DNA of 64,000 nucleotides from Prochlorococcus sp. AG-418-C09 (lineage in GTDB: Bacteria; Cyanobacteriota; Cyanobacteriia; PCC-6307; Cyanobiaceae), in contig QCLS01000003.1 in the NCBI GenBank assembly GCA_003214355.1, positions 1 to 64,000 on the forward strand, in the 5' to 3' direction. Of the stretch, positions 1-64,000 are shown one piece after another. The notes under the pieces were generated by a model that made no database searches, was not told the origin of the DNA, and was given only the letters and a program-made list of their open reading frames with translations. The translations under genes were made by a program, and so were the position numbers. Position 1 is the first letter of the stretch. Each line of letters opens with the position of its first letter.

Positions 1-539
1 ACTTCATGCTTCACACCACGTGGTGTACAAAACTCTCTCTTCAACCAGTTAGCAAACTTAACTGCGTCTAGATGATACCCAACATTTTTCTTTCCTGAGA
101 ATGATTCAAAGTCACTAATGGCAACTTTATTCTCTTTAATAATTCTCCAGTAAGGTGTCATCCATTCAGCAAACGATACCTCTGGATTACCATTGGTTGC
201 TCTGTAATGGAAGAACCAATCTAATATATCAGCATTGGCATTAGCAGGAGCAGCCCCATCATAGAAAGGATAATGGAAGTCTCCATACTCGCTAAAGTTT
301 TTAAAACATACGCTATACTTATATGTGGCTTCACACTCATCCATCCAGTTATCTGGGATGTTCATCTCAAGTGTCCAGTCACGAAAAAATTGAGTGGTTG
401 ATTCACCCACACCAATAGTAGGGATATCATCCGACTCAATTAGAGTAATCTTCTTTTTTGGAAATGATTTAATCAGAGTAGCAGCGGTCATCCATCCTGC
501 GGTACCGCCACCGACTATACAAATTGATTCAATTTTCAT
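1..539 (-). CDS. Tryptophan-halogenase-like flavoprotein (3' truncated by window edge)
   Basis: The frame starts at the ATG at 539 and stays open to base 1, so about 179 N-terminal residues are visible and the C-terminus is missing. Residues 6-14 read ICIVGGGTAGW, the dinucleotide-binding GxGxxG of flavin-dependent tryptophan halogenases, followed by an acidic strand end (TLIES). A GVGEST segment near residue 45 is also typical of the family. These enzymes use FADH2, chloride or bromide and oxygen to halogenate tryptophan or related aromatics; the active-site WxWxIP motif would lie beyond the edge, so activity cannot be judged. Halogenase-like genes are known in cyanophages next to tail-fibre genes. 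Here it lies 9 nt after the preceding gene's stop, at the end of the late transcription block. Substrate unknown. Confidence 0.85.
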   Translation of the reverse strand, partial: MKIESICIVGGGTAGWMTAATLIKSFPKKKITLIESDDIPTIGVGESTTQFFRDWTLEMNIPDNWMDECEATYKYSVCFKNFSEYGDFHYPFYDGAAPANANADILDWFFHYRATNGNPEVSFAEWMTPYWRIIKENKVAISDFESFSGKKNVGYHLDAVKFANWLKREFCTPRGVKHE

Positions 540-548
540 AATGTAGGT

Positions 549-1067
549 TTATGTTCCCTTGTATACAGGTCTATTAGTTGTTGGATCTAATTCCCAACCA
601 GGTTCGTAAACAGTTTCGTTCTTGAACTTAGTTAGTTTCTGTCTCTTCTCAGCAGGAAGACTATTCCAAGCGGGTGCGTCTTCAGTACCCATCTCAAATT
701 CTTTCTTCCCTGCGTAGAACGTTGCATCCGCATCCGCAGCGTCCTGATTTACAATGCTTGTTTTTACAGCAGTTACGTGATCTTTCCATGTGGTAGTACC
801 ATTCATTTGATCCCAATACATCATATCGAGTTGCTCCTCGATTTGACCATATTCTACTTTTCTTTTCATCTGTTGGTTTCTTTCCAGTCTATCAGCACTG
901 TCAAAAAACTCACCATTATATAAGACCCACATGTTAGTGACGTTATCATCGTCACATGTGATCCATCTTAAAGGAGAATCATCTCCTTGATATACCTCGA
1001 ACTCTTCACCAGGCTCAACCACATCGGTGATGAATCCACGATAGTCTACTAAACAACTTTTAGCCAT
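549..1067 (-). CDS. Tail-fibre-associated protein, possible assembly factor
   Basis: 172 aa, acidic, without signal peptide or membrane segment. Near residues 73-95 it has the segment EEQLDMMYWDQMNGTTTW, a motif I recognise from small cyanophage proteins encoded beside tail fibres. The C-terminus carries WNSLPAEKRQKLTKF and a short extended tail. The gene follows three adhesin-like genes and precedes the halogenase. A late-promoter-like box (TCTAAATA on the minus strand) lies 23 nt upstream of its ATG, inside the end of the preceding gene, so it may be transcribed separately as well as by read-through. A fibre chaperone role is inferred from position and the shared motif only; it could equally be a minor virion protein. 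Confidence 0.7.
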   Translation of the reverse strand: MAKSCLVDYRGFITDVVEPGEEFEVYQGDDSPLRWITCDDDNVTNMWVLYNGEFFDSADRLERNQQMKRKVEYGQIEEQLDMMYWDQMNGTTTWKDHVTAVKTSIVNQDAADADATFYAGKKEFEMGTEDAPAWNSLPAEKRQKLTKFKNETVYEPGWELDPTTNRPVYKGT

Positions 1068-1089
1068 GTTTCTATTGAATCCGTAATTC

Positions 1090-1097
1090 TATTTAGA
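1090..1097 (-). promoter_or_regulatory. Late-promoter-like box
   Basis: The minus strand reads TCTAAATA, seven of eight matches to the T4 late promoter TATAAATA. It lies 23 nt upstream of the ATG at 1067 and overlaps the final codons of the adhesin-like gene ending at 1093. Confidence 0.5.
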
Positions 1098-1848
1098 CAA
1101 ACTCTAAAACTATAATCGCACCAGACATACCGTTAGCACCCTGATAAGAACGCTGATATCCTGATGTACCACCCGCACCGCGAGCAGCTTTTAATTGAGA
1201 ACTCCTTGCTCCCTGTGCCCATTGTCCGTGAGCACTACATGTACCACTACCAAAGTATGATCCACCACCATGTCCTAGGTAGTTCATGTGACCAATGCCA
1301 CCACCACCATAGATGTTAAGGTTACCACCTGATCCAAGACCAGATAGTCCTCCACAATGTTGATAACTTTGATTAGCACCTAGTCCACCACTAGCGGAAA
1401 GATAATTTCCGAATGATGAGGTACCTCCCCCGCCACCATTTCCAGAGTAGTATGTACCACTCGTAGAACCGTTACCTATTGTACAGTATACACTAGAAAT
1501 ACCTCGAACGTCAATAACTTCTTCAGCATATCCAGCCGCACCGCCTGATTCAGCATGTCCTGATCCACCGCCACCGCCACCTGTGACGCGAACGATGATT
1601 CTGTTTATACCATCAGGTCTAGTCCAAGTACTACTGGTATAAAATGTTTGAATACTTGCTGGACCTATATTTCTAAAGATTGCCTCACTGTTATTACTGA
1701 CTAGATACTTACCTTCCTGATCAGTAGGATCGGGAGGTATAGAAGAACTATTCAATATGGTACCACCCAAGGATAGATTATATCCACTGGGTATTAATAT
1801 ATTTTGACCCGATGCTGCGTCGAGTTCATTTGTGTAAACGTTTGACAT
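1093..1848 (-). CDS. Glycine-rich tail-tip adhesin-like protein, copy C
   Basis: 251 aa and the most distal of three tandem paralogues. Residues 1-65 form a fibre-attachment-like N-terminus (IPSGYNLSLGG, then a proline-rich linker). Residues 68-90 form the TSSTWTRPDGINRIIVRV strand typical of phage Gly-rich fibre domains. From about 90 to 240 the chain is dominated by Gly runs (GGGGGGSG, GNGGGGGTSS, IYGGGGIGH), with conserved TYYSG, FGNYLSASGG and YQHCGG blocks. Gly-rich sandwiches of this type form receptor-binding tips in T4-like phages such as the gp38 adhesin of S16. It starts 2 nt after the stop of copy B. The segments between Gly runs differ most among the three copies, as expected for host-contact loops. 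Confidence 0.8.
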   Translation of the reverse strand: MSNVYTNELDAASGQNILIPSGYNLSLGGTILNSSSIPPDPTDQEGKYLVSNNSEAIFRNIGPASIQTFYTSSTWTRPDGINRIIVRVTGGGGGGSGHAESGGAAGYAEEVIDVRGISSVYCTIGNGSTSGTYYSGNGGGGGTSSFGNYLSASGGLGANQSYQHCGGLSGLGSGGNLNIYGGGGIGHMNYLGHGGGSYFGSGTCSAHGQWAQGARSSQLKAARGAGGTSGYQRSYQGANGMSGAIIVLEFV

Positions 1849-1850
1849 AG

Positions 1851-2612
1851 TTATCTAAAGTTCCAGACACATACAACACCCGCCATACCACGAGCACCTC
1901 TACGAGATGTATGATATCCAGGTGACCCACCGCTACCTTTAGCGGCTCTGTATTGGTGATTATAGGCATAATGACCACCACGAGGATGTCCTGTTGATCC
2001 TGCTCCTCCAAAGAAGGAACCTCCACCAGGATTACCAGACCAGTATTCGTGACCTGATCCTCCTCCACCATATATATTCAACTGACCACCAGACCCTACG
2101 CCAGGTAGTCCTCCACAGTGCTGATAGTTACGGTTGGCACCGTTACCACCAGAGGCAGATAGGTAGTTACCGAATGATGATGAACCACCATTAGCAGCAC
2201 CACCAGAGTAGTATGTACCACCCCATGATCCAGGCTGTCCTATAGTAACAGATATAGATGATACACCTGTTACATCAATAATTTCTTCTGCATATCCTCC
2301 TGCTCCTCCTGCTTCTCCAACACCTGATCCTGCTCCCCCTGCACCGCAGATTCTAACAAGAATTCTTTTTACTCCACTAGGTCTTGACCATGTACCATTA
2401 GATGTCCATACAGACATAGACACAGCACCATGATCTTCCCAGTTACGAGCTGATCCATTACTTACAAGGATTTTACCATTCTGCCCACTAGGAGATGGCA
2501 TGACACTACTAGAGTCTAGGTTTTTACTTCCTAATCTCAGTGTATATCCTGATTGAATTGTTACGTTTGACCCTGATTGAGGTCTCAGTTCATTTACTTT
2601 TAGTATACTCAT
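1851..2612 (-). CDS. Glycine-rich tail-tip adhesin-like protein, copy B
   Basis: 253 aa, same architecture as its two neighbours: an N-terminal attachment region (residues 1-65), the strand NGTWSRPSGVKRILVRI, then a Gly-rich region with GGAGGYAEE, TYYSGG, FGNYLSASGG, YQHCGG and IYGGGGSGH blocks. The C-terminus ends in a hydrophobic strand (GVVCVWNFR), presumably closing the fold. Its ATG shares one base with the stop of copy A (TAATG), so the two are translationally coupled. Role in receptor binding is inferred from family resemblance and position downstream of a giant fibre gene. Whether all three copies are mounted on one virion or used alternatively cannot be told from sequence. Confidence 0.8.
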   Translation of the reverse strand: MSILKVNELRPQSGSNVTIQSGYTLRLGSKNLDSSSVMPSPSGQNGKILVSNGSARNWEDHGAVSMSVWTSNGTWSRPSGVKRILVRICGAGGAGSGVGEAGGAGGYAEEIIDVTGVSSISVTIGQPGSWGGTYYSGGAANGGSSSFGNYLSASGGNGANRNYQHCGGLPGVGSGGQLNIYGGGGSGHEYWSGNPGGGSFFGGAGSTGHPRGGHYAYNHQYRAAKGSGGSPGYHTSRRGARGMAGVVCVWNFR

Positions 2613-3364
2613 TATTTAAACTCCCAGACTACAACCATACCGTGTTTGCCTTCAGGTCCTAAGTAGGATCCAAACCATCCGTTTGCTCCACCTGAGCCAG
2701 GTGCTGAACGAGCTTGATGGTTTCTAGAATAGTCTCCACCTCTAGGATGACCTCTGGCAGCACACCCACCGAAGAAACTATATCCTCCTGTTCCATTATA
2801 TCTTCCATGACAGCTTCCACCGCCACCGTACATATTAACATCACCACCAGCTCCAACTCCAGGAACTCCTCCTGAGTGTTGATAAGTTTGGTTTGCCCCA
2901 TCTCCACCAGTTGCTGACATGAATGAACCAAAGGATGATGAAGAACCCGCACCTGATCTACCAGAGTAGTAAGTTCCTGTACCACCAGTTCCAATAACAA
3001 CTGATATTGTAGCTGTACCAGTAACATTTAATATCTTCTCCGAAAATCCACCAGCTCCACCTGATTCACCATGTCCAGATGAACCGCCTCCTGCGGCTAC
3101 CAGACGTACCATAATCTGATTAACACCAGATGTTTTAGTATATGTACCTGATGATGTAAATACCTGCATCCCATTAGCACCATAGGTATTGTAAACGATA
3201 GATTCACCATCGCTACCTACTGCTTTATTAGTCTGTCCTGATGCTGAAGGCAAAACAGAGTTCTCACTAATAGTCTTCCCACCCAACGATAATTTTGTCG
3301 TGGAAGGGATTGTTATAACTGAACCTGAATATGCTCTCAGGTTATTAACATAAAGTCTTGACAT
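2612..3364 (-). CDS. Glycine-rich tail-tip adhesin-like protein, copy A
   Basis: 250 aa and the first of three tandem paralogues, starting one base after the stop of the 4,471-aa fibre gene. It has the same N-terminal layout (IPSTTKLSLGGK), a strand TSSGTYTKTSGVNQIMVRL at about 70-90, and Gly-rich blocks GGAGGFSEK, TYYSGRSG, YQHSGG and MYGGGGSCHG, ending in a hydrophobic strand GMVVVWEFK. Copies A and B share GHPRGG near residue 205, which copy C lacks. The family is common as the terminal, cell-contacting part of tailed-phage fibres. Direct adjacency to a giant fibre suggests that this protein or a sibling caps it. That is inference. Confidence 0.8.
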   Translation of the reverse strand: MSRLYVNNLRAYSGSVITIPSTTKLSLGGKTISENSVLPSASGQTNKAVGSDGESIVYNTYGANGMQVFTSSGTYTKTSGVNQIMVRLVAAGGGSSGHGESGGAGGFSEKILNVTGTATISVVIGTGGTGTYYSGRSGAGSSSSFGSFMSATGGDGANQTYQHSGGVPGVGAGGDVNMYGGGGSCHGRYNGTGGYSFFGGCAARGHPRGGDYSRNHQARSAPGSGGANGWFGSYLGPEGKHGMVVVWEFK

Positions 3365-6300
3365 TTAGATAATTACCCAACTACCGCCATTTGCGATTGA
3401 AATTGTATACCCATTGTTAACTGTTAGAGGACCAGCAGTGAAACATGAGTCTCCATTATTTATAGTGATACTCTCAGAGATAGATTGACGGTTTCTCTTT
3501 ATTATACCATATCTATCAACCCATTGCTTGTCTCCATTAGCACGAAGAACAACGGATCTCTGACCACTTGATACACCCACAGAACTTGAATCAATGTTAA
3601 GACCATTGTCTCCTCTGATCTCCATTCTGTAAGAGTTCTGAGTTGTGTCACTACCTGGTTCATAGAATGTCCATGTACCATAGTCACCATCACATGAAGC
3701 AATACTGTAGTCAGCATTGTTTCTCCAATAATAGTTATCACCACTACTATAGTATGTATGTGAGTCGTTAGCGAAGTAGAATCTTCTCTGACCTTCAGTG
3801 GTTGTGATCCACTCGTTAGTTGTTCTCTTCAAGTATGGAAGATCTAACGCATGGTATCCGTCAACCATATCAGCGTTCAAGTTAGAGTTAACTGTAGTAG
3901 ATGATATGTTGAATGGAGCAGTACCAGTTGAAACACGTGACCGTATTCTTCCGAAGAAGTGTACAGTAGAATCATTATAACGATACTTCATAACACGAGT
4001 ATCAGATCCACCATCTCTTCTGTAGAATGTTATGTCATCACCAGCTTCAGAGTTGAACGCACCAGGTGAGTTATCTCCATTGTAAGCGATACCACCACCA
4101 TAAGATAATGATTGTCCAACGTATAAGTATCCTGTACCTTGGTTATTACCAAATGCTTCAAAACCACACTGATAAGAGTCACCAGCTAATGCTCTAACAT
4201 ATGTGTTACCACTTCTACTTGTAGTACCAAAGGCAGCGTCTCCAGTAGATTGTAATGATATACCAGGATTGCTATCACCGATACCTAAACGTCCATTTCT
4301 GAAGTATACATTGTTGTATGATAGGTAAGAACCATTGTAACCGAATGAGTTACCATCATTACCAAATCTGATATAACCTTGACTTGAACTATTCTTACCT
4401 TTAATGGATAGAACGTTAGTGGTTGCCTTACCTACGGTAATACCATTACCATCACCAAGATTTAAAATTGATGTACCATTGTTAGTAAAGATACCTTGGT
4501 CACCGTGTATATCACTTACAAAGATATCACCAGATGATGTTCTACGTACAAGGTTGTTGCCCGCGTTGCCAGAGCTCTGAGTATAACCATCAACATAGTG
4601 TGCATCAAGTTGTGAGTTAACACCATCGTTACCCGCATGCCACACTGTGTTACTGTTGATAGTAACGCTACTGGACTTGATGTCCATGAGACCGTTACCA
4701 TTAGATGAGTTACCACCTGAGAACTCGAATCTTACATCATAGTTGTTTGATAGACCACCTGATCTTATATCAAAGTATGGTGTAGATACGATTCCTGCTC
4801 TACCCATTTCAAACAGAGCACCCTCAGCAGTATTGCTTAGAGCGAATACTTGTGAAGCACCTGTTGTTAATAGGTTAGATGATGTAACAGTCCACTTAGA
4901 GCCAGGGTTAGGACCGAAGACTCTGATGTCCTTGTTACCATAAGCACCAACGAATGTTATAGAACCAGTAACAACTGTATACTTAGCGTCTACAGTAGTA
5001 TCATTAGTCTCTGTGATACCACCTGGATCAATAGTGATTGTACCTATGTTATTTACAGCAGCATCATCAGCATATAGAGTGTATGTACCACCCGCTGAAA
5101 GGTTACCCGCAGGGTTTGAACCTGTTGCTGCGAAGAAGTTAGGAATGTATAATTGATATTTCTCTCCAGAGGATACAACGTAGAAGTTGTCAGCGACAAA
5201 CTTGTCTCTACCTAATAGAGTTGGTAAAGCTGGATCGCCAAGAACACCTACTGTTCTCTGGTCATGAATGTTATAACCTTGCTGATACCATAGACCTTGC
5301 TGATTATCTAAGAAGTCAGCGTTAGGACCTGGTAGTGTACCACGACGAGGTTCGTTAATGTCAGGAGGACCATCGTTCTCTGAATGCCATATCTTAGCCC
5401 AGTTACCATATACGTTAGATATGTCTGAGTTACCACGTAAGTATAGGTTGTCTGTAGCAGAGAATGATAACTGAGCAACAGAGTTGCCAGTAGCAGATCT
5501 TCTGAATGTTAATGTACCGTTTCTAGTTCCACCCGCGTCAGTTGGAATACCGTTAACGTTGTTAGATCTGAGTGCTAACTGAGCACCAACGTTTGCTGCT
5601 GATACGAGGTTAGCGTTAGCAGATGATGGAGCAGTTGTCTCAGCGAATAGTACGTTAGAGAAGTCAGCAGTACCAGATATGGATATAGCGTATGTGGTAT
5701 TTGCTAGACGTTGTGGATCAATAACACCTTCAACTAGGTTGGAAGCATTCTGATAGAACGCACCTTGGTTACCATCTAGTTTGTCAGCATTAAGTTCTGA
5801 TCCCGCACCTTGGTCGATGGATACTTCACCATTGTCTGTAACTCTGAATCCACCCTCTGTCTGATCACCAAGTGCTTGTTCAGCAACGTTCTTACGGAAC
5901 TTAGCAATACCGTAGTTACCAAAGACTGAACCACCAGCTTGTAATGTTGTTGGTGTAAGTTTGTTTGCCTTCTTAACGTCAATAGATGCGTTACCGAAGA
6001 ATCTAGGTAGAATACCCTTACGTGCGTTTAGTGTTGCTGCCTGTGATGGTGTACCTAGTTCATTTGGAACTGTTAGTACGAAGTCACCGTTATATCCAGT
6101 ACCTGGTGTAACCACAGATACACTGGTTATGACACCGAATGCTTGTGATGATGTTAGTGTTGATACACTGATCTCAACTGGTTGCTGTACTGTACCACCG
6201 AATAGAGGACCATCGAAGGTTAGTGTGTCACCACCTAAGTATCCAGATCCACCATTTAGTATGAGGTCAACTGATAGTGTACCTACACCGTCAGTAGTAA

Positions 6301-9300
6301 ATCTTATTTGAGCACCTAGACCCGCACCAGTTGTTGTAGATGGTGCTACGTCAAAGGTTGAGTTTGCTGTGTATGATTCAGGTGTCTGATTAAGGTTACT
6401 TACAGTAGCGATAATACCACCAGTAGTAACGTCAGCAACTGTGTAAGTAGCACGTGCTACTCCTGAGTCAGAGATAGGTACGTTACCACCCAACATTGGG
6501 ATGTTCTGATATGTACCGTTTGTATATCCTGTTCCTGCGACTGTTATGTCAACCTTCTCAATGTATGATGTGTCAGATAGACTTGACTCAGCAACCATAC
6601 AGTCAGCAGTTGAGAACTTGATAGACTGTATAACGTTCTGGTAAGAACTATCACCTCTTAAGAATGTGAATGAGTTCGCTATACCTGTTTTACCTAAACG
6701 CTCTGGGTCAATAGTACCCGCAACGATGTTAGATGCGTCAATGTTAGTTGATGATAACTGTGTCCAGTTAGCAGCGTCTTTAGCAGATGTGTTAACTGTT
6801 CTAATGACATCAACGATCTTCTTACGTTCGTAGTTACCAGATGTTAGCAGTGCGACTGCTGTTATAACTGTGTACTCGTTAGCGTTAACTGGAGTTACAT
6901 CATAGAAACCTGATGGAGATGAACCAGATGTAAAGTTAAGGTATACGATGTCACCTTGACTAAATCCATGATTGAGTTCTGTGACTGTGATATCGAATGT
7001 ATCATGTACGTATGTACCTGTAGCAACTGTCTGATTTGCTTCGTCTTGTAAGAAGTCAACGTTAGAGTACTTAATATTGTTCGCTAGGTCAACAGCTAAT
7101 CTTGCTTCAACTCTTGCTACATTACCTTGAGAAGTAGCAGTTGTACCACCTGTAGGAGCAGCAGTGAAGGTTACAGTAGGTTGTGTGAAGTATCCAGAAC
7201 CTTTGTTTGTAATTGTTATTGTGGATACTTGTCCGTTAACGATTGTACATGTCGCTGTTGCTTGTGTACCTGAACCGCCAGGTGCTGAGATTGTAATACC
7301 TGGTGGGTTTGTATATCCAGATCCAGTGTCGTCAACTAGAATGTCTCTAACAACACCTTGCTCATATCCTGTAATGATACCTTGAGCACCACTAGCAGAA
7401 CCAATAAGTATGTTGCCAGGTGTATATGTTAATGTTGAGTCAGGTGTGAACGCTACGAACATAGTGTCCAAATCATTCTCAAGAATGTAGGATATAGCAG
7501 CACCTTCAGTACGTAATGTATGAGTACCAGATCCTTGACTTGTTAGATTTCTAGCAGTACCACCTTGAGCATCAGATAGTGATGTAGCAAGTTTGATGTA
7601 GTCTGTGGTGTTAGCACCTACAGAGTGTACGATCACATAGTACTGAGCACCGTCTGCCAAGTTACCAATGTTACCAGTTCCTTGGAAGTAAGTTAGAATA
7701 TCACCTGTTGCTAGTCCGTGACCAGGTATTGTGATGTAGTTGTTAACTGTATCAACTGAAGCTGGTACGAATGTGAATGATGTAGATGTAGTTTCAATAG
7801 CGATGTCACCAGCTGATGCGTCTTCGATTGCTAGTCTCTCTGCTGTAGAAGCTACAGATGTAATATTGAATGGACGTAACGCAGGGATCTGTTCAATGTT
7901 GATCTTACCAGAGGTAGTCAACTGTACCAGAGCAGATGGAACAGCGTTAGTTGAGAATGGCTGGTTTAGGTATGGACCTAGTTTGTTAGTGATGTAATCC
8001 TTAACCGCTGCCTGTGTAGGTAGTAAGGAGTCAGAAGCGAACGCACCACCTAGTTCGTCACTGTCTGAAAATCCAGTGATAGTAATGGATCCACCAACAA
8101 TCTTAATAGATGAAAGTTCAGAGATACTAACAGTACCAACGAAACTAATAGAACCAGTTCTGTTGAAGATAGTAACGAAGTCTCCAACCTTGAAGTCACC
8201 AAACTCGTTAGTACCTGATGTATAAACCTGTCCGAATGATTCTTCAACAGCTTCGTTAGCAGGGATACCAACACCACCGTTTTGTGGTAGTGCTAAGTAT
8301 GTGTCACCCGCACCAACATATTCCCACGTATGTGAGGAAGAGTTACATACAGATGGTCTGTGTAATCTTATAGTCTTACCAACCAGAGTATCTAAGTTAC
8401 CCTGATCATATGATACTTCTGTATTTGTTGCGGTCTCATTTAGAGAAATTCCTAGACCGTCGTTTGTTGTAATATTAGCAGTAACCTGTGTACCGATAGA
8501 ACCAGATAACTTCTCTACACCTAGAATAAAGTATTCTTTAGCAGGGTCAGTATTAGTGTAACCATCAAACTTGATGATGTAATCTTCAATCGGGAAGTTA
8601 GTTAGTGTTGATCCACCAACCTCGATGATCTGACGACCTGTCTGAGCACCATTGTTATCAGTTTGGTTAACAACGTTTGTAACTGTACCTATGTCAAACT
8701 CATAAGCATCCTTTCTAAATCCAGTTGCTTTAAGAGCACGAGTACCGAAGTTAGACGCTGAGTTAGTTAGTGATGCATATCCACCTGACTGTACGATAAC
8801 TCCGTCTCCACCGAAGATAACGAACACAGACACCAACTGAGTATATCCATCGTTAAGAATGTTGTATCCAACACCACCACCGACTGAGATGATCGTGAAT
8901 GCGTTGGCAACCATTGACTTACCCTGTTTAGGGAAGACAGCACGTTCTCTACCGTTAGCATCTTGATAGACACCTGGTCTGGGAACGTTAGGTTCAGCAA
9001 CTTTAGCACCGTCAATCTCAGCACCTGACGCTCCTAAGAAGGAGATCAATGATGCGTTCTGAATATAAGGTGATGCCTCGATGACTGGTAGGTCAAGTAA
9101 GTCACCTAACATAGGAACTATTTTAAGACCACTGTCATCTTTAAGCAGTGTGCTTGGTTCAGTTAAGGTAACGCTACTTAGTGATGTAGGTGTAGCAAGA
9201 GCATTATCTAAAATTGTATGTAATGCTGTTAGAGCATTGATAGCAGCTCCACACTCAGGTTGATTATGATCAACTGTAGATGATGCGTTATGGAATGGTG

Positions 9301-12300
9301 CTATAGATGTAAACTTAGCTTCTGGTAACTGGTTACGTATAGCAAGGACTGCCATGTCCTTTGCCTTCTGGTATACAGCACGTGTTTGAGCAACTTCGTT
9401 GTTAACGTAGTTGATATTTGTTCCGAGAATATATTTGCTTGCGGCTTCAATAGTCTTCTTGTTACCACCATATCTTAAGTCATACATCCATGAACGTAGA
9501 ACATGTCTTACGTCATCAATACATTGATCATCAGATACAGGATATGTTCTAGCGACACCATCAAGATTACCAGGTGTACCTGTAGTACCGATAGCTTGTG
9601 TAATTATACCAGTTAATGTTGTGATAGAAGAAGCAACGTCAGCACAACGGTTAACGTATGATGCTGTTCTGGTTACAGATGATAGACTTCCTGTGTCAAT
9701 CGCAACCTCAACGATATTCATTAAGGTAGTGATAGAAGATATAACCACGTTACAGATTGGTAGACCTGTATCCTGTGTGATAGTTAGATCTTTAACCTGT
9801 GCTATAGATGTATGTCCACCTGTTACTACAGTCTCGTTCTGGAATACTTCGATAGCAACTTTCTGTGCCTCTCGTAAAGCATATATTGAATGATGTTCTT
9901 CACCTTCTAGATGAGCACCAGTAACATACATGTTAGCAGCGTCATAGGTAAAGTCGTTTCCACCCATTGCTAGGTTCCAAGAAACAACCTGTAGAATATC
10001 TACAACGTCATCCTTACAGTCAACGTTAGTACCTGATACTTCAACACCGTTAGAAGTAGCAGAGATGAATCTGTGTGGGAAGTCACCACCACTCTTAACA
10101 ACGACTCTGTTGATACATCCTGTTGTAGCACTTACGAATGTATGTGCTGTGGTGTTAGTAGGTGTAGTTCCTTGTAAAGCATTGAACTCAAATGTGTCAG
10201 CAGTTACACGCTCAATCTTAACAGACTTGTTGAATATAGGATCGCCAGGTCTAGGATAAGCATGGTTAGTTACGTTACTGTCTTGAGCACAAGTGAATAC
10301 GATACTCTCTTGATCTACCTTGATATAGTCTCCTGCGATCAAACCATGACCAACTTTGGTTACTGTCATCCAACCAGTAGTTGAGTTGTAATCAACAGTT
10401 GTAGGAGTTACTCCTGTAGCAGGAACAAAGGTGTGATCAGTTACGTTAGTAGAAGGTGTCTGACTTAGAACATTAAAGTTTAGAGTTGTGTCTTTAACAC
10501 TGATACCATTAGCAGTAGCAGATACGAATGCGTGAGTAGTCTCGTTTGAAGATGTTGCGATACAAACCTCGAATGTATCTTTATTAACAACCTTGACATG
10601 TCTCCACTCATTACTGTCTGGGTCTTTTTGAATGATTCCATTTGCTACAGCAGATACAAATACGTGTGTAGTAGTGTTAGTAGATGGAGTTACATCTAAA
10701 GTCTTAAATGAGAATGTATCGTTACTTACAGCAGTAACAGGAATGAATATGCCACTGATAGGATCAGTTGATCTTGGATATGCGTGTTCAGTTGCGTCAC
10801 CATCTTGTCCACATGTAAATGTGATAGCACCATCTTTAACCTTGATGTACTCACCTTTCTTAATACCGTGACCAGCTACAGTGACTGTTACTACACCAGT
10901 AGCAGTGTTGTAACTAGCATCTGTTGGTGTAAATTTCTTTCTCTCTGCTCTTGGATATGAATGGTTAGTAGCATTGCTGTCATGATCACATGTAAATGTG
11001 ATTGAGTCATCAGCAAACTTAACCATGGAGTCTTCTCTCAATCCATGATCAGCAGACGTAATTGTTATCTTACCTTCTGTTGGTACATATACTGCGTTAG
11101 TTGCTGTTAATGTTGAATCAGTAATAGATGTAATTTCAACAGCAGTATCATATAGTGGGTCTTTCTTGATTGATAGACCATTTGTTGTAGCAGATACAAA
11201 TGTATGAGCAGTTGTGTTGGTTGAAGGAATGTTACCTACACCCAATACCTGTACGTTAAATGTATTAGTAGAAACGTTTGATACAGTTAACCATCTGTCA
11301 TTAGCATAGTCTGTTGCTCTTGGATATGTATGGTTAGTACCATTATTATCCTCCATACAAGTGAATGTTAATGAGTCAGTAGCAAACTTAACCTGATCTC
11401 CATTAGCAAGACCATGGTTAGATGCTGTAACTATCATCACACCTGTAGAACCTTGATAGTTAGCACTCTCAACTGTGTCTGTGTCTACAGCAGATCTTGG
11501 ATAGTATTTGGTTGATACGTTACCATCTTGTGTACATGTGAACCCTATTGAATCAGGAGCAAGTCTCATGTATGTTCCTGCCTTAAAGTTGTTAGTACCA
11601 ATGTTGACAGACATAGCCCCTGTATTTGGGTTATATGCTGCGTCTCTTACATCGTACCCGTCAACAGTTGTAGGTCCTACATTGATGTCAATAGTATTAA
11701 CACTAGCAGATACAACAGGTGACCAACCATTACCATTAGCAGGGTCGGTTGCTCTTGGATATGTGTGAGTGGTATTACCATCATCCATGTCACATGTCCA
11801 AGTCATGCTATCAGTAGCAATCTTAAGATACTTGGAAGTGTCAATACCGTGACTTAAGATAACAGCGTCAGCTAAAGCATTCTGGAATACATGAGTAGAT
11901 GTATCACTAGAAGCACCAACGTTAACTGTAATAGTTGAACCAGATACTGCTGTAATTGCTAGGTCTTGCTCGTAAGCCCTATCTCTCTTCTTCTCTAATC
12001 CATTTGCTACAGCAGATACAAATGTATGTGTTGTAGTGTTTGGTGATATTGCTACGTTAACTTCAAATCCTAATCCTGTAGTGTTAGAAACTTCTAACCA
12101 CTTACCAATAACAGGATCTGTATCACGTGGATATGCGTGACTACCTGTACCAGCTTGACAGTCAAATACGATTGACTCTTCTTTGAATCTGATCCAGTCA
12201 CCATCAGTCAATCCATGACCAGCTGTTGTTGTTACGCTTAGTACACCAGTACCAGGTGTGTATACTGCCCCAGAAATTGTTGAGGTATCAATAGTAGTAC

Positions 12301-15300
12301 GTGGATAATAGTGATCAGTAGACTGTCCATCAAGATCACATCTGAAGTTAAGTGATCCTGTTTTAATTCTAATCTTATCGTTAGTCGTTAATGTATGAGT
12401 ACCGATATTAAGTTCTAGTAAACCTGAAGAAGGAGTGAATGAAGCAGCTGATACTTGTTTAACATCAGTATTAACTGTTACTGTCATCAATCCAGTAGCA
12501 GGATTATATTCTGCGTGTTGAGCAGTTCTCTTTTGTGGAGATGGAACGTTGAATGTTCTAGGTGTAGTCTTCTTGATAGCGTTTAGACTATCGTTAAGAA
12601 TAGCACTGTGTATGATTTCAAATAATGAATCTACAGCAGCTTTTACCTCTACACAGTCAGCAGCTGTATGTCTACCAGCTGAGTTTGATACATCATGTGT
12701 AATAGTGAGATCAAATGTCTGTGTTAATCCATGATCACCTCTTACCACAACCTCGTTGTTAGCAAGAACTAATTTACAAATTTCTCTAGCATGTTCGATA
12801 CAACGAACTGATTGGAACTCCTCGTCATCTAGGTGAGGTGTACCAACATAATACTTCGCAGCATCCCATACTTTATTGTTACCACCGTGCTGTACGTTGA
12901 AAGCAACAGCATCAACAATATCTACGATGTCATCTATACAATCTTGTCCGTTACCTGTTGGAACGTGTAGTGTGGGATCTTCAGCAAGTTCCCAAGCATA
13001 TGCCTCAGCACCGATAAACTCTCTGTTAGCAATTAGTAGATCGTGAGCATCAACTACCTTGTTATTAGCAACTTCAAATCCAAAGTCAGCATTCATTCTA
13101 CCGACTGCTATGTCAGCAATGAACTGTCTGTTAGCCCATATTAGGTTACGAGCATCAGCATGTTTGTTACTTTGACCTGATCCTGCTGCGTCAGGAGTAA
13201 TTGTAAAGTCTCTAATCTGTGTAAGACCATGACTACCCTGTACAGTAACAGGATCATTTCTCATGATCTGTATAGCAATGTCTCTTGCGTGGTTGAATGT
13301 CTCTACAGATTCATTCTCTTCACCTACGACATGAGAACCATCAACGTAATACTTAGCACCATCCCATACTTGGTCGTTACCACCGTATGCTAGGTTATAT
13401 CCCATTGCCTCACAGTAGTCAACAATATCATCAATACATGCTTGGTTACCAGTAGGAACCTGATATGATGGGTTGTTGGCAAGCATTCTGTCTACTGCTT
13501 CCTGAGCAATAAACTGTTTGTTAGCAAGGATTAGAGATGTACCATCAGCAGATCTATCTGAAGGAGGTACACTGTTTGGTGTCTGCCATGGAGCAGGGAC
13601 TGTTATTGTAATATCTCCACTGTCTGTGCTAGCACCACCTAAGATAATGGTAGCAGTTCTGTGGTCAGCAACATCATCTATGATGTATGAACCATCAGGA
13701 GTAGCACCACTGAATACTATACTATATGCGTTCTTACCAAATACACCATGACCTCTTGGGCAGACAACTGTCATTACATTACCAGAGCATGTGTATGTAC
13801 CCTTTCTTGTAAATGTGGCAGAAGTTCCTGCGTTATTTAATTTCTTGACGTGAGCATATGACTCTAAAGCTATAAAGTCAACGTTGTTATTGATTGTCTC
13901 AGCACCGTCTCTTTGCTTAGACATCTCTTTGAAGTCAGCACCAAACTCAACCTTCTCAAATGCGTAAGGAGAGTTCCTTAATGACATCAAAGCATAGTTT
14001 GTAGCAGAACAAACCTGTTGGTCTCCAGATGGATCAAAGTCTGTAGCAAACTTAGAACATGAACCTCTGACTACAAACTTAAGTGAGTAACCATCAGCAC
14101 GTTCTATACGATGTGTAACGTATTTTCTTCCGTTGAAGTCACCAAGGTTATCAAAGATAGCAGCACTACCAGATCTAGTAACACTGTCTGATCCTCTGAT
14201 TATAAAGTATACTTCGTTTGTTGATGCGTTATATCTAGCAACACCAGCTCCTAAGTTAGAACTGCCACCCAAAATAGTAGCAAAATCACTCTGTGCTTGT
14301 GCTAGTGTACCAGCTCTATATGTCGCAACATGGAATGATTTATCTTGATGTTGACTACCAGTACCACTAAAGTTAAGACGAATACCAACACCCTTGTCAG
14401 CTGGAGGAGCATCAGAAATACTGATCAACGTTGGCCAGATCACATTCATCTTAGAAGGATCTGTATTAGCAAACGTTACTGTAAGAGTATTGCCACTCTG
14501 GGTGTATGTACCGCTAGCACTGGTACCAAAGTCTATAGGACTATATGGTAGACCGTAGATATGAACTTCTTGTCCTGCTTCGTAGTCATGACCAACAAAA
14601 GGAATACCTTCTATTGTTCTGGAAGCAGAAGTTACCTCAAAGGAAATACCTCTGTAAGTCTCTTGTGTGTTTAACGAACTATCGACTTGGTTGATGTCAA
14701 TAACGTTAAGTGCTTTCTCGAATCTATGATAACCTTTACCTATATCCGTGATAGGAAGGATAACAGGATCATCAGCACCAGATATATCAATATTGGTAGC
14801 ATCGGCTTGAGTATTTGCGACTTGGAAATAGTTGTTGTCTACTTTATAGACGTAGTATAGACCATTATTTGTAAGACCACCTATGTCCCCTGCCTTTGAA
14901 GAACGATAGTATACACCGTTACCAGTGAATAAACCATGCTTAGGGAAATAGAATGTATTATCTTTTACACTAATTCTACATGTGAAGAGTGTGTGTTCGT
15001 CTCCTGTACCAGGATCACCTAGGTCTCTTCTACCTGTGGTTGTTTGTAAGTTAAGTGCGTTAGCAGCAGTATCATATAATTCTAATGAATTGTCATCTAT
15101 AACTCTAACAAAATATGAGTCACCAGATGTTAAACCAGCTGGAGCAGTGCCACCTTCATTCTCTACTTTATATTCTACTTTGAAACCAGTCTTTAATCTG
15201 TGTAGAGGAACAGATATTTGATTTGTAGTAGCATCTACGATAGTAGCATTACTACCATCGAAACGTAATGTCTCTGTCTCAGAGTTAATTACCCACTGAT

Positions 15301-16780
15301 ACCTTTGGTGTTTGATAACCTCAGTTTCAGGTCTTTGTGATTCTCTATCAGCAACGTCGAGTGAGTCAGATGGTGAAGCACCTGTCTTAACGATGTTAGC
15401 GTAGACATCAGCATAGTATAATCTTTCAGCGAGCTGGAAGGTTGATTCATCATCATCCATCAGTACCGTGATAGTACCAGATGAGTATGGTGATGCTTGA
15501 GGACCTGTAAACGTGACAGCTTCAATGATCGCTCTAGCAGAAGATGATCCACCCTCTACAGCGTATCCAACAAGTAATGTAGTATTGTCACCTGTGTGGT
15601 TCTCAAATGTAATAGCAAAGATGTTTCTACCTTTGTTTTCTAGACCTGGTGAGAACTCAAATGGTTCTAGGTCTGGTTCATACATTAATCTCTGCTTATC
15701 GTCAAACACATAAGCATACTTCCATGTATAGTCAGGAGATCCATTAGCATCTAAGTGGTCTCTGAATACAACACCAGAACAATACGTCTCGTTTGACGCT
15801 TTGATCATGTGTCTGTCCATGTTTAATGGACGTAGGATAACTCTTCTTAAGTTATCTCCAATCAGTGAACAGTTAAATGGTAGAGAGATCGGGTTGTCTT
15901 CTACATAATCACCACCTGAACAGATGATAGAAACATATTCAGGAGTCTGTGTGTCTTGCTGTAAACTATAAGCTATCTGTGCTGCTTTCTTAATTGTACG
16001 AACTGGTTTAGCAGCTGATCTACCATCGTTAGCATCATCACCAATACCAGCTACAGATGATACGTAAACACGACCACCATTGTCAGCAGTAGCAACGTCA
16101 TATACAAACTTGGTAGTAGCAATTCTATTATTCTGTGTCTGACGAGGAGGGTTGTCAGCAGTTGGATAGTAGATTGTACCAAAGTCAGAAGCTGTTGGGT
16201 CTGTCTCTTCAAAGTTAATTAAATTAGGACCTCTAAGGTCTAGTCCCTTAGTAACAAACTCGTTAGTAACGTCTAGGTTTCTAATTTGAGCAGTATCTGA
16301 GATGATAGATCTTGTAGTTCTGATCTGTCCTTCAACGTCAAGGTCAAACTCAGGATTGGTGTTGTTAATACCAACACGAACGTTACCTGTAGCACTCTTG
16401 GTTATGAATATAGCGTCTTCTTCATCAGCACCTGATCCGATACTGAACTCCATCTTGTCAGATGCGTTAAAAGTTAATGATCTAACACTTCTGTATGATA
16501 TTGATGTGGCAGCTTCAATAAAGTTTGTACCTGTACCTGTAATTGTAAATGTATCTTCGTCTACGACAGTAATATTATAATTTCCAGCTGTAAAAGTTCT
16601 TAGTAAACTATCTTGACCTGGCTTAACGTATAAGAGATCGTTGTTGTTTAACTTGTGAGCAATAGATGTAACAGTAACTATACCATTCGCACGTCCATAC
16701 GTAGCACTTGTCCACGGACCCTGCGGGACCTGACCTGTACCCTCTATTCTCTGTTGCGAAGAACTCTGCCTAAGTGTCAT
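3365..16780 (-). CDS. Giant multi-domain tail-fibre protein (4,471 aa)
   Basis: One uninterrupted 13.4-kb frame. Approximate domains: residues 1-230 fibre-like N-terminus; 240-400 parallel beta-helix-like segment (DGRSAAKPVRTIKKAA); 1110-1400 and 2250-2490 helical modules with the pattern C-x-DD...N...GGN..YDAA..Y; 1480-2190 eight copies of an F-T-C-x-x-D...H-x-YPR beta module; about 2930 a segment ending KLGPYLN; about 3150 GSGYT..P beta repeats; 3670-4320 several NADxLDG and WHxxNDG fibre-shaft motifs; C-terminus YTISIANGGSWVII, an ending I recognise in cyanophage fibres. It is probably a long side-fibre or adhesin shaft projecting from the baseplate, with the glycine-rich genes just downstream as candidate tips. 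No chaperone or peptidase domain is evident. It shares its helical and YPR modules with the 4,940-aa protein, so the two probably grew by exchange of modules. Confidence 0.85.
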   Translation of the reverse strand: MTLRQSSSQQRIEGTGQVPQGPWTSATYGRANGIVTVTSIAHKLNNNDLLYVKPGQDSLLRTFTAGNYNITVVDEDTFTITGTGTNFIEAATSISYRSVRSLTFNASDKMEFSIGSGADEEDAIFITKSATGNVRVGINNTNPEFDLDVEGQIRTTRSIISDTAQIRNLDVTNEFVTKGLDLRGPNLINFEETDPTASDFGTIYYPTADNPPRQTQNNRIATTKFVYDVATADNGGRVYVSSVAGIGDDANDGRSAAKPVRTIKKAAQIAYSLQQDTQTPEYVSIICSGGDYVEDNPISLPFNCSLIGDNLRRVILRPLNMDRHMIKASNETYCSGVVFRDHLDANGSPDYTWKYAYVFDDKQRLMYEPDLEPFEFSPGLENKGRNIFAITFENHTGDNTTLLVGYAVEGGSSSARAIIEAVTFTGPQASPYSSGTITVLMDDDESTFQLAERLYYADVYANIVKTGASPSDSLDVADRESQRPETEVIKHQRYQWVINSETETLRFDGSNATIVDATTNQISVPLHRLKTGFKVEYKVENEGGTAPAGLTSGDSYFVRVIDDNSLELYDTAANALNLQTTTGRRDLGDPGTGDEHTLFTCRISVKDNTFYFPKHGLFTGNGVYYRSSKAGDIGGLTNNGLYYVYKVDNNYFQVANTQADATNIDISGADDPVILPITDIGKGYHRFEKALNVIDINQVDSSLNTQETYRGISFEVTSASRTIEGIPFVGHDYEAGQEVHIYGLPYSPIDFGTSASGTYTQSGNTLTVTFANTDPSKMNVIWPTLISISDAPPADKGVGIRLNFSGTGSQHQDKSFHVATYRAGTLAQAQSDFATILGGSSNLGAGVARYNASTNEVYFIIRGSDSVTRSGSAAIFDNLGDFNGRKYVTHRIERADGYSLKFVVRGSCSKFATDFDPSGDQQVCSATNYALMSLRNSPYAFEKVEFGADFKEMSKQRDGAETINNNVDFIALESYAHVKKLNNAGTSATFTRKGTYTCSGNVMTVVCPRGHGVFGKNAYSIVFSGATPDGSYIIDDVADHRTATIILGGASTDSGDITITVPAPWQTPNSVPPSDRSADGTSLILANKQFIAQEAVDRMLANNPSYQVPTGNQACIDDIVDYCEAMGYNLAYGGNDQVWDGAKYYVDGSHVVGEENESVETFNHARDIAIQIMRNDPVTVQGSHGLTQIRDFTITPDAAGSGQSNKHADARNLIWANRQFIADIAVGRMNADFGFEVANNKVVDAHDLLIANREFIGAEAYAWELAEDPTLHVPTGNGQDCIDDIVDIVDAVAFNVQHGGNNKVWDAAKYYVGTPHLDDEEFQSVRCIEHAREICKLVLANNEVVVRGDHGLTQTFDLTITHDVSNSAGRHTAADCVEVKAAVDSLFEIIHSAILNDSLNAIKKTTPRTFNVPSPQKRTAQHAEYNPATGLMTVTVNTDVKQVSAASFTPSSGLLELNIGTHTLTTNDKIRIKTGSLNFRCDLDGQSTDHYYPRTTIDTSTISGAVYTPGTGVLSVTTTAGHGLTDGDWIRFKEESIVFDCQAGTGSHAYPRDTDPVIGKWLEVSNTTGLGFEVNVAISPNTTTHTFVSAVANGLEKKRDRAYEQDLAITAVSGSTITVNVGASSDTSTHVFQNALADAVILSHGIDTSKYLKIATDSMTWTCDMDDGNTTHTYPRATDPANGNGWSPVVSASVNTIDINVGPTTVDGYDVRDAAYNPNTGAMSVNIGTNNFKAGTYMRLAPDSIGFTCTQDGNVSTKYYPRSAVDTDTVESANYQGSTGVMIVTASNHGLANGDQVKFATDSLTFTCMEDNNGTNHTYPRATDYANDRWLTVSNVSTNTFNVQVLGVGNIPSTNTTAHTFVSATTNGLSIKKDPLYDTAVEITSITDSTLTATNAVYVPTEGKITITSADHGLREDSMVKFADDSITFTCDHDSNATNHSYPRAERKKFTPTDASYNTATGVVTVTVAGHGIKKGEYIKVKDGAITFTCGQDGDATEHAYPRSTDPISGIFIPVTAVSNDTFSFKTLDVTPSTNTTTHVFVSAVANGIIQKDPDSNEWRHVKVVNKDTFEVCIATSSNETTHAFVSATANGISVKDTTLNFNVLSQTPSTNVTDHTFVPATGVTPTTVDYNSTTGWMTVTKVGHGLIAGDYIKVDQESIVFTCAQDSNVTNHAYPRPGDPIFNKSVKIERVTADTFEFNALQGTTPTNTTAHTFVSATTGCINRVVVKSGGDFPHRFISATSNGVEVSGTNVDCKDDVVDILQVVSWNLAMGGNDFTYDAANMYVTGAHLEGEEHHSIYALREAQKVAIEVFQNETVVTGGHTSIAQVKDLTITQDTGLPICNVVISSITTLMNIVEVAIDTGSLSSVTRTASYVNRCADVASSITTLTGIITQAIGTTGTPGNLDGVARTYPVSDDQCIDDVRHVLRSWMYDLRYGGNKKTIEAASKYILGTNINYVNNEVAQTRAVYQKAKDMAVLAIRNQLPEAKFTSIAPFHNASSTVDHNQPECGAAINALTALHTILDNALATPTSLSSVTLTEPSTLLKDDSGLKIVPMLGDLLDLPVIEASPYIQNASLISFLGASGAEIDGAKVAEPNVPRPGVYQDANGRERAVFPKQGKSMVANAFTIISVGGGVGYNILNDGYTQLVSVFVIFGGDGVIVQSGGYASLTNSASNFGTRALKATGFRKDAYEFDIGTVTNVVNQTDNNGAQTGRQIIEVGGSTLTNFPIEDYIIKFDGYTNTDPAKEYFILGVEKLSGSIGTQVTANITTNDGLGISLNETATNTEVSYDQGNLDTLVGKTIRLHRPSVCNSSSHTWEYVGAGDTYLALPQNGGVGIPANEAVEESFGQVYTSGTNEFGDFKVGDFVTIFNRTGSISFVGTVSISELSSIKIVGGSITITGFSDSDELGGAFASDSLLPTQAAVKDYITNKLGPYLNQPFSTNAVPSALVQLTTSGKINIEQIPALRPFNITSVASTAERLAIEDASAGDIAIETTSTSFTFVPASVDTVNNYITIPGHGLATGDILTYFQGTGNIGNLADGAQYYVIVHSVGANTTDYIKLATSLSDAQGGTARNLTSQGSGTHTLRTEGAAISYILENDLDTMFVAFTPDSTLTYTPGNILIGSASGAQGIITGYEQGVVRDILVDDTGSGYTNPPGITISAPGGSGTQATATCTIVNGQVSTITITNKGSGYFTQPTVTFTAAPTGGTTATSQGNVARVEARLAVDLANNIKYSNVDFLQDEANQTVATGTYVHDTFDITVTELNHGFSQGDIVYLNFTSGSSPSGFYDVTPVNANEYTVITAVALLTSGNYERKKIVDVIRTVNTSAKDAANWTQLSSTNIDASNIVAGTIDPERLGKTGIANSFTFLRGDSSYQNVIQSIKFSTADCMVAESSLSDTSYIEKVDITVAGTGYTNGTYQNIPMLGGNVPISDSGVARATYTVADVTTGGIIATVSNLNQTPESYTANSTFDVAPSTTTGAGLGAQIRFTTDGVGTLSVDLILNGGSGYLGGDTLTFDGPLFGGTVQQPVEISVSTLTSSQAFGVITSVSVVTPGTGYNGDFVLTVPNELGTPSQAATLNARKGILPRFFGNASIDVKKANKLTPTTLQAGGSVFGNYGIAKFRKNVAEQALGDQTEGGFRVTDNGEVSIDQGAGSELNADKLDGNQGAFYQNASNLVEGVIDPQRLANTTYAISISGTADFSNVLFAETTAPSSANANLVSAANVGAQLALRSNNVNGIPTDAGGTRNGTLTFRRSATGNSVAQLSFSATDNLYLRGNSDISNVYGNWAKIWHSENDGPPDINEPRRGTLPGPNADFLDNQQGLWYQQGYNIHDQRTVGVLGDPALPTLLGRDKFVADNFYVVSSGEKYQLYIPNFFAATGSNPAGNLSAGGTYTLYADDAAVNNIGTITIDPGGITETNDTTVDAKYTVVTGSITFVGAYGNKDIRVFGPNPGSKWTVTSSNLLTTGASQVFALSNTAEGALFEMGRAGIVSTPYFDIRSGGLSNNYDVRFEFSGGNSSNGNGLMDIKSSSVTINSNTVWHAGNDGVNSQLDAHYVDGYTQSSGNAGNNLVRRTSSGDIFVSDIHGDQGIFTNNGTSILNLGDGNGITVGKATTNVLSIKGKNSSSQGYIRFGNDGNSFGYNGSYLSYNNVYFRNGRLGIGDSNPGISLQSTGDAAFGTTSRSGNTYVRALAGDSYQCGFEAFGNNQGTGYLYVGQSLSYGGGIAYNGDNSPGAFNSEAGDDITFYRRDGGSDTRVMKYRYNDSTVHFFGRIRSRVSTGTAPFNISSTTVNSNLNADMVDGYHALDLPYLKRTTNEWITTTEGQRRFYFANDSHTYYSSGDNYYWRNNADYSIASCDGDYGTWTFYEPGSDTTQNSYRMEIRGDNGLNIDSSSVGVSSGQRSVVLRANGDKQWVDRYGIIKRNRQSISESITINNGDSCFTAGPLTVNNGYTISIANGGSWVII

Positions 16781-16793
16781 CTTTTAATCCAGT

Positions 16794-17333
16794 TTATGCT
16801 GTTGATACTTTTGTGATATCAATGATACCAATCCACTTCACGGTTGAAGTAGTCGAAACTGCTTCAACATCAAAACTAAAGAATGCGTTACTTCCTATCT
16901 GGAACGCTACAGGAGTCACAGTCCAAGTCTCTACACCAGGTAGATGCTCATGTATGACATTCTCATACTGTGCTTGGAGTGTGGGAACACCTTGAGTGTC
17001 CACTGTAATCACTGCGTCAAATGCTGACGCAAAAACATATATGTTATTATTTACCTCTTGACCAAATACCTTTGCCTTCACAAATGCCACACTGTTGTGA
17101 CCTAGAGGAGGTGTATTAGTTGAGGTGTTTGTACTTCCATCAAAACTTAAACGAAGTAAATTATTAGCTGGATCAGTTGTCCTTTTGCTAATGAATATAT
17201 CGTTAGATGCATCAGTGAAATCATCGGCAACCATGTGAATTGCTGAGATGTTCTTAAGTTCAAGTTGAGGATTTAATACCTCGGTTGAACCGACTCCGAA
17301 CCCGCCTATTGATGAGAAGTTTTTTGTTGCCAT
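16794..17333 (-). CDS. Small virion structural protein, fibre-linked
   Basis: 179 aa, starting MATKNFSSIGGFGVGSTEVL, a start I recognise from cyanophage structural genes that sit between fibre genes. No signal peptide or membrane span. The sequence alternates short hydrophobic strands with polar turns (for example AFVKAKVFGQ and FFSFDVEAVS), suggesting a compact beta fold. It is expressed just before the 4,471-aa fibre gene and has its own perfect late promoter 21 nt upstream of the ATG. A role as connector or minor fibre subunit is likely from context but unproven. Confidence 0.75.
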   Translation of the reverse strand: MATKNFSSIGGFGVGSTEVLNPQLELKNISAIHMVADDFTDASNDIFISKRTTDPANNLLRLSFDGSTNTSTNTPPLGHNSVAFVKAKVFGQEVNNNIYVFASAFDAVITVDTQGVPTLQAQYENVIHEHLPGVETWTVTPVAFQIGSNAFFSFDVEAVSTTSTVKWIGIIDITKVSTA

Positions 17334-17353
17334 GGTGTAGGGTTACCTTCGAT

Positions 17354-17361
17354 TATTTATA
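17354..17361 (-). promoter_or_regulatory. T4-type late promoter
   Basis: The minus strand reads TATAAATA, a perfect match to the T4 late promoter -10 recognised by the gp55-type sigma factor. It is 21 nt upstream of the ATG at 17333 and overlaps the last codons of the 2,377-aa gene. Confidence 0.75.
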
Positions 17362-20300
17362 CCTTAACTTTAGTTGTAGTAAAGCGTCCAGTGAAAGTTG
17401 TTGAACTGCTAGCCTGTGATGATTTATTTAACGAGATAGTTACATCATCAGCGTTGACAGTAACAGTAGCATCCATTAGATCATTATCAGATGTAATGGA
17501 GTTTGTGATAGTGGCATGTGCCACAGTTCCTGCTGCTCCACATATAGATGTAACTTCAAACATATGAACTTTACCATCATTACTTTCAAGAGTAATAAGT
17601 GTCTTAGCACCTTTATATACTGTCTTGTCAAATTGTGCGATAGATGCAGAAGTAGTGAATGATGTAAGCACTCCACCTTCTACTCTTGCTGAATCTAATT
17701 CAACAAATGTAGCAGTAGAATCTAGGACTGTTAAGTAATTTGTTGCTCCACCCGCTTCATAATTTCTGTTGACTTTGAGTCCTGCCTTCGCAGCACTAGA
17801 ATCTAATGACAAGAACTGCTTGTCATTATTCATATTAAAGCGAAGTTCGCTTTGTAAAGCACTGATCTTACCGTGAGCAACGTCAGCATTAGTTAATGTT
17901 GCTACAGTGAATGTTATGTCAGTACCAGCTCCACCACCTAGAAGACCACCACCAATAGTGATTACCTCTCCGATTTCATAATTTATACCACCAGTGTTAA
18001 TAGTGATAGTGGTAAGAGTACCGTTCGCGTCAGTTGTAAGATCAAAGGTAGCACCTGATCCTGCGAACTCAGATACACCAGCTACACCTGTGAAACTTCC
18101 TGATGGATCATAAGCAGCTGCTGTCGCATTGAATGTTCCATCGTTAGCACCAAGTGTACCGTCATTAAAGGTAGCGATTGTACCTGACACCAACTGATGC
18201 TTCATGAAGAATCCACCAGTTACCTCAACGTCTTTACTTCCTCTAACTTTTAATAGTGATACACCTTTTCTTTGTACGTCTAATGTATCTGTTCCTGTTG
18301 TACCATTGATGGAGAGTGTACCCTCTACATCCATCAATTTAGTAGTCTTTAATATAAACTTATTAACATCTATTGATAGAGAATTAAATCCTGCGTTATA
18401 GAACTCGAATGTATCTTCGTCAGAACCAGGTGTTGTCTCAGTTAATATGTAAGTATCTTGGTCAACGTCACGTACACCACCAAGTGATACGTAGTCGATA
18501 CCATTGTATCCTTCAAACTGTGATGTTGTAGTATTGTATCTGATACCACCAAGGTAGGTGTCATCAGCACCTGGTCTATTATTTGTATTACCAACTGGAA
18601 CTATAAGTGTACCAGTAGTATCGCAAAGAATATTTTTAGCAGGTCCTGGTTTGATTGCTATACCTGTACCAGCTACATCAACTATAACAACTTGCTGTAC
18701 AGAGTCAGTTCCTATAACAGCAGCATCAAGAGTTACAGTGTCACCCGCTTCGTAATTTTTACCACCCGCATTAACGACAACAGATGTAATAGAACTACTT
18801 ACGATTGTGACATCAACAGTACCACCAGATCCTTTTCCAGTTCCTGTTGCTGTAATTGCTACACCTGTAAATGTACCATCAGTAAATGTAGTACCAGATC
18901 CAGTTGTGTTTAGTGTAACTAACGATCCAAAACTATTTGATACACCTGAAGCAGTGTTCTGTAGAACTGCGTCAGTAATCTTTAATCTACCACCTGACTG
19001 TAAGTAACCTGAAGTTTCAAGGTCACCTGTACCCATCGCAACGTTGAATACAGTATTACCACCATTATCAACTTTAAAGTTTCTACCAACAAGACCTGTA
19101 AGAGTTATTCCACCATTTCCTTTTGGTGTAAATGTAATATCTACGTCAGCATCAGTACCAATCGCTGATATAGATGCGTCATTATTAATCTGTAAACCTT
19201 TAGCAGATGTACCAGTGATGATAGTTGCGTTAGCAACGTCAACTTTTAATACAGGACTAGCAGTTGTTGTATCAACACCAACTTGGAAGTCATTTCCTAT
19301 ATTCAAAGATGTACCATATACTGCCTTCTCTACACCAGCTATTGCTATACCAAACTCATCAGGATTCTTATGGAAGAGACCTGTTGTGAGTGAAGTTGCG
19401 AAATTTAAACTTGGAGCAGCAGCTGTACCATCAGCAAGATTTGCTGTTACGTTTGTAATTGCTACGTTACCTACAGTCTGTGTTAGATCACCTTCTAGAG
19501 TTAAGTTACCTGTTTGTGTGGTGTCACCAGTTACAGTCTGGGTACCTGTGATTGATAATGTATCAGCAGCTTCATCACCAAGAGTCATATTACCCTTGAC
19601 TACTAAGTCGCCATCAGCAGTGATGTTACCAGTTGTTGTTATATGTCCAAACTCACCTTCTACTTGAAAGACTGTTGCTTGCTTACCAATACTTAATGTA
19701 CCCTCGTATAGGGTTGGGTCTTTAGTACCAGCTACCTTAAATGCGTCAGATATAAGAGCAGAGTCATGTGTAAACTCAAATCTATCAGCACTGGTTACAC
19801 CACCAACTGTTAATTGGAATGGGTTACCACTTGTAGCAGGTCCTGATTCGTTACCAGAGACACGTGGTATTAATGTTTGTCCTACGTTATATCCAAAACC
19901 ACCATCAGAGATAGTTACGTCTTTAATGAAACCAACTTTAGTAACAGTGTACTGGAATCCAGAACCACTACCACCAACATCTCCTTGATCTACAGAAAGA
20001 ACGTCTCCTACAGTATAAGGTCCTCCATCAAGACTAATATTAGTTACTTCGTTTATAACAGTTGTATTAGCAGTCAACTGCATATCAAGACCGCTTCCAG
20101 TACCACCTATATCAGCTTGTCTTGCTTGAATGTCATTTCCTACTTGATAGTTTTCACCTTGTGCGTTACTAAAGACTTGTGTAACCTGTCCACCTTCAAC
20201 AGTAACATCTATTGATAATCCTGTACCATAACTTCCTGCTGAACCAGAGTTGATAGTAACACTAGCACCCATGTTAGCATGACTAGAACAGATATAATCT

Positions 20301-23300
20301 GCTGTCTCTCCTGCTGTGCCTGGTCTCAATACAACGTCAGTATATGCTCCTGCTGAGCCAGGTGTTCCTACAGAGATTGAAACGATATCAGTAGCTAGAG
20401 TTCCACCATCTTCTCTACCCATGGTGATTGGGTGTCCTGCGTTAGAGGAATCACTCTGATCAAAACGATAGGTGTTGCCCTCTGTCATAGTGAGAGCTGC
20501 CTGTGTGCTACCATTGATGACATATACGTCATCAGGAGGAGGTGTGCCAGGATTTGATATTACTGTAACAGTATATGTTTGTGTTGGGTTGTTGTAAACA
20601 CTTACTGAATCATATTGTCCGTCTGTATATCCACTACCACCGTTTGATACGTTGACTACCCAACCTGGTACTCTAAAGTCAGCACTAGCAGTCTGTGTTG
20701 GTTCTGTACCACCACTTACGAATGTAAAGTTAACACCTTGATAAAAGCCTGGTGTGTAGGCACTACCATTATTTGTTATGTTACCAGTCAGTGACTGGAT
20801 ATTAACTGATGTCTCGGCATCTCCACCAGCTCCACCAATAAGTGTCAAAGTAGGAGCAGTGTCGTAACCAACACCAGGACCAGTTATCTCAATACCAGAT
20901 AGTCTACCGTTTCTCTTACTGAAAGCTGGTTGTAGAACAGCATCAGTAATAGGATTACCACCCTGTATTAGAATCGTAGGAGTAAAGTTATAACCCGCAC
21001 CAACGTTTGTTATGTTGACAGCACCGATTGGGAAACCGATAGTTGCTGTAGCAGAACCGCCACCACCTGTACTATCTCCTGTAGCATTTGCTATTGAAAC
21101 AGTTGGAGCAGATGTATATCCACTACCTCTAGAGTTAATAGCAATATTATTAATAGATCTACCACAATAGACTTGAAGAGAAGCAGCGTTTGCTCCTACG
21201 TCTTCTGAGAAAGTAATTGAAGGTAGAGAGTTACCATCATATAATGTACCTTGCTCAGTAATAGTGATGCCTGTGATTACACCAGCTGATGCTGTAAGAG
21301 TTGCTTCAGCGTTAACACCCTTCAATGAGTGTGACTCAGCACTACTGGAATCAGCAGATGGTGATAGAGATATAGCAGAACCACCTTGTGATGTTGCTAG
21401 TCCAAAGTTATCACCCGACTTATTAACAACGTAATAGATTGTACCAGAGCTTAATCCAATACTCTCAGATCCTGAGTTATTGTCATAAACGATTCTTAGG
21501 TTGTTAGTAAATGGGTTGTTAGGAAGAGTAAATGTAGTACCAGATATATCACTGAAAGTATCAAATGTAACCTGATTAGGTTCTTCAATAGTGATAGTTG
21601 GTGTGCCTGTATAAGTTGATCCACCGTCACTAATATCAATTCTGTTGATTACACCATACTGTTCAAGAACTGCTGTAGCATCAGGGTTTGTAGTACCCGC
21701 AGTGAATGTAATATCAGGAGGTGTAGTATAAAGTTGACCAGGACTGGTTACAGTAACAGTCTTCAGTGAACCATCGTTAGTGTCGATAGTACAAGATGCC
21801 TGACCGTTAACAGCAGGGTTTGTATCTAATGTTAGGGTTGATGAACCGCCAGTATATCCATCACCTGTATTATTAACAGTGACTGATGATAACTTTTCAG
21901 TAGATATGAGAAGGTTCGTATCGGATAATAGTCCATAAGCGTTGAATCCACCTCTTCGTTGCTGTTGACCGAGGAAGATGTCAATAGAACCAGTTTGAGC
22001 AGTGTTGAAACTACCTACCTTGTTTTGGTCAAAGTAAGCGTTCTCGTTAAATATTACCTCACCGTTGAATGTAATGTCTTCGTTACCCGCAGGGTCGATT
22101 AGTAGAGCACCACTTGTAGTAGAGAAAGTGTTACCCGCTAGTCTTATATTACCTGTCTCGATGTATGCAGGATAGATGTTTGTAGTACCAGTGGAGTCAG
22201 ATAATCCAATACTGGTTGCTTGCTGTGATGATGATGTTGACTGGAAGTTAACGTTACCTGTTTCTTGGTCAACTAAGAATACCTCACCGACTCTGAAGTC
22301 ACCCTTCTGGTCAGTAGATGAGTAGAATACTCTACCACCATTTGTTTCTACGACTTCGTTAGCTTGGTTTGCTAGAGATGCGTCATTGGTAAAGTCCTTG
22401 CCAGAACCAATGTACATGAAGTTGTGTGCTGATAGAATTAGTTTACAACCATTACCATCAGAAACAGCACCCTTTAAACCATAGATGTTAGCAGATGCTA
22501 TAGACTTAAGTTCACAACCGAACTCACTATAGTCAACAAGTGCTATACCTGTAGCAGAGTCACCACCTGTAGAACGAACATCCTTTGGAGAAGGAGTGTC
22601 ACTAAATGAACTTGCTTGATCTGTACCATTAAAATGTATTAAAAGAACTGTATTAACATCTGTACCATACTCTGAAGATGGAGCAGTAAAGTTACTTGTA
22701 AATCTTGCTGTACCGTGACTGACTCTAACTTCATCTATACGTCCTGTGAAGAAGTCACCACCGACTGTACCATGATTAGAACCAATGTTTAATGGTTTTG
22801 TATTACCATAGTTTCTATTATCTGTATCTCCTCCTGCTCCTGTGATTGAAGTACCATCTAAAAATACCTTTGTAGTACCGTTGTAACGTGCTAGAGCAAC
22901 GTGATGCCAAGTGTTGAGGGATAATGTACCTCCACTTAGATGTTCTGTAGTATCAGTACTAAACTTTAATGTACCACCTGTTTGATATAATCTAGGAGCT
23001 ACATCAGAATCAGATGTTCTGAAGTCAAAGATTGTAGAAGTTCCAGTGGTAGAAGTAGCATAAACAAATGCTTCTACAGCAAAGTTTGCTGTACCAAAAC
23101 CAAAGTCTTCAACAGTCTCAATACTAACAAAGTCACCAGTACCATCAAGTTCTAGTGACGCAGTTCCAAATTTTTTAATTCCAGTATCCAGTCTAGCGTC
23201 AGCGTTAGGAGTAAGAGTCTTACCCTCTTCTAGTGCTGTAGTAAACTGTCCTTCACCTTTTCCGTTTAGGTATATGTAATTACCATCATTGGATGTGATA

Positions 23301-24490
23301 GCACCATAACCTACCGCTTTCTTATATGTGACATTACCAGATGTATTACCCGCTGTAAGAGCAAAGGTAAATGTATCAGCTGTTGGTGCTCCTGTTACCT
23401 GATAATAACCATCAGTAGCACTGCCCCCAATAAAGTCACAGTATACGCGGTCATTCGTAGATAAACCATGAGCCGTCCTCGTAACTGTTACAACGTTAGA
23501 AGATAAAGCATAAGTACCAGATCTAAATTGGTCTTCTAATTCATATATTTCTTCACTAGCATCAAAGCTACCAGTTACACCTGATAGTTTTAATCTTACT
23601 TTACCAGTTCCATGCTTACCTGTAGCACCCTGTATACCTTTAATACCTTCGTTAGCGAAGTATATGAAAGAGTTCTGCCACTCACAACGAACACCGTTAG
23701 TTAAGAGAATACCAACTGAGTTAGGTACGATGAATGTTGCTTCGTTGAATAATACTGATGTTTCTAGAGTATTGGCACTAGCAATAGCACCATCTAGTTT
23801 AGCACCACGTCCTGCATCCCCTGCGTCAAATCCATAGGGGTCACTAGCAGATGTGGTTGATCCTTTGTTTAGGACTGTGACTCTCTGTACATAAGCACTT
23901 CTATCTGAGTCCCAGTTGTTAGCAGCAACGAAGGCATAACCTGTGTCGTTACTACTATTGTAGAACATGTCCTTAACAGTTAGTTCTGATACAGTGGTGT
24001 CACCATTCAATACAAAACAGTTAAGATCGTTTGTTGCTGTTGTTGGATATATCTGTGTCGCTCTTAATCCTGCTCCTCTAACTGCCACTCCGTCTGGAAC
24101 TGTTAGGGGAAATTCTTCTTGATATTCACCAGCTGCTATATTAACTGTATCTCCTGCTGAAGCAGCGGCTAGGGCATATTTGATTGAAAGGAATGGAGTA
24201 GAAGCATGCCTACCTCTATTTGCTCCACCTAATAGTGTAGCAGAGTCTGTACCTGTTTTAGCAACGAATAGATGATTACTAGGACCATTAGTAATATCAG
24301 ACGCAAGCATAGACGCAGTAACACTAGCGGTGTTTGGAGCCGCGTTACCTATCTCTACGATAGTACCTGAATTGTTTACAAAGAGTTTTTTATCCGCGAT
24401 ATTAATCGCGACTTCCTTATCGACTAGATCACTATTGGTCGGTGTCGCGTTCGGGGTTATCGAGCTCTTTAGTTTGATCCTCGTTGCCAT
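17357..24490 (-). CDS. Large tail-fibre protein with beta-helix, LamG-like and cupredoxin-like domains (2,377 aa)
   Basis: Visible order: residues 1-60 fibre N-terminus (LVDKEVAINIADKKLF); 70-290 parallel beta-helix-like region (FLSIKYALAAASAGDTVNIA); 440-625 concanavalin/LamG-like domain (NFAVEAFVYA, NTWHHVALARYNGTTKVFLDG, GRIDEVRVSHGTARF), a fold that often binds glycans; 840-1320 and 1410-1560 GxGY beta repeats; 1318-1410 cupredoxin-like domain with a possible copper ligand set (His in NAGHPIT; Cys, His and Met in CSSHANM); 1560-2377 fibre-type beta repeats. The LamG and cupredoxin parts suggest surface-polysaccharide contact and a metal-stabilised or redox module. The start overlaps the preceding 66-codon gene by 59 nt, on a different frame. 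Likely a long fibre or whisker of the baseplate. Which part contacts the host is not known. Confidence 0.82.
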   Translation of the reverse strand: MATRIKLKSSITPNATPTNSDLVDKEVAINIADKKLFVNNSGTIVEIGNAAPNTASVTASMLASDITNGPSNHLFVAKTGTDSATLLGGANRGRHASTPFLSIKYALAAASAGDTVNIAAGEYQEEFPLTVPDGVAVRGAGLRATQIYPTTATNDLNCFVLNGDTTVSELTVKDMFYNSSNDTGYAFVAANNWDSDRSAYVQRVTVLNKGSTTSASDPYGFDAGDAGRGAKLDGAIASANTLETSVLFNEATFIVPNSVGILLTNGVRCEWQNSFIYFANEGIKGIQGATGKHGTGKVRLKLSGVTGSFDASEEIYELEDQFRSGTYALSSNVVTVTRTAHGLSTNDRVYCDFIGGSATDGYYQVTGAPTADTFTFALTAGNTSGNVTYKKAVGYGAITSNDGNYIYLNGKGEGQFTTALEEGKTLTPNADARLDTGIKKFGTASLELDGTGDFVSIETVEDFGFGTANFAVEAFVYATSTTGTSTIFDFRTSDSDVAPRLYQTGGTLKFSTDTTEHLSGGTLSLNTWHHVALARYNGTTKVFLDGTSITGAGGDTDNRNYGNTKPLNIGSNHGTVGGDFFTGRIDEVRVSHGTARFTSNFTAPSSEYGTDVNTVLLIHFNGTDQASSFSDTPSPKDVRSTGGDSATGIALVDYSEFGCELKSIASANIYGLKGAVSDGNGCKLILSAHNFMYIGSGKDFTNDASLANQANEVVETNGGRVFYSSTDQKGDFRVGEVFLVDQETGNVNFQSTSSSQQATSIGLSDSTGTTNIYPAYIETGNIRLAGNTFSTTSGALLIDPAGNEDITFNGEVIFNENAYFDQNKVGSFNTAQTGSIDIFLGQQQRRGGFNAYGLLSDTNLLISTEKLSSVTVNNTGDGYTGGSSTLTLDTNPAVNGQASCTIDTNDGSLKTVTVTSPGQLYTTPPDITFTAGTTNPDATAVLEQYGVINRIDISDGGSTYTGTPTITIEEPNQVTFDTFSDISGTTFTLPNNPFTNNLRIVYDNNSGSESIGLSSGTIYYVVNKSGDNFGLATSQGGSAISLSPSADSSSAESHSLKGVNAEATLTASAGVITGITITEQGTLYDGNSLPSITFSEDVGANAASLQVYCGRSINNIAINSRGSGYTSAPTVSIANATGDSTGGGGSATATIGFPIGAVNITNVGAGYNFTPTILIQGGNPITDAVLQPAFSKRNGRLSGIEITGPGVGYDTAPTLTLIGGAGGDAETSVNIQSLTGNITNNGSAYTPGFYQGVNFTFVSGGTEPTQTASADFRVPGWVVNVSNGGSGYTDGQYDSVSVYNNPTQTYTVTVISNPGTPPPDDVYVINGSTQAALTMTEGNTYRFDQSDSSNAGHPITMGREDGGTLATDIVSISVGTPGSAGAYTDVVLRPGTAGETADYICSSHANMGASVTINSGSAGSYGTGLSIDVTVEGGQVTQVFSNAQGENYQVGNDIQARQADIGGTGSGLDMQLTANTTVINEVTNISLDGGPYTVGDVLSVDQGDVGGSGSGFQYTVTKVGFIKDVTISDGGFGYNVGQTLIPRVSGNESGPATSGNPFQLTVGGVTSADRFEFTHDSALISDAFKVAGTKDPTLYEGTLSIGKQATVFQVEGEFGHITTTGNITADGDLVVKGNMTLGDEAADTLSITGTQTVTGDTTQTGNLTLEGDLTQTVGNVAITNVTANLADGTAAAPSLNFATSLTTGLFHKNPDEFGIAIAGVEKAVYGTSLNIGNDFQVGVDTTTASPVLKVDVANATIITGTSAKGLQINNDASISAIGTDADVDITFTPKGNGGITLTGLVGRNFKVDNGGNTVFNVAMGTGDLETSGYLQSGGRLKITDAVLQNTASGVSNSFGSLVTLNTTGSGTTFTDGTFTGVAITATGTGKGSGGTVDVTIVSSSITSVVVNAGGKNYEAGDTVTLDAAVIGTDSVQQVVIVDVAGTGIAIKPGPAKNILCDTTGTLIVPVGNTNNRPGADDTYLGGIRYNTTTSQFEGYNGIDYVSLGGVRDVDQDTYILTETTPGSDEDTFEFYNAGFNSLSIDVNKFILKTTKLMDVEGTLSINGTTGTDTLDVQRKGVSLLKVRGSKDVEVTGGFFMKHQLVSGTIATFNDGTLGANDGTFNATAAAYDPSGSFTGVAGVSEFAGSGATFDLTTDANGTLTTITINTGGINYEIGEVITIGGGLLGGGAGTDITFTVATLTNADVAHGKISALQSELRFNMNNDKQFLSLDSSAAKAGLKVNRNYEAGGATNYLTVLDSTATFVELDSARVEGGVLTSFTTSASIAQFDKTVYKGAKTLITLESNDGKVHMFEVTSICGAAGTVAHATITNSITSDNDLMDATVTVNADDVTISLNKSSQASSSTTFTGRFTTTKVKV

Positions 24491-24632
24491 TTATAGCATT
24501 CTCTGATGATTGATCTTGTATACTATTTAACTGGTTTTGTAAATCCAGTATCTTCGCCTCAAGCATAATGTTGGATAATGTCAGTTCAGAAACTTTACGT
24601 TGTAATGTGGAAATAATAATGTTTACGTTCAT
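24432..24632 (-). CDS. Small coiled-coil protein
   Basis: 66 aa. Residues 1-40 form an amphipathic heptad stretch (STLQRKVSELTLSNIMLEAK, then ILDLQNQLNSI) predicted to coil. The C-terminal third is acidic and polar (NGNEDQTKELDNPERDTDQ). It lies between two fibre genes, 12 nt after the 559-aa gene, and overlaps the start of the 2,377-aa gene by 59 nt. The overlap is long for a real gene, but the heptad pattern and amino-acid composition look genuine. It could be a trimerising clamp or an assembly helper; I do not recognise the family. Confidence 0.6.
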   Translation of the reverse strand: MNVNIIISTLQRKVSELTLSNIMLEAKILDLQNQLNSIQDQSSENAINGNEDQTKELDNPERDTDQ

Positions 24633-24644
24633 GAGTTTTCAGTG

Positions 24645-26324
24645 TTAGAAAACACCTCCATCTAAAGTGTCTGTCCATACAGGAACTCCTCCTGATGTCA
24701 CAGTTAAAACTTGGTATGAAGTTGTTGCGTCAGAACCTGTACCAGGTGATGCCATGTTAGCAGCAGCTGTTACGGCCAATGGATTTGTACCGTCACCATA
24801 AGGAATACCATACTGAGTAAAGGTTGAAACACCTGTACCACCATATTGTACTTCGAGGTCAGTATCTAGTTCTAGGTCACCAAGTACGACTGTACCACGG
24901 TTACCTGTTACACCGAAGACTGTACCAGTGTCTGTAGCATTCTCAATGAATGTCCAAGCACCAGCTCCATCAGCACCTCCAGTGCGATCATAACCAAAGA
25001 AACCAAACTGAGCAGCACTACCTGTGTGGTAGTGAACTTTAACACCTCTGTCTAGTCCGTCACTAGCATCTCTTACAGCAGTAATAGTTGCACCACTATC
25101 TAGGTTACCAGTGATTGCCTGATCTAGAGTGATCGTTTTGGCACCTGAGTTAATAGATTGAATGTTTGTTGAGTTTGCTATACTTGTTCCAGTAATATCA
25201 TCACCAACATTTAATCCTACCACTCTGTCTACAGTAAGAACTGTAGCACCTGATGTAGCAGAAGCAGTCAATGTTAATACAGTTGTAGGATCACCTAACT
25301 CGATTGTAGGGTCGTTAACTGACATTGAAGCACTGTTAACTGTAGTTGTAGTACCATCAATCTGTAGGTCACCTTTAATTATGACCAAACCATCTGCGTC
25401 ACCACCAGCTGGAAATGGGTCAATGATCATCTCTGTACCAGAGGTAGTAGAGAGGATATTACCATCCATCTTTAACTGGTCAATAGTAAACTCACCAGTC
25501 TGGTTGATAGTACCAGAAACTGTTTGTGTACCATTGAATGTAACACCATTCTCAAATGTAGTTGTTGAGTTAACTGTTAGTGTGTCGGTGTTAGCAGTAC
25601 CGATTGTAGTATCGTCATCAACATTTAAGTCTTTGATCCATGCTTTAGCACCAACTGCTAAACCACCTGATACCATCACAGCAGCAGTTGTGGAGTTGGA
25701 CGCTGTAGTAGTGTCAGCAAATGTTACTTGAACACCTGTGTCATACTGCTGATCAGCACCAGCCCATCTTAGTTTGTCTGTAGTTGTCTCATCATAATAT
25801 ACACGTGCGTCATTTCCTGTACCGAACTTTAGGGGGATATCGTCCTGTATAAGAACTGAAGCAGCTGCGTTACCACCTGACACTCTTCTGACTTGTAAGT
25901 CACCGTCAGAGTCGTCCCAGACGAACTCAAGGTCTCCAGATGTACCGAACTCTACTTCCTGTCCATCTTGGAAAACAACCTTACCAGTGCCATTAGCACC
26001 GATGATTAGGTCTGCGTCTGTTGTGCTTGTGTCAATTACGTTCGCATTGATCTGAACGTCATCAACCAAGAGTTGATCTATTTTACTATTACTATCTACA
26101 ATGATAGATGAATCCGCTGTCAGTACGCCATGTACCTGATCCATCATATCTGTATAATACTTACCACCTACAACCTGAGCAGCAGAGTTGTTGTCTCCAA
26201 CAAATAGTCTGTCTCCTAAGTTTGCCTGTGTACCTGAACCTACGGTTAGAGCTAATTCACCAAATTCAATGGTACCTGGTGCTGCTGTTCCCGTACTTCT
26301 TTTGACCAGTAGCTTTGATGCCAT
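24645..26324 (-). CDS. Tail-fibre structural protein
   Basis: 559 aa. The N-terminus MASKLLVKRSTGTAAPG followed by IEFGELALTVG and LGDRLFVGDN is the attachment-type start seen in cyanophage fibre proteins (also present, in diverged form, at the start of the 2,377-aa protein). The body is a Thr/Asn/Gly-rich series of beta repeats (for example TLTVNSTTTFENGVTFNG and the repeated TTTASNST/TTTVNSAS pieces). A segment SATSGATVLTVDRVVGLNVGDDI near residue 360 resembles fibre repeat units. Its ATG overlaps the stop of the 73-codon gene by one base. Probably a shaft or hub fibre of the baseplate periphery. Confidence 0.78.
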   Translation of the reverse strand: MASKLLVKRSTGTAAPGTIEFGELALTVGSGTQANLGDRLFVGDNNSAAQVVGGKYYTDMMDQVHGVLTADSSIIVDSNSKIDQLLVDDVQINANVIDTSTTDADLIIGANGTGKVVFQDGQEVEFGTSGDLEFVWDDSDGDLQVRRVSGGNAAASVLIQDDIPLKFGTGNDARVYYDETTTDKLRWAGADQQYDTGVQVTFADTTTASNSTTAAVMVSGGLAVGAKAWIKDLNVDDDTTIGTANTDTLTVNSTTTFENGVTFNGTQTVSGTINQTGEFTIDQLKMDGNILSTTSGTEMIIDPFPAGGDADGLVIIKGDLQIDGTTTTVNSASMSVNDPTIELGDPTTVLTLTASATSGATVLTVDRVVGLNVGDDITGTSIANSTNIQSINSGAKTITLDQAITGNLDSGATITAVRDASDGLDRGVKVHYHTGSAAQFGFFGYDRTGGADGAGAWTFIENATDTGTVFGVTGNRGTVVLGDLELDTDLEVQYGGTGVSTFTQYGIPYGDGTNPLAVTAAANMASPGTGSDATTSYQVLTVTSGGVPVWTDTLDGGVF

Positions 26325-26545
26325 TAGAATGTACCCCCGTTAATCGTTATGTTGTTTAATACTGTTGTTGGTATGAACTTAGCTATACTTTGTTTGTATA
26401 CTAAAACACTACCGTCTTGTAAACCACCTGAGCTTGTGTCTGTCAGGTCAACGTCAGCTAAAGCACCAACGTTTCCACCCCCACCGCCTGTAGCGACGCG
26501 GGTTACTCTTGGAATTGATTGATCTCCAAATCTTAACCTTGCCAT
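26324..26545 (-). CDS. Small fibre-linked structural protein
   Basis: 73 aa. It begins MARLRFGDQSIPRVTRVATGGGGGNVGALADVDL and ends KFIPTTVLNNITINGGTF. The C-terminal line resembles the short fibre-joint segments found at the ends of cyanophage fibre subunits. It overlaps its neighbours by one base on each side (TAATG junctions), so it is translated in step with them. Too short to assign a fold; a joint or adaptor role is inference. Confidence 0.65.
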   Translation of the reverse strand: MARLRFGDQSIPRVTRVATGGGGGNVGALADVDLTDTSSGGLQDGSVLVYKQSIAKFIPTTVLNNITINGGTF

Positions 26546-26883
26546 TAAAGTGTTACTCCCTCAAGTACGCTTACTGTTCCTTCTAACACTCTCGTCTTTA
26601 GACCAGAGGGAGAAGTTATTACGACATCATATACATACCGTCCTGACTTCATTGCTGTCGTCTGAACCGCATTTAGTGAAAGTTGTACACGACCCGCTGT
26701 TACGGGTGTCATGATTGCTGCTGTAACTGTGACAGAAGAACTACTTGTATAATGCTTCTTGATCATTGATGCTACAGTATATCCAGTCATATCGAATTCT
26801 GTCCCGTTATCATTCTCAACTGTGAAGTCAATATTGAAATCGGAACCTTGATATACGAGTAAGTTGGATACCGCAGATGCCAT
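26545..26883 (-). CDS. Small beta-sandwich-like baseplate/fibre protein
   Basis: 112 aa. The pattern NLLVYQGSDFNIDFTVEND followed by FDMTGYTVASMIKK and then RYVYDVVITSPSG near the end resembles small Ig-like or BppU-type N-terminal modules, which attach receptor-binding proteins to baseplates. No signal peptide. A late-promoter-like box lies 24 nt upstream of the ATG, so expression may start here for the whole downstream fibre group. Role as an adaptor between baseplate and fibres is inferred from the module type. Confidence 0.7.
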   Translation of the reverse strand: MASAVSNLLVYQGSDFNIDFTVENDNGTEFDMTGYTVASMIKKHYTSSSSVTVTAAIMTPVTAGRVQLSLNAVQTTAMKSGRYVYDVVITSPSGLKTRVLEGTVSVLEGVTL

Positions 26884-26906
26884 GGTATAAAATTTTCCCT
26901 AAAGAG

Positions 26907-26914
26907 TATTTATC
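26907..26914 (-). promoter_or_regulatory. Late-promoter-like box
   Basis: The minus strand reads GATAAATA, seven of eight matches to TATAAATA, 24 nt upstream of the ATG at 26883 and inside the short gap after the 98-codon gene. Confidence 0.55.
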
Positions 26915-26920
26915 TCAGAG

Positions 26921-27217
26921 TTATTTATTGCTTTTTTCCACTAGAACTTGAAGCATAGACTTGAGTTCTGTAATCTCATCTTTGAGGTCTAGAACTTCAT
27001 CACGCTTCTTGCTAGCTTCAGCACGGGCTTTGATATATGCCTCGTACGCAGCACGATCCGTATTAACAATAGCATTGCTATCTGGATCTCTTCCTAGGTG
27101 TTTATGATCTTCTACTTTTATTAAACCTTTTTCGTCTCTTGGGTCTAGTATACCCTGCTCTCTACGAGCAGTGATTTCTTTTTCTCGTTCTCTGGCTATT
27201 GCCTCAAAGTCTTCCAT
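26921..27217 (-). CDS. Highly charged helical protein, possible scaffold or chaperone
   Basis: 98 aa, almost all predicted helix and strongly charged. Residues 1-20 are Glu/Arg rich (AIAREREKEITARREQG), and residues 60-98 are a heptad-containing coil (KKRDEVLDLKDEITELKSML). Its start shares one base with the stop of the 2,229-aa gene. The composition is unlike the surrounding beta-rich structural proteins, which suggests an assembly helper or linker rather than a fibre. I do not recognise a named family. Confidence 0.7.
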   Translation of the reverse strand: MEDFEAIAREREKEITARREQGILDPRDEKGLIKVEDHKHLGRDPDSNAIVNTDRAAYEAYIKARAEASKKRDEVLDLKDEITELKSMLQVLVEKSNK

Positions 27218-30200
27218 TATGCCAATGCAATGATTCTTAGGTCTTTGACTCTTGGGATGTAAGGTTGATTATAGTTCTTAAGGACTATCTTAAGTTGGAA
27301 TCCATCATAAGCAGGAGCGTCATCCAAGGTGTATTCAAAATCACCGAAGACAAATGGGTCATTTTGGGGAACCATTAATCCACTATCGGGACGACCATCC
27401 GTGTTAAAGAACTCAAAGTTCAAGTCATCAGGGTCACCAGTATAACCTACTGGTACTAACTTATACATCACCTGTATCGTTGAAAACTCAAATGTATTTG
27501 CTGCCATTGCCACTTTGACACCAGTAGCGGAGTTATCCAATCTAGCGAGTCTAGTGATGTATATAGCAGCGTTCTCATCGCCTATTCCAGAGGTAGGAGC
27601 AGCGTTGTTGATGAGGTTCGCAGTAGTTGTGACACTCATACGTTGTGTGTCTACTACAGGAGATAGGTGTGTAACGTCAGAGAAGAAGTTTAACTCTAAG
27701 TCTAAAGATTTACCACCTGACATATTACTAATTTCATTTTGCTTAGAAGCAATGACCTTAGTAGCAAGGAAGTAATTGATATCATTTAATGTGATATCTC
27801 TAAATGTAGTGTCTTTAACAAATGAAGTCTCAGCAGTGTAACCAGCTGGGAAAGGTCCTGATGATGTACCAGAAGTACCTAACGCTCTAGCACTGATGCT
27901 ACAGCCTGGTTGTGCTTGAGTCTGTATTGAAGGAGTAAGTACATCCCATGGTATATTTTGTGAGATAGAAACATTGTCTCCACCCGCTGTCAATGTCTTA
28001 TGTGCTTTGACCCCTGTAATGTTTAATCTATACTTATGAGGACTGTTCAATGTAGTCAATCCACCAAATGTAGATGTATGATGTGTGCCATTTATCTTAG
28101 TGAGAGGTATTCCTGCTAAGTTATAGCATTCTACTGTAGCACCAAGTATATGAGCTGTTCCAGTAGCAGCACCTGAGTTAGTTACTGGATCCCAATTTCT
28201 ACCACTCACTGAACCCGCATTATGTCCAACAATATCAACAACCCAATCAGGAGATCCAGTATTGATATTCTCGTATGCGATAATTTCATCACCAATCTTG
28301 AGGAAACCAGGATTGGTATCGGATACAGCAGGGGCAGAGTTGCCAGGTCCGATGTTACCACTAGCAGCAGATAAACTAGCTGCCTGTGAAGCATTACCTC
28401 CAATACAAACATGGAAGTTACCCGCTTCGATCAGAGTAATCTGTGATACACCTGAAGCTGCTAGAGCAACCTTAAGTGTAGTATCACCAACCTCAGACTT
28501 AACACCACTCATCACAACATAGTTGAGTGATGACTGCATACCATGATTACTATGGAATACATCAATATATGTGTTGTCGTCTGTAGTAGCAATAGCGTTT
28601 GGTAGAGCACTTATGAATCCACCATTGTTCTCTTCCAGTGTGGCGTTGTTTAGAATCACCTTAGACTGGCTGAGAGTTGTAGGTAGAGTAAAGTCTGCTC
28701 TGTAGATCTTGAACATCAAGTCTTCAAACTGTGATGGTGTCCAAGTAGATGCGTTCTGTGACTTGAATAGAACACCGATATATGGCTGTTCAGAGATCTT
28801 CTCTCCTGCGTGAGCAGCATCAATAGCATCTTCACCTAATAGTGAGATGAATACTTTATATTGGTTTGAGTCAGATGTAACAACAATAGCATGTTCCTGT
28901 TGATGTCCGATGAACACAGGAGATTCAAATGTAAATGTTGTTGGTGTTGAAGCATCAGTAGATGTTACTACATCTTTTGCTTGTTTAATAACTTTAGAGA
29001 AAGGAACGATGGTCTGTGTAGGTGTACCATTTTCTACTGTCCTTATATCAATAGCAACTGGAATCTCAAAGTCTTTCTGTTGGAAGAATAGATCAATCTT
29101 AGTTAAGAATACACCACCCTCTAAGTTCTCATCTTGAATCAAGAATGTCTGTGCTAGTGGGTCAGACCATAGAGTTCTGTTCTGAGTGAACTTCTGCTCA
29201 TCAATCTGTGCGTTACGCACAGATATAATAGTCTCCTGTGTAGTCTGTAAGATACCTGTAGCAGCGTATTCTGTCTGTGCTGATGACTCAGACTCACCTT
29301 GTACCTGTGAATCATTAACTGTATCAGATAGACGGAAGATACGTGTACCTGTCTTAAACTTAGGATTAGTTGCTTTGCTTGGATCAGGTATAAAGAATGT
29401 ACCCTTAATAAATCCAGCTGGGTCTGTGATTAGTTTTCTTTCTTTAACTTTCGCTTTAGCACCTGAACTTTGTCCGACAAGGATTTCATTCGGGATTGGA
29501 TTGCCAGAATACGCTCCGAGAGCTTGAGCAGCAAGAGCACTGGTATCAAGGTTAATCCAGCCGAGGTTCGCTGTGTAGTCGGATACCGACGATATATTAA
29601 CGTTCGTGTATGGGTTGACTGTGTAGTTATCATTAGGTTCTAATATCCTTAATGAGCATCCAGAGGTGAGACCTTTTACTGTCTCTCCAACTTGGAATGG
29701 TGTACTATTAGTATCTGCATCATCTGTTGGGTTCTTTGTCACCTCAAGTAGTTTAGGTGTAACGAATGCTTTGATATCTACCCCATCAAAGAATGGATAG
29801 AATCTTGTCTTAGGCTTAAGTTTCTCACCCTTAAATTCTATGTTTCTGGAACGCATGTTCTGTATGTGTTCCACAGATACAACCTTATTACCTAAGCTCT
29901 GCTGTTCGATAACAGGTGTAATCTTATGTCTGATACCAGATCTTGTCTGGTCAGTTCTAATTCTTGTGAATACTTCAGTTCTTGTTCTACGACGCTTACC
30001 CTTACCAGTTGTTACCTGTCTTGTCTGTTGTACAGCACCTGACCATGTAGTCTGCCATGATCCCCACTGAATAGGTGTAATACCATTCTGATCAGCGTTG
30101 AATGAACGTAGACTTGTCATGTAGTTACCTTCAACCACAGGACCTTGTATAGCAGCAAGTGATTTAGTATCTACCCAATCATCTGATGCAGGAGTTAACT

Positions 30201-33200
30201 TGATGTCACCTATAAATGTAAACACGTTAAATGGGTTTACATTCTCAAGAGCAGAAGCATATGGTTGATCAACTAATACTATGTCATTATATGGTAGTGT
30301 GATTAGATCACCTGTCTGTTGTATATTCTGAGATGTAGAACTAACAATAAGAGGTAAGTTAGTTGTATAGTGTGCGGGACGTAGGTGTCCTTCTTCAAAG
30401 TCAACTGATACTCTGTAGTCAGGATGGAATGTATCACTGGTTGCTAATGATGCGAAGTTGTCAACGATAAATCCATTCTTGAATCTATCCATACCATTGC
30501 TATCACGAACAGCAAATGTAGCAGTTTCAGCTTCTAATAATGATAACTGTGTATAGTATTCAAGAGTCTTGATTCTCATCTCAAGAGTCTGAATATCTCT
30601 AAACGTATATCTCTTATAGTTTGTCTGTGTAATAACTACATCTTGATCTACATCGAACACATATGGACTGATCTCTAATGTAGCAAGAAGCATAGCATCT
30701 TCTGGATCAGATGGTTCTACAGGTGTCTCAGATGGTTCACCTTTGATTATAACAATTTTAGAATCCTTATTAATACCAACCTTATCAATTCTACCCAAAT
30801 AGTATTCGTAGGATAGGATTGTAGTATCTGCCTGACCAGGTATACCTACAAGGTTACCAGTAAATGCTCTGTTAGAGAAATCAAAGTACTCATTATCAGT
30901 AAGTAAATATGGAGACTGTCTTGTACCACTACCAGATATTTTATCTGGAACCATAGGACGGAAGTCTAAACCATTTCTAAGAGGTATCTCACCAAATGTA
31001 GGAATCTCTTTATAGTCCTCAGATGAGTATGAGTCAACACTATAGAATCCATCTCCTGATGTAGTTTGGAATCTATCAAAGATAACTAAGATTCTACGAG
31101 TCGGAGCTGCGTATCCTGCCTTCCTTACAATACGAGAGTAATCATAATACTGTTCTCTTTGTCCATTATCTAACTCATAAGATGATGTAATATTATTAGA
31201 ACCAACTCTAATAGTTCCTACTGTGATTTTACCACTAGCAGTAGGGGTAGAAATATTTTCATCACCTGTAAAACTATTGTCATTTAACATGACATAGAAT
31301 ACTGTAGTGCTGTTAAAGTTTACGATCTGTGCTTTAGCACCAGATGAAGCACCTGTTAATATTTGACCAACCTCAAGTGTACCTATAAGGTTACTGTACT
31401 GAAGATTAGGAATCTCAGGATCAGCGTCATCAGCTGATTCATATACTGCCTTAAGTTTGAATACGTCAGGGCAACCAAGAGATATTTGTTTGTCTTCTAA
31501 TCTATGTCCATATCCTGCTGTAGTCTGTGTCAAACCATTAGCTGTTGTACCAGAGGTATGATCTATCCTCAACACCCTCATAAGTTCTGTTGTCTTTGCT
31601 TTAGCAGTTCTATTGCTTGAGTAAACTGTAGCGATTACGATAGCAGCACTTGTACCAGAGTTTAGTCCAGTAATAGAAGCACTAGCATCACCAGGTGATG
31701 ATGTGGTTGATATACCACTACCTACTGTGTACGATGTCCCTGCGTTGGTTCCTGCAGTGGCGATGACTTGGAAGTCATCTCCATCGGTAACATCTCTGAA
31801 CGTGAGGTTAGATCCTGCTGATAGAGAGAATGCTCCTCCTGTGACTGAGACGGAGTACGTCTTCCTGAAGTACCCAAGAGGGGCAACAGCACTACCAGAG
31901 CTATTAGTGGAAGTGGATTTGACAGCAGCTTTCGGAATTGGCGATATAAGTGTTCTCTTTTGAGCTTCCCTAATTTGTCCTCTGAGTAAGATGATATCTC
32001 CATTGATTGCTCCATTAGCGATATTGTTTGATGTGACTCTTTCAATAGCAATTTGTCCTGAATTGGTGATTGAGGTAACTCTAACTTCATGAGATAAGTT
32101 GTTGTTAGAGAATGCTAAGATGTCATTGATTCTTAACTGAGACACAAAGTTAGACAATGAAGCAGTTAAGGTAGCAGTTGTATTAGATGACTGACCTGAT
32201 AATACGGGTGCGTTAGCAGCAACAGGTGCTTGTACATCAAGAATAAGATCAGCAGTAAAACCACTCTTATAGAATGATTTACAGTCAGTGAACTGATAGT
32301 CTGTAACACCATCGTTGGCAGCATTATGAATTGTACCAATAGCTGCTGAGGGTGCTTCGTCTAAGGCAATTTGTTCATTATGAATGAATGTACCTGTAAC
32401 ACCTTCAAATAGAATATTAGAAGCACTACCGTTTGTTCTAGAGTATCCAGTAGCACCTGATGACATACCAACATATTTCTTACCAGATACCATATTAACA
32501 GAACCAGTTAAGATGATGTTTGTGTATAGATCAATGTCTGCTAGATTAACTTGATAAACTGTACTTGTGGTATTTCTATCCCCTGTATCAAATGAGAATC
32601 CAAAGACTCTTGCTTGTCCTATAGCACCACCAGGAGCAGAACCACCACTAGAAATTTTTCTGTTTCTTAATTCGATTGTATCATATAACTGTACACCACC
32701 ATATAGATTAGTAATTCTTACAAAGTTACCAAAGTCAGATGATATAGATTGTGAATCAGCAGCAGCAAATGTTCTTGGTTTGACTACATCTTTAAATGTG
32801 TTAGCTAACTTCTCTGTTCTATAACCTGAAACGTATGCTGTACCTGGTGAGATCTGAACTGCTAGATGCTCCTCTACAGGAACGTTGCCATCTTGTGTAA
32901 TTTGATCAGCAGTATATACACCATTATTAAATGCGTCGTTTAGATTCTCTCTTACATCTATACTAAATCTCTTGACATAGTAGTCACCAGACTCTTCTTT
33001 AGTTCTAGTTGCTAGTACATCATTAATAAATCCTAGATCACTACGTTCTACCTTGTTTTCAATAGCACCAATATTGGTACGTAGTAACTCGATAAAGTCA
33101 GCAGAGTTAGGGTCTGCTAAGTTCTTTTTAACCAGAGATAGATTGATTTTAAATCTATCAGCACCTGGTGCTGAGAAGTTTGTACTACCTATCGCATTAT

Positions 33201-33906
33201 CATACAGAGTAGCATCTTCGTCAGCAGTTATAATTCTTTCTTCTACCTTTAGACCAACCTTGTATGATGGAGTATTAGAATACTGATCTAATACAAGTGT
33301 TTGTTCTTGTACAGGTACAAAATATCCACGAACAAAATATACACCTTTACCTACGTTAGCAGTAGACCCTGTTGCTGTACTATTAGAGTTAAGTAACTGA
33401 GCAAGAGGTGTACCAGCTACGATAGTAGATGTACTGTAAGTTATATCTTCTTCACAAGTTAATATTTCGCCAGCTTGGAATACACTGGTTGAGTTGTCAT
33501 CTGCTTTTGTTAGATATGTCAAATAAAATGACACATATCCACGAGTAGATTGTGTAGCACTAATAGAGAAATTGACTCTAGCACGGATGTTTGAAGTGGC
33601 ACCCTTCACAACCTTGCCATTAAGTGCTTCTCTGTATAATTCTACAGGTAAGTTAAGATAATTATTTTGAACTAATACTACTGGATAATTTCTATTCAGC
33701 GTGATACCGCCAGGTACCACCATACTACCTTCCTTGTAGACACCTTGACCAAATGTATCAATTTGGTTTTGTAAAAGTGACTGGAGGGTAGTAAGTTCTC
33801 TTGCCTGTACTGGAAAGCCAGGTTTAAATAATACTTTTAGAAATCCCTTATCATCATCGAAATCGTCGAAATAAGGAGATATATTCAGGTTAGTATTCTG
33901 TGCCAT
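27217..33906 (-). CDS. DUF4815-type baseplate/tail structural protein (2,229 aa)
   Basis: The N-terminus (YFDDFDDDKGFLKVLFKPG, then ARELTTLQSLLQNQI) matches the DUF4815 virion proteins common in T4-like cyanophages. About residues 1090-1130 hold another recognisable region (RDIQTLEMRIKTLEYYTQLSLLE). A basic patch near residue 1300 (GKGKRRRTRTEVF) and long Thr/Ser beta segments follow. The C-terminal 300 residues (DGRPDSGLMVPQNDPF and DFEYTLDDAPAYDGFQLKIVLK) look like a closing domain. DUF4815 proteins are virion components, probably peripheral baseplate parts comparable in place to T4 gp10, though that equivalence is my inference. It overlaps neighbours by one base at each end and carries no internal stop. 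Confidence 0.85.
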   Translation of the reverse strand: MAQNTNLNISPYFDDFDDDKGFLKVLFKPGFPVQARELTTLQSLLQNQIDTFGQGVYKEGSMVVPGGITLNRNYPVVLVQNNYLNLPVELYREALNGKVVKGATSNIRARVNFSISATQSTRGYVSFYLTYLTKADDNSTSVFQAGEILTCEEDITYSTSTIVAGTPLAQLLNSNSTATGSTANVGKGVYFVRGYFVPVQEQTLVLDQYSNTPSYKVGLKVEERIITADEDATLYDNAIGSTNFSAPGADRFKINLSLVKKNLADPNSADFIELLRTNIGAIENKVERSDLGFINDVLATRTKEESGDYYVKRFSIDVRENLNDAFNNGVYTADQITQDGNVPVEEHLAVQISPGTAYVSGYRTEKLANTFKDVVKPRTFAAADSQSISSDFGNFVRITNLYGGVQLYDTIELRNRKISSGGSAPGGAIGQARVFGFSFDTGDRNTTSTVYQVNLADIDLYTNIILTGSVNMVSGKKYVGMSSGATGYSRTNGSASNILFEGVTGTFIHNEQIALDEAPSAAIGTIHNAANDGVTDYQFTDCKSFYKSGFTADLILDVQAPVAANAPVLSGQSSNTTATLTASLSNFVSQLRINDILAFSNNNLSHEVRVTSITNSGQIAIERVTSNNIANGAINGDIILLRGQIREAQKRTLISPIPKAAVKSTSTNSSGSAVAPLGYFRKTYSVSVTGGAFSLSAGSNLTFRDVTDGDDFQVIATAGTNAGTSYTVGSGISTTSSPGDASASITGLNSGTSAAIVIATVYSSNRTAKAKTTELMRVLRIDHTSGTTANGLTQTTAGYGHRLEDKQISLGCPDVFKLKAVYESADDADPEIPNLQYSNLIGTLEVGQILTGASSGAKAQIVNFNSTTVFYVMLNDNSFTGDENISTPTASGKITVGTIRVGSNNITSSYELDNGQREQYYDYSRIVRKAGYAAPTRRILVIFDRFQTTSGDGFYSVDSYSSEDYKEIPTFGEIPLRNGLDFRPMVPDKISGSGTRQSPYLLTDNEYFDFSNRAFTGNLVGIPGQADTTILSYEYYLGRIDKVGINKDSKIVIIKGEPSETPVEPSDPEDAMLLATLEISPYVFDVDQDVVITQTNYKRYTFRDIQTLEMRIKTLEYYTQLSLLEAETATFAVRDSNGMDRFKNGFIVDNFASLATSDTFHPDYRVSVDFEEGHLRPAHYTTNLPLIVSSTSQNIQQTGDLITLPYNDIVLVDQPYASALENVNPFNVFTFIGDIKLTPASDDWVDTKSLAAIQGPVVEGNYMTSLRSFNADQNGITPIQWGSWQTTWSGAVQQTRQVTTGKGKRRRTRTEVFTRIRTDQTRSGIRHKITPVIEQQSLGNKVVSVEHIQNMRSRNIEFKGEKLKPKTRFYPFFDGVDIKAFVTPKLLEVTKNPTDDADTNSTPFQVGETVKGLTSGCSLRILEPNDNYTVNPYTNVNISSVSDYTANLGWINLDTSALAAQALGAYSGNPIPNEILVGQSSGAKAKVKERKLITDPAGFIKGTFFIPDPSKATNPKFKTGTRIFRLSDTVNDSQVQGESESSAQTEYAATGILQTTQETIISVRNAQIDEQKFTQNRTLWSDPLAQTFLIQDENLEGGVFLTKIDLFFQQKDFEIPVAIDIRTVENGTPTQTIVPFSKVIKQAKDVVTSTDASTPTTFTFESPVFIGHQQEHAIVVTSDSNQYKVFISLLGEDAIDAAHAGEKISEQPYIGVLFKSQNASTWTPSQFEDLMFKIYRADFTLPTTLSQSKVILNNATLEENNGGFISALPNAIATTDDNTYIDVFHSNHGMQSSLNYVVMSGVKSEVGDTTLKVALAASGVSQITLIEAGNFHVCIGGNASQAASLSAASGNIGPGNSAPAVSDTNPGFLKIGDEIIAYENINTGSPDWVVDIVGHNAGSVSGRNWDPVTNSGAATGTAHILGATVECYNLAGIPLTKINGTHHTSTFGGLTTLNSPHKYRLNITGVKAHKTLTAGGDNVSISQNIPWDVLTPSIQTQAQPGCSISARALGTSGTSSGPFPAGYTAETSFVKDTTFRDITLNDINYFLATKVIASKQNEISNMSGGKSLDLELNFFSDVTHLSPVVDTQRMSVTTTANLINNAAPTSGIGDENAAIYITRLARLDNSATGVKVAMAANTFEFSTIQVMYKLVPVGYTGDPDDLNFEFFNTDGRPDSGLMVPQNDPFVFGDFEYTLDDAPAYDGFQLKIVLKNYNQPYIPRVKDLRIIALA

Positions 33907-35429
33907 TAGAATTCAATTACTACTTTGAGCTCTTCGTTTTGATCCGCAGATCTTGTTATTGGGTTCCTATTGTCTATGTAGAGGATTTCTCCAGAGTTGA
34001 TTTCAACTTCCCCGTTAGCATATCCTTCGATAAATGACAGTCCTAATTCATAGACAGAAACACCGATAGTGATTTGAGTCAAAGGTACTGAAGATGTACC
34101 AAAGTTCGCATCAGGTGTAGCAGTTACAATATCAGAAGATGTAATTTCATAATTACCCGCAAATTCTACGACGTTACCAGAGGTGACACCATCATTTGAA
34201 TCTTGATAGTATCTCATCACTTTAGTTGTAGAGTCATAAGAAACAACGTATCCTTTCGCACCTGTTGTGGTTTGAGTGATAGTTGTGCCAGGTGAAAATG
34301 TTCCACTAGGTGTACCAGTTCCAGACTGAGGGAAGATCAATGCTTTTACAGCAGACCTTGTGTTCTGATCTGAAATAGAGGTTGTATTATAATCAAATGG
34401 ATTAAGAACCAGACCAACTCTACGGAATGTAAGGTCAGTTGGGAAATCTACAAATGCTGTTGATGTTTCTAGTTTAGAAGCAAACATGAGACGGTAAGCA
34501 CCTATCTCTCTTGTAGCATCTGAACCATGTCCACCGTTAGGAGGAATGATGATATCGAGAACAGCACCCGATCCACCAGAACCGATGTTAGGAATCAATC
34601 CTACATCTATTGTTGCGAAACTATAGTTAGAACCTGAGTTAGTAACAGTAACGTTAACAACAGATCCAGACTCTACAGTCACAGAACAAAAACCTTGAGT
34701 ACCACCATTTATTTGCCAGTCACCACGAATAGGTACGTTGGTGTAGGTATCATTATTATATCCTTGACCTTGATTCTCGATAACAACTGTATCAATAGAA
34801 CCAGGTCCAGCAGCAGCCTGTACTAAACTATTCTCAAGTACAGGTATAAACTCTGTAGTAACAAATTTTAGAATATTATCAGCATCAATAGTATACATAT
34901 ACTTCCAACGATACTTGTACTCAGATGAGTCGTTGGTTTCAATAACTGTTGTTGATGTTCCTGTTGGTTCAACCAGTGAAGGTCTACCTCTAGGATATGT
35001 GGGAGACTGACCGTTGTACAAACACTTGTACACGTTGAAGTCAGAGTTCATCACATAAAAGTTTGAGTCATATAAACGAGTAGCACCATTAGCAGTAGTT
35101 TTAGCAGGACTATAGTCAGGTTTGTACATGGAATATGTACGACCAGTTCCACCAGTAGTCTCTGTCGGGTCTATCCAATCTACTCTAGGTACAACGAGAG
35201 AGGTATCAGTAATGTCTACTCTCTTAAACGCAACTGAATCTGCATATGCTAAACGATGATAGGTGAAACTATCAATAGGCTCGTTAGTAGGTGGAGAATC
35301 AGGTGAACCCCATTCTTTAGCACGTCCAACAAACAAATACACTTTATTTGCGTCCGAGCCAGTACTACCGAGAGTGTTGCGAAACGCTTCGGCTGCGTAA
35401 ATTCTAAATTTATCGGTTACAAGTGCCAT
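33906..35429 (-). CDS. gp53-like baseplate wedge protein, enlarged
   Basis: 507 aa. Residues 1-90 (DKFRIYAAEAFRNTLG, KVYLFVGRAKEWGSPDSPP, FTYHRLAYAD) match the N-terminus of T4-type gp53 wedge subunits, and YKYRWKYMYTID at about 170-185 supports this. T4 gp53 is about 196 aa, so this version is more than twice as long. From about 215 to 310 it carries GQGYNNDTY and NSGSNYSF beta repeats of the GxGY type also present in the giant neighbours. gp53 joins wedge to hub in the T4 baseplate. A perfect late promoter lies 21 nt upstream of the ATG. The extra repeats may extend the wedge rim. Confidence 0.8.
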   Translation of the reverse strand: MALVTDKFRIYAAEAFRNTLGSTGSDANKVYLFVGRAKEWGSPDSPPTNEPIDSFTYHRLAYADSVAFKRVDITDTSLVVPRVDWIDPTETTGGTGRTYSMYKPDYSPAKTTANGATRLYDSNFYVMNSDFNVYKCLYNGQSPTYPRGRPSLVEPTGTSTTVIETNDSSEYKYRWKYMYTIDADNILKFVTTEFIPVLENSLVQAAAGPGSIDTVVIENQGQGYNNDTYTNVPIRGDWQINGGTQGFCSVTVESGSVVNVTVTNSGSNYSFATIDVGLIPNIGSGGSGAVLDIIIPPNGGHGSDATREIGAYRLMFASKLETSTAFVDFPTDLTFRRVGLVLNPFDYNTTSISDQNTRSAVKALIFPQSGTGTPSGTFSPGTTITQTTTGAKGYVVSYDSTTKVMRYYQDSNDGVTSGNVVEFAGNYEITSSDIVTATPDANFGTSSVPLTQITIGVSVYELGLSFIEGYANGEVEINSGEILYIDNRNPITRSADQNEELKVVIEF

Positions 35430-35449
35430 TAGTATAGGGCTTTATAGGT

Positions 35450-35457
35450 TATTTATA
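35450..35457 (-). promoter_or_regulatory. T4-type late promoter
   Basis: The minus strand reads TATAAATA, an exact match to the T4 late consensus, 21 nt upstream of the ATG at 35429. It overlaps the stop region of the 4,940-aa gene, so the giant gene and the gp53-like gene can be transcribed independently. Confidence 0.75.
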
Positions 35458-38400
35458 CTGTATAAACACGGATAGTTGGAAGGATCTCCATTGTACCCGT
35501 TGCTGTCAAAGATACTGGTAAAGATATGCTGAACGCAGTGTCACTCGCACGAGTAATCTTATACGTTCCATTTAATGATCCTGTAGGCCAATTTCCAATA
35601 GCAGATGTAAATCTGATGAATCTCTCCATACCAGTTTGGAGATTATGATTAGAACCCATTGTGATCACACAGTTAGTTCCACTACTATTGAAGTTTCCAG
35701 ATTCAGGTCCGTTAGCGTAACCAAATCCAAGAGCAGTTCCTGTATTTTTGAATCCTCTACCGTTTGTAGTAACAGTAAATGTCTCTGCTGCGTAATCTAC
35801 AGAACCATATAAGATTCTTTCACAACCCCATGTTGATGTTGAGGCATTCCAGAAAGGAATTAACAACTCACCGTTAGTTGGGAATCCAACTCCATTATTA
35901 TAGTATGCGTCAAGAACAGGAATAGTAGCAGTCTGCTGACCGATAGCACCAGTTAATTGTGTGGTGTATAGGAATGTACCATTAGATACTGCTCTGTCTC
36001 TCTGTGTCCTCTCTAAAGCGATTGGATGATATGGTGTGACAGAAGGAGGAGTATTGTAATTAGAACCACCTTTTAGGTTCTTGATGCCAATAACTCTACC
36101 ACTACCTTGCTCAATAATAGTCTCAGCAAATGCTCCAGATCCACCGCCACCACTAAAGATTAGGAATGGGGCAACCTCATAGTTAGATCCAGAATCAATT
36201 ATATTGACTTGTACAACAACACCGTTAACTACAACAGATTGGAATATAGCAACATTCGGTTTTAGACCTGTATACTCATATGTATCTAAGGAGGAAGAAC
36301 TAGCAATAGTAGCAAGTCTTCTGATGTCTCCTTCTGACTGTACCTGTAGTAAGTCGCCAGGATCAAGAGCAGAATATGTATCCTCAATTACAATATCAAG
36401 ATCAGAACCAGTGTAGATGTATATTAATACTTCACTACCAGCTCTAGGTGCTTCACTAAACTCAAGAATAGAACCATCCAATGTGTATGATACTTCAGGT
36501 TCCTGATAAACACCGTTCAAGAACATGATAAGGTTGTTAGCAGGGATAACCTGAGTAGAATCAGATTCTAGTGAGAATGGTTGGTCATTCTTCTTAAGTA
36601 TGAATGTCTTCTTCGTACCGTTCATGAATGGTGCGATAGAGTCCATATCTTGTAACTGTCCCACATAGAAACAGTAGAAGTCCATATTACCCTTTGGTGC
36701 TTCAGTAAAGTTAATTGTAGAAGGTGTGCCAGAGTAACTATATGCTGTACCTAACTCCTGTATGTGTGAGTTCAAGAATAATAGGAACCTGTCGTTAGCA
36801 GGAAGTGTATATCCTGATCCACCTACAGTAGCAGCAAAACCAGTTGTTGTTCCGTTGAATGTAACTGTCTCTACTTCAACTTGGAATGAGTTACCCACTG
36901 TACCACCTACGTCAGCAGCATCTACACCAAGTACGTCTGTGTTCTTATATCCGTCTCCACCACTGACTAAGCTTACACCTGTAACAGCACCTGTAGTTCT
37001 TGCTATAGGAGCACTGAGTGTACCAGCTGCTGTAGAAGCACTACCACCTGTGAGAGATAAGGTAGGTGTAGAAGCATATCCTACTCCTGTCTCTTGTACG
37101 ACTATTCTTTCTAAATGTCTACCTACAATAGCAGCTGCGGTAGCAGTTGTAGTTATTGTGTCGGCAGGATTCGCAATAATCTCAATAGTGACATCGTTAT
37201 ATCCAAATCCACCTTCATCAACTGTAATACCAGTGAGAGCCCCACCAGACACAGTAGCGGTAGCAGCAGCATTAAACCCAGTCTTTGATGTAATCTTAAC
37301 TGTTGGTACATTAGTATATCCGACTCCTCCGACGATAATTCCGATTGATTTGACATAACCTCTTTCTGCTAATACTGGTACATAGGATCCTGCTGTTGTT
37401 GGAGATCCACCAGAGATCTGAACTGTAGGAGCTGTCTCATATCCATCACCATGATTACCAACTGTTCTAGTTATACCAGAGAAGTTACCTTGGTTCAAAG
37501 CTGTATATGCTAGATCCATCAAGGTATCAACAGTTGCTTGTACAGCAGTACACGCTTCTCTAACTCCATAACCTTGCTTCACAGCATTAGGAGTAGCACT
37601 CAAGAATGTATGTGTATAGTTTCCACCAATAGTAAGAGCATTGGTTAGAGATGATGAGTATACATGTGTTGAAGCATTAGTAGCAGCAATACCAACGTTA
37701 ACTGTAATCCTGTCAATAGAAGATCTTACAATACTTAATGGTTGATCATATGCCTGATCCTTCTTCTGTTTCAATCCATTTGATGTAGCAGATACGAAAG
37801 CATGTGTTGTTGTGTTTGTAGAAGGTATAAAGTCTAATACTCTAACTTTAAATGTATCTGTGGTTACATTTCTAATCCTTAACCATTTGCCACTCACAGG
37901 GTCTGTAGAACGTGGATATGTATGGTTACTACCATTACCATCCTCAGCACAAGTAAAGGTCAATGAGTCATCGTCAAACTTAACGTAGTCACCCTTTCTC
38001 ATAGAGTGCCCAACTACAGTAACTACCATGTCACCGTCAGCAGGAGTGTATACAGCGTTGGTGACTGTGTGGTTGACTATATCTGTTCTTGGATATGAGT
38101 GAGTAGAACTGCTACTTCCTGCTATACCAACGTCAACTGTAATAGTTGTTGCTGATACTGCTGTGATTGCTTCAGCAACACCTGATGATGGGTCGCTAGC
38201 CCTAGGGTATGCATGATTAGTTGCGTGATTATCAGCAGCACAAGTAAATGTAACTGAATTATCAGCAAAGGTTACTGTGTTAGATGTGGTCAAACTATGT
38301 GTACCTATCTCAACTTCCATAAGACCTGTGAGTGGATCATAGGTTGTACCTGTCGCTGCTGTGAATGTTCCTGACGCTCCATTACCCGCTGTGATACCGT

Positions 38401-41400
38401 TTGTAGTACCAGATACGAATGTGTGAGTTCCAACTGCAGCATCACAAGTAAATGTGATACCACCATCAGAGATCTTAAGAGTTGTGCCTCTAACATGTAG
38501 ATTATATGCTACTGCTGCCTTGAATATGTGATCAGTTGTGTTAGTAGATGGAGCTGTGTTTAATACTTGTACTTTAAATGTATTTCTAGTTACATCTGTA
38601 ATAGGTTGCCATAGTTCACTGATAGGATCACTGCCTCTAGGATAAGCATGGTCACTAGCATGACTATCTTCCTGACATGTGAAGATAAGTGAGTTGTCAT
38701 CTATGATAATCTCATCTGTAGGTGTCAAACCATGATTCTCACAAGTTACAGTCATGATACCTGTAGTAGGATTATAGTCAGCACTGTCTATGCTGAGTGT
38801 TCTTTCAGATCTTAGTCCATGAGGTATAACAACAGCACCAGTAACAGCAGTTTGGAAGGTATGAGTATGTCCACCACCACTCTGTACAGCATCATTAGCA
38901 ACATAACCTGGTTTCCATCTGTGAGTAGATGTATTAGTAGATGGTGTAGAACTTAATGACTGGATAGTTATAGATGTGTCTGTAACAGCAGTAATTGTTA
39001 GAGCAGCTCCACTAGCAGGGTCACTAGGTCTTGGATATGAGTGGTCTGTCTGATAGAAGTCCATCAAACACTGATATACAAGAGAGTTATCTGTAATTGT
39101 AATAGCATCACCAACCTTGAGGATGTGATTGCCGATAGTTAACTCAACAAGACCTGTAACTGGATCGTAGTTTGAACCTGTGACAGTATGATTGACTAAA
39201 GGACTAGGTCCTACGTTAACTGTGATTGTATTATTTGTCTTCGCAATAATCTTAAGTGCTTTATCATAGAATGGATCTTTTCCAAATCTAGGATACATCT
39301 TAGTAGCATTGTTACCGTCCATTGAGCATTTGAATCCCAATGACTCAGGTCTGAACATAATCTCTTCACCTATCTCCATGCTGTGTGAACCAATGTTCAC
39401 TGTCATAGAACCTGTATTAGCATTATAGGTAGCAGCAGATACATTGAACTGTGTGTTATAGACTTCCATGTCCATATCACCAGTAGCAGGGTCATAGGTG
39501 GCATCTGTAATCTGATAGTTTACAGTAGGAGACTCTCCGACATACAATGTGATCGTAGTTCCTGTCTTAGAAAGGATAGGAAGTGACTTACGGTATGCCC
39601 AGTCTGTAGATCTAGGATATTTGTGATGTGTAACACTACCATCTTGAGCACACTTGAATGTCAATGACATATCATCAAGTTTAACTCTTGTTCCTACCTC
39701 TAGACTATGAGATCCTATTGTTATCTCTACTTGTCCTGATGTGGCAGTGTATACAGCGTTAGTTACGTTGTACTGAGTAGCATCAGTGCTCTGATATGCT
39801 GTAATTGTAGGATCTTTATACTGTGACTTGTCTGTAAGGTTAAGATGTGAGTATGTCTCGAATGATTCCTGTTGTATTGCCTTCAATACCATCTGACGTG
39901 CTTCTTCAAACACATAAAGTGTCTCTGCCTCTTCTCCTGCCACATGACTTCCTACGAAATACATGTTCAGTGTGTCATATAGAGTATGGTTACCACCATA
40001 TGCCACGTTAGTAGCAACTGCGTTCAATACATCTCTTGTATCAGACTTACATTGTCCATCACCCAAGCCAGGTGCGTTAAATCCAGTAGGAGCAGTCCTC
40101 GTAAAGGCACTCATAGTGTTAGTATCTACTGCTACCTCGACAATATTCATTAAAGTGTGTATTGTTGCTCTAGCACTAGCACATTGATTATCAGACCTAG
40201 TAATACCACCATCATACTTCTGTATCTCACCGTGATCACCAACTACAGTCACCGCTTCGTTAGCAATAACCTGTCTGGCTATCTTGTCAGCCTCACGGAA
40301 GGCATAAATCGTATGAATCTCTTCACCTGCTACATGAGCACCATCAACATAGTACTTGGCAGCATCGTATACCTCACTATTACCACCAAACTTAGCATTG
40401 ATAGCAACTGCCTCTAATACATCTCTTACATCATCAACACAGTCCTCATCATTGCCTGTTGGTTCTACAAATAGAGTTGGTTCTGTCTTATTGACATGGA
40501 TCATCAAGTCAGTATTGATAGCAGTAACAACAATATCAACAAACGTACTGATAGCGGACTTAGCACTAGCACAGCCGTCGTATATGTAAGTAACGTCTTC
40601 AAAGTATTGTTCATAACCATGATCTCCTGCGATTGATACTGTCTCATTCAAGATTACCTTGTCCATCAGACCTTTCATCTGATTAACAGCTGCTATTGTC
40701 TGCTGTTCTTCACCTTGTATTACACTACCAGAACTATATGCTGATGTGTAGTAGAAGGAAGCATCATATACCTTATTATTAGCACCAAATAGTAAGTTGA
40801 AAGCAATCGCTTCCAATATATCCATCAAGTCATCTCTACAGTCTTGTTCTGTGTATCCCTGAGCATGTGTATAACCAGGATAGTCAATAGTCTTGAATAG
40901 GTAGTATGCTTCCCAGACAATAAAGTCTTTGTTTGCCATAATCAAGTTATAGGCATCAAAGTGTCTCTTGTTAGCAATAGTATATGGTATATCAGCATGC
41001 ATCCTATCCACTGCTTCTCTAGCAATGAAGTCCTTATTCATTAAGATAAGGTTAGCTGCGTCTGCTACCTTGTTATCTACAGGTGTACCATACTTATTCA
41101 TCAGTCCCACAGCAATGTCTGCTATGACTCCTGCGTTGTTGTCAATCAGTGTTCTAGCATCAGCATATTTGTTATCGGTGACAAAAGTAGCACTATCGAG
41201 GACATTTGTTACAACTATGTTACCAGTTGCCCCCGATCCGTCTGATAATTTGTTAGTGAATGGAACGTTGTTGTATGTACCCGCAGTATAGCCTGTACCT
41301 TGATATACTCCATCAGTTGTATTCAGGGCGGTGATAACATCACCAAACTGATCTAACTGGAAGTTTCCAGATATATCAGATCTCTTGAAGTACATTATGA

Positions 41401-44400
41401 TAACTGATGAGTTCCTCATTGGAGGTTCTAAGAATGTTATCGTACTGCCTGAAAGAGTGTATGATGTAGGGTTCTGTACAATACCGTTGATAGTAACCAT
41501 CAACTGATTCTTATTTGTAGGTACAGTTGCTGTACCTCTAGTTCTTAACTGGAAGTTTCTATTAACATCATCAAATTCTACAGTTAGTTGATGCTGTGAG
41601 TCTGTTGATAGTGCTGTAATGTCTACAGTAGTATCAGCAACACCAACATTGATTGTTACATCATTACCAACTACATTAGTGATTGCTAGTGGTGTGTTGT
41701 AGGCAGGGTCTGTTGAACGTGGATAAGCATGAGTAGTAGCATGGTTATCTCCCGCACAAGTAAAGGTAAAGGCACCTAATCCTAATGTAATTGTATGACT
41801 GGTAGTCATTGTATTACTAGAAACTGTAAATGTTAGGTCACCTGTTACGGGGTTGTATGTCGCAGCAGAAGGTGTGCCAGTAAATCCATTACTACCTGTG
41901 ATTGGTAAGGCACTTACAAATGTATGAACAGATCCACCTGTTGTGGTAGATAGTTTAAAGTTATCATCATCTACACGAGTGACATAGTACGTACCTACTG
42001 GTAAACCACCTAGAGTTATACCTTCTCTAACATAAGGATAGTTACCTACATTCTGAGTTGGAATGTTGCCTGGATTGTCAATCGCATCCCAAACAATTTG
42101 AGCTAACACAGTTATAGCAGATTGTACATCAGCACATCCACCAGGATCTTGTGTGATTGTGACATCAGTGAATGGTAATAGGTTTTGAATTGCTTGTATG
42201 GCTAAGTCTCTAGCATACTGTATAGCAGCTATAGTCTCAACTGTCTCACCAACGATATAGTCTATAGCACCACCAACAACATAAGACTCAGCAGCATCTA
42301 CAGAGAATTTGTTACCACCATAGCGTAAATCATTACACCATGCGATAACTATAAGTCTTAGGTCTCTAGCACATGTGTCTGCGTTGTAATCTGGTTTAGT
42401 ACCATCAGTTAAGTTAGGATAACTCTGCTCTAACCATGTAATAGTAGTAGCAATGATATAATCTAAGTTGCCTAGTATTAAATTACGGGCATCTTGGAAT
42501 CTATCACCTTGTACAAGGTAAGATACTCTCTGATTTGATATTAGTCCGTGGTTGGCAAATGTAATCTGCTCATTTGATATATCTACGACATTACTATCTG
42601 TACCATTGAAGGTAATAGTCCTCTCATTGATAGGATCCATCTTATCAACAACAGCAGATAATATCTTTCTAACGTCAAGTAACTGTTTACCAACAACCTG
42701 AATGTTAGTTGGAACTGTTGCTGTGTAATCTGGTTTACCAAGTACAAAGTTCTCGATACGAGCTAACTTACCTGTGTTAGACGCGGATGGTTTAGGTACA
42801 AAGAAGGTTGTGCCATTAAATGACTTATTCTCATCACCAAATCTTTGTTCCCACCAGTCATTAGGATCTGGATTAGCACCATTGTAATATGATCTACGTT
42901 GATATCTCTTAAAGGCTGATTGTGATACGACCTGTGTACCTAATACCCTGAAACCAGCTGGGTGAGCAGAATTCTTAAATTGGTTCTTCCAGTCCCGTAC
43001 GTTGATTGGCGAGTTGACCACGTATGAGAACTCTTGGTATCTGTCACTATCGTATAGACGCTGATCGTTAAGATCAAGTATACCAGTAGTACGCTTAAAC
43101 TCAGCAGTAGCAGTGGCAATAGGTGATACAGTAAAGTTAGCGACTGATCTGTCAAAGTCATGTATTTCTCCAAAGGCATTAGACTGTAAACCGAAGACTG
43201 GTTGGTTAAGAGCAAACTCTCCTACCTCTACTTCAACAGATAGGACTCTACCTTTAGAATCCCATGCTTTTACTATACCCTGAGCAGAGAATGAAGCTAC
43301 AGATGAACCTTGATATACTTTCTCACCGATAGCAAATGACGCAGGAGTCATTGATACAGTAATCTGATCTCCTAAGTCTGTGGTTGTTAGGTTAAAGGTT
43401 GCTGTTCCTCCACTACCAATAGAAGGTTGACCTGTTATTGTTATTGATGATCCTGCCAAAGCATTTGCTAGTGTTGTTGCCATCTTGAGCTGGTTACTAG
43501 CAAGACCATTAGCAAGTGAAGGTGCTATAGCATAATATGTGACATTTGCTTGAAGAGGAGCTGGTAATGTACCATCTATCTCTAATAATTGTACTTTTGT
43601 ACCTAAAGGTATCTTAGTATCGTATGGGAAGTTAAGTGTACTGTTAGATTGTAGAGGAACGAATGAGTGAGTAATTCTTGCTTGTACAGCAGGAGTAGAT
43701 GAGTAACCTCTACCTGCATTTGCTATTGTAATTGCCTGAATAACTTCGTTGTCAATAATAGCATCCATAACGGCACCGCTTCCACCTCCACCAATGAGTT
43801 CGATGGTTGGTTTGGTAACGAAGGATCCACCACCGTTTGTAACAGTGAAGAAGTCAACGATTTGAGTTCGTGTGAGCTGTAAATTATAGTTTGTATTAAC
43901 GCTTGGTTTGAGGGTTCTATCATGACTGTAATTGTACGTGATATTGTCTCCACCAAGACTGATGATCTTACCTAGATCACTAGACTTGAGTAGTATGGAA
44001 GCACCATTTCCTGTACCCTGCTTAACTGTAATAATAGGAGGATTTTGGAATCTAGTTCCTGCGTTTTCAATAACAATAGAACTTACAGTCTCATCTATGA
44101 TCTCAGCACGTAGTACAGCATCTATACCTGTACCACCAGAGATCTGAACTTCAGGAGCAGATAAGAAACCTGATCCAGAGTTAGATACAATAACCTGATC
44201 AATAGAAGCATCTATAGTTGTACCTGTGACTGCCTTACGAACAAAGTCAAGTGAGTCAACTCTAAGAACAAAGTCATCTGCTGAACTACCACCTGTAATA
44301 TCCTCACCACGAATAGTAATAAGGTCACCTAGTGAATAGTTTGCTCCACCCGCTAATACATTAGCAGTTGTTACGTCTTGATTGGACGCAGAAATGATAA

Positions 44401-47400
44401 CTTGAATTGATACCCCACTACCACCTGTAGGAGCTACAGATTCCTGTGATACGGTATATGTACCTGGCGTAAAGTTAGCAGAACTATTCTGACTATTGAC
44501 GCTAAGAGTAGCTACACCACCGTAGTATGGGTCATCAATAAAGATTTCAGGGGCAGTACGGTAATTACTACCTCCATCACCATTTATAGCTATATTACTT
44601 ATAGTTCCTATCTCAGGACCTGATGAAGGAACGATAGCAGCAACGTTTGCTTGCTCACCACCAACTGCTGTTATTTTTGCTTGGTTTGATCCTGCGTATA
44701 TCTTATTAGTAGCAGCAATAGCAGTGGTAAACATGATGAAACCACGAGTAGCAGCACCTGGTAGATTATTACGTAATGGTTGTACTCTAAGTGTAGATGT
44801 ATTTGGATCCCAACTGATTACCTTACCTCTAGCAGTATCACCGTCAAGAACTAACTTAGATGCTATAACGTCACCTGGATTAAAGTCACCAAAGATCTCA
44901 TCTAGTGTCAAATCTACAAAGTCTGGCATAGAGCAGACAACAGCAGGAGGATTAGCACCATCATATCCAATACCCGCTTCTAATACTGATACGTCTTCTA
45001 GTTTACCTGAGATAGTAGCAAATGCTTGAGCACCACCACCTGACCTTTCTACACCTGTAAATTTAGGGAATGTAGAATAGTTTCTGCCTGGATCACCTAT
45101 GTTGATACTAGCAATACCACCTGAAGGGAATATAGAGTTAGTAGAGTATGAAATCAGATTAGCAGCTGTATAGTTATTCTCTGGTTCTCTTGCTAATATA
45201 AAGTTAATTGTAGTTGTAGTAGGAATTGCTGTGACTGTGTTCGCTCCTAGGAATGGATCGTTAACTACGCTCAGGTAGCTACCAGATACACCACCATTGA
45301 TATCAAAGTAGAATAATGTGCCAGGTACATCATCTAGTGATATAGTAATTGATATTTGTTCTCCTGTAACTGGATCATTCTCTGATCCAACAATATTTTT
45401 ATATGTGAATACATTAGTATTCTCTTTATCAAAGGTAAACTCTAGTCTCTTACCAGTATTAGATGAGTCAGTGGTGTTAAACTTATAAAGGTGACCGTTG
45501 ATAAGATCTAACTTAGGTTCTTTGACATACACTACACATGCTGTAGTAATAGCAGTATCAGTTATAATACCAACTGCTTTCTTGAACTGGAATCTTCTTC
45601 CTGTGCTTATACCTGTAACTGTGAACGTACCATCATAGTCAACTGGGTTAGTTCCTGTAATAATAACCTCATCACCTATCTTCACTTGATGGGCAGCTGT
45701 ACCTCTAGCAGTAAACTCTTGATTTATCTTACTAGGAGTGATGTAGAATCCATTAACACCACCAATATCGCTAGTAACAATAGGATCTAACTGCTCATTG
45801 TTGTAGTAACCACTACCTTCCTTTGTTAGAGTGACAGATGTTACCTCACCACTATTACCAACGACAATAGTAAACTCAGCACCTTCACCTGAAGAGGCAG
45901 AACTATTAGCAAGAGGAACGTTAGTATATGTGCCAGGTGTACCACCACTACCAGCTAACATTGTCCATTCATCTTGTACTATACCACCAGTCTTTTTGAC
46001 ATTACCAATATCTACAGAGAAGTTTTGACCTGTATTACCAATATTAGAGATATTGGCAGTTAGTACATCTCCATTGCTGTAATTCTTACCTGTATTCTGT
46101 ATAGAGACAGATGTGACCGTATTTCCACTTACGATGATATCAGCAGAAGCATTTTGCCCTGTACCGCCAATTAGAGGTACATTCGAGTAATTACCATCTG
46201 TGAGTCCTGTACCGCCAGTAATCGAGATATTAGCTTGTAATATCCTACCCTTTGAACTAATGATGAAATTAGTCAAATCAAAGTATTTAAAGTGATATTT
46301 GTCGTTTACAACCTTTACATCAATCTCACGGGTGTATTGGTTGTCTCCAATCGCAATATCAACACTATCGCCAATTTTTAAGAAATGATCAGTCGCTGTA
46401 GTGATAGTTCCAGTAATTACGTCTGTAGTCGAGTTTACAGAAGAAACAATCGCAGATGTGCCAGATCCAGAGATTTTAGACACTCTAGCGGAAACACCAC
46501 TTCCTCCAGTGCCTGTTTCGTCAAATATGAGTCTATCGTTAACTTTATAGTTGAAACCTGGACCTTCGATCAGATATTGGTCTAATCCACTTGAGAAGTA
46601 CCTATTTGTCGCAGATACGAATAATGAGTCAACAGAACCACCCTGAATGCTTGGGAAGAAGTCAAAGTACCCAATACCGACAGTTACGAAGCCAATGAAG
46701 GATTCATCGTTTTCTAAGACAATAGGAGTCGTAGAATCTTCCATAGCGAGTATATACTCGACTGGGTTGCCTTTATTCTTTCTTCTTACTAATGCTGTGT
46801 CTGTAGCAACATATGGACGTTTATAGCGAACTGCGTCTTCTGTAAAGTTTCTTTGGAGTCCATTTCCCTTCCAGTTGACATCTTCTGCCTGAGAGTAGTA
46901 ATTAGGTCCTACAAAGTAAGGAAACTTCGGATTTCCAGTTGTTCCGTCTAATGCTGTGAAATATGCGTATATACCAGCTGGATATTCGGGAGTTACGCAG
47001 AATCGACCATTATACTGATCTAAGTCGCCTAATCCTTCAACATATTCGTAATCTTCGATATATGTCCCCATCTTGTCGATTTGTGCCAAATCATTACCAA
47101 CTAACGCATCTCTTTCCGTTCTGATGCGATATGAGCTGATCATTTGCTTGATCTGGTTATATGGGTTCTTATTCTCTCTATCTGCGTATCCGTAAGGTCC
47201 GTAAATGGGATGTCCGTCAAATGACCATCCTAAGATCGGTGAATGCCTTGTTGGGTTTAATTCTGCGTATGTTGTGTCACTTACGTTATCTCCAAGTAAG
47301 AAACGCAACTTTTTGGGATTATATAAGTATCCGTACTCTCCACCATAGATTCCGAAGTTAGCACCTTTGATTGATACACCATTATTACTATCTGCTATTT

Positions 47401-50275
47401 TAGGTGATACAAACAGTGGATCTCCGACTTCATCCGCACTAGCAGCTAAGTTCTGCGTCAATATAGGTAATTCGACTTGGAAGGTAGCTCCAGAACCAGG
47501 ATACACGATATCAACAGTTGTTATACCAGAAGTGTAACCTACACCTCCATTAGTGACTGTAATACCCGTAACTTGCTGTGTACCAGAATCTATACTCGCA
47601 AAAGCAACCGCACCGACTCCATCACCACTAATAACAACGTCAGGAGCACCATAGTAGTTACTACCACCAAATGTCAAGATAATAGATACAATCTTACCAT
47701 TTACGATAGATGGGTAAGCAACAGCACCAGATCCAGATACTAGAGTGATATTTGGTCTTTGATTGTAGTTTGTACCATTGTTTGTGATTGTTATGCCTTC
47801 AGCTTCTAATCCACCACGAACAACCGCTGTACCAGTCGCACCTTGTCCACCACCACCAGATATTACCACTGTAGGTATAGATTGGTATCCTGAGCCAGGT
47901 GCGGACACGGATATAGCAGTTACGACTCCTGCGGTGATTGTAGCAGTCGCAGATGCTTCAACTGTAGGACTTCCACCCACAATACCAACTGTAGGAGCTT
48001 CCGTATAACCAGATCCTCCGTTTTCTACGTTTACCGCAAATAATGAACCAGATACGCTTACAGTAGCTTCAGCAGACAATCCTTCGTATTCCCAGAGGCA
48101 ACCACCGTCTTGTACTGGATCTGGAGTTGTATGTGTAGGTTCTTGTCCTAATTCTGCGGTTTTACCGCTTCCTAAGTTCTTATATCTGTATCCTAGACTA
48201 TTTCTGATTCTTTGGTTAAGAAAGAAGGATGTACCCTTTCTATGGATTGGTTCAAACTCTACAATCGGTGGATTAGTGATATCATACCCAGATCCCGCAT
48301 TTAGAACCGTAATTGACTTTACACCACCAAATAGTTTCGTTTCTACTGATTTATAGGAGAACATTGGTACTCCATTCACAGCAAACCCAACTTGACCCAC
48401 AGGAGTCGGAGTTTTGATAGATTTAGTAGTTGTTTCGAGAGGAATGCGTTTTAGATATCTCTGGTTGCCAGGATCTAGGTCTCCGCTGCCAAAAGGTCCT
48501 ATTTCATGACCAGGTACACCTGGTGACGCAATTATCGCATATTCTGAAGATCTGTAGACATTCTGTACATCAGATGGTGTATCCTCTAATCCTAAACGTA
48601 TAGATGTGTCAACTGACGTAGTTTTCGCAAATTCACGTGTAACTAGGAATGGTACGTCCACACCACGGATAGGAGTGCTAGGAATTAAGATACTAAACTC
48701 AAAATTGTTACTTACACCAAGTACAGTGAATGATGAGTTATATACGTCCTCTGGAGCGTTCAAAATGACAACTCTGTCTTCTCTTCTTAATCCGTGCTCT
48801 TGTTCAGTCGTAATATTCGCTACAACACTACCATCTGCCTTCGGAACGTCTAAAACTAGCAATGTTCCGTTTAGGAGCTTCTTAACGTTGTATACGAAGC
48901 TTTCCCAGATAGGATCTAACGCATCAAAGCCTGGTTCTGATGGTGTGGTGACTTTTGAGTCTTGTAAGTAATATTTACCGCCACTTACGATGTCTATTCC
49001 TCTTGTACCGCCAAATACCTTTAAACTGATCTTAGATTCGTCTCTATTGCTGTATCCAAAGATTTCATAGGAAGAAGTTACCTCAGATCCTGCAATATGG
49101 GGTGCATTGACTGTATCTTGTCTCGCACGGGTACATCCTAGGAACTGGGTGACTGTTTTGTCTGTATAGTTGATAATCTCGTCATCTATACGAATAGAGC
49201 CGTTCTGTTCTGGCCATCCAATAGTAGAGTCGACTGTTACGACGTTTTCCGTAAGGTTAGAACTTAGATCTTCAGAAAGGAGCGTTTTATACGGAGTTGT
49301 GAAACTTCCATCGCCATTTTCCGTATCTACATCTAATTCATAGATCTTTCCGTCTTCGGTAAACACCTCAACTACGGATTTTACGTATATACGTGCGGAA
49401 TTGACAAGAGGGTCGTTTGGATCGTTCTCTTGGAATAATACTTCACCTGTAAGTTCCACAGGGTTTCCGCTTATCGCTGTAGCACGAATAATCTCCCTTA
49501 CAGTGTAAAATGCGTCACTAGGTTTGAATATTCTTTCTTTAGGGTACTCAATAACTGCTTCTACACCAAAGAGCACTCTCATCAAGTACTTAAATGACCT
49601 TGATGTACCTTTAGCAGCGTAAAAGTCCTTAAGACGCTTAGTAACTGTTGATTGTTGGATTTGGGGGTCAAACTTAGAAGGGAATGACTCAGCAAACTGA
49701 TCTCTGAACCTCTGTAGTAAGAATAGAGGTAAAAGGTTGTTTAGGTTGACTACTGTAGCACCAAAAGCATGTGTAGCTGCTACAGATGTTGAAAATGTGT
49801 ACTCTGATAGTAAACCTATCTTGGTAGTGGCATGAAATCCTCTAACACACTCTTGAAACTGTGTTTGGGACTTACTCTTGTAGTATATGATCTCTTCGTC
49901 TATCATTAAGAGACCTTCCTTTGGAAAATCTCTAGTATTTCCTACGTCAATGACTGTTGAGTCTAAAGTCACCCCAGAGGACGCTGTAGTCGACTCTACG
50001 AGGTCATTTAGCTTGTCTATGTTATAATATTCATCTATGTTCTGTATTATGTCAACAGGGTTACCCTTTAGTTCAAGTGATTTAAAGTAATACTTGACAA
50101 ATTGTATAAAGTCAGGATAATCCTCTTGGATAAACTGAGGCATTTGCTCCTCAAGTCTATCCGAGACTTTAGATTTAGATTCTGGCGAAACCGAAGCGTC
50201 AATCGGGTCAACTGTGACCTCAGTTTGAGGTGTGACCCACGACGCAACTCTCCACGACGACTGCTCAGCTGGCAT
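35453..50275 (-). CDS. Giant baseplate-anchored protein, gp7-like N-terminus with YHYH domain (4,940 aa)
   Basis: A single open frame of 14.8 kb, start 2 nt after the gp6-like stop. Approximate domains: residues 1-270 resemble cyanophage wedge proteins encoded just after gp6 (EEQMPQFIQEDYPDFIQFVKYY, KRLKDFYAAKGTSRSFKYLMR), the place of T4 gp7; 640-1000 and 1250-2300 GxGY beta repeats; 1010-1130 a YHYH-type domain (GWSFDGHPIYGPYGY); 2630-3430 helical modules with C..DD...N...GGN (four copies); one YPR module at about 2850 and seven more at about 3550-4130; 4200-4940 further GxGY repeats and a closing beta region. T4 gp7 is about 1,032 aa, so this is nearly five times as long. It probably anchors in the wedge by its N-terminus and projects as a fibre. 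Fibre function is inference. Confidence 0.85.
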   Translation of the reverse strand: MPAEQSSWRVASWVTPQTEVTVDPIDASVSPESKSKVSDRLEEQMPQFIQEDYPDFIQFVKYYFKSLELKGNPVDIIQNIDEYYNIDKLNDLVESTTASSGVTLDSTVIDVGNTRDFPKEGLLMIDEEIIYYKSKSQTQFQECVRGFHATTKIGLLSEYTFSTSVAATHAFGATVVNLNNLLPLFLLQRFRDQFAESFPSKFDPQIQQSTVTKRLKDFYAAKGTSRSFKYLMRVLFGVEAVIEYPKERIFKPSDAFYTVREIIRATAISGNPVELTGEVLFQENDPNDPLVNSARIYVKSVVEVFTEDGKIYELDVDTENGDGSFTTPYKTLLSEDLSSNLTENVVTVDSTIGWPEQNGSIRIDDEIINYTDKTVTQFLGCTRARQDTVNAPHIAGSEVTSSYEIFGYSNRDESKISLKVFGGTRGIDIVSGGKYYLQDSKVTTPSEPGFDALDPIWESFVYNVKKLLNGTLLVLDVPKADGSVVANITTEQEHGLRREDRVVILNAPEDVYNSSFTVLGVSNNFEFSILIPSTPIRGVDVPFLVTREFAKTTSVDTSIRLGLEDTPSDVQNVYRSSEYAIIASPGVPGHEIGPFGSGDLDPGNQRYLKRIPLETTTKSIKTPTPVGQVGFAVNGVPMFSYKSVETKLFGGVKSITVLNAGSGYDITNPPIVEFEPIHRKGTSFFLNQRIRNSLGYRYKNLGSGKTAELGQEPTHTTPDPVQDGGCLWEYEGLSAEATVSVSGSLFAVNVENGGSGYTEAPTVGIVGGSPTVEASATATITAGVVTAISVSAPGSGYQSIPTVVISGGGGQGATGTAVVRGGLEAEGITITNNGTNYNQRPNITLVSGSGAVAYPSIVNGKIVSIILTFGGSNYYGAPDVVISGDGVGAVAFASIDSGTQQVTGITVTNGGVGYTSGITTVDIVYPGSGATFQVELPILTQNLAASADEVGDPLFVSPKIADSNNGVSIKGANFGIYGGEYGYLYNPKKLRFLLGDNVSDTTYAELNPTRHSPILGWSFDGHPIYGPYGYADRENKNPYNQIKQMISSYRIRTERDALVGNDLAQIDKMGTYIEDYEYVEGLGDLDQYNGRFCVTPEYPAGIYAYFTALDGTTGNPKFPYFVGPNYYSQAEDVNWKGNGLQRNFTEDAVRYKRPYVATDTALVRRKNKGNPVEYILAMEDSTTPIVLENDESFIGFVTVGIGYFDFFPSIQGGSVDSLFVSATNRYFSSGLDQYLIEGPGFNYKVNDRLIFDETGTGGSGVSARVSKISGSGTSAIVSSVNSTTDVITGTITTATDHFLKIGDSVDIAIGDNQYTREIDVKVVNDKYHFKYFDLTNFIISSKGRILQANISITGGTGLTDGNYSNVPLIGGTGQNASADIIVSGNTVTSVSIQNTGKNYSNGDVLTANISNIGNTGQNFSVDIGNVKKTGGIVQDEWTMLAGSGGTPGTYTNVPLANSSASSGEGAEFTIVVGNSGEVTSVTLTKEGSGYYNNEQLDPIVTSDIGGVNGFYITPSKINQEFTARGTAAHQVKIGDEVIITGTNPVDYDGTFTVTGISTGRRFQFKKAVGIITDTAITTACVVYVKEPKLDLINGHLYKFNTTDSSNTGKRLEFTFDKENTNVFTYKNIVGSENDPVTGEQISITISLDDVPGTLFYFDINGGVSGSYLSVVNDPFLGANTVTAIPTTTTINFILAREPENNYTAANLISYSTNSIFPSGGIASINIGDPGRNYSTFPKFTGVERSGGGAQAFATISGKLEDVSVLEAGIGYDGANPPAVVCSMPDFVDLTLDEIFGDFNPGDVIASKLVLDGDTARGKVISWDPNTSTLRVQPLRNNLPGAATRGFIMFTTAIAATNKIYAGSNQAKITAVGGEQANVAAIVPSSGPEIGTISNIAINGDGGSNYRTAPEIFIDDPYYGGVATLSVNSQNSSANFTPGTYTVSQESVAPTGGSGVSIQVIISASNQDVTTANVLAGGANYSLGDLITIRGEDITGGSSADDFVLRVDSLDFVRKAVTGTTIDASIDQVIVSNSGSGFLSAPEVQISGGTGIDAVLRAEIIDETVSSIVIENAGTRFQNPPIITVKQGTGNGASILLKSSDLGKIISLGGDNITYNYSHDRTLKPSVNTNYNLQLTRTQIVDFFTVTNGGGSFVTKPTIELIGGGGSGAVMDAIIDNEVIQAITIANAGRGYSSTPAVQARITHSFVPLQSNSTLNFPYDTKIPLGTKVQLLEIDGTLPAPLQANVTYYAIAPSLANGLASNQLKMATTLANALAGSSITITGQPSIGSGGTATFNLTTTDLGDQITVSMTPASFAIGEKVYQGSSVASFSAQGIVKAWDSKGRVLSVEVEVGEFALNQPVFGLQSNAFGEIHDFDRSVANFTVSPIATATAEFKRTTGILDLNDQRLYDSDRYQEFSYVVNSPINVRDWKNQFKNSAHPAGFRVLGTQVVSQSAFKRYQRRSYYNGANPDPNDWWEQRFGDENKSFNGTTFFVPKPSASNTGKLARIENFVLGKPDYTATVPTNIQVVGKQLLDVRKILSAVVDKMDPINERTITFNGTDSNVVDISNEQITFANHGLISNQRVSYLVQGDRFQDARNLILGNLDYIIATTITWLEQSYPNLTDGTKPDYNADTCARDLRLIVIAWCNDLRYGGNKFSVDAAESYVVGGAIDYIVGETVETIAAIQYARDLAIQAIQNLLPFTDVTITQDPGGCADVQSAITVLAQIVWDAIDNPGNIPTQNVGNYPYVREGITLGGLPVGTYYVTRVDDDNFKLSTTTGGSVHTFVSALPITGSNGFTGTPSAATYNPVTGDLTFTVSSNTMTTSHTITLGLGAFTFTCAGDNHATTHAYPRSTDPAYNTPLAITNVVGNDVTINVGVADTTVDITALSTDSQHQLTVEFDDVNRNFQLRTRGTATVPTNKNQLMVTINGIVQNPTSYTLSGSTITFLEPPMRNSSVIIMYFKRSDISGNFQLDQFGDVITALNTTDGVYQGTGYTAGTYNNVPFTNKLSDGSGATGNIVVTNVLDSATFVTDNKYADARTLIDNNAGVIADIAVGLMNKYGTPVDNKVADAANLILMNKDFIAREAVDRMHADIPYTIANKRHFDAYNLIMANKDFIVWEAYYLFKTIDYPGYTHAQGYTEQDCRDDLMDILEAIAFNLLFGANNKVYDASFYYTSAYSSGSVIQGEEQQTIAAVNQMKGLMDKVILNETVSIAGDHGYEQYFEDVTYIYDGCASAKSAISTFVDIVVTAINTDLMIHVNKTEPTLFVEPTGNDEDCVDDVRDVLEAVAINAKFGGNSEVYDAAKYYVDGAHVAGEEIHTIYAFREADKIARQVIANEAVTVVGDHGEIQKYDGGITRSDNQCASARATIHTLMNIVEVAVDTNTMSAFTRTAPTGFNAPGLGDGQCKSDTRDVLNAVATNVAYGGNHTLYDTLNMYFVGSHVAGEEAETLYVFEEARQMVLKAIQQESFETYSHLNLTDKSQYKDPTITAYQSTDATQYNVTNAVYTATSGQVEITIGSHSLEVGTRVKLDDMSLTFKCAQDGSVTHHKYPRSTDWAYRKSLPILSKTGTTITLYVGESPTVNYQITDATYDPATGDMDMEVYNTQFNVSAATYNANTGSMTVNIGSHSMEIGEEIMFRPESLGFKCSMDGNNATKMYPRFGKDPFYDKALKIIAKTNNTITVNVGPSPLVNHTVTGSNYDPVTGLVELTIGNHILKVGDAITITDNSLVYQCLMDFYQTDHSYPRPSDPASGAALTITAVTDTSITIQSLSSTPSTNTSTHRWKPGYVANDAVQSGGGHTHTFQTAVTGAVVIPHGLRSERTLSIDSADYNPTTGIMTVTCENHGLTPTDEIIIDDNSLIFTCQEDSHASDHAYPRGSDPISELWQPITDVTRNTFKVQVLNTAPSTNTTDHIFKAAVAYNLHVRGTTLKISDGGITFTCDAAVGTHTFVSGTTNGITAGNGASGTFTAATGTTYDPLTGLMEVEIGTHSLTTSNTVTFADNSVTFTCAADNHATNHAYPRASDPSSGVAEAITAVSATTITVDVGIAGSSSSTHSYPRTDIVNHTVTNAVYTPADGDMVVTVVGHSMRKGDYVKFDDDSLTFTCAEDGNGSNHTYPRSTDPVSGKWLRIRNVTTDTFKVRVLDFIPSTNTTTHAFVSATSNGLKQKKDQAYDQPLSIVRSSIDRITVNVGIAATNASTHVYSSSLTNALTIGGNYTHTFLSATPNAVKQGYGVREACTAVQATVDTLMDLAYTALNQGNFSGITRTVGNHGDGYETAPTVQISGGSPTTAGSYVPVLAERGYVKSIGIIVGGVGYTNVPTVKITSKTGFNAAATATVSGGALTGITVDEGGFGYNDVTIEIIANPADTITTTATAAAIVGRHLERIVVQETGVGYASTPTLSLTGGSASTAAGTLSAPIARTTGAVTGVSLVSGGDGYKNTDVLGVDAADVGGTVGNSFQVEVETVTFNGTTTGFAATVGGSGYTLPANDRFLLFLNSHIQELGTAYSYSGTPSTINFTEAPKGNMDFYCFYVGQLQDMDSIAPFMNGTKKTFILKKNDQPFSLESDSTQVIPANNLIMFLNGVYQEPEVSYTLDGSILEFSEAPRAGSEVLIYIYTGSDLDIVIEDTYSALDPGDLLQVQSEGDIRRLATIASSSSLDTYEYTGLKPNVAIFQSVVVNGVVVQVNIIDSGSNYEVAPFLIFSGGGGSGAFAETIIEQGSGRVIGIKNLKGGSNYNTPPSVTPYHPIALERTQRDRAVSNGTFLYTTQLTGAIGQQTATIPVLDAYYNNGVGFPTNGELLIPFWNASTSTWGCERILYGSVDYAAETFTVTTNGRGFKNTGTALGFGYANGPESGNFNSSGTNCVITMGSNHNLQTGMERFIRFTSAIGNWPTGSLNGTYKITRASDTAFSISLPVSLTATGTMEILPTIRVYTV

Positions 50276-50277
50276 TA

Positions 50278-52152
50278 CTAACTATAACTTGATTCTGGTA
50301 CGACACCTGTTCCAGAAGTGTTTGAACCACTGGAAATCTCATCATCAATTACATTTACGACTAGATTATCTATACCCAATGTCAGATAGGTCTCTCTGAG
50401 AGAAACAATGTCATTAGATTCTGGAACTACGGAGAATTGTAAAATATTATCAGTAGCATTGACTACTTCAGTGATTACTAAGTCGTTAATAGTAATTTCT
50501 CCCATTGTATAGTCGATAGTTCCCCAGTTACCACCAATGTACTGTTTAGAACCATCTGCGTTAACATAATAAAGACGGATAGTTCCTAATCCATCATCAT
50601 TCAAGTAAAATACCTGATTACCGCCATCAGCACGTTTGAAACCATTAGTTTCCAAAGTTGGTGTATCTAATTGTGCGTTAATTCTGTTACCGAAGCAAAT
50701 TTTGTAATTGAATCTCTGATTTAGAGAAACAGGTACATTTTTACGCATTCTCACTTTTGTAATGTTGGATGTGATAGCTGGTTCCGCATCATCAATGATC
50801 TTTCCGACCTTAGAGTACTTAAACTTACCACCAAACTTGTTAAACTCAGCGGAAGCGTTTAATGTCTCCATTGTACGGTAAATAATTTGCTTTATATCTT
50901 CTTGACTTCTTCTAGTGTCGTTTGGGTTGAAATAAACATAAGAAACGAGGTCAATAAACAAAACAGATGGATCCATGATCTTGGGTTCTACCGCACCTAC
51001 TGAATATGAACGTATTTTCTTCGATACTGCATCTTTTTCAGATATAGAAAGACGATCTGCGTTCTTAGGTTTGATAACAACGATCACTTTACCGTATTCG
51101 GGTGGATCTGCCTCTTCACCACCAAAAGCAACGATAGATTGTACGTTAGGATAGATCTGAGGTATGATTGCTTCATAGTCCTTAGTAGTTACTGCTCTAC
51201 CGAAGGCAGAATAGAACTTAGGAGCAGAATATTTGATAGCATCAATGCTTTCTGGAGCCGCACCGCCATCTGGGACTGCTGTAAGGTCTAAAGTGATGCC
51301 AGAAGTGATAGGAGTGTTCCTAGAGTCTTTAACAGTACCCGCAAATGAGTATCCTGATAATCCATTAGGTCCTGTACCTATAGATGTTGGGTACTTTACT
51401 TCAATTACGTCACCATTAACTAATCCTTCGCCAAGGATACCATCACCGAAGATTATTTCGGGTCTCCTTGTCTCTGCTTCTTCTAAAAAGAAGACTTTAC
51501 TTATATTGTTTACTGTTGTTATATCTGTTGCCTGCAAATATGCATCAGTGACAGTTCCACGTGTTACTTCCACAGTCATAGCTGACGTATCAGCATTAAG
51601 GTTGCCTAAGATGAACCTCTGTCTTTCTGATTCTGTTTTTACGAACGTGTCAGTGATGAATATTCCTTCGTATGCTACTACATCTGTAAATGTTGCTTTA
51701 CCATCTAATGTATTAACTGATACGATCAAATCTTTAGGTATGGAGAAGATATAGTTCTCTCCACTCTCTCCAGTGAATGATGTAAACACCCCTTTATTGA
51801 TTTGTACTGATTCTGGGTATCCTCTACCATTCGCCCCTGTGCCATATATCGTCTGTACGACCACTGTAAAGGTCGCACGGGCACTTCTAGCACTCCTTGG
51901 GGTATATCCTATTAGTTTAGCTAACTTTACTACGTTTTCTCTTAGAACTGCAGTGTCTAAGAAGTTCTCGTTGATTGCTAGGTTGGCATTAACCGCTGAA
52001 TAGTAACTATTATAAGCAAGTACGTCTAAAAGAGTTGACAGAGAGGATCCTTCAAAGTCATAATCCGAAAATTCAGACTGTCCCTGTAGATATGCTTTTA
52101 GTTGTGCCTTAATCTCGTGAAATTCTAACGAGTTAACTTGGGTTAGTGCCAT
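50278..52152 (-). CDS. 6: Baseplate wedge subunit gp6-like
   Basis: 624 aa, close to T4 gp6 (660 aa). The N-terminus LKAYLQGQSEFSDYDFEG followed by LSTLLDVLAYNSYYSAVNAN and NVVKLAKLIGYTPRSARSAR is the signature helical region of gp6/GpJ-type wedge proteins. The middle holds a beta domain (SAFGRAVTTKDYEAIIPQIYP, about 320-340) typical of the family. gp6 dimers form the inner ring that holds the wedges together. Its ATG shares a base with the stop of the gp25-like gene, the usual gp25-gp6 order of T4-type phages. Confident assignment by eye. Confidence 0.92.
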   Translation of the reverse strand: MALTQVNSLEFHEIKAQLKAYLQGQSEFSDYDFEGSSLSTLLDVLAYNSYYSAVNANLAINENFLDTAVLRENVVKLAKLIGYTPRSARSARATFTVVVQTIYGTGANGRGYPESVQINKGVFTSFTGESGENYIFSIPKDLIVSVNTLDGKATFTDVVAYEGIFITDTFVKTESERQRFILGNLNADTSAMTVEVTRGTVTDAYLQATDITTVNNISKVFFLEEAETRRPEIIFGDGILGEGLVNGDVIEVKYPTSIGTGPNGLSGYSFAGTVKDSRNTPITSGITLDLTAVPDGGAAPESIDAIKYSAPKFYSAFGRAVTTKDYEAIIPQIYPNVQSIVAFGGEEADPPEYGKVIVVIKPKNADRLSISEKDAVSKKIRSYSVGAVEPKIMDPSVLFIDLVSYVYFNPNDTRRSQEDIKQIIYRTMETLNASAEFNKFGGKFKYSKVGKIIDDAEPAITSNITKVRMRKNVPVSLNQRFNYKICFGNRINAQLDTPTLETNGFKRADGGNQVFYLNDDGLGTIRLYYVNADGSKQYIGGNWGTIDYTMGEITINDLVITEVVNATDNILQFSVVPESNDIVSLRETYLTLGIDNLVVNVIDDEISSGSNTSGTGVVPESSYS

Positions 52153-52550
52153 TATCGTTTCAATATAACTTCTAGGTTATCAATAACATTAGGCAAGCCA
52201 GTAATTAGATAATAAATCTCTACTCTCATATCATTGTCTCTTTCAATGAACTCTGATCTGACAGCATAACAAACCACACGTGGTTCATACTGGTTTATAC
52301 AATTTTGTATCTGTGCTTCTACAGCAGTAGACTGCCCACTCTGATACAATTCAAACAAAGCACCAATAATGTTCCCACCGTACTGAGGTAGGAATGGTTT
52401 CTCATAAAAGTTGTATCGAACAATGTTCTTTACAGACTCTTTGATTGCTTCTTCGTTTTTTAATGTATTAACGTCATTCGTTATTGGATTTCTTCTAAAA
52501 GTTAGATCAAAATCCTTAAACGCTCGACTTGGTAGGGCACCTTTTGCCAT
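52152..52550 (-). CDS. 25: Baseplate wedge subunit gp25-like
   Basis: 132 aa, matching T4 gp25 in length. It has the lysozyme-like gp25 pattern: FKDFDLTFRRNPITNDV near the start, EAIKESVKNIVRYNFYEKPF at about 35-55, and ALFELYQSGQ and YEPRVVCYAVRSEF further on. gp25 seeds sheath polymerisation on the wedge. The start was taken as the ATG at 52550 because it follows a late-promoter-like box by 29 nt. It is translationally coupled to the gp6-like gene. Confidence 0.92.
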   Translation of the reverse strand: MAKGALPSRAFKDFDLTFRRNPITNDVNTLKNEEAIKESVKNIVRYNFYEKPFLPQYGGNIIGALFELYQSGQSTAVEAQIQNCINQYEPRVVCYAVRSEFIERDNDMRVEIYYLITGLPNVIDNLEVILKR

Positions 52551-52577
52551 ACTATACCTACGTATTCGACCTAGAAG

Positions 52578-52691
52578 TTATTTAGACACGTTTTCAAAGG
52601 GTTTTCTCTTCTTTCTTGGTCTATCTGATCTAGGATCGGTAATTAGGTATCTACAATACTCATTTCCATGGTCATAAAAGTGATCTGACAT
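52578..52691 (-). CDS. Short basic-tailed virion-block protein
   Basis: 37 aa from the ATG at 52691: MSDHFYDHGNEYCRYLITDP, then RSDRPRKKRKPFENVSK, with a strongly basic C-terminus. Short proteins of this kind precede gp25 in cyanophages as I recall them. The frame stays open upstream to an ATG at 52838, which would overlap the next gene by more than 100 nt, so I prefer the internal start. There is no good ribosome-binding site at either start. The basic tail could bind nucleic acid; no function is known. Confidence 0.55.
   Translation of the reverse strand: MSDHFYDHGNEYCRYLITDPRSDRPRKKRKPFENVSK
52579..52586 (-). promoter_or_regulatory. Late-promoter-like box for gp25-gp6
   Basis: The minus strand reads TCTAAATA, seven of eight matches to TATAAATA, 29 nt upstream of the gp25-like ATG and overlapping the last codons of the preceding short gene. 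Confidence 0.55.
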
Positions 52692-52731
52692 GTCAACGGG
52701 TATATTTGCGTTCCTTTTTCCGTCTACAATT

Positions 52732-52869
52732 CTATTTGCCTTGGCCACGATACATTTTCCTCGCTTTATTTCGGGATGTAGCAGAGTATTTAGAATGTTG
52801 TCCTTTACCCTGTCTTGTTTTCTTTGGTTTTGATTCAATACTGTTTCCAGTGTTCCATGTTACTGCCAT
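52732..52869 (-). CDS. Small basic cyanophage protein
   Basis: 45 aa from the ATG at 52869: MAVTWNTGNSIESKPKKTRQ followed by a Lys/Arg-rich tail ending KMYRGQGK. I recognise this short basic protein from cyanomyoviruses, where it lies close to gp25 and gp6. A longer frame exists to 52923, but the internal ATG gives the recognised N-terminus and avoids overlap with the PAAR gene. The high positive charge suggests interaction with DNA or with an acidic structural partner. Function unknown. Confidence 0.7.
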   Translation of the reverse strand: MAVTWNTGNSIESKPKKTRQGKGQHSKYSATSRNKARKMYRGQGK

Positions 52870-52877
52870 AATTTTTG

Positions 52878-53165
52878 TTATCCTGCAAATACGTTTGATG
52901 ATCCTGCTGCGACTGATGTACAACCGCCTAATCCGTCTCCTACTCTACCACAACCTTTGCCATTGACAAAGACTGTACCACTTCCACTTGAAATAGAAGC
53001 AGAATGAGGTGGACATGGATTACCAGGTTTTAAGTGTGTGGTGTTCTTATCTCCTTGACGAGAAATAGGTCTACCATTAGCAAAGACGTTACCTGAACCC
53101 TGTGCTCTAGACATTCCAGAACAATGGGCTACATCTGCGTCTCCAACTCTTGTTACTGCGGGCAT
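52878..53165 (-). CDS. PAAR-motif baseplate spike tip protein
   Basis: 95 aa from the ATG at 53165 (MPAVTRVGDADVAHC). A longer frame reaches 53213 but would overlap the previous gene; the internal start gives the canonical PAAR start. The repeated pattern GSGNVFANG, GSGTVFVNG and GSSNVFAG, with conserved His and Cys residues (AHCSG, CPPHSA, GGCTSV), is the PAAR cone that caps the central spike and binds a metal near its tip. It sharpens the spike for piercing the outer membrane. It lies in the spike/wedge gene cluster, as expected. Confidence 0.9.
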   Translation of the reverse strand: MPAVTRVGDADVAHCSGMSRAQGSGNVFANGRPISRQGDKNTTHLKPGNPCPPHSASISSGSGTVFVNGKGCGRVGDGLGGCTSVAAGSSNVFAG

Positions 53166-53169
53166 GTGT

Positions 53170-53667
53170 TTAATAGTAATTTGAAATGAAGGAACGTATA
53201 CCTTCCCACTCATTATATATCTTCAATTCGAGAGTGAAGGTTGCGGGACTCTGTGCTGTCATGTTACCAGACGGTCCTGATTCCCATTGGACTGTGATAT
53301 CAAAGAACTCAGAGACATAATTACTGCCATCTTGGTTCAGATCGTAAAGAACCTTATCATCAGGCATGTTATCAGTGCCTTCTACTGTTGTTGGAGTAGA
53401 GTTAAGGTTAGTTTTGCCCTGTTCGACGTATGTAAAGAAGTCTGAAAAGGGATCTGCGAGCGTTCCTGTGATTGAAACGCTTGTTGTACCAGGTGTTATT
53501 ACTAAATTCGGTTGATTACCCTGTACAGTGGCATTGACATTCGTTACAGCACACTGATTCGGACTCGATACACTACATGAAGCACTCACTGAGGTGTTCA
53601 TAGTGAAGTTTGGTCGGGTTATATCGGGTAATCCTGTTATTACGTCGGGTGATATTGATACACTCAC
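53170..53667 (-). CDS. Conserved virion protein near the spike genes
   Basis: 165 aa. The start MSVSISPDVITGLPDITRPN and the middle DPFSDFFTYVEQGKTNLN are unfamiliar outside cyanophages. The pattern is all-beta with Cys residues (SASCSVSSPNQCAV). The C-terminus (TLELKIYNEWEGIRSFISNYY) looks like an amphipathic closing helix. It overlaps the 72-codon gene upstream by 4 nt and is followed 4 nt later by the PAAR gene, so a spike-linked or baseplate role is likely from position. I cannot name a family. Confidence 0.7.
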   Translation of the reverse strand: MSVSISPDVITGLPDITRPNFTMNTSVSASCSVSSPNQCAVTNVNATVQGNQPNLVITPGTTSVSITGTLADPFSDFFTYVEQGKTNLNSTPTTVEGTDNMPDDKVLYDLNQDGSNYVSEFFDITVQWESGPSGNMTAQSPATFTLELKIYNEWEGIRSFISNYY

Positions 53668-53882
53668 TTCTGTTCTCTTGCTTGAAGCATAGTTAGGAAG
53701 TTTACCATGTTCTCCATCAACGCATGGTCGTTAATATCATGCGGTGGGTCTGGATACTTAGGCATAAACTTAATTAAATGGTCAAATTTATCGGGAATAT
53801 CAGAAATTTTATGATACTCTATCAATTCTGTGCCCTGACGAACAACAAAATCGCCTTCGAGGGATAAAAATTGTGCTTCCAT
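53664..53882 (-). CDS. Small conserved protein heading the baseplate block
   Basis: 72 aa: MEAQFLSLEGDFVVRQGTEL, then a His/Asp/Pro-rich middle (KYPDPPHDINDHALM) and a helical end (VNFLTMLQAREQK). It is the first gene of the late block and has a late-promoter-like box only 16 nt upstream of its ATG. Its stop overlaps the next start by 4 nt (ATGA). Likely a small baseplate or assembly protein; family not recognised. Confidence 0.68.
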   Translation of the reverse strand: MEAQFLSLEGDFVVRQGTELIEYHKISDIPDKFDHLIKFMPKYPDPPHDINDHALMENMVNFLTMLQAREQK

Positions 53883-53897
53883 GATGTTTTTTACAAA

Positions 53898-53905
53898 TAT
53901 TTATC
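53898..53905 (-). promoter_or_regulatory. Late-promoter-like box at the head of the structural block
   Basis: The minus strand reads GATAAATA (seven of eight to TATAAATA), 16 nt upstream of the ATG at 53882. It marks the switch from the small early-type genes to the structural genes. Confidence 0.55.
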
Positions 53906-53906
53906 C

Positions 53907-53936
53907 CGTCGTGCGGATGCAACGACGCGATTTTTT
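53907..53936 (+). terminator. Intrinsic terminator reading on the plus strand
   Basis: CGTCGT (53907-53912) pairs perfectly with ACGACG (53922-53927) around a 9-nt loop that can add two more pairs; after CGA comes a run of six T (53931-53936). The T run is on the plus-strand side, so it would stop plus-strand (antisense) transcripts. In the minus direction the hairpin lacks a T run, though it still separates the two gene blocks. Confidence 0.6.
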
Positions 53937-53941
53937 GTATT

Positions 53942-54145
53942 TCAGTACGAAGTATCAGTAATCGCTAGATTATCGTCTTCGTCTAGGGTAATTTCTACGT
54001 AATTTAACTCCGTATTATAGGTCCACATGAGTTTTTCCCAGATTCCGTGGAAATCTTCCTCATCTACACCTCTCATTATACATCTATCTTCCCAATAGAG
54101 GTGATAAATCTTAGAGTTTTTCGATAGAGTTGAGTCTTTTGTCAT
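53942..54145 (-). CDS. Small acidic early-type protein
   Basis: 67 aa, acidic (several Asp/Glu clusters such as VDEEDF and TLDEDDNL), with Trp residues at IYHLYWED and GIWEKLMWTY. No membrane span. The layout YHLYWEDRCIMRGVDEEDFHG is typical of short cyanophage early proteins. It overlaps the preceding coiled-coil gene by 35 nt on another frame. Function unknown. Confidence 0.65.
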   Translation of the reverse strand: MTKDSTLSKNSKIYHLYWEDRCIMRGVDEEDFHGIWEKLMWTYNTELNYVEITLDEDDNLAITDTSY

Positions 54146-54290
54146 GTTCGAGTACTACGTCTACTAATTTTTCATAATTTTCCTTATTTGGTCGCTTCAT
54201 TAGAAGCTCCATACTATTAAGGCGGGTCTCCAACGCTTCAATTTGTGATTTGAGAGCGTAGAGACAGTCAGATATCTCTTGCTGAGTCAT
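54111..54290 (-). CDS. Short coiled-coil protein
   Basis: 59 aa, starting MTQQEISDCLYALKSQIEAL with heptads continuing through ETRLNSMELLMKRP and a second helix near the end (EKLVDVVLEHDKRLNSIEKL). The start overlaps the stop of the preceding gene by ATGA, a strong sign of translation. The end overlaps the following gene by 35 nt. A dimerising helper is likely; nothing more can be said. Confidence 0.6.
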   Translation of the reverse strand: MTQQEISDCLYALKSQIEALETRLNSMELLMKRPNKENYEKLVDVVLEHDKRLNSIEKL

Positions 54291-54460
54291 TCTTCTATAT
54301 CAAAACTCCATTGTATAGACTTAATATAGTCAAAAGTACATGATATGTCTTTATCACAGTCAATATCATACTTACGATCACAAAGAAATTTACGTAATTC
54401 GTAAATCCCAGAGAACTTTCCCTGTTTTTCTTGCTTCTCGTCGTATAGAATGTACTTCAT
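54287..54460 (-). CDS. Small hypothetical protein at the head of an operon
   Basis: 57 aa: MKYILYDEKQEKQGKFSGIY, then ELRKFLCDRKYDIDCDKDI, ending WSFDIEE. Mixed charge with two Cys. It is the first gene after a consensus promoter (TTGACT, 16 nt, TATAAT), with AGAGG just before the ATG. Its stop overlaps the next start (ATGA). No family recognised. Confidence 0.65.
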   Translation of the reverse strand: MKYILYDEKQEKQGKFSGIYELRKFLCDRKYDIDCDKDISCTFDYIKSIQWSFDIEE

Positions 54461-54487
54461 ACCCTCTAGCTAGTTGTCTTCCTTCTA

Positions 54488-54515
54488 ATTATAACACATA
54501 TTATCAGCAAGTCAA
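54488..54515 (-). promoter_or_regulatory. Sigma-70-type promoter
   Basis: Minus strand: TTGACT (54510-54515), 16-nt spacer, TATAAT (54488-54493) preceded by TG, an extended -10. It would start transcription about 21 nt upstream of the ATG at 54460. Unlike the promoters at the dyad sites, it has a recognisable -35 box. Confidence 0.7.
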
Positions 54516-54718
54516 CACAAATTCACAAATTCTTTAGGTTCTTTTAAGGATTTCTCCATATGAGCATCGTTCCAATGACGTATATTACCCGCTACGATGA
54601 AACAATTAGTGACTATGAGTTGTATGAAGATAAAAGTACGTATCCCCGCTATGATATCTGCCTCTCGATCAGACTTTCCAGACTTCTCTCCGAGTGCTTT
54701 TGCCCAAATTCGCCACAT
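54512..54718 (-). CDS. Conserved cyanophage membrane protein (68 aa)
   Basis: MWRIWAKALGEKSGKSDREA then a hydrophobic span (IIAGIRTFIFIQLIVTNCFIV, about residues 22-42) and a short cytoplasmic or lumenal tail (GNIRHWNDAHMEK). I recognise the combination WRIWAKALGEK and the G-IRHWN tail from cyanomyoviruses. The start shares a base with the stop of the next gene (TAATG). Role unknown; possibly a modifier of the host inner membrane. Confidence 0.75.
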   Translation of the reverse strand: MWRIWAKALGEKSGKSDREADIIAGIRTFIFIQLIVTNCFIVAGNIRHWNDAHMEKSLKEPKEFVNLC

Positions 54719-55305
54719 TAACAGTTCTTATTCAAGTCTTCTGCCATATTACCACCGATCTCTGCTCCCTGTTCTCCACCAAACATAGCTATCCACCCTG
54801 CTGCTACCCATCCTACGAATGGTATAGTACTCACTGTAGGTGCTGCTGCTGCTCCAACGCTTGTTCCGACAAGTCTCCCAGTGCCTTCAGCACTACCTAC
54901 TGCCTTAATACATGCTAAATCTTTGTCTGAGAGTTCGGGATTACTGTCAGTAAACTCTTGGTAAGGTGCTAACCAACTTCTTTTGTTACTTACTGCTCCA
55001 CCTTGGTTGGTCTTACCATCCATGAAGTACTCTTCAACTGTCTTAGTTGTCTCTGTTGCTAGTCCTAAGAATCCTCCCTTCTCTTTCACGTCCTTAGTAA
55101 TGTATGCTGTCTTAGGATCGTTTGCCTTATAAGAGATTCTATATCTATCTGGTTCTACTTCTGCTTGGAAAGTACCGTAATCACCATCTGGGATATTGAC
55201 TACTGGTAAGCTTCTCTCTTGTTTGTTCGTTGCTATCATTCCAATCATAGCAATATGAGAGACTCCTACGAGTACTCCCAATGATAATCCAATCCACTTA
55301 ATCAT
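54718..55305 (-). CDS. Conserved cyanophage membrane-anchored protein (195 aa)
   Basis: An N-terminal membrane anchor or uncleaved signal (IGLSLGVLVGVSHIAMIGMIA, about residues 5-25) is followed by a soluble region (DGDYGTFQAEVEPDRYRISY, KGGFLGLATETTKTVEEYF). The C-terminus has a hydrophobic Gly/Ala-rich segment (GAAAAPTVSTIPFVGWVAAG, about 148-170) before a charged end (NMAEDLNKNC). This kind of protein is widespread in T4-like cyanophages, usually in this operon setting. Two hydrophobic segments could make it a membrane-spanning pair. A holin-like role is possible but not supported by a known family. Confidence 0.75.
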   Translation of the reverse strand: MIKWIGLSLGVLVGVSHIAMIGMIATNKQERSLPVVNIPDGDYGTFQAEVEPDRYRISYKANDPKTAYITKDVKEKGGFLGLATETTKTVEEYFMDGKTNQGGAVSNKRSWLAPYQEFTDSNPELSDKDLACIKAVGSAEGTGRLVGTSVGAAAAPTVSTIPFVGWVAAGWIAMFGGEQGAEIGGNMAEDLNKNC

Positions 55306-55510
55306 TTTCTTCTTTAGTATAAGGAGTGAAGACTATTAACTCTTCGCCATCCTTAACTTCCTTCATCTCTGGGTGTATATTATAAGATGTTTTAGGTTTT
55401 GTGTCAAGTGACATGAGTACAGATGACATGCTTCGCCACATAAACGCAAAAGATGCTCCTAGCACTGCTGCGAAGCATATAAAATATACGAATATGGTTA
55501 TGTCATTCAT
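55298..55510 (-). CDS. Single-span membrane protein (70 aa)
   Basis: One N-terminal membrane span (ITIFVYFICFAAVLGASFAFM, about residues 4-24) and a charged tail ending FTPYTKEEND. Its start overlaps the stop of the preceding 34-codon gene by 8 nt and its stop overlaps the next start by 8 nt. Membrane insertion is clear; function is not. Confidence 0.68.
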   Translation of the reverse strand: MNDITIFVYFICFAAVLGASFAFMWRSMSSVLMSLDTKPKTSYNIHPEMKEVKDGEELIVFTPYTKEEND

Positions 55511-55607
55511 CTGAAGAGTCCTTCCCTGTATAGTATCTATAATACTCTATCTCTAAGAGTCTACAGAGTTCTTCAAACTCTTCATCCGTCAGTAGGTCTA
55601 AATTCAC
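55503..55607 (-). CDS. Very short acidic protein with GTG start
   Basis: 34 codons from a GTG at 55607: (M)NLDLLTDEEFEELCRLLEIE, then YYRYYTGKDSSDE. GAGA precedes the GTG by three bases. The helix with EEFEELCRLLE is like short conserved cyanophage proteins I have seen, and the gene fills the only gap between two overlapping neighbours. Its start lies inside the end of the 77-codon gene and its stop overlaps the next start. Confidence 0.5.
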   Translation of the reverse strand: MNLDLLTDEEFEELCRLLEIEYYRYYTGKDSSDE

Positions 55608-55815
55608 GTTTCTCGTAATCGTAGTTGGGGTGGGGTTGAGCAGAGATCACAGGATCCTTAGTTTTGTTCTTAATCACAATAAATCTATCAGCAGCAAAGG
55701 TTCCTGCCAGTTGTACCACTACCTCATCTCCATCCTTCCAATTAATACTGCCATCCTTCTTGGTATGTAGCATTGCTTCCTGTATCTGATCAATTAACTC
55801 TTGTGTGAGTTTCAT
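55582..55815 (-). CDS. Conserved small cyanophage protein
   Basis: 77 aa: MKLTQELIDQIQEAMLHTKK, then DGSINWKDGDEVVVQLAGTF and DRFIVIKNKTKDP, ending EKREFRPTDG. A helical N-terminus followed by a small beta region. I recognise it as a common cyanophage early protein, but no function is known. The start overlaps the stop of the small membrane protein before it (ATGA). Confidence 0.7.
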   Translation of the reverse strand: MKLTQELIDQIQEAMLHTKKDGSINWKDGDEVVVQLAGTFAADRFIVIKNKTKDPVISAQPHPNYDYEKREFRPTDG

Positions 55816-55898
55816 TTCTTAAATGCTCCGAGTTTAGTTAATACGTATAATCCGAGTACAACCCAGAATATAAGTTCAAGTGCGTAGTTAGTCGTCAT
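55812..55898 (-). CDS. Single-span membrane microprotein (28 aa)
   Basis: MTTNYALELIFWVVLGLYVL then TKLGAFKK: a single membrane span with a basic tail. Its ATG lies inside the final codons of the preceding gene and its stop overlaps the next start by ATGA, so translation coupling is likely. Short membrane proteins of this design are frequent in cyanophage early regions. An upstream in-frame ATG at 55904 would add two residues. Confidence 0.6.
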   Translation of the reverse strand: MTTNYALELIFWVVLGLYVLTKLGAFKK

Positions 55899-56127
55899 GA
55901 TCATCCCAAGGGTCGGCAAGTCCTTTGTTAGCAAAGAAAGCTTTGTATACACCAAACCCTGCCAAGAGTGTGGTAATCACTGCTACTGATATCCCAAACG
56001 TGATGTTGGGGTTAGCATTATAGTGAGGTATGAGTGCGTTACACTTCGTCCAAGTACCTGGCAGTGTATACACAGGGGGGCACGATAACAGCATATCTCT
56101 TATCGCATACATTTCAGATCCAATCAT
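55888..56127 (-). CDS. Membrane protein with one span (79 aa)
   Basis: The N-terminal half has Cys, Pro and Trp residues (LLSCPPVYTLPGTWTKCNAL), then a span (FGISVAVITTLLAGFGVYKAF, about residues 43-63) and an acidic end (WDDHDD). A run of six C in the coding strand encodes part of SCPPV. GAGG lies 13 nt before the ATG, with a second C run between them. If translation starts at the internal Met of MYAIRD the protein is five residues shorter. Function unknown. Confidence 0.62.
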   Translation of the reverse strand: MIGSEMYAIRDMLLSCPPVYTLPGTWTKCNALIPHYNANPNITFGISVAVITTLLAGFGVYKAFFANKGLADPWDDHDD

Positions 56128-56218
56128 AGGGGGGTTTTACCTCAGAAAAAATTTTTAAATATTTTTGAAACGCACGTACCCACTTTTGTAGGTTAGCTGC
56201 GTGGGACTCTTTTATAAC

Positions 56219-56241
56219 GGGGGGGCGGGGGCGACTGCCCC
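56219..56241 (-). other. G/C-tract and small hairpin between operons
   Basis: On the plus strand there are seven G (56219-56225), C, five G, then GGGGC paired with GCCCC across a four-base loop (56228-56241). This lies between the stop at 56260 and the start at 56127. It may end the upstream operon, but no T run follows. The remaining bases 56128-56218 are AT-rich with no clear promoter. Confidence 0.35.
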
Positions 56242-56259
56242 AACCACTGCCTTTGCGAC

Positions 56260-56451
56260 TCACCCGTGAAAGAGTGGTCGCATATAGTCTTTGAACTTCT
56301 CACGCATGTCATCAGCAAGAACCCATAATTGCTCTTCTGATAGAGCGTTCTTGGCATCTGCTAACTGTATAGTTAGTTCGTCATAGCATGCCTGAGAGAT
56401 GCCCTTATTAGTTAGGTCATACTTATGTAGTTCAACATGATTAAAGAACAT
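56260..56451 (-). CDS. Small helical early protein (63 aa)
   Basis: MFFNHVELHKYDLTNKGISQ, then a helical stretch (ACYDELTIQLADAKNALSEE) and ELWVLAD-type continuation, ending KDYMRPLFHG. Mostly helical with balanced charge. It starts 3 nt after the preceding stop in an operon headed by dyad site 6. Not recognised. Confidence 0.65.
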   Translation of the reverse strand: MFFNHVELHKYDLTNKGISQACYDELTIQLADAKNALSEEQLWVLADDMREKFKDYMRPLFHG

Positions 56452-56454
56452 GAT

Positions 56455-56697
56455 TTAAAATCCTCCGTTAAGTGAATCGTTTAATTTCTCAATGTAATCA
56501 GCATATGTGTCATGCTGATTGCCTAGACGTGTAATCCAGTTGTTATACCAATAACAATTAGATCCGTCCTCTAGGATAGGATCAGCGGTTAACTCACCGC
56601 CTACCTTACGTGTGAGAGTGGGGGTTGCTACCTCACTCTGTGTATATCCTTTCTGTGCTAACTGTGGATAGAATTCGTTGAAATCTGAATTGTTCAT
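56455..56697 (-). CDS. Small early protein (80 aa), first gene after dyad site 6
   Basis: 80 aa: MNNSDFNEFYPQLAQKGYTQ and then a beta-like section (RKVGGELTADPILEDGSNCY), an aromatic part (WYNNWITRLGN) and a helical end. The TATAAT promoter box lies about 28 nt upstream of the start, and the associated dyad 31 nt beyond that. No membrane span. Not recognised. Confidence 0.66.
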   Translation of the reverse strand: MNNSDFNEFYPQLAQKGYTQSEVATPTLTRKVGGELTADPILEDGSNCYWYNNWITRLGNQHDTYADYIEKLNDSLNGGF

Positions 56698-56724
56698 AAT
56701 GTGTAATTAACTGTGTATAACCCT

Positions 56725-56786
56725 ATTATAGTACGTACTGTATATAAACGGGGGGGTTATCTGTGAACGTTAACAATTCGTTACAC
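56725..56786 (-). promoter_or_regulatory. Dyad site 6 with TATAAT promoter
   Basis: TATAAT (56725-56730) serves the gene starting at 56697. The 22-bp dyad at 56765-56786 (minus strand GTGTAACG ... CGTTC) is the weakest of the seven copies, about half matching, but the arms GTGTAACG/CGTT(C)AC are inverted and the spacing (34 nt) fits. A run of seven C lies between them. Confidence 0.45.
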
Positions 56787-56955
56787 TATAATCCCACGGA
56801 GCAGGTTCGCATATCTTCTCTGTGAGAGAATCAAACGCATCTTCCGATGCGTCATCTATCCACCCCATGTCTATAAAATAGGTTGCCATCTTCACTAGAA
56901 CTGCTTCCTCTGGTTCGGTAACATTTAGGGTGCGTTCCCATACTGCCTTAGTCAT
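56770..56955 (-). CDS. Small acidic protein (61 aa)
   Basis: MTKAVWERTLNVTEPEEAVL followed by VKMATYFIDMGWIDDASEDA and ending CEPAPWDYSVTNC. Helical and acidic with Cys near the end. It overlaps its upstream neighbour by one base. Its 3' end overlaps dyad site 6. No family recognised. Confidence 0.63.
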   Translation of the reverse strand: MTKAVWERTLNVTEPEEAVLVKMATYFIDMGWIDDASEDAFDSLTEKICEPAPWDYSVTNC

Positions 56956-57140
56956 TAATGATACCCTCCCTTAGATTCAAATACATCTTCGTTCCAGTGT
57001 TCATGCTCTTCTAGAATGCCAAGGTTGATTGCTATCTGGTCATAGCATTCCATAGCACTGCGGGACATACGACCCGCTGTATAGTCCCAACCTAAATCAG
57101 CGAAGTCGTCATAGAGTTTTTTAACGTTTACAGGTTTCAT
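56955..57140 (-). CDS. Small early protein (61 aa)
   Basis: MKPVNVKKLYDDFADLGWDY then TAGRMSRSAMECYDQIAINL and an acidic end (EEHEHWNEDVFESKGGYH). Helical in the middle. It starts on the stop of the previous gene (one-base overlap) and leads straight into the next. Third of four genes in the operon from dyad site 5. Not recognised. Confidence 0.63.
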   Translation of the reverse strand: MKPVNVKKLYDDFADLGWDYTAGRMSRSAMECYDQIAINLGILEEHEHWNEDVFESKGGYH

Positions 57141-57322
57141 TAGTTAACCTCCATCCATTTGATGTCTGCCTTAGTGCCTACCTTGAAAATACAGACGCGA
57201 TCCATGGTATCGGTTGCCATGTCAAGTGCTGTGTCCTCAGCGGATGCGAAGTCGTTTTTAAATTCAGCACCTATCAAAACTTGGTTTCCCCAGTGTGAAG
57301 GTTGGATTGCCCATGTTGTCAT
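57140..57322 (-). CDS. Small early protein (60 aa), first gene after dyad site 5
   Basis: Start taken at the ATG at 57322 (MTTWAIQPSHWGNQVLIGAE), because AGGAG lies nine bases upstream and a TACAAT box is about 31 nt upstream. A longer frame to 57451 runs backwards through that promoter and the hairpin and is rejected. Trp-rich N-terminus, acidic middle (ASAEDTALDMATDTMDRV). No family recognised. Confidence 0.65.
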   Translation of the reverse strand: MTTWAIQPSHWGNQVLIGAEFKNDFASAEDTALDMATDTMDRVCIFKVGTKADIKWMEVN

Positions 57323-57352
57323 GTTGGATTGCTCCTGTGTTTGTATAGTACT

Positions 57353-57413
57353 ATTGTAGTCTATTTTGTTGGAAAAAATAGCATTGATTGTGACACAAAT
57401 AATATTGTCACAC
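57353..57413 (-). promoter_or_regulatory. Dyad site 5 with TACAAT promoter
   Basis: TACAAT (57353-57358) serves the gene at 57322. The dyad at 57392-57413 reads GTGTGACAAT ... TTGTGTC on the minus strand, 17 of 22 bases matching site 1. In addition the perfect 7-bp arms TGTGACA/TGTCACA flank it (57389-57412). Spacing to the -10 is 33 nt. Confidence 0.6.
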
Positions 57414-57431
57414 CAGACCGCGACGGTCTGG
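57413..57431 (-). terminator. Perfect hairpin after the 57448 gene
   Basis: CCAGACCG (57413-57420) and CGGTCTGG (57424-57431) form a perfect 8-bp stem with a 3-nt loop, 16 nt beyond the stop of the gene at 57448. A TTTTTT run follows only about 35 nt later, so termination is plausible but not textbook. Confidence 0.45.
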
Positions 57432-57447
57432 GCGGCTCGTTTGACGC

Positions 57448-57603
57448 TCAAGTAACAGACCTCCTAAACTCTAGACATATCTCTTTGAAATAGTCCATGT
57501 CCTCTGCTGACACATAGTCTGCTCCGTCCTCTCCAAAATAAGAGAATGTTTCATTCACTCTCTTAATAAAGGTAAGCAATGCGATTTCGTTTGGTGTATA
57601 CAT
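57448..57603 (-). CDS. Small early protein (51 aa)
   Basis: Start at the ATG at 57603 (MYTPNEIALLTFIKRVNETF); a longer frame to 57630 would overlap the neighbour. SYFGEDGADYVSAEDMDYFK follows, with an acidic middle and a basic end. It is the last gene before the hairpin at 57413-57431 and starts 2 nt after the stop of the preceding gene. Not recognised. Confidence 0.62.
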   Translation of the reverse strand: MYTPNEIALLTFIKRVNETFSYFGEDGADYVSAEDMDYFKEICLEFRRSVT

Positions 57604-57605
57604 GA

Positions 57606-57773
57606 TTAGTGCCTGTCTGAGATGTACCATACCCCATAGTTGTTTATTCTTTGGGGTTCAAAGTTTCTCTTTGACATTTCAAAGAGTGCTGCCTTAACAA
57701 CTGGATTGTTAATTGCTGTTTCGTTAGCAAGTACCTTTCCGTCGTAGATAGGTCTTAATTGAGAGTCAAACAT
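57606..57773 (-). CDS. Small early protein (55 aa), first gene after dyad site 1
   Basis: Start at the ATG at 57773 (MFDSQLRPIYDGKVLANETA) rather than the longer frame at 57854, which would run through a promoter. The rest is a soluble mixed helical region (NNPVVKAALFEMSKRNFEPQ) with an aromatic end (YGVWYISDRH). The -10 box sits 25 nt upstream of the ATG. Not recognised. Confidence 0.65.
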   Translation of the reverse strand: MFDSQLRPIYDGKVLANETAINNPVVKAALFEMSKRNFEPQRINNYGVWYISDRH

Positions 57774-57797
57774 AGTTTTCTTGTTTGTTACTCTTCT

Positions 57798-57891
57798 ATT
57801 ATAGTTCGGATTACACATAATAATGACAATAAAGGACACTAATATAAGTGGCACACTGCCAGCTTAAAATTCCAGAGCTACATGCTATAAT
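57798..57891 (-). promoter_or_regulatory. Dyad site 1 with promoters on both strands
   Basis: The core CACTAATATAAGTG (57837-57850) is an inverted repeat. On the minus strand TATAAT (57798-57803) lies 31 nt beyond the 22-bp element and serves the gene at 57773. On the plus strand an extended -10 (TGCTATAAT, 57883-57891) begins 32 nt beyond the core, with TATAAT at 35 nt, as it also does at site 2. No -35 box is recognisable in either direction. Confidence 0.65.
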
Positions 57892-57902
57892 GAAGGTAGA
57901 GC

Positions 57903-58142
57903 TCATTTCCCTACCCCCTTTTTAAAATCACATTTCATGTAGTCTTTGATCTCTTCCACCACTTCATCATAGCTATCGTCCCAATAGTTGCGAGCTTCCT
58001 CGATGAACTCATGCTCACCCAGTTTATCGAAGTAATTAAACAAGTCGTTGGATACATACTCCTCTAGGTCTTTGGTGGACATATTGTCCACCATTCTCTC
58101 TGTTAAGAACTCTTTGAGTTCTAGTAGTAATTCTCTATCCAT
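57903..58142 (-). CDS. Acidic helical protein (79 aa)
   Basis: 79 aa, strongly acidic and helical: MDRELLLELKEFLTERMVDN, KDLEEYVSNDLFNYFDKL, EHEFIEEARNYWDDSYDE, ending KCDFKKGVGK. It starts directly after the stop of the DUF1281-like gene and shares its operon. The design is like short acidic inhibitors, but nothing specific can be claimed. Confidence 0.68.
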   Translation of the reverse strand: MDRELLLELKEFLTERMVDNMSTKDLEEYVSNDLFNYFDKLGEHEFIEEARNYWDDSYDEVVEEIKDYMKCDFKKGVGK

Positions 58143-58655
58143 TTATAGATACCCTGCTACTTCACATCCTGGTTCATCATAGAACCACGATACAGACAAA
58201 TCGTCAAACTGTTCACGGATTGCGTAACAAATCTCTTCGGGTGGCGACCATGCTGTATCGAATGTTACTTGAAATCCATGTGGCATGTCAGAGTCCTCTA
58301 TATCCACACAGTAGCAATCCCACTTCGTTCCCCAGTTATGGACTCTCCAGTTGTACCATCTATCATCATTTACATCAGTGCTAGGGAAATATAAACCCCT
58401 GCCAAAACCTTTGTCTTTATATACTGGCAACTCACCGACCTCACCTCTAGGGTTAGAGAATGAATATTCTTTGACATCACTCTCAGCAAGTGGAACTTTA
58501 GACCAGTCTGGTTCGGGTATGAATGATCCAAACACTGTGTCAACTGGTTCTTTAAGTTCATCAGCAAGTGCCTTGTTAAAGATTGCGTGTAGTTTGAGAA
58601 TTGCTGTTGTATCCTCTGAGTAGAATTCTACTCTGTTGTGACAATGATTAGGCAT
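58143..58655 (-). CDS. DUF1281/Api92-like protein
   Basis: 170 aa from the ATG at 58655 (MPNHCHNRVEFYSEDTT); AAGGAG lies three bases upstream, and the apparent longer frame begins with a TTG next to the promoter. The pattern NRVEFYS, then FGSFIPEPDWSKVP, and the WYNWRVHNWGTKWD block at about 110-125 fit the ferredoxin-like fold of DUF1281/Api92-type proteins, found in phages and plasmids. Function is unknown for the family. It is the first gene after dyad site 2 and is followed directly by an acidic protein. Confidence 0.75.
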   Translation of the reverse strand: MPNHCHNRVEFYSEDTTAILKLHAIFNKALADELKEPVDTVFGSFIPEPDWSKVPLAESDVKEYSFSNPRGEVGELPVYKDKGFGRGLYFPSTDVNDDRWYNWRVHNWGTKWDCYCVDIEDSDMPHGFQVTFDTAWSPPEEICYAIREQFDDLSVSWFYDEPGCEVAGYL

Positions 58656-58678
58656 AAACTCCTTAGTTGTATAATACA

Positions 58679-58772
58679 ATTATACTGCCACAGGTGACAG
58701 TATGGTGAAAAAATGGACACTAATATAAGTGGCACATAGCCACGTGAAAAGAAGCATGGTCCTTGCTATAAT
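58679..58772 (-). promoter_or_regulatory. Dyad site 2 with promoters on both strands
   Basis: The core CACTAATATAAGTG (58718-58731) is identical to site 1. Minus-strand TATAAT at 58679-58684 is 31 nt from the element and serves the gene at 58655. Plus-strand TGCTATAAT ends at 58772, with the same 35-nt core-to-TATAAT spacing as site 1, and is followed by the same GGTAGAGCTCAT block. Confidence 0.65.
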
Positions 58773-58783
58773 GGGGGTAGAGC

Positions 58784-58951
58784 TCATAATTCCTCTATGT
58801 CCTCTATGACCCATTCACCTGCATATTCGTCCTCAACATCGAATGCATTTACATTCTTATGCAGGAGCTCTTCGGCTTCCTGCATTGTTTCTGCTTCGAC
58901 TAGCACGGTGAAGTAATTCACCTCGCTGCACTGGATTCTAAATTGATTCAT
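58784..58951 (-). CDS. Small acidic protein (55 aa)
   Basis: MNQFRIQCSEVNYFTVLVEA then ETMQEAEELLHKNVNAFDVE, ending GEWVIEDIEEL. A strand-helix start with an acidic helix and end. Its ATG overlaps the stop of the preceding gene by ATGA, and its own stop overlaps the ATG of the MSST block described in the findings. The strand-helix-strand order is like small conserved cyanophage proteins, but I cannot name it. Confidence 0.6.
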   Translation of the reverse strand: MNQFRIQCSEVNYFTVLVEAETMQEAEELLHKNVNAFDVEDEYAGEWVIEDIEEL

Positions 58952-59139
58952 TCGGGTTTCATTGTAAAGTGTAAATCATTGACTAGGAACCCGCTGCTAG
59001 CGGTTAATTGTTCGCAGAGGTCTTGAAGGTCTGTTGCTTCCCAGATCCCCCAATGATCCTCTGTTATTGCTTCGCGGTTAGTCTTTGAGATCCACTCCTC
59101 ATCGAATGCGAAATTGACTTGAGTTACGAAATATTTCAT
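58948..59139 (-). CDS. Conserved small cyanophage protein (63 aa)
   Basis: Start at the ATG at 59139 (MKYFVTQVNFAFDEEWISKT), which overlaps the stop of the previous gene (ATGA); a longer frame to 59166 lies entirely inside that gene. The pattern MKYFVTQVNF ... EDLCEQLTASSGFLVNDL is one I recognise from cyanophages. A strand-helix-strand fold is likely. Function unknown. Confidence 0.68.
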   Translation of the reverse strand: MKYFVTQVNFAFDEEWISKTNREAITEDHWGIWEATDLQDLCEQLTASSGFLVNDLHFTMKPE

Positions 59140-59438
59140 TTGAATGAAACCTCCCTCATGTCGCATGAGTACATTACAGAGTCTTGACGAAATGCTCTTT
59201 TGTATGCTTCACCCACTTCAAATAATGCGTCCTCATACTGTCTACCAGTAACAGAGAAACAAACTATTGCTTCCATTGTTCCTTTGTAGATCCCCATACC
59301 GTGAGTAATTGTGGCATACTCAAGACGGGTGAGCACTTCATCTTTGATGAACTGTTCTAACATCTGATTGGTGACAGTTCCCTCGTCTCCGATGTTTCTG
59401 CCGACTGTTAGTGTGGTTGTCTCCAAGGTTAACCTCAT
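59136..59438 (-). CDS. DUF3574-like small protein
   Basis: 100 aa. The order LTVGRN-G-EGTV, then LEQFIKDEVLTRL, then a Gly-containing turn (HGMGIYKGTMEAIVCFS), and VGEAYKRAFRQDSVM near the end resembles the DUF3574 pattern (a strand, a helix with conserved acids, and a terminal QxSVxx). The match is by eye only. First gene on the minus-strand side of dyad site 3. Confidence 0.6.
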   Translation of the reverse strand: MRLTLETTTLTVGRNIGDEGTVTNQMLEQFIKDEVLTRLEYATITHGMGIYKGTMEAIVCFSVTGRQYEDALFEVGEAYKRAFRQDSVMYSCDMREVSFK

Positions 59439-59452
59439 TGATTGATATCTCT

Positions 59453-59546
59453 ATAATAGTTCCTAGCCCTGACTAATACAAGTGATAGTGTGCACTAATA
59501 AAAGTGGCACACTCAATGCACTATACGGTGCAGGATTTGCTATTAT
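59453..59546. promoter_or_regulatory. Dyad site 3, divergent promoter
   Basis: The core CACTAATAAAAGTG (59493-59506) differs by one base from sites 1 and 2. It is flanked by a TATTAT box on the minus strand (59453-59458, for the gene at 59438) and by TGC-TATTAT on the plus strand (59538-59546, for the gene at 59553). It is the only site where genes are read in both directions. Confidence 0.62.
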
Positions 59547-59552
59547 AATAAT

Positions 59553-59756
59553 ATGAAAAACTTCCAAGAATTCATCGACTACTGCCTAGACTTCTACGGG
59601 TGGAATGGTCTATACGACCAAGGTCGAACACGTGAGCAAATTGCTTACGCTACTCTATACTACCTTGACTCATGTAATGATCAAATTACTTGGGGATATG
59701 GTGACTCACTCGACAGAGAAAGAGTCCGTGACATTATGAACGAGTTGTACGACTAA
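59553..59756 (+). CDS. Small plus-strand early protein (67 aa)
   Basis: MKNFQEFIDYCLDFYGWNGL, then YDQGRTREQIAYATLYYLDS and an acidic end (DSLDRERVRDIMNELYD). The TATTAT box is so close that the predicted start of transcription coincides with the ATG, and no ribosome-binding site is present: a candidate leaderless message. First of four plus-strand genes. Not recognised. Confidence 0.68.
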   Translation: MKNFQEFIDYCLDFYGWNGLYDQGRTREQIAYATLYYLDSCNDQITWGYGDSLDRERVRDIMNELYD

Positions 59757-59989
59757 TGGCATATTGTGACGTTTGCGGTAACTTTGATGATTCTCATTTT
59801 GAGGATCTCAAAGAGACCTATCAAGACATACCCAAAGATGCACATCAGCCTGATTTGTATTATTATTGGGATGCACCCATAGAAGAGGACTATTCCTGGC
59901 GAGATGCACACCCACACGTAGACTGCATGTGTGAAATCTGCTTTGATATAGCTAATCATGATAAACAAATAATATGGGCTGATCATTAA
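59756..59989 (+). CDS. Small Cys-rich putative metal-binding protein (77 aa)
   Basis: Residues 4-7 read CDVC and near residue 58 CMCEIC, with two His residues nearby: two CxxC-type pairs that could bind zinc. An acidic middle (EDLKETYQDIPKDAHQP) separates them. It overlaps the preceding gene by one base (TAATG) and shares a base with the next, so the plus-strand genes are tightly coupled. Possible small zinc-binding adaptor; no family named. Confidence 0.66.
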   Translation: MAYCDVCGNFDDSHFEDLKETYQDIPKDAHQPDLYYYWDAPIEEDYSWRDAHPHVDCMCEICFDIANHDKQIIWADH

Positions 59990-60120
59990 TGAAACTAAAA
60001 AAGAAACCAAAGAGACCAGGACCAATGCCTGTAGTCATCACCCCAGACAGTGTGACACTTACACAAACTGTCCACACATGTCCCAAATGCGGTTTTACCG
60101 CTGCTATAATAGAAAAGTAA
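59989..60120 (+). CDS. Short zinc-ribbon-like protein (43 aa)
   Basis: MKLKKKPKRPGPMPVVITPD, a strongly basic start, followed by TCPKCGF and an Ala/Ile-rich end. The single CPKC pair could bind zinc or be a degenerate ribbon. The ATG shares a base with the previous stop (TAATG). With the preceding gene it forms a pair of short Cys-containing proteins. Confidence 0.58.
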   Translation: MKLKKKPKRPGPMPVVITPDSVTLTQTVHTCPKCGFTAAIIEK

Positions 60121-60136
60121 ACAACCGAGGTAAACC

Positions 60137-60367
60137 TTGAAATTAAACTCAATCGCTAAAAACCAAACTGAAGTCACCCTCTCAAATGGTGATCAGGTAT
60201 TTTTCAGTTACAGGACCCCAGTCGCGTGTTACATTGCTAAAAAGGGACGCTATGCAAGAACTGATGCATGGTACTCATCAACCACTACAAGACATATTAA
60301 CAAGTGGTTGGGCAATCTTGAGTACGACGTAATCCCCCAATCATACCTAGACGAGATCACCCTCTGA
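60137..60367 (+). CDS. Conserved cyanophage protein with TTG start (76 aa)
   Basis: The start is a TTG at 60137, six bases after GAGG; the first ATG in frame would cost most of the protein. The sequence (M)KLNSIAKNQTEVTLSNGDQV, then FFSYRTPVACYIAKKGRYAR and TTTRHINKWLGN is one I recognise from many T4-like phages as a short protein of unknown function. It is the last gene before the bidirectional terminator. Confidence 0.75.
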   Translation: MKLNSIAKNQTEVTLSNGDQVFFSYRTPVACYIAKKGRYARTDAWYSSTTTRHINKWLGNLEYDVIPQSYLDEITL

Positions 60368-60395
60368 TCTCCTAGGTATCAAATGATACAACAAA

Positions 60396-60422
60396 ACCCC
60401 GACAGGTCATCCTGTGCGGGGT
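60396..60422. terminator. Bidirectional terminator between converging operons
   Basis: ACCCCG-ACAGG pairs with CCTGT-CGGGGT around TCAT, with one bulged G: an 11-bp stem. AAAA precedes it, giving TTTT after the stem on the minus strand, so it ends the minus-strand genes well and can also stop the plus-strand genes. It lies 28 nt past the plus-strand stop and 22 nt past the minus-strand stop. Confidence 0.8.
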
Positions 60423-60444
60423 TATCCCAGTGCAACTTGACAAA

Positions 60445-60639
60445 CTACTTGCAGGGCACCTGGTAACAGAGTCCTTCGAGTACATAATAATCTGCCAGCT
60501 CGTAGAGCTCTGGATACTGCTCGATTAGATCCGTATCCAGTAGAAATTGGACGATTTCCACTGTGTCACACGGTGATAGCGTCCCGCTGTGATATTCTGC
60601 TATAATATCCTTATAGTTCATAGAATTAATAGTCTTCAT
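60445..60639 (-). CDS. Short conserved phage protein, DUF7417-like (64 aa)
   Basis: MKTINSMNYKDIIAEYHSGT then LSPCDTVEIVQFLLDTDLIE and a final helix ending CYQVPCK. The DIIAYxSG-L-xxx-I-x-FxxLIxTG pattern is one I recognise from many tailed phages, usually called DUF7417. The start overlaps the end of the preceding gene by 14 nt. Function unknown. Confidence 0.68.
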   Translation of the reverse strand: MKTINSMNYKDIIAEYHSGTLSPCDTVEIVQFLLDTDLIEQYPELYELADYYVLEGLCYQVPCK

Positions 60640-60787
60640 GGTATTTATTCTTACTTTGAGACTTAATCCTCTTACTATTAGATATCATATCACCATAGCC
60701 ACTTCTCTCTAGATCCTCAATATCATTCATTTCTCTCATTTTCTGTGAGAATGACTCTTTTTTGTATCTTTTGCTACTTTTTCCCAT
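60626..60787 (-). CDS. Short charged protein (53 aa)
   Basis: MGKSSKRYKKESFSQKMREM then NDIEDLERSGYGDMISNSKR and a basic end. It is packed between the stop at 60790 (2 nt away) and the next start (14-nt overlap), which argues for a real gene. AGGA precedes the ATG directly, an unusually short spacing. Composition is basic and Ser-rich. No family recognised. Confidence 0.52.
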   Translation of the reverse strand: MGKSSKRYKKESFSQKMREMNDIEDLERSGYGDMISNSKRIKSQSKNKYHEDY

Positions 60788-60789
60788 TC

Positions 60790-61089
60790 CTATACTATTT
60801 GAGATAAAGTACCATTTCTTACCAGTTCATTAAATTTCTTCCCTAGTGAGAGATGTTGCTCCTTTACAAACTTTTCTATCTCTTTCACAAATTCTGAGAG
60901 GTTCTCAGTATAGTTATAGAAATATTCAGTATCTCTACCTTGGAAGATTATTCCCACTTTCCCATCTTTTATTTGAATCTGGTTAATAGCTGTACTTATC
61001 TCAGAAATGTCAAAAACGACATCTTTTACCACTTTCCGCGACTTTCTGCGTTTTGTAGCGGTTTTTACCTTTTTCGCAGTTTCTGCCAT
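60790..61089 (-). CDS. Charged helical early protein (99 aa)
   Basis: MAETAKKVKTATKRRKSRKV (a basic N-terminus), then FDISEISTAINQIQIKDGKV, GIIFQGRDTEYFYNYTENLS and a helix EFVKEIEKFVKEQHLS, ending LVRNGTLSQIV. AAAGGA lies just before the start, and dyad site 4 with a TATAAT box is 26-84 nt upstream. A short basic tail with one beta-strand piece may bind nucleic acid. Not recognised. Confidence 0.68.
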   Translation of the reverse strand: MAETAKKVKTATKRRKSRKVVKDVVFDISEISTAINQIQIKDGKVGIIFQGRDTEYFYNYTENLSEFVKEIEKFVKEQHLSLGKKFNELVRNGTLSQIV

Positions 61090-61114
61090 GTTCCTTTGTT
61101 TTTGTTATATTCTA

Positions 61115-61173
61115 ATTATATCAGAGATTCTCGGAGAAAATACCAAAAGTGGACAGTTTTATTTCTGGCACAC
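61115..61173 (-). promoter_or_regulatory. Dyad site 4 with TATAAT promoter
   Basis: TATAAT (61115-61120) serves the gene at 61089. The element at 61152-61173 (GTGTGCCAG ... CTGTC on the minus strand) is diverged from site 1 in its centre but keeps the flanks and the 31-nt spacing exactly. The rest of the gap (61174-61295) has a CCTCC/GGAGG hairpin at 61216-61234 and nothing else recognisable. Confidence 0.6.
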
Positions 61174-61295
61174 TCTCGCTTGACTTTCGAGTGACCGCAG
61201 GCTAAGACAGCAATTCCTCCGCACATTCTGGAGGTATTCTGTACATATTCTAAGGTCACTCTATTCTCACTCTAGTTCTCTCAGATACATTTATT

Positions 61296-61553
61296 TTAAC
61301 ATTTAATTAAACTACGATTTATAGTCCCATGCTCTGAATAAGTAGAAGCATCGTCCAACAAAACAGTTAAGTTCTTGAAAGGACCATAGAATCTGTTAGA
61401 GTTATCATAACTCCAAAAGTGCCCCTTCCGCGTGTTCTTCGTAACTATGGTCACTGATCCCTTTGAGGTTGAGATCACTGTCTTCGATGCTTGATTCCAC
61501 ATAGGATTTAATAAGTTTAACTGATGACCAGAGATGACGATAGATACAAACAT
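61296..61553 (-). CDS. Overlapping-frame small protein (up to 85 aa)
   Basis: This frame overlaps the 3' third of the next gene by 149 nt. It reads MFVSIVISGHQLNLLNPMWN, then a Thr/Lys-rich part, and ends in a plausible fold (HFWSYDNSNRFYGPFKNLTV). A start at a GTG near 61463 with AAAGGG six bases before it would lessen the overlap. Two readings are possible: a separate gene with an internal start, or a +1 frameshift product of the neighbour. I cannot choose between them from sequence alone. Confidence 0.45.
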   Translation of the reverse strand: MFVSIVISGHQLNLLNPMWNQASKTVISTSKGSVTIVTKNTRKGHFWSYDNSNRFYGPFKNLTVLLDDASTYSEHGTINRSLIKC

Positions 61554-61728
61554 TGACTTGTCTGTCTCTACTACTCTCTGTTCCCTCTATTGTTAAAGTG
61601 AAGTATGATGTTGGTGTATGCTTATGTAGATGATTAGGTGTTGCTATACAAATACAATTTACATAGCCTCTATACCCATCTACCTCTACTAAATCCCCTT
61701 GCTTGAACTGTAGTGGCATAGCATCCAT
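61405..61728 (-). CDS. Conserved cyanophage protein with a QFKQGDLVEVDGYRG start
   Basis: 107 aa: MDAMPLQFKQGDLVEVDGYR, then GYVNCICIATPN and NVCIYRHLWSSVKLIKSYV. This start and the VCIYR-W---K pattern I recognise from many cyanophages as a short protein of unknown function that usually ends shortly after that point. The additional 30-residue acidic tail here coincides with the overlapping frame, which is odd. A consensus promoter lies 96-124 nt upstream of the ATG. Confidence 0.7.
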   Translation of the reverse strand: MDAMPLQFKQGDLVEVDGYRGYVNCICIATPNHLHKHTPTSYFTLTIEGTESSRDRQVNVCIYRHLWSSVKLIKSYVESSIEDSDLNLKGISDHSYEEHAEGALLEL

Positions 61729-61742
61729 ATCAATACTGACTC

Positions 61743-61750
61743 TATTTAGA
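61743..61750 (-). promoter_or_regulatory. Possible late-promoter-like box
   Basis: The minus strand reads TCTAAATA, seven of eight to TATAAATA, 15 nt upstream of the ATG at 61728. It would let this gene be expressed late as well as early. Confidence 0.4.
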
Positions 61751-61775
61751 TTGGGTGCGAGAAAACAAAACGGTC

Positions 61776-61800
61776 TGGATACACACAGTTAAAGTATCCA
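61776..61800 (-). terminator. Leader hairpin, possible attenuator
   Basis: TGGATAC (61776-61782) and GTATCCA (61794-61800) form a 7-bp stem with an 11-nt loop; the minus strand then reads GACCGTTTTGTTTT. Located about 20-40 nt after the predicted start of transcription, it could end transcripts early, leaving an RNA of roughly 55 nt. Confidence 0.4.
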
Positions 61801-61823
61801 AGTGGTTTGTTTTCCCTGAGTAT

Positions 61824-61852
61824 ATTATAGTCTGTTAGTGTGTATGTGTCAA
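61824..61852 (-). promoter_or_regulatory. Consensus sigma-70 promoter
   Basis: Minus strand TTGACA (61847-61852), spacer of exactly 17 nt, TATAAT (61824-61829): a perfect sigma-70 promoter. It overlaps the stop of the oxygenase gene and would drive the gene at 61728 through an 85-100 nt leader. Confidence 0.8.
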
Positions 61853-62418
61853 CCCATGTGTGATGGTTTATTATCTGTCCATGATAATGGTATATTGTCC
61901 ATGTTTACTGTTAAATTAAATGATAATACTGTTCTACGTTGTTCACTTGTGTGTGGATGTGTATAGTGGTGTAAGAAACTAGGAAATAGAATAAGGTCAC
62001 CTTCCTCTACCTCTGGTTCATATGTTAACTGCTCTCCTGTAATGAAGTGGTCGTATGGTGCGATGAAGTTAGTAGGTCTATGATACTTGGAGTTGTACTC
62101 AATGTATAATACTGCTGAGTATCCACCATGTCCATGATTATGTGTTGGATGATACATGTATGGGAGTGCTCGTTCATACCATGCTCTTACAATACGTGGA
62201 TCACAATTATAGTCATGTGCGAACCAACTTAGTTCATCATGTAGTATATCTGATATGTCATTGATATAATTATTGTCACCACGATAGTCAGAGAGTACTT
62301 GTTCGTCTCCCTGTACCATGTCCAGTGTGTCTATGTGTCTCAATAGCCTTTGTTTCTTCTGTTCCCACCAACTACACTTGTAGTGTGTCAGTGGTATATG
62401 AAACATGTTTATATCCAT
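61849..62418 (-). CDS. 2OG-Fe(II) oxygenase-like protein
   Basis: 189 aa. Residues 93-101 read HPTHNHGHGG, the start of the metal-binding strand (HxH-type), followed by YSAVLYIEYN. Residues 145-170 read GDLILFPSFLHHYTHPHTSEQRRTVLSFN, with the distal His and the Arg that holds 2-oxoglutarate. These are the features of 2OG-Fe(II) dioxygenases, a family very frequent in cyanophages. Substrate unknown (protein, nucleic acid or small molecule). The start overlaps the helicase stop by 10 nt; a shorter start at 62406 is also possible. Confidence 0.8.
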   Translation of the reverse strand: MDINMFHIPLTHYKCSWWEQKKQRLLRHIDTLDMVQGDEQVLSDYRGDNNYINDISDILHDELSWFAHDYNCDPRIVRAWYERALPYMYHPTHNHGHGGYSAVLYIEYNSKYHRPTNFIAPYDHFITGEQLTYEPEVEEGDLILFPSFLHHYTHPHTSEQRRTVLSFNLTVNMDNIPLSWTDNKPSHMG

Positions 62419-63644
62419 GCTGTTGCGGGTTTACCATGCTTGAAGATAGTATCAACTGTGCGTTGTACTCTCTTTGCTGTTGCCTTACCATAGTTATTAT
62501 ATACAGGTATACTTATGAACCCTGTTGGTTTGTTGTAGTTATGGTATGCTCTAGGTCTCAATGTACCATTGCTGATATTGTTTCTATCCTGTGTGTCAAG
62601 TCGAATTACACGTCCGATAGTCTGTGCCATTTCAACTGTCGATAGGTTACGTAACAGTACAACATTAGTCAGACCAGATACATTGATACCTTCTGACAAT
62701 ATACTGTAATGAAACAGTACGAACTTCTGACCAGTAGCACTGAATGTGTCCAACTGTGTGAAGAACTGACTACGTGATACCTTCTTACCATTGATGATAG
62801 CACCATGCTTAGATGTAATAGTCATGACATTATAGTCTGCTTGACGTAGATCACGGAATAGATCTGTGAATGCCATCATAGCATTGATAATACGTGCTGA
62901 CGGTGCTGATACTAATACTCTCTCAGCATCATCAGCATTAATGACTCTTAATACTGTCTCAGCATCAATGTCTGCTACCTCTTCACGTGTCCTTACAGTG
63001 TCCACTGTGTGTACATTTACTGTCGGAGGAAGTATAGCACCACAATCAAGTAATTCATCTGCTGATACTGTGATTAGATTATTACCATATACATCCTCAT
63101 TGTTCATGCCACGTTCATGTTTAGCACTCATTTTAGGTGTAGCAGTGAAGAAGTACTTACGTCTGCTCTGCTGTGACACAATAGATGTAGCCTCAAAAAA
63201 ATTGCGTTGCGTAGTGTTGTGTGCTTCGTCACAATAGAAAGTGTCTACGAAGAACTGGTTATTTGCTATCTTGTGAAGACTATGATATGTAGTGAATAGT
63301 ATTACATGAGCACCGAATGTATGTGCTGAAGATACGAACCTCATGATGTCATCCTGTGAGGTCACAGAATAGAATGGAGAGTCACCACTGTGTACACTAC
63401 CAATCTTGTAGTTAGATACACTGTTAAGTATCTCATTGAACTCATTAGCAAGTTGTAGTGCTAACATAATACGTGGAGCAGCAACTACAGTAAGTGTAGG
63501 ATAGTCACTCTGAACTAACTGAGTACGTAAGTCCTCAATCATACAAATAGTCTTACCACCACCTGTAGGAATATACACTGTGCCATGCTCATTGTTGTAT
63601 AGAGCGTCGATAGTGCGTTCTTGATGTGGTCTGAGTGATAACAT
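62409..63644 (-). CDS. uvsW: UvsW-like DNA/RNA helicase
   Basis: 411 aa from the ATG at 63644 (MLSLRPHQERTIDAL). A longer frame reaches 63689, but the TATAAT box lies between the two starts, so I take the inner one. Walker A reads IPTGGGKTICM, motif II DEAH, motif III FTATP, and motif VI QTIGRVIRL. T4 UvsW (503 aa) unwinds branched DNA and R-loops and helps recombination-dependent replication; this version is shorter, mainly at the N-terminus. The 3' end overlaps the oxygenase start. It is headed by dyad site 7. Confidence 0.87.
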   Translation of the reverse strand: MLSLRPHQERTIDALYNNEHGTVYIPTGGGKTICMIEDLRTQLVQSDYPTLTVVAAPRIMLALQLANEFNEILNSVSNYKIGSVHSGDSPFYSVTSQDDIMRFVSSAHTFGAHVILFTTYHSLHKIANNQFFVDTFYCDEAHNTTQRNFFEATSIVSQQSRRKYFFTATPKMSAKHERGMNNEDVYGNNLITVSADELLDCGAILPPTVNVHTVDTVRTREEVADIDAETVLRVINADDAERVLVSAPSARIINAMMAFTDLFRDLRQADYNVMTITSKHGAIINGKKVSRSQFFTQLDTFSATGQKFVLFHYSILSEGINVSGLTNVVLLRNLSTVEMAQTIGRVIRLDTQDRNNISNGTLRPRAYHNYNKPTGFISIPVYNNYGKATAKRVQRTVDTIFKHGKPATAWI

Positions 63645-63665
63645 AGTTGCTTCGTTGTTATCACT

Positions 63666-63725
63666 ATTATAATGTAATTTGATAGTCAATTCATGTAATA
63701 GTGTACAGTTATTCTATTGTCACAA
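63666..63725 (-). promoter_or_regulatory. Dyad site 7 with TATAAT promoter
   Basis: TATAAT (63666-63671) lies 22 nt upstream of the UvsW-like ATG at 63644. The element at 63704-63725 (TTGTGACAATA ... CTGTA on the minus strand) shares 10 of its first 11 bases with site 5, and the spacing is 32 nt. It overlaps the stop region of the metallopeptidase gene. Confidence 0.5.
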
Positions 63726-64000
63726 CCCCTTCGTAGATTGCCCTGTTAGCAATATATCTCTCCCATGCTCTAGCATCTATCTCCCATGGTTCATCCCAAT
63801 ACTTAGTGAAGGGAGATACTATTTGCTTATGCCATGTGCTACTACCGTCTCTCTTCTGTCCCCACTCTCCCTTGACACGTTGTTTCACGTGTACCATTTC
63901 ATGTGCGAGTGTGACTAGGTAGTCCCATTTACTGAGACCATTATGTATTTGTATCTCAAAGAATCGTGGACGTGTAGCACTGTCCAGACATAGCATCTGT
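63709..64000 (-). CDS. SprT-like/zincin metallopeptidase (5' truncated by window edge)
   Basis: About 95 C-terminal residues are visible; the frame is still open at base 64,000. VTLAHEMVHVKQR holds the zinc-binding HExxH, and downstream WEIDARAWERY supplies a likely third ligand (Glu) in the pattern ExxA seen in small phage zincins and SprT-like proteins. Such proteins may cut DNA-bound or host proteins. It ends 20 nt before the far start of the UvsW frame. The N-terminus is missing, so domain order and true length are unknown. Confidence 0.75.
   Translation of the reverse strand, partial: QMLCLDSATRPRFFEIQIHNGLSKWDYLVTLAHEMVHVKQRVKGEWGQKRDGSSTWHKQIVSPFTKYWDEPWEIDARAWERYIANRAIYEGVVTIE

Follow-up and report, generated by a model that had tools for sequence, protein, structure and literature searches.

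Two gene borders of a cyanophage carry nearly identical pairs of back-to-back promoters around a short palindrome, and the question they raise is what acts on such an arrangement, why its spacing is fixed, and how it came to occur twice. The window, that is, the whole stretch of 64,000 nucleotides that was analyzed, comprises bases 1-64000 of a 189,106-base contig within a 1.6-Mb assembly. The records closest to it are those of the Prochlorococcus phages P-HM1, P-HM2, and MED4-213, annotated as Eurybiavirus, in which baseplate genes and small variable genes are found in an order similar to that of the window. From these nearest records and the like gene arrangement, the contig is taken to belong to a T4-like cyanophage with Eurybiavirus as its relatives. 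The 64-kb window gave no matches in Rfam or tRNA scans.

The initial annotation had described two of the borders, here called sites 1 and 2, as duplicated two-way promoter cassettes that share a palindromic dyad, a minus-strand -10, a plus-strand extended -10, and a 24-nt block. Their parts are as follows.

57831..57856, no strand: site 1 dyad, 26-bp motif, PWM score 25.0, with an exact core CACTAATATAAGTGGCACA at 57837-57855
57798..57803, minus strand: site 1 -10 TATAAT (ATTATA on plus), 40 nt from the dyad center, before gene 57606-57773
57883..57891, plus strand: site 1 extended -10 TGCTATAAT, with TATAAT 42 nt from the dyad center and an implied start at ~57898
Starting at 57883, plus strand: TGCTATAATG of site 1
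57895..57906, no strand: site 1 shared block GGTAGAGCTCAT, overlapping the TGA stop of gene 57903-58142 (minus strand)
57811..57906, minus strand: possible small ORF of 31 aa over the site 1 cassette
58712..58737, no strand: site 2 dyad, 26-bp motif, PWM score 25.7, with its core at 58718-58736
58679..58684, minus strand: site 2 -10 TATAAT, 40 nt from the dyad center, before gene 58143-58655
58764..58772, plus strand: site 2 extended -10 TGCTATAAT, 42 nt from the dyad center, with an implied start at ~58779
Starting at 58764, plus strand: TGCTATAATG of site 2
58776..58787, no strand: site 2 shared block GGTAGAGCTCAT, overlapping the TGA stop of the 55-aa gene 58784-58951 (minus strand)
58680..58787, minus strand: possible small hydrophobic ORF of 35 aa over the site 2 cassette
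58682..58703, minus strand: stem-loop of 9 bp with a 4-nt loop, between the site 2 dyad and the minus-strand -10 and overlapping that -10

This description holds, as the shift from site 1 to site 2 is exactly 881 nt for the dyad, both -10 boxes, and the block, with an exact TATAAT on each side of the dyad at both sites. The distance of 35 nt from core to TATAAT given at the outset, counted from the end of AGTG, is the same as 42 nt from the dyad center, and the positions of the plus-strand -10 boxes imply the starts first named, 57898 and 58779. GGTAGAGCTCAT was likewise correctly placed over the stop of the next minus-strand gene, the TGA being overlapped in both copies (complement TCA at 57903-57905 in site 1 and at 58784-58786 in site 2). 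Between the two sites the dyad is identical at 24/26 positions and the 24-nt block at 22/24, whereas the plus-side spacer is identical at 12/26, the minus-side spacer at 4/27, and the sequence beyond the block at 27/74. Because the dyad and block match while the spacers have diverged, it is the spacing that is conserved and not the intervening sequence, again as first described. With both strands of the 64-kb window scanned, the exact pattern of TGCTATAATG followed by GGTAGAGCTCAT occurs at sites 1 and 2 only, and the plus-strand promoters of the two sites have no gene start ahead of them. Most likely, a single two-way cassette was duplicated along with its border block to give sites 1 and 2.

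At up to three mismatches the dyad has four matches in the window against 0.14 expected, a number reached in none of 100 shuffles; sites 1-3 match exactly and one match, at 28084, has two mismatches. Besides sites 1 and 2, the following dyads lie near the end of the window.

59487..59512, no strand: site 3 dyad, at a divergent border, with a one-mismatch -10 at 41 nt from the center on both sides (59541-59546, plus strand; 59453-59458, minus strand)
57388..57413, no strand: further dyad, PWM 22.9, with a -10 (one mismatch) on the minus side only
61148..61173, no strand: further dyad, PWM 24.7, with an exact -10 on the minus side only
63700..63725, no strand: further, weaker dyad, PWM 15.6, with an exact -10 on the minus side and two mismatches on the plus side

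The site 3 -10 (TATTAT, 59541-59546) puts the predicted start exactly at the ATG of gene 59553-59756, and the same succession of a -10, six bases, and an ATG is also seen in several viral contigs (e.g. L002, L006, and L007); mRNAs from such arrangements would be leaderless.

Recurrence of the cassette at gene borders in relatives had been named as a check on its reality, and the dyad-promoter unit does recur there. When viral contigs were scanned for exact copies of the shared core, 23 stretches were returned, and in several of them a -35/-10 pair on one strand follows closely after the palindrome; an iterated symmetric profile returned 378 distinct sites in 144 loci compared with 3 on reversed sequence. 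Counted from the palindrome center, exact TATAAT boxes number 35 at 40 nt, 70 at 41 nt, and 48 at 42 nt, with 6 at 43 nt, 9 at 44 nt, and 0-3 at each other position shown. A TATAAT with at most one mismatch at 40-42 nt is found on at least one side in 245 of 259 non-redundant dyads and on both sides in 62, in a set that is non-random, as most of the viral contigs were chosen for a dyad or a homologous gene. Thirteen whole cyanomyovirus genomes (this contig and 12 isolates) form a fairer set, some of which served to train the motif (this contig, P-HM1, and parts of MED4-213, P-HM2, and P-TIM40). Across them, 142 of 183 profile matches have a -10 by the same criterion, as do 89 of the 117 matches in the eight genomes whose own sequence did not enter the motif; on reversed sequence the profile has 15 matches in the 13 genomes, the -10 criterion is satisfied by 2-9% of single sides at control offsets, and in the pelagiphage HTVC008M a -10 accompanies 0 of 1 profile matches. 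The dyads with a -10 are distributed as follows.

This contig (C3) 11, P-HM1 9, P-HM2 9, MED4-213 10, P-TIM40 14
P-SSM2 17, P-SSM4 13, P-RSM4 15, S-SSM4 8, S-SSM7 16
S-PM2 13, Syn9 4, S-SM1 3

The Synechococcus phages S-SM1 (3) and Syn9 (4) have few cassettes compared with the 8-17 of the other 11 genomes.

The unit thus consists of a 24-26-bp palindrome and, on its gene side, a sigma70-type -10; the palindrome center precedes this -10 by 40-42 nt and so lies near -53. At tandem borders a -10 is present on 179/201 gene-start sides versus 38/201 gene-end sides, where border genes were called by a simple ORF caller and 123 of 387 dyads that fall inside a called ORF, together with 7 unclear ones, were left out. 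The -35 is weak, with at least three mismatches to TTGACA in 149/245 promoters versus 201/245 at control spacing, and is still above that control, with at most two mismatches in 96/245 versus 44. An extended TGn is found in 64/245 versus 7 at the control position. The half-sites of the palindrome appear as two classes, TGTGMCAST and AGTGGACAST, and the C/G at the eighth half-site position varies independently on the two sides.

What recognizes the palindrome can be addressed in part from this variation. A stem-loop or intrinsic terminator in the RNA would be expected to show compensatory pairing within the dyad, and the sequence is indeed palindromic, with 126/245 dyads folding at -5 kcal/mol or below. 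Pairing at the variable mirror positions nevertheless equals independence: positions 8 and 17 pair in 88/245 dyads against 89.7 expected, positions 5 and 20 in 127 against 120.9, and over the 245 dyads pairing is above chance at none of the 11 mirror pairs (smallest permutation p 0.12). The compensatory pairing of an RNA element is accordingly missing from the dyad, an RNA stem-loop or terminator is given very little credence, and the lack of mirror covariation indicates that the palindrome is read as a DNA site by a symmetric protein.

That protein is probably a phage activator bound near -53, to judge from the geometry of the sequence, since a center upstream of the -35 together with a weak -35 fits an activator. 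A symmetric site that adjoins sigma70-type promoters and is phage-specific could also be the operator of a phage repressor that shuts off early promoters; this is held to be quite improbable, as a center near -53 is clear of the -35 and -10 and the fixed phase of 40-42 nt with a weak -35 suits activation better.

The distribution of the dyad bears on where its activator is encoded. A strict pattern is matched in 13/13 isolate cyanomyoviruses (in S-SM1 through a single one-mismatch hit) and in 0/3 other phages (P-SSP7, HTVC008M, and T4), the reversed pattern matching only in P-SSP7. It is matched in 4 of 61 Prochlorococcus genomes, which is chance level; this host test covers one half-site type, because sites 1 and 2 and the other dyads of the window escape the strict pattern (G000 scores 0). 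In the assembly that holds the window, the shared core at up to three mismatches has 2 matches outside the phage contig, and the reversed pattern has 5 over the whole assembly. A host factor was considered as the binder and set aside on the chance-level occurrence of dyads by the strict pattern in those 61 genomes. As dyads are phage-borne and at chance in hosts, the binder is probably phage-encoded.

With a composite pattern, 84,980 species genomes (one per species) yielded nine stretches, none with a cyanobacterial record title. Among these nine, the dyads on a 188-kb contig filed under Nonlabens xiamenensis (NZ_RMVE01000006.1; L425, L433) are identical to those of P-TIM40. This contig is probably a contaminating cyanophage genome, as judged from its dyads, and the TMED113 contigs NHFO01000061 and NHFO01000063 may be a similar contaminant.

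A regulator was sought among proteins present in at least 11 of the 12 other cyanomyoviruses and absent from HTVC008M. Of seven such proteins compared with Pfam, four had no match and the others were Sm-like, DUF3110, and CP12; the candidates by distribution that might be regulators have no Pfam match. Ten proteins were scanned against PHROGs, where phrog_385 is labelled a transcriptional regulator, a label with no other support here. Another, phrog_507, is a 100-aa protein (C3 110250-110552, minus strand) found in 12/12 other cyanomyoviruses and absent from HTVC008M, with its first 50 residues highly conserved and predicted to be mostly helical. Its predicted fold, of low confidence (mean pLDDT 70), had no Foldseek match below E 3 and a best VIA Z of 4.0, and no solved relative was found by sequence.

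The general element is probably already known. Doron et al. in 2016 reportedly described, in Syn9 and P-TIM40, a novel element by which early genes are controlled and which is said to be abundant and conserved among T4-like cyanophages. We take the dyad-promoter element to be probably this early element. The dyad-promoter unit is present in Syn9 (4 copies) and P-TIM40 (14 copies) and is conserved across T4-like cyanophages; the Doron element is not known to include two-way use, a spacer stem-loop, a duplicated block, or an overlapping ORF. Other systems offer more distant likenesses. Halovirus HF2 resembles the cassettes in having intergenic repeats that carry promoters (PMC8707807). HF2 is a virus of haloarchaea, and no palindromic activator site is known to us in its repeats. 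The middle promoters of T4, which use a MotA box and AsiA, are alike in placing an activator site at a fixed distance from a host-sigma70 -10. The T4 MotA box lies near -30. The palindrome differs in having its center near -53. According to PMC5780444, motA and/or asiA are missing from T4-like cyanophages.

Early, middle, and late clusters are reported for P-HM2 by Thompson et al. 2016 (PMC5082946), whose main text does not contain the word motif; motifs upstream of psbA are treated by Puxty et al. 2018 (PMC5931967); and sigma70, T4 late, Pho, and NtcA promoters were searched by Sullivan et al. 2010 (PMC3037559). No description of this palindrome was found in the literature searched, from which absence from print is not claimed, nor did the search yield a description of the -53 geometry, the absent covariation, the spacer stem-loop, the two-way class, or the duplicated border block.

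The suggestion that cassettes are used in two directions extends beyond the pair. Four of the 38 gene-end sides with a -10 belong to the family of sites 1 and 2; outside it, 34/197 gene-end sides have a -10, whereas 27 other offsets give 1-13 (mean 6.8). Exact boxes number 8 there, compared with 0-4 at the other offsets. At 37 divergent borders a -10 is present on 51/74 sides; the 19 convergent borders (20/38 sides) were left out of the two-way test. In the 13 whole genomes 18/142 cassettes have a -10 on both sides, and in the strict scan an exact box is found on both sides in 5/154 distinct cassettes, ~3 of them independent by eye. As far as sequence can tell, the two-way cassette is real but a minority form.

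Relatives of the two borders were compared over 35 of 41 loci in one set (one cut) and 36 of 80 in the other. At the site 1 border, three further contigs (L045, L046, and L063) have exact TATAAT boxes on both sides, as do five at the site 2 border (L088, L089, L092, L105, and L106). At the latter border some close relatives retain a single exact box or no exact box: in L090 and L045 the gene side has one and two mismatches, respectively, and in L071 and L077 the gene side has two and the reverse side one.

Taken together, sites 1 and 2 are read, with fair but not high confidence, as two copies of a T4-like cyanophage regulatory cassette placed at the borders of small variable genes, whose symmetric site would be bound by a dimeric phage activator. 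Such a phage-encoded dimer would bind the palindrome and, from its upstream position, recruit host RNA polymerase to the -10 located 40-42 nt away, presumably early in infection. Its symmetry would let the site work for promoters on both flanks. The minus-strand promoters would drive genes 57606-57773 and 58143-58655, and the plus-strand promoters, if active, would give RNA antisense to the upstream minus-strand genes.

A different account of the fixed spacing comes from the 24-nt block. On the minus strand it reads ATGAGCTCTACC and opens an ORF of 31 codons at site 1 and 35 codons at site 2 across the cassette, the site 1 block on that strand being an ATG followed by codons of the small ORF. 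The spacing and block might then be mainly protein-coding, reflecting a 31-40-aa hydrophobic minus-strand ORF (ATGAGCTCTACC...) that overlaps the upstream stop as ATGA, with the plus-strand TATAAT corresponding to Ile-Ile codons by coincidence; this is regarded as possible but somewhat doubtful. The frame is open through the dyad in 13/14 distinct instances, two of which are the window's own; in the variable part of nine site-2-type sequences its z is 3.75 against column shuffles, with 0/1000 as high and the best of six frames; and in L058 an in-frame insertion displaces the start. Over the whole 63 nt, however, another frame scores higher (z 3.39 versus 2.0), and at the site 1 border of L071 only 15 block-frame codons are read before a stop that precedes the dyad, while the block stays and so does the -10 (one mismatch, 42 nt). 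Third codon positions, compared in 12/14 instances, show 0 changes in the six block codons versus 19 in the next 11, and invariance there implies that the block is also under constraint as DNA or RNA. The TATAAT, moreover, has the same distance as in the class as a whole, and other borders without the block have reverse -10 boxes. Conservation of the frame means that identical spacing may in part be coding, so that fixed spacing as a cassette feature is seen but is partly attributable to the overlapping small minus-strand ORF; we think that both constraints, coding and DNA/RNA-level, act.

In an exact scan of viral contigs the block was found in 16 stretches, 2 of them in the window's own contig, and L295 and L297-L302 have its letters without a dyad. 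A mobile 24-nt block was considered and rejected, as dyad-bearing copies occur only at two known border types; the initial claim of a block shared by both sites stands with that restriction.

Sites 1 and 2 had also been likened to the promoter early stem-loops (PeSLs) of T4-type phages, which were reportedly described by Arbiol et al. in 2010 and by Comeau et al. in 2014. A PeSL comprises a sigma70-type promoter at a gene border of a variable region with a joined stem-loop, and recombination between related phages occurs there. The cassettes resemble PeSLs as repeated sigma70-type promoter units at variable-gene borders, often with a stem-loop, and these borders coincide with changes in gene order; at both sites an exact TATAAT flanks the dyad on each side at a variable-region border. 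From the palindrome to the -10, the spacers fold at a mean of -6.6 versus -3.0 kcal/mol for shuffled sequence, and 107/245 fold at -6 kcal/mol or below against 29.9 expected from shuffles that preserve base counts only. Within the pair, a joined stem-loop is found only on the minus side of site 2 (-9.7 kcal/mol, with 0/200 shuffles of the same kind as low); folding does not exceed that of shuffles on the plus side of site 2 (105/200 as low) or on either side of site 1 (67 and 116 of 200).

Gene neighborhoods are also less stable at cassettes. At tandem borders in dense regions, adjacency of neighbors is kept across a cassette in 9/52 comparisons versus 127/266 without one, counts that are not independent, rely on the same simple ORF caller, come from 10/13 genomes with small per-genome sizes, and leave aside 608/660 and 3610/3876 pairs made uninformative by one or both orthologs missing. 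By genome, the values with and without a cassette are as follows.

C3 0/8, 11/44; P-HM1 3/4, 31/38; P-RSM4 1/12, 13/37
P-SSM4 0/3, 4/14; S-SSM7 0/1, 0/3; MED4-213 2/3, 33/41
P-HM2 2/9, 26/35; S-SSM4 0/10, 7/22; P-TIM40 1/2, 1/11
P-SSM2 none, 1/21

Adjacency across cassettes is lower in seven genomes, equal in one, and higher in one (P-TIM40). Among 36 loci compared at the homologous border upstream of gene 58143-58655, a dyad is present in 16; another 19 lack it and differ in their upstream sequence, and the remaining locus is cut. Such behavior at borders is how PeSLs are described (see also PMC4503421, where a PeSL mechanism is judged unlikely for gene gain in S-PM2).

That the cassettes are true PeSLs, i.e. 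units of a promoter and a terminator stem-loop through which genes are shuffled by homologous recombination, draws on their position at gene borders, on the spacer stem-loops above shuffles in 107/245 promoters, and on the lower adjacency, and is nevertheless rated unlikely. The constant part of the cassettes is a palindrome for a protein, and site 1 has no stem-loop above shuffles, for which reason the pair is not classed as PeSLs. Strong hairpins, comprising spacer and -10, are followed by at least five T in eight in only 32/129 cases, so that most are not terminator-like. The adjacency counts, besides being non-independent and drawn from 10/13 genomes, are reversed in P-TIM40 (1/2 versus 1/11), and the edges of transcription units are expected to break more often anyway. 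The likeness proposed at the outset thus stands for the spacer stem-loops and the adjacency (9/52 versus 127/266), and fails for site 1, which has no stem-loop, and for the dyad, which is a DNA site.

The reading of sites 1 and 2 as copies of an activator-dependent regulatory cassette can be carried further, tentatively and with real doubt about the whole. One cyanophage activator would serve orientation-free cassettes; about one in seven of those at same-direction borders would also fire backwards, giving early antisense RNA over the preceding gene, and the cassettes would be mobile borders that shuffle variable genes.

T4-like cyanophages abound in the ocean, and the genome-wide use of one palindrome at one distance points to a single phage regulator that could be hunted by pull-down. 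The palindrome-promoter set would make its regulon predictable from sequence in uncultured phages, and the cassettes allow a concrete test of whether regulatory cassettes, rather than genes, set the borders of gene exchange.
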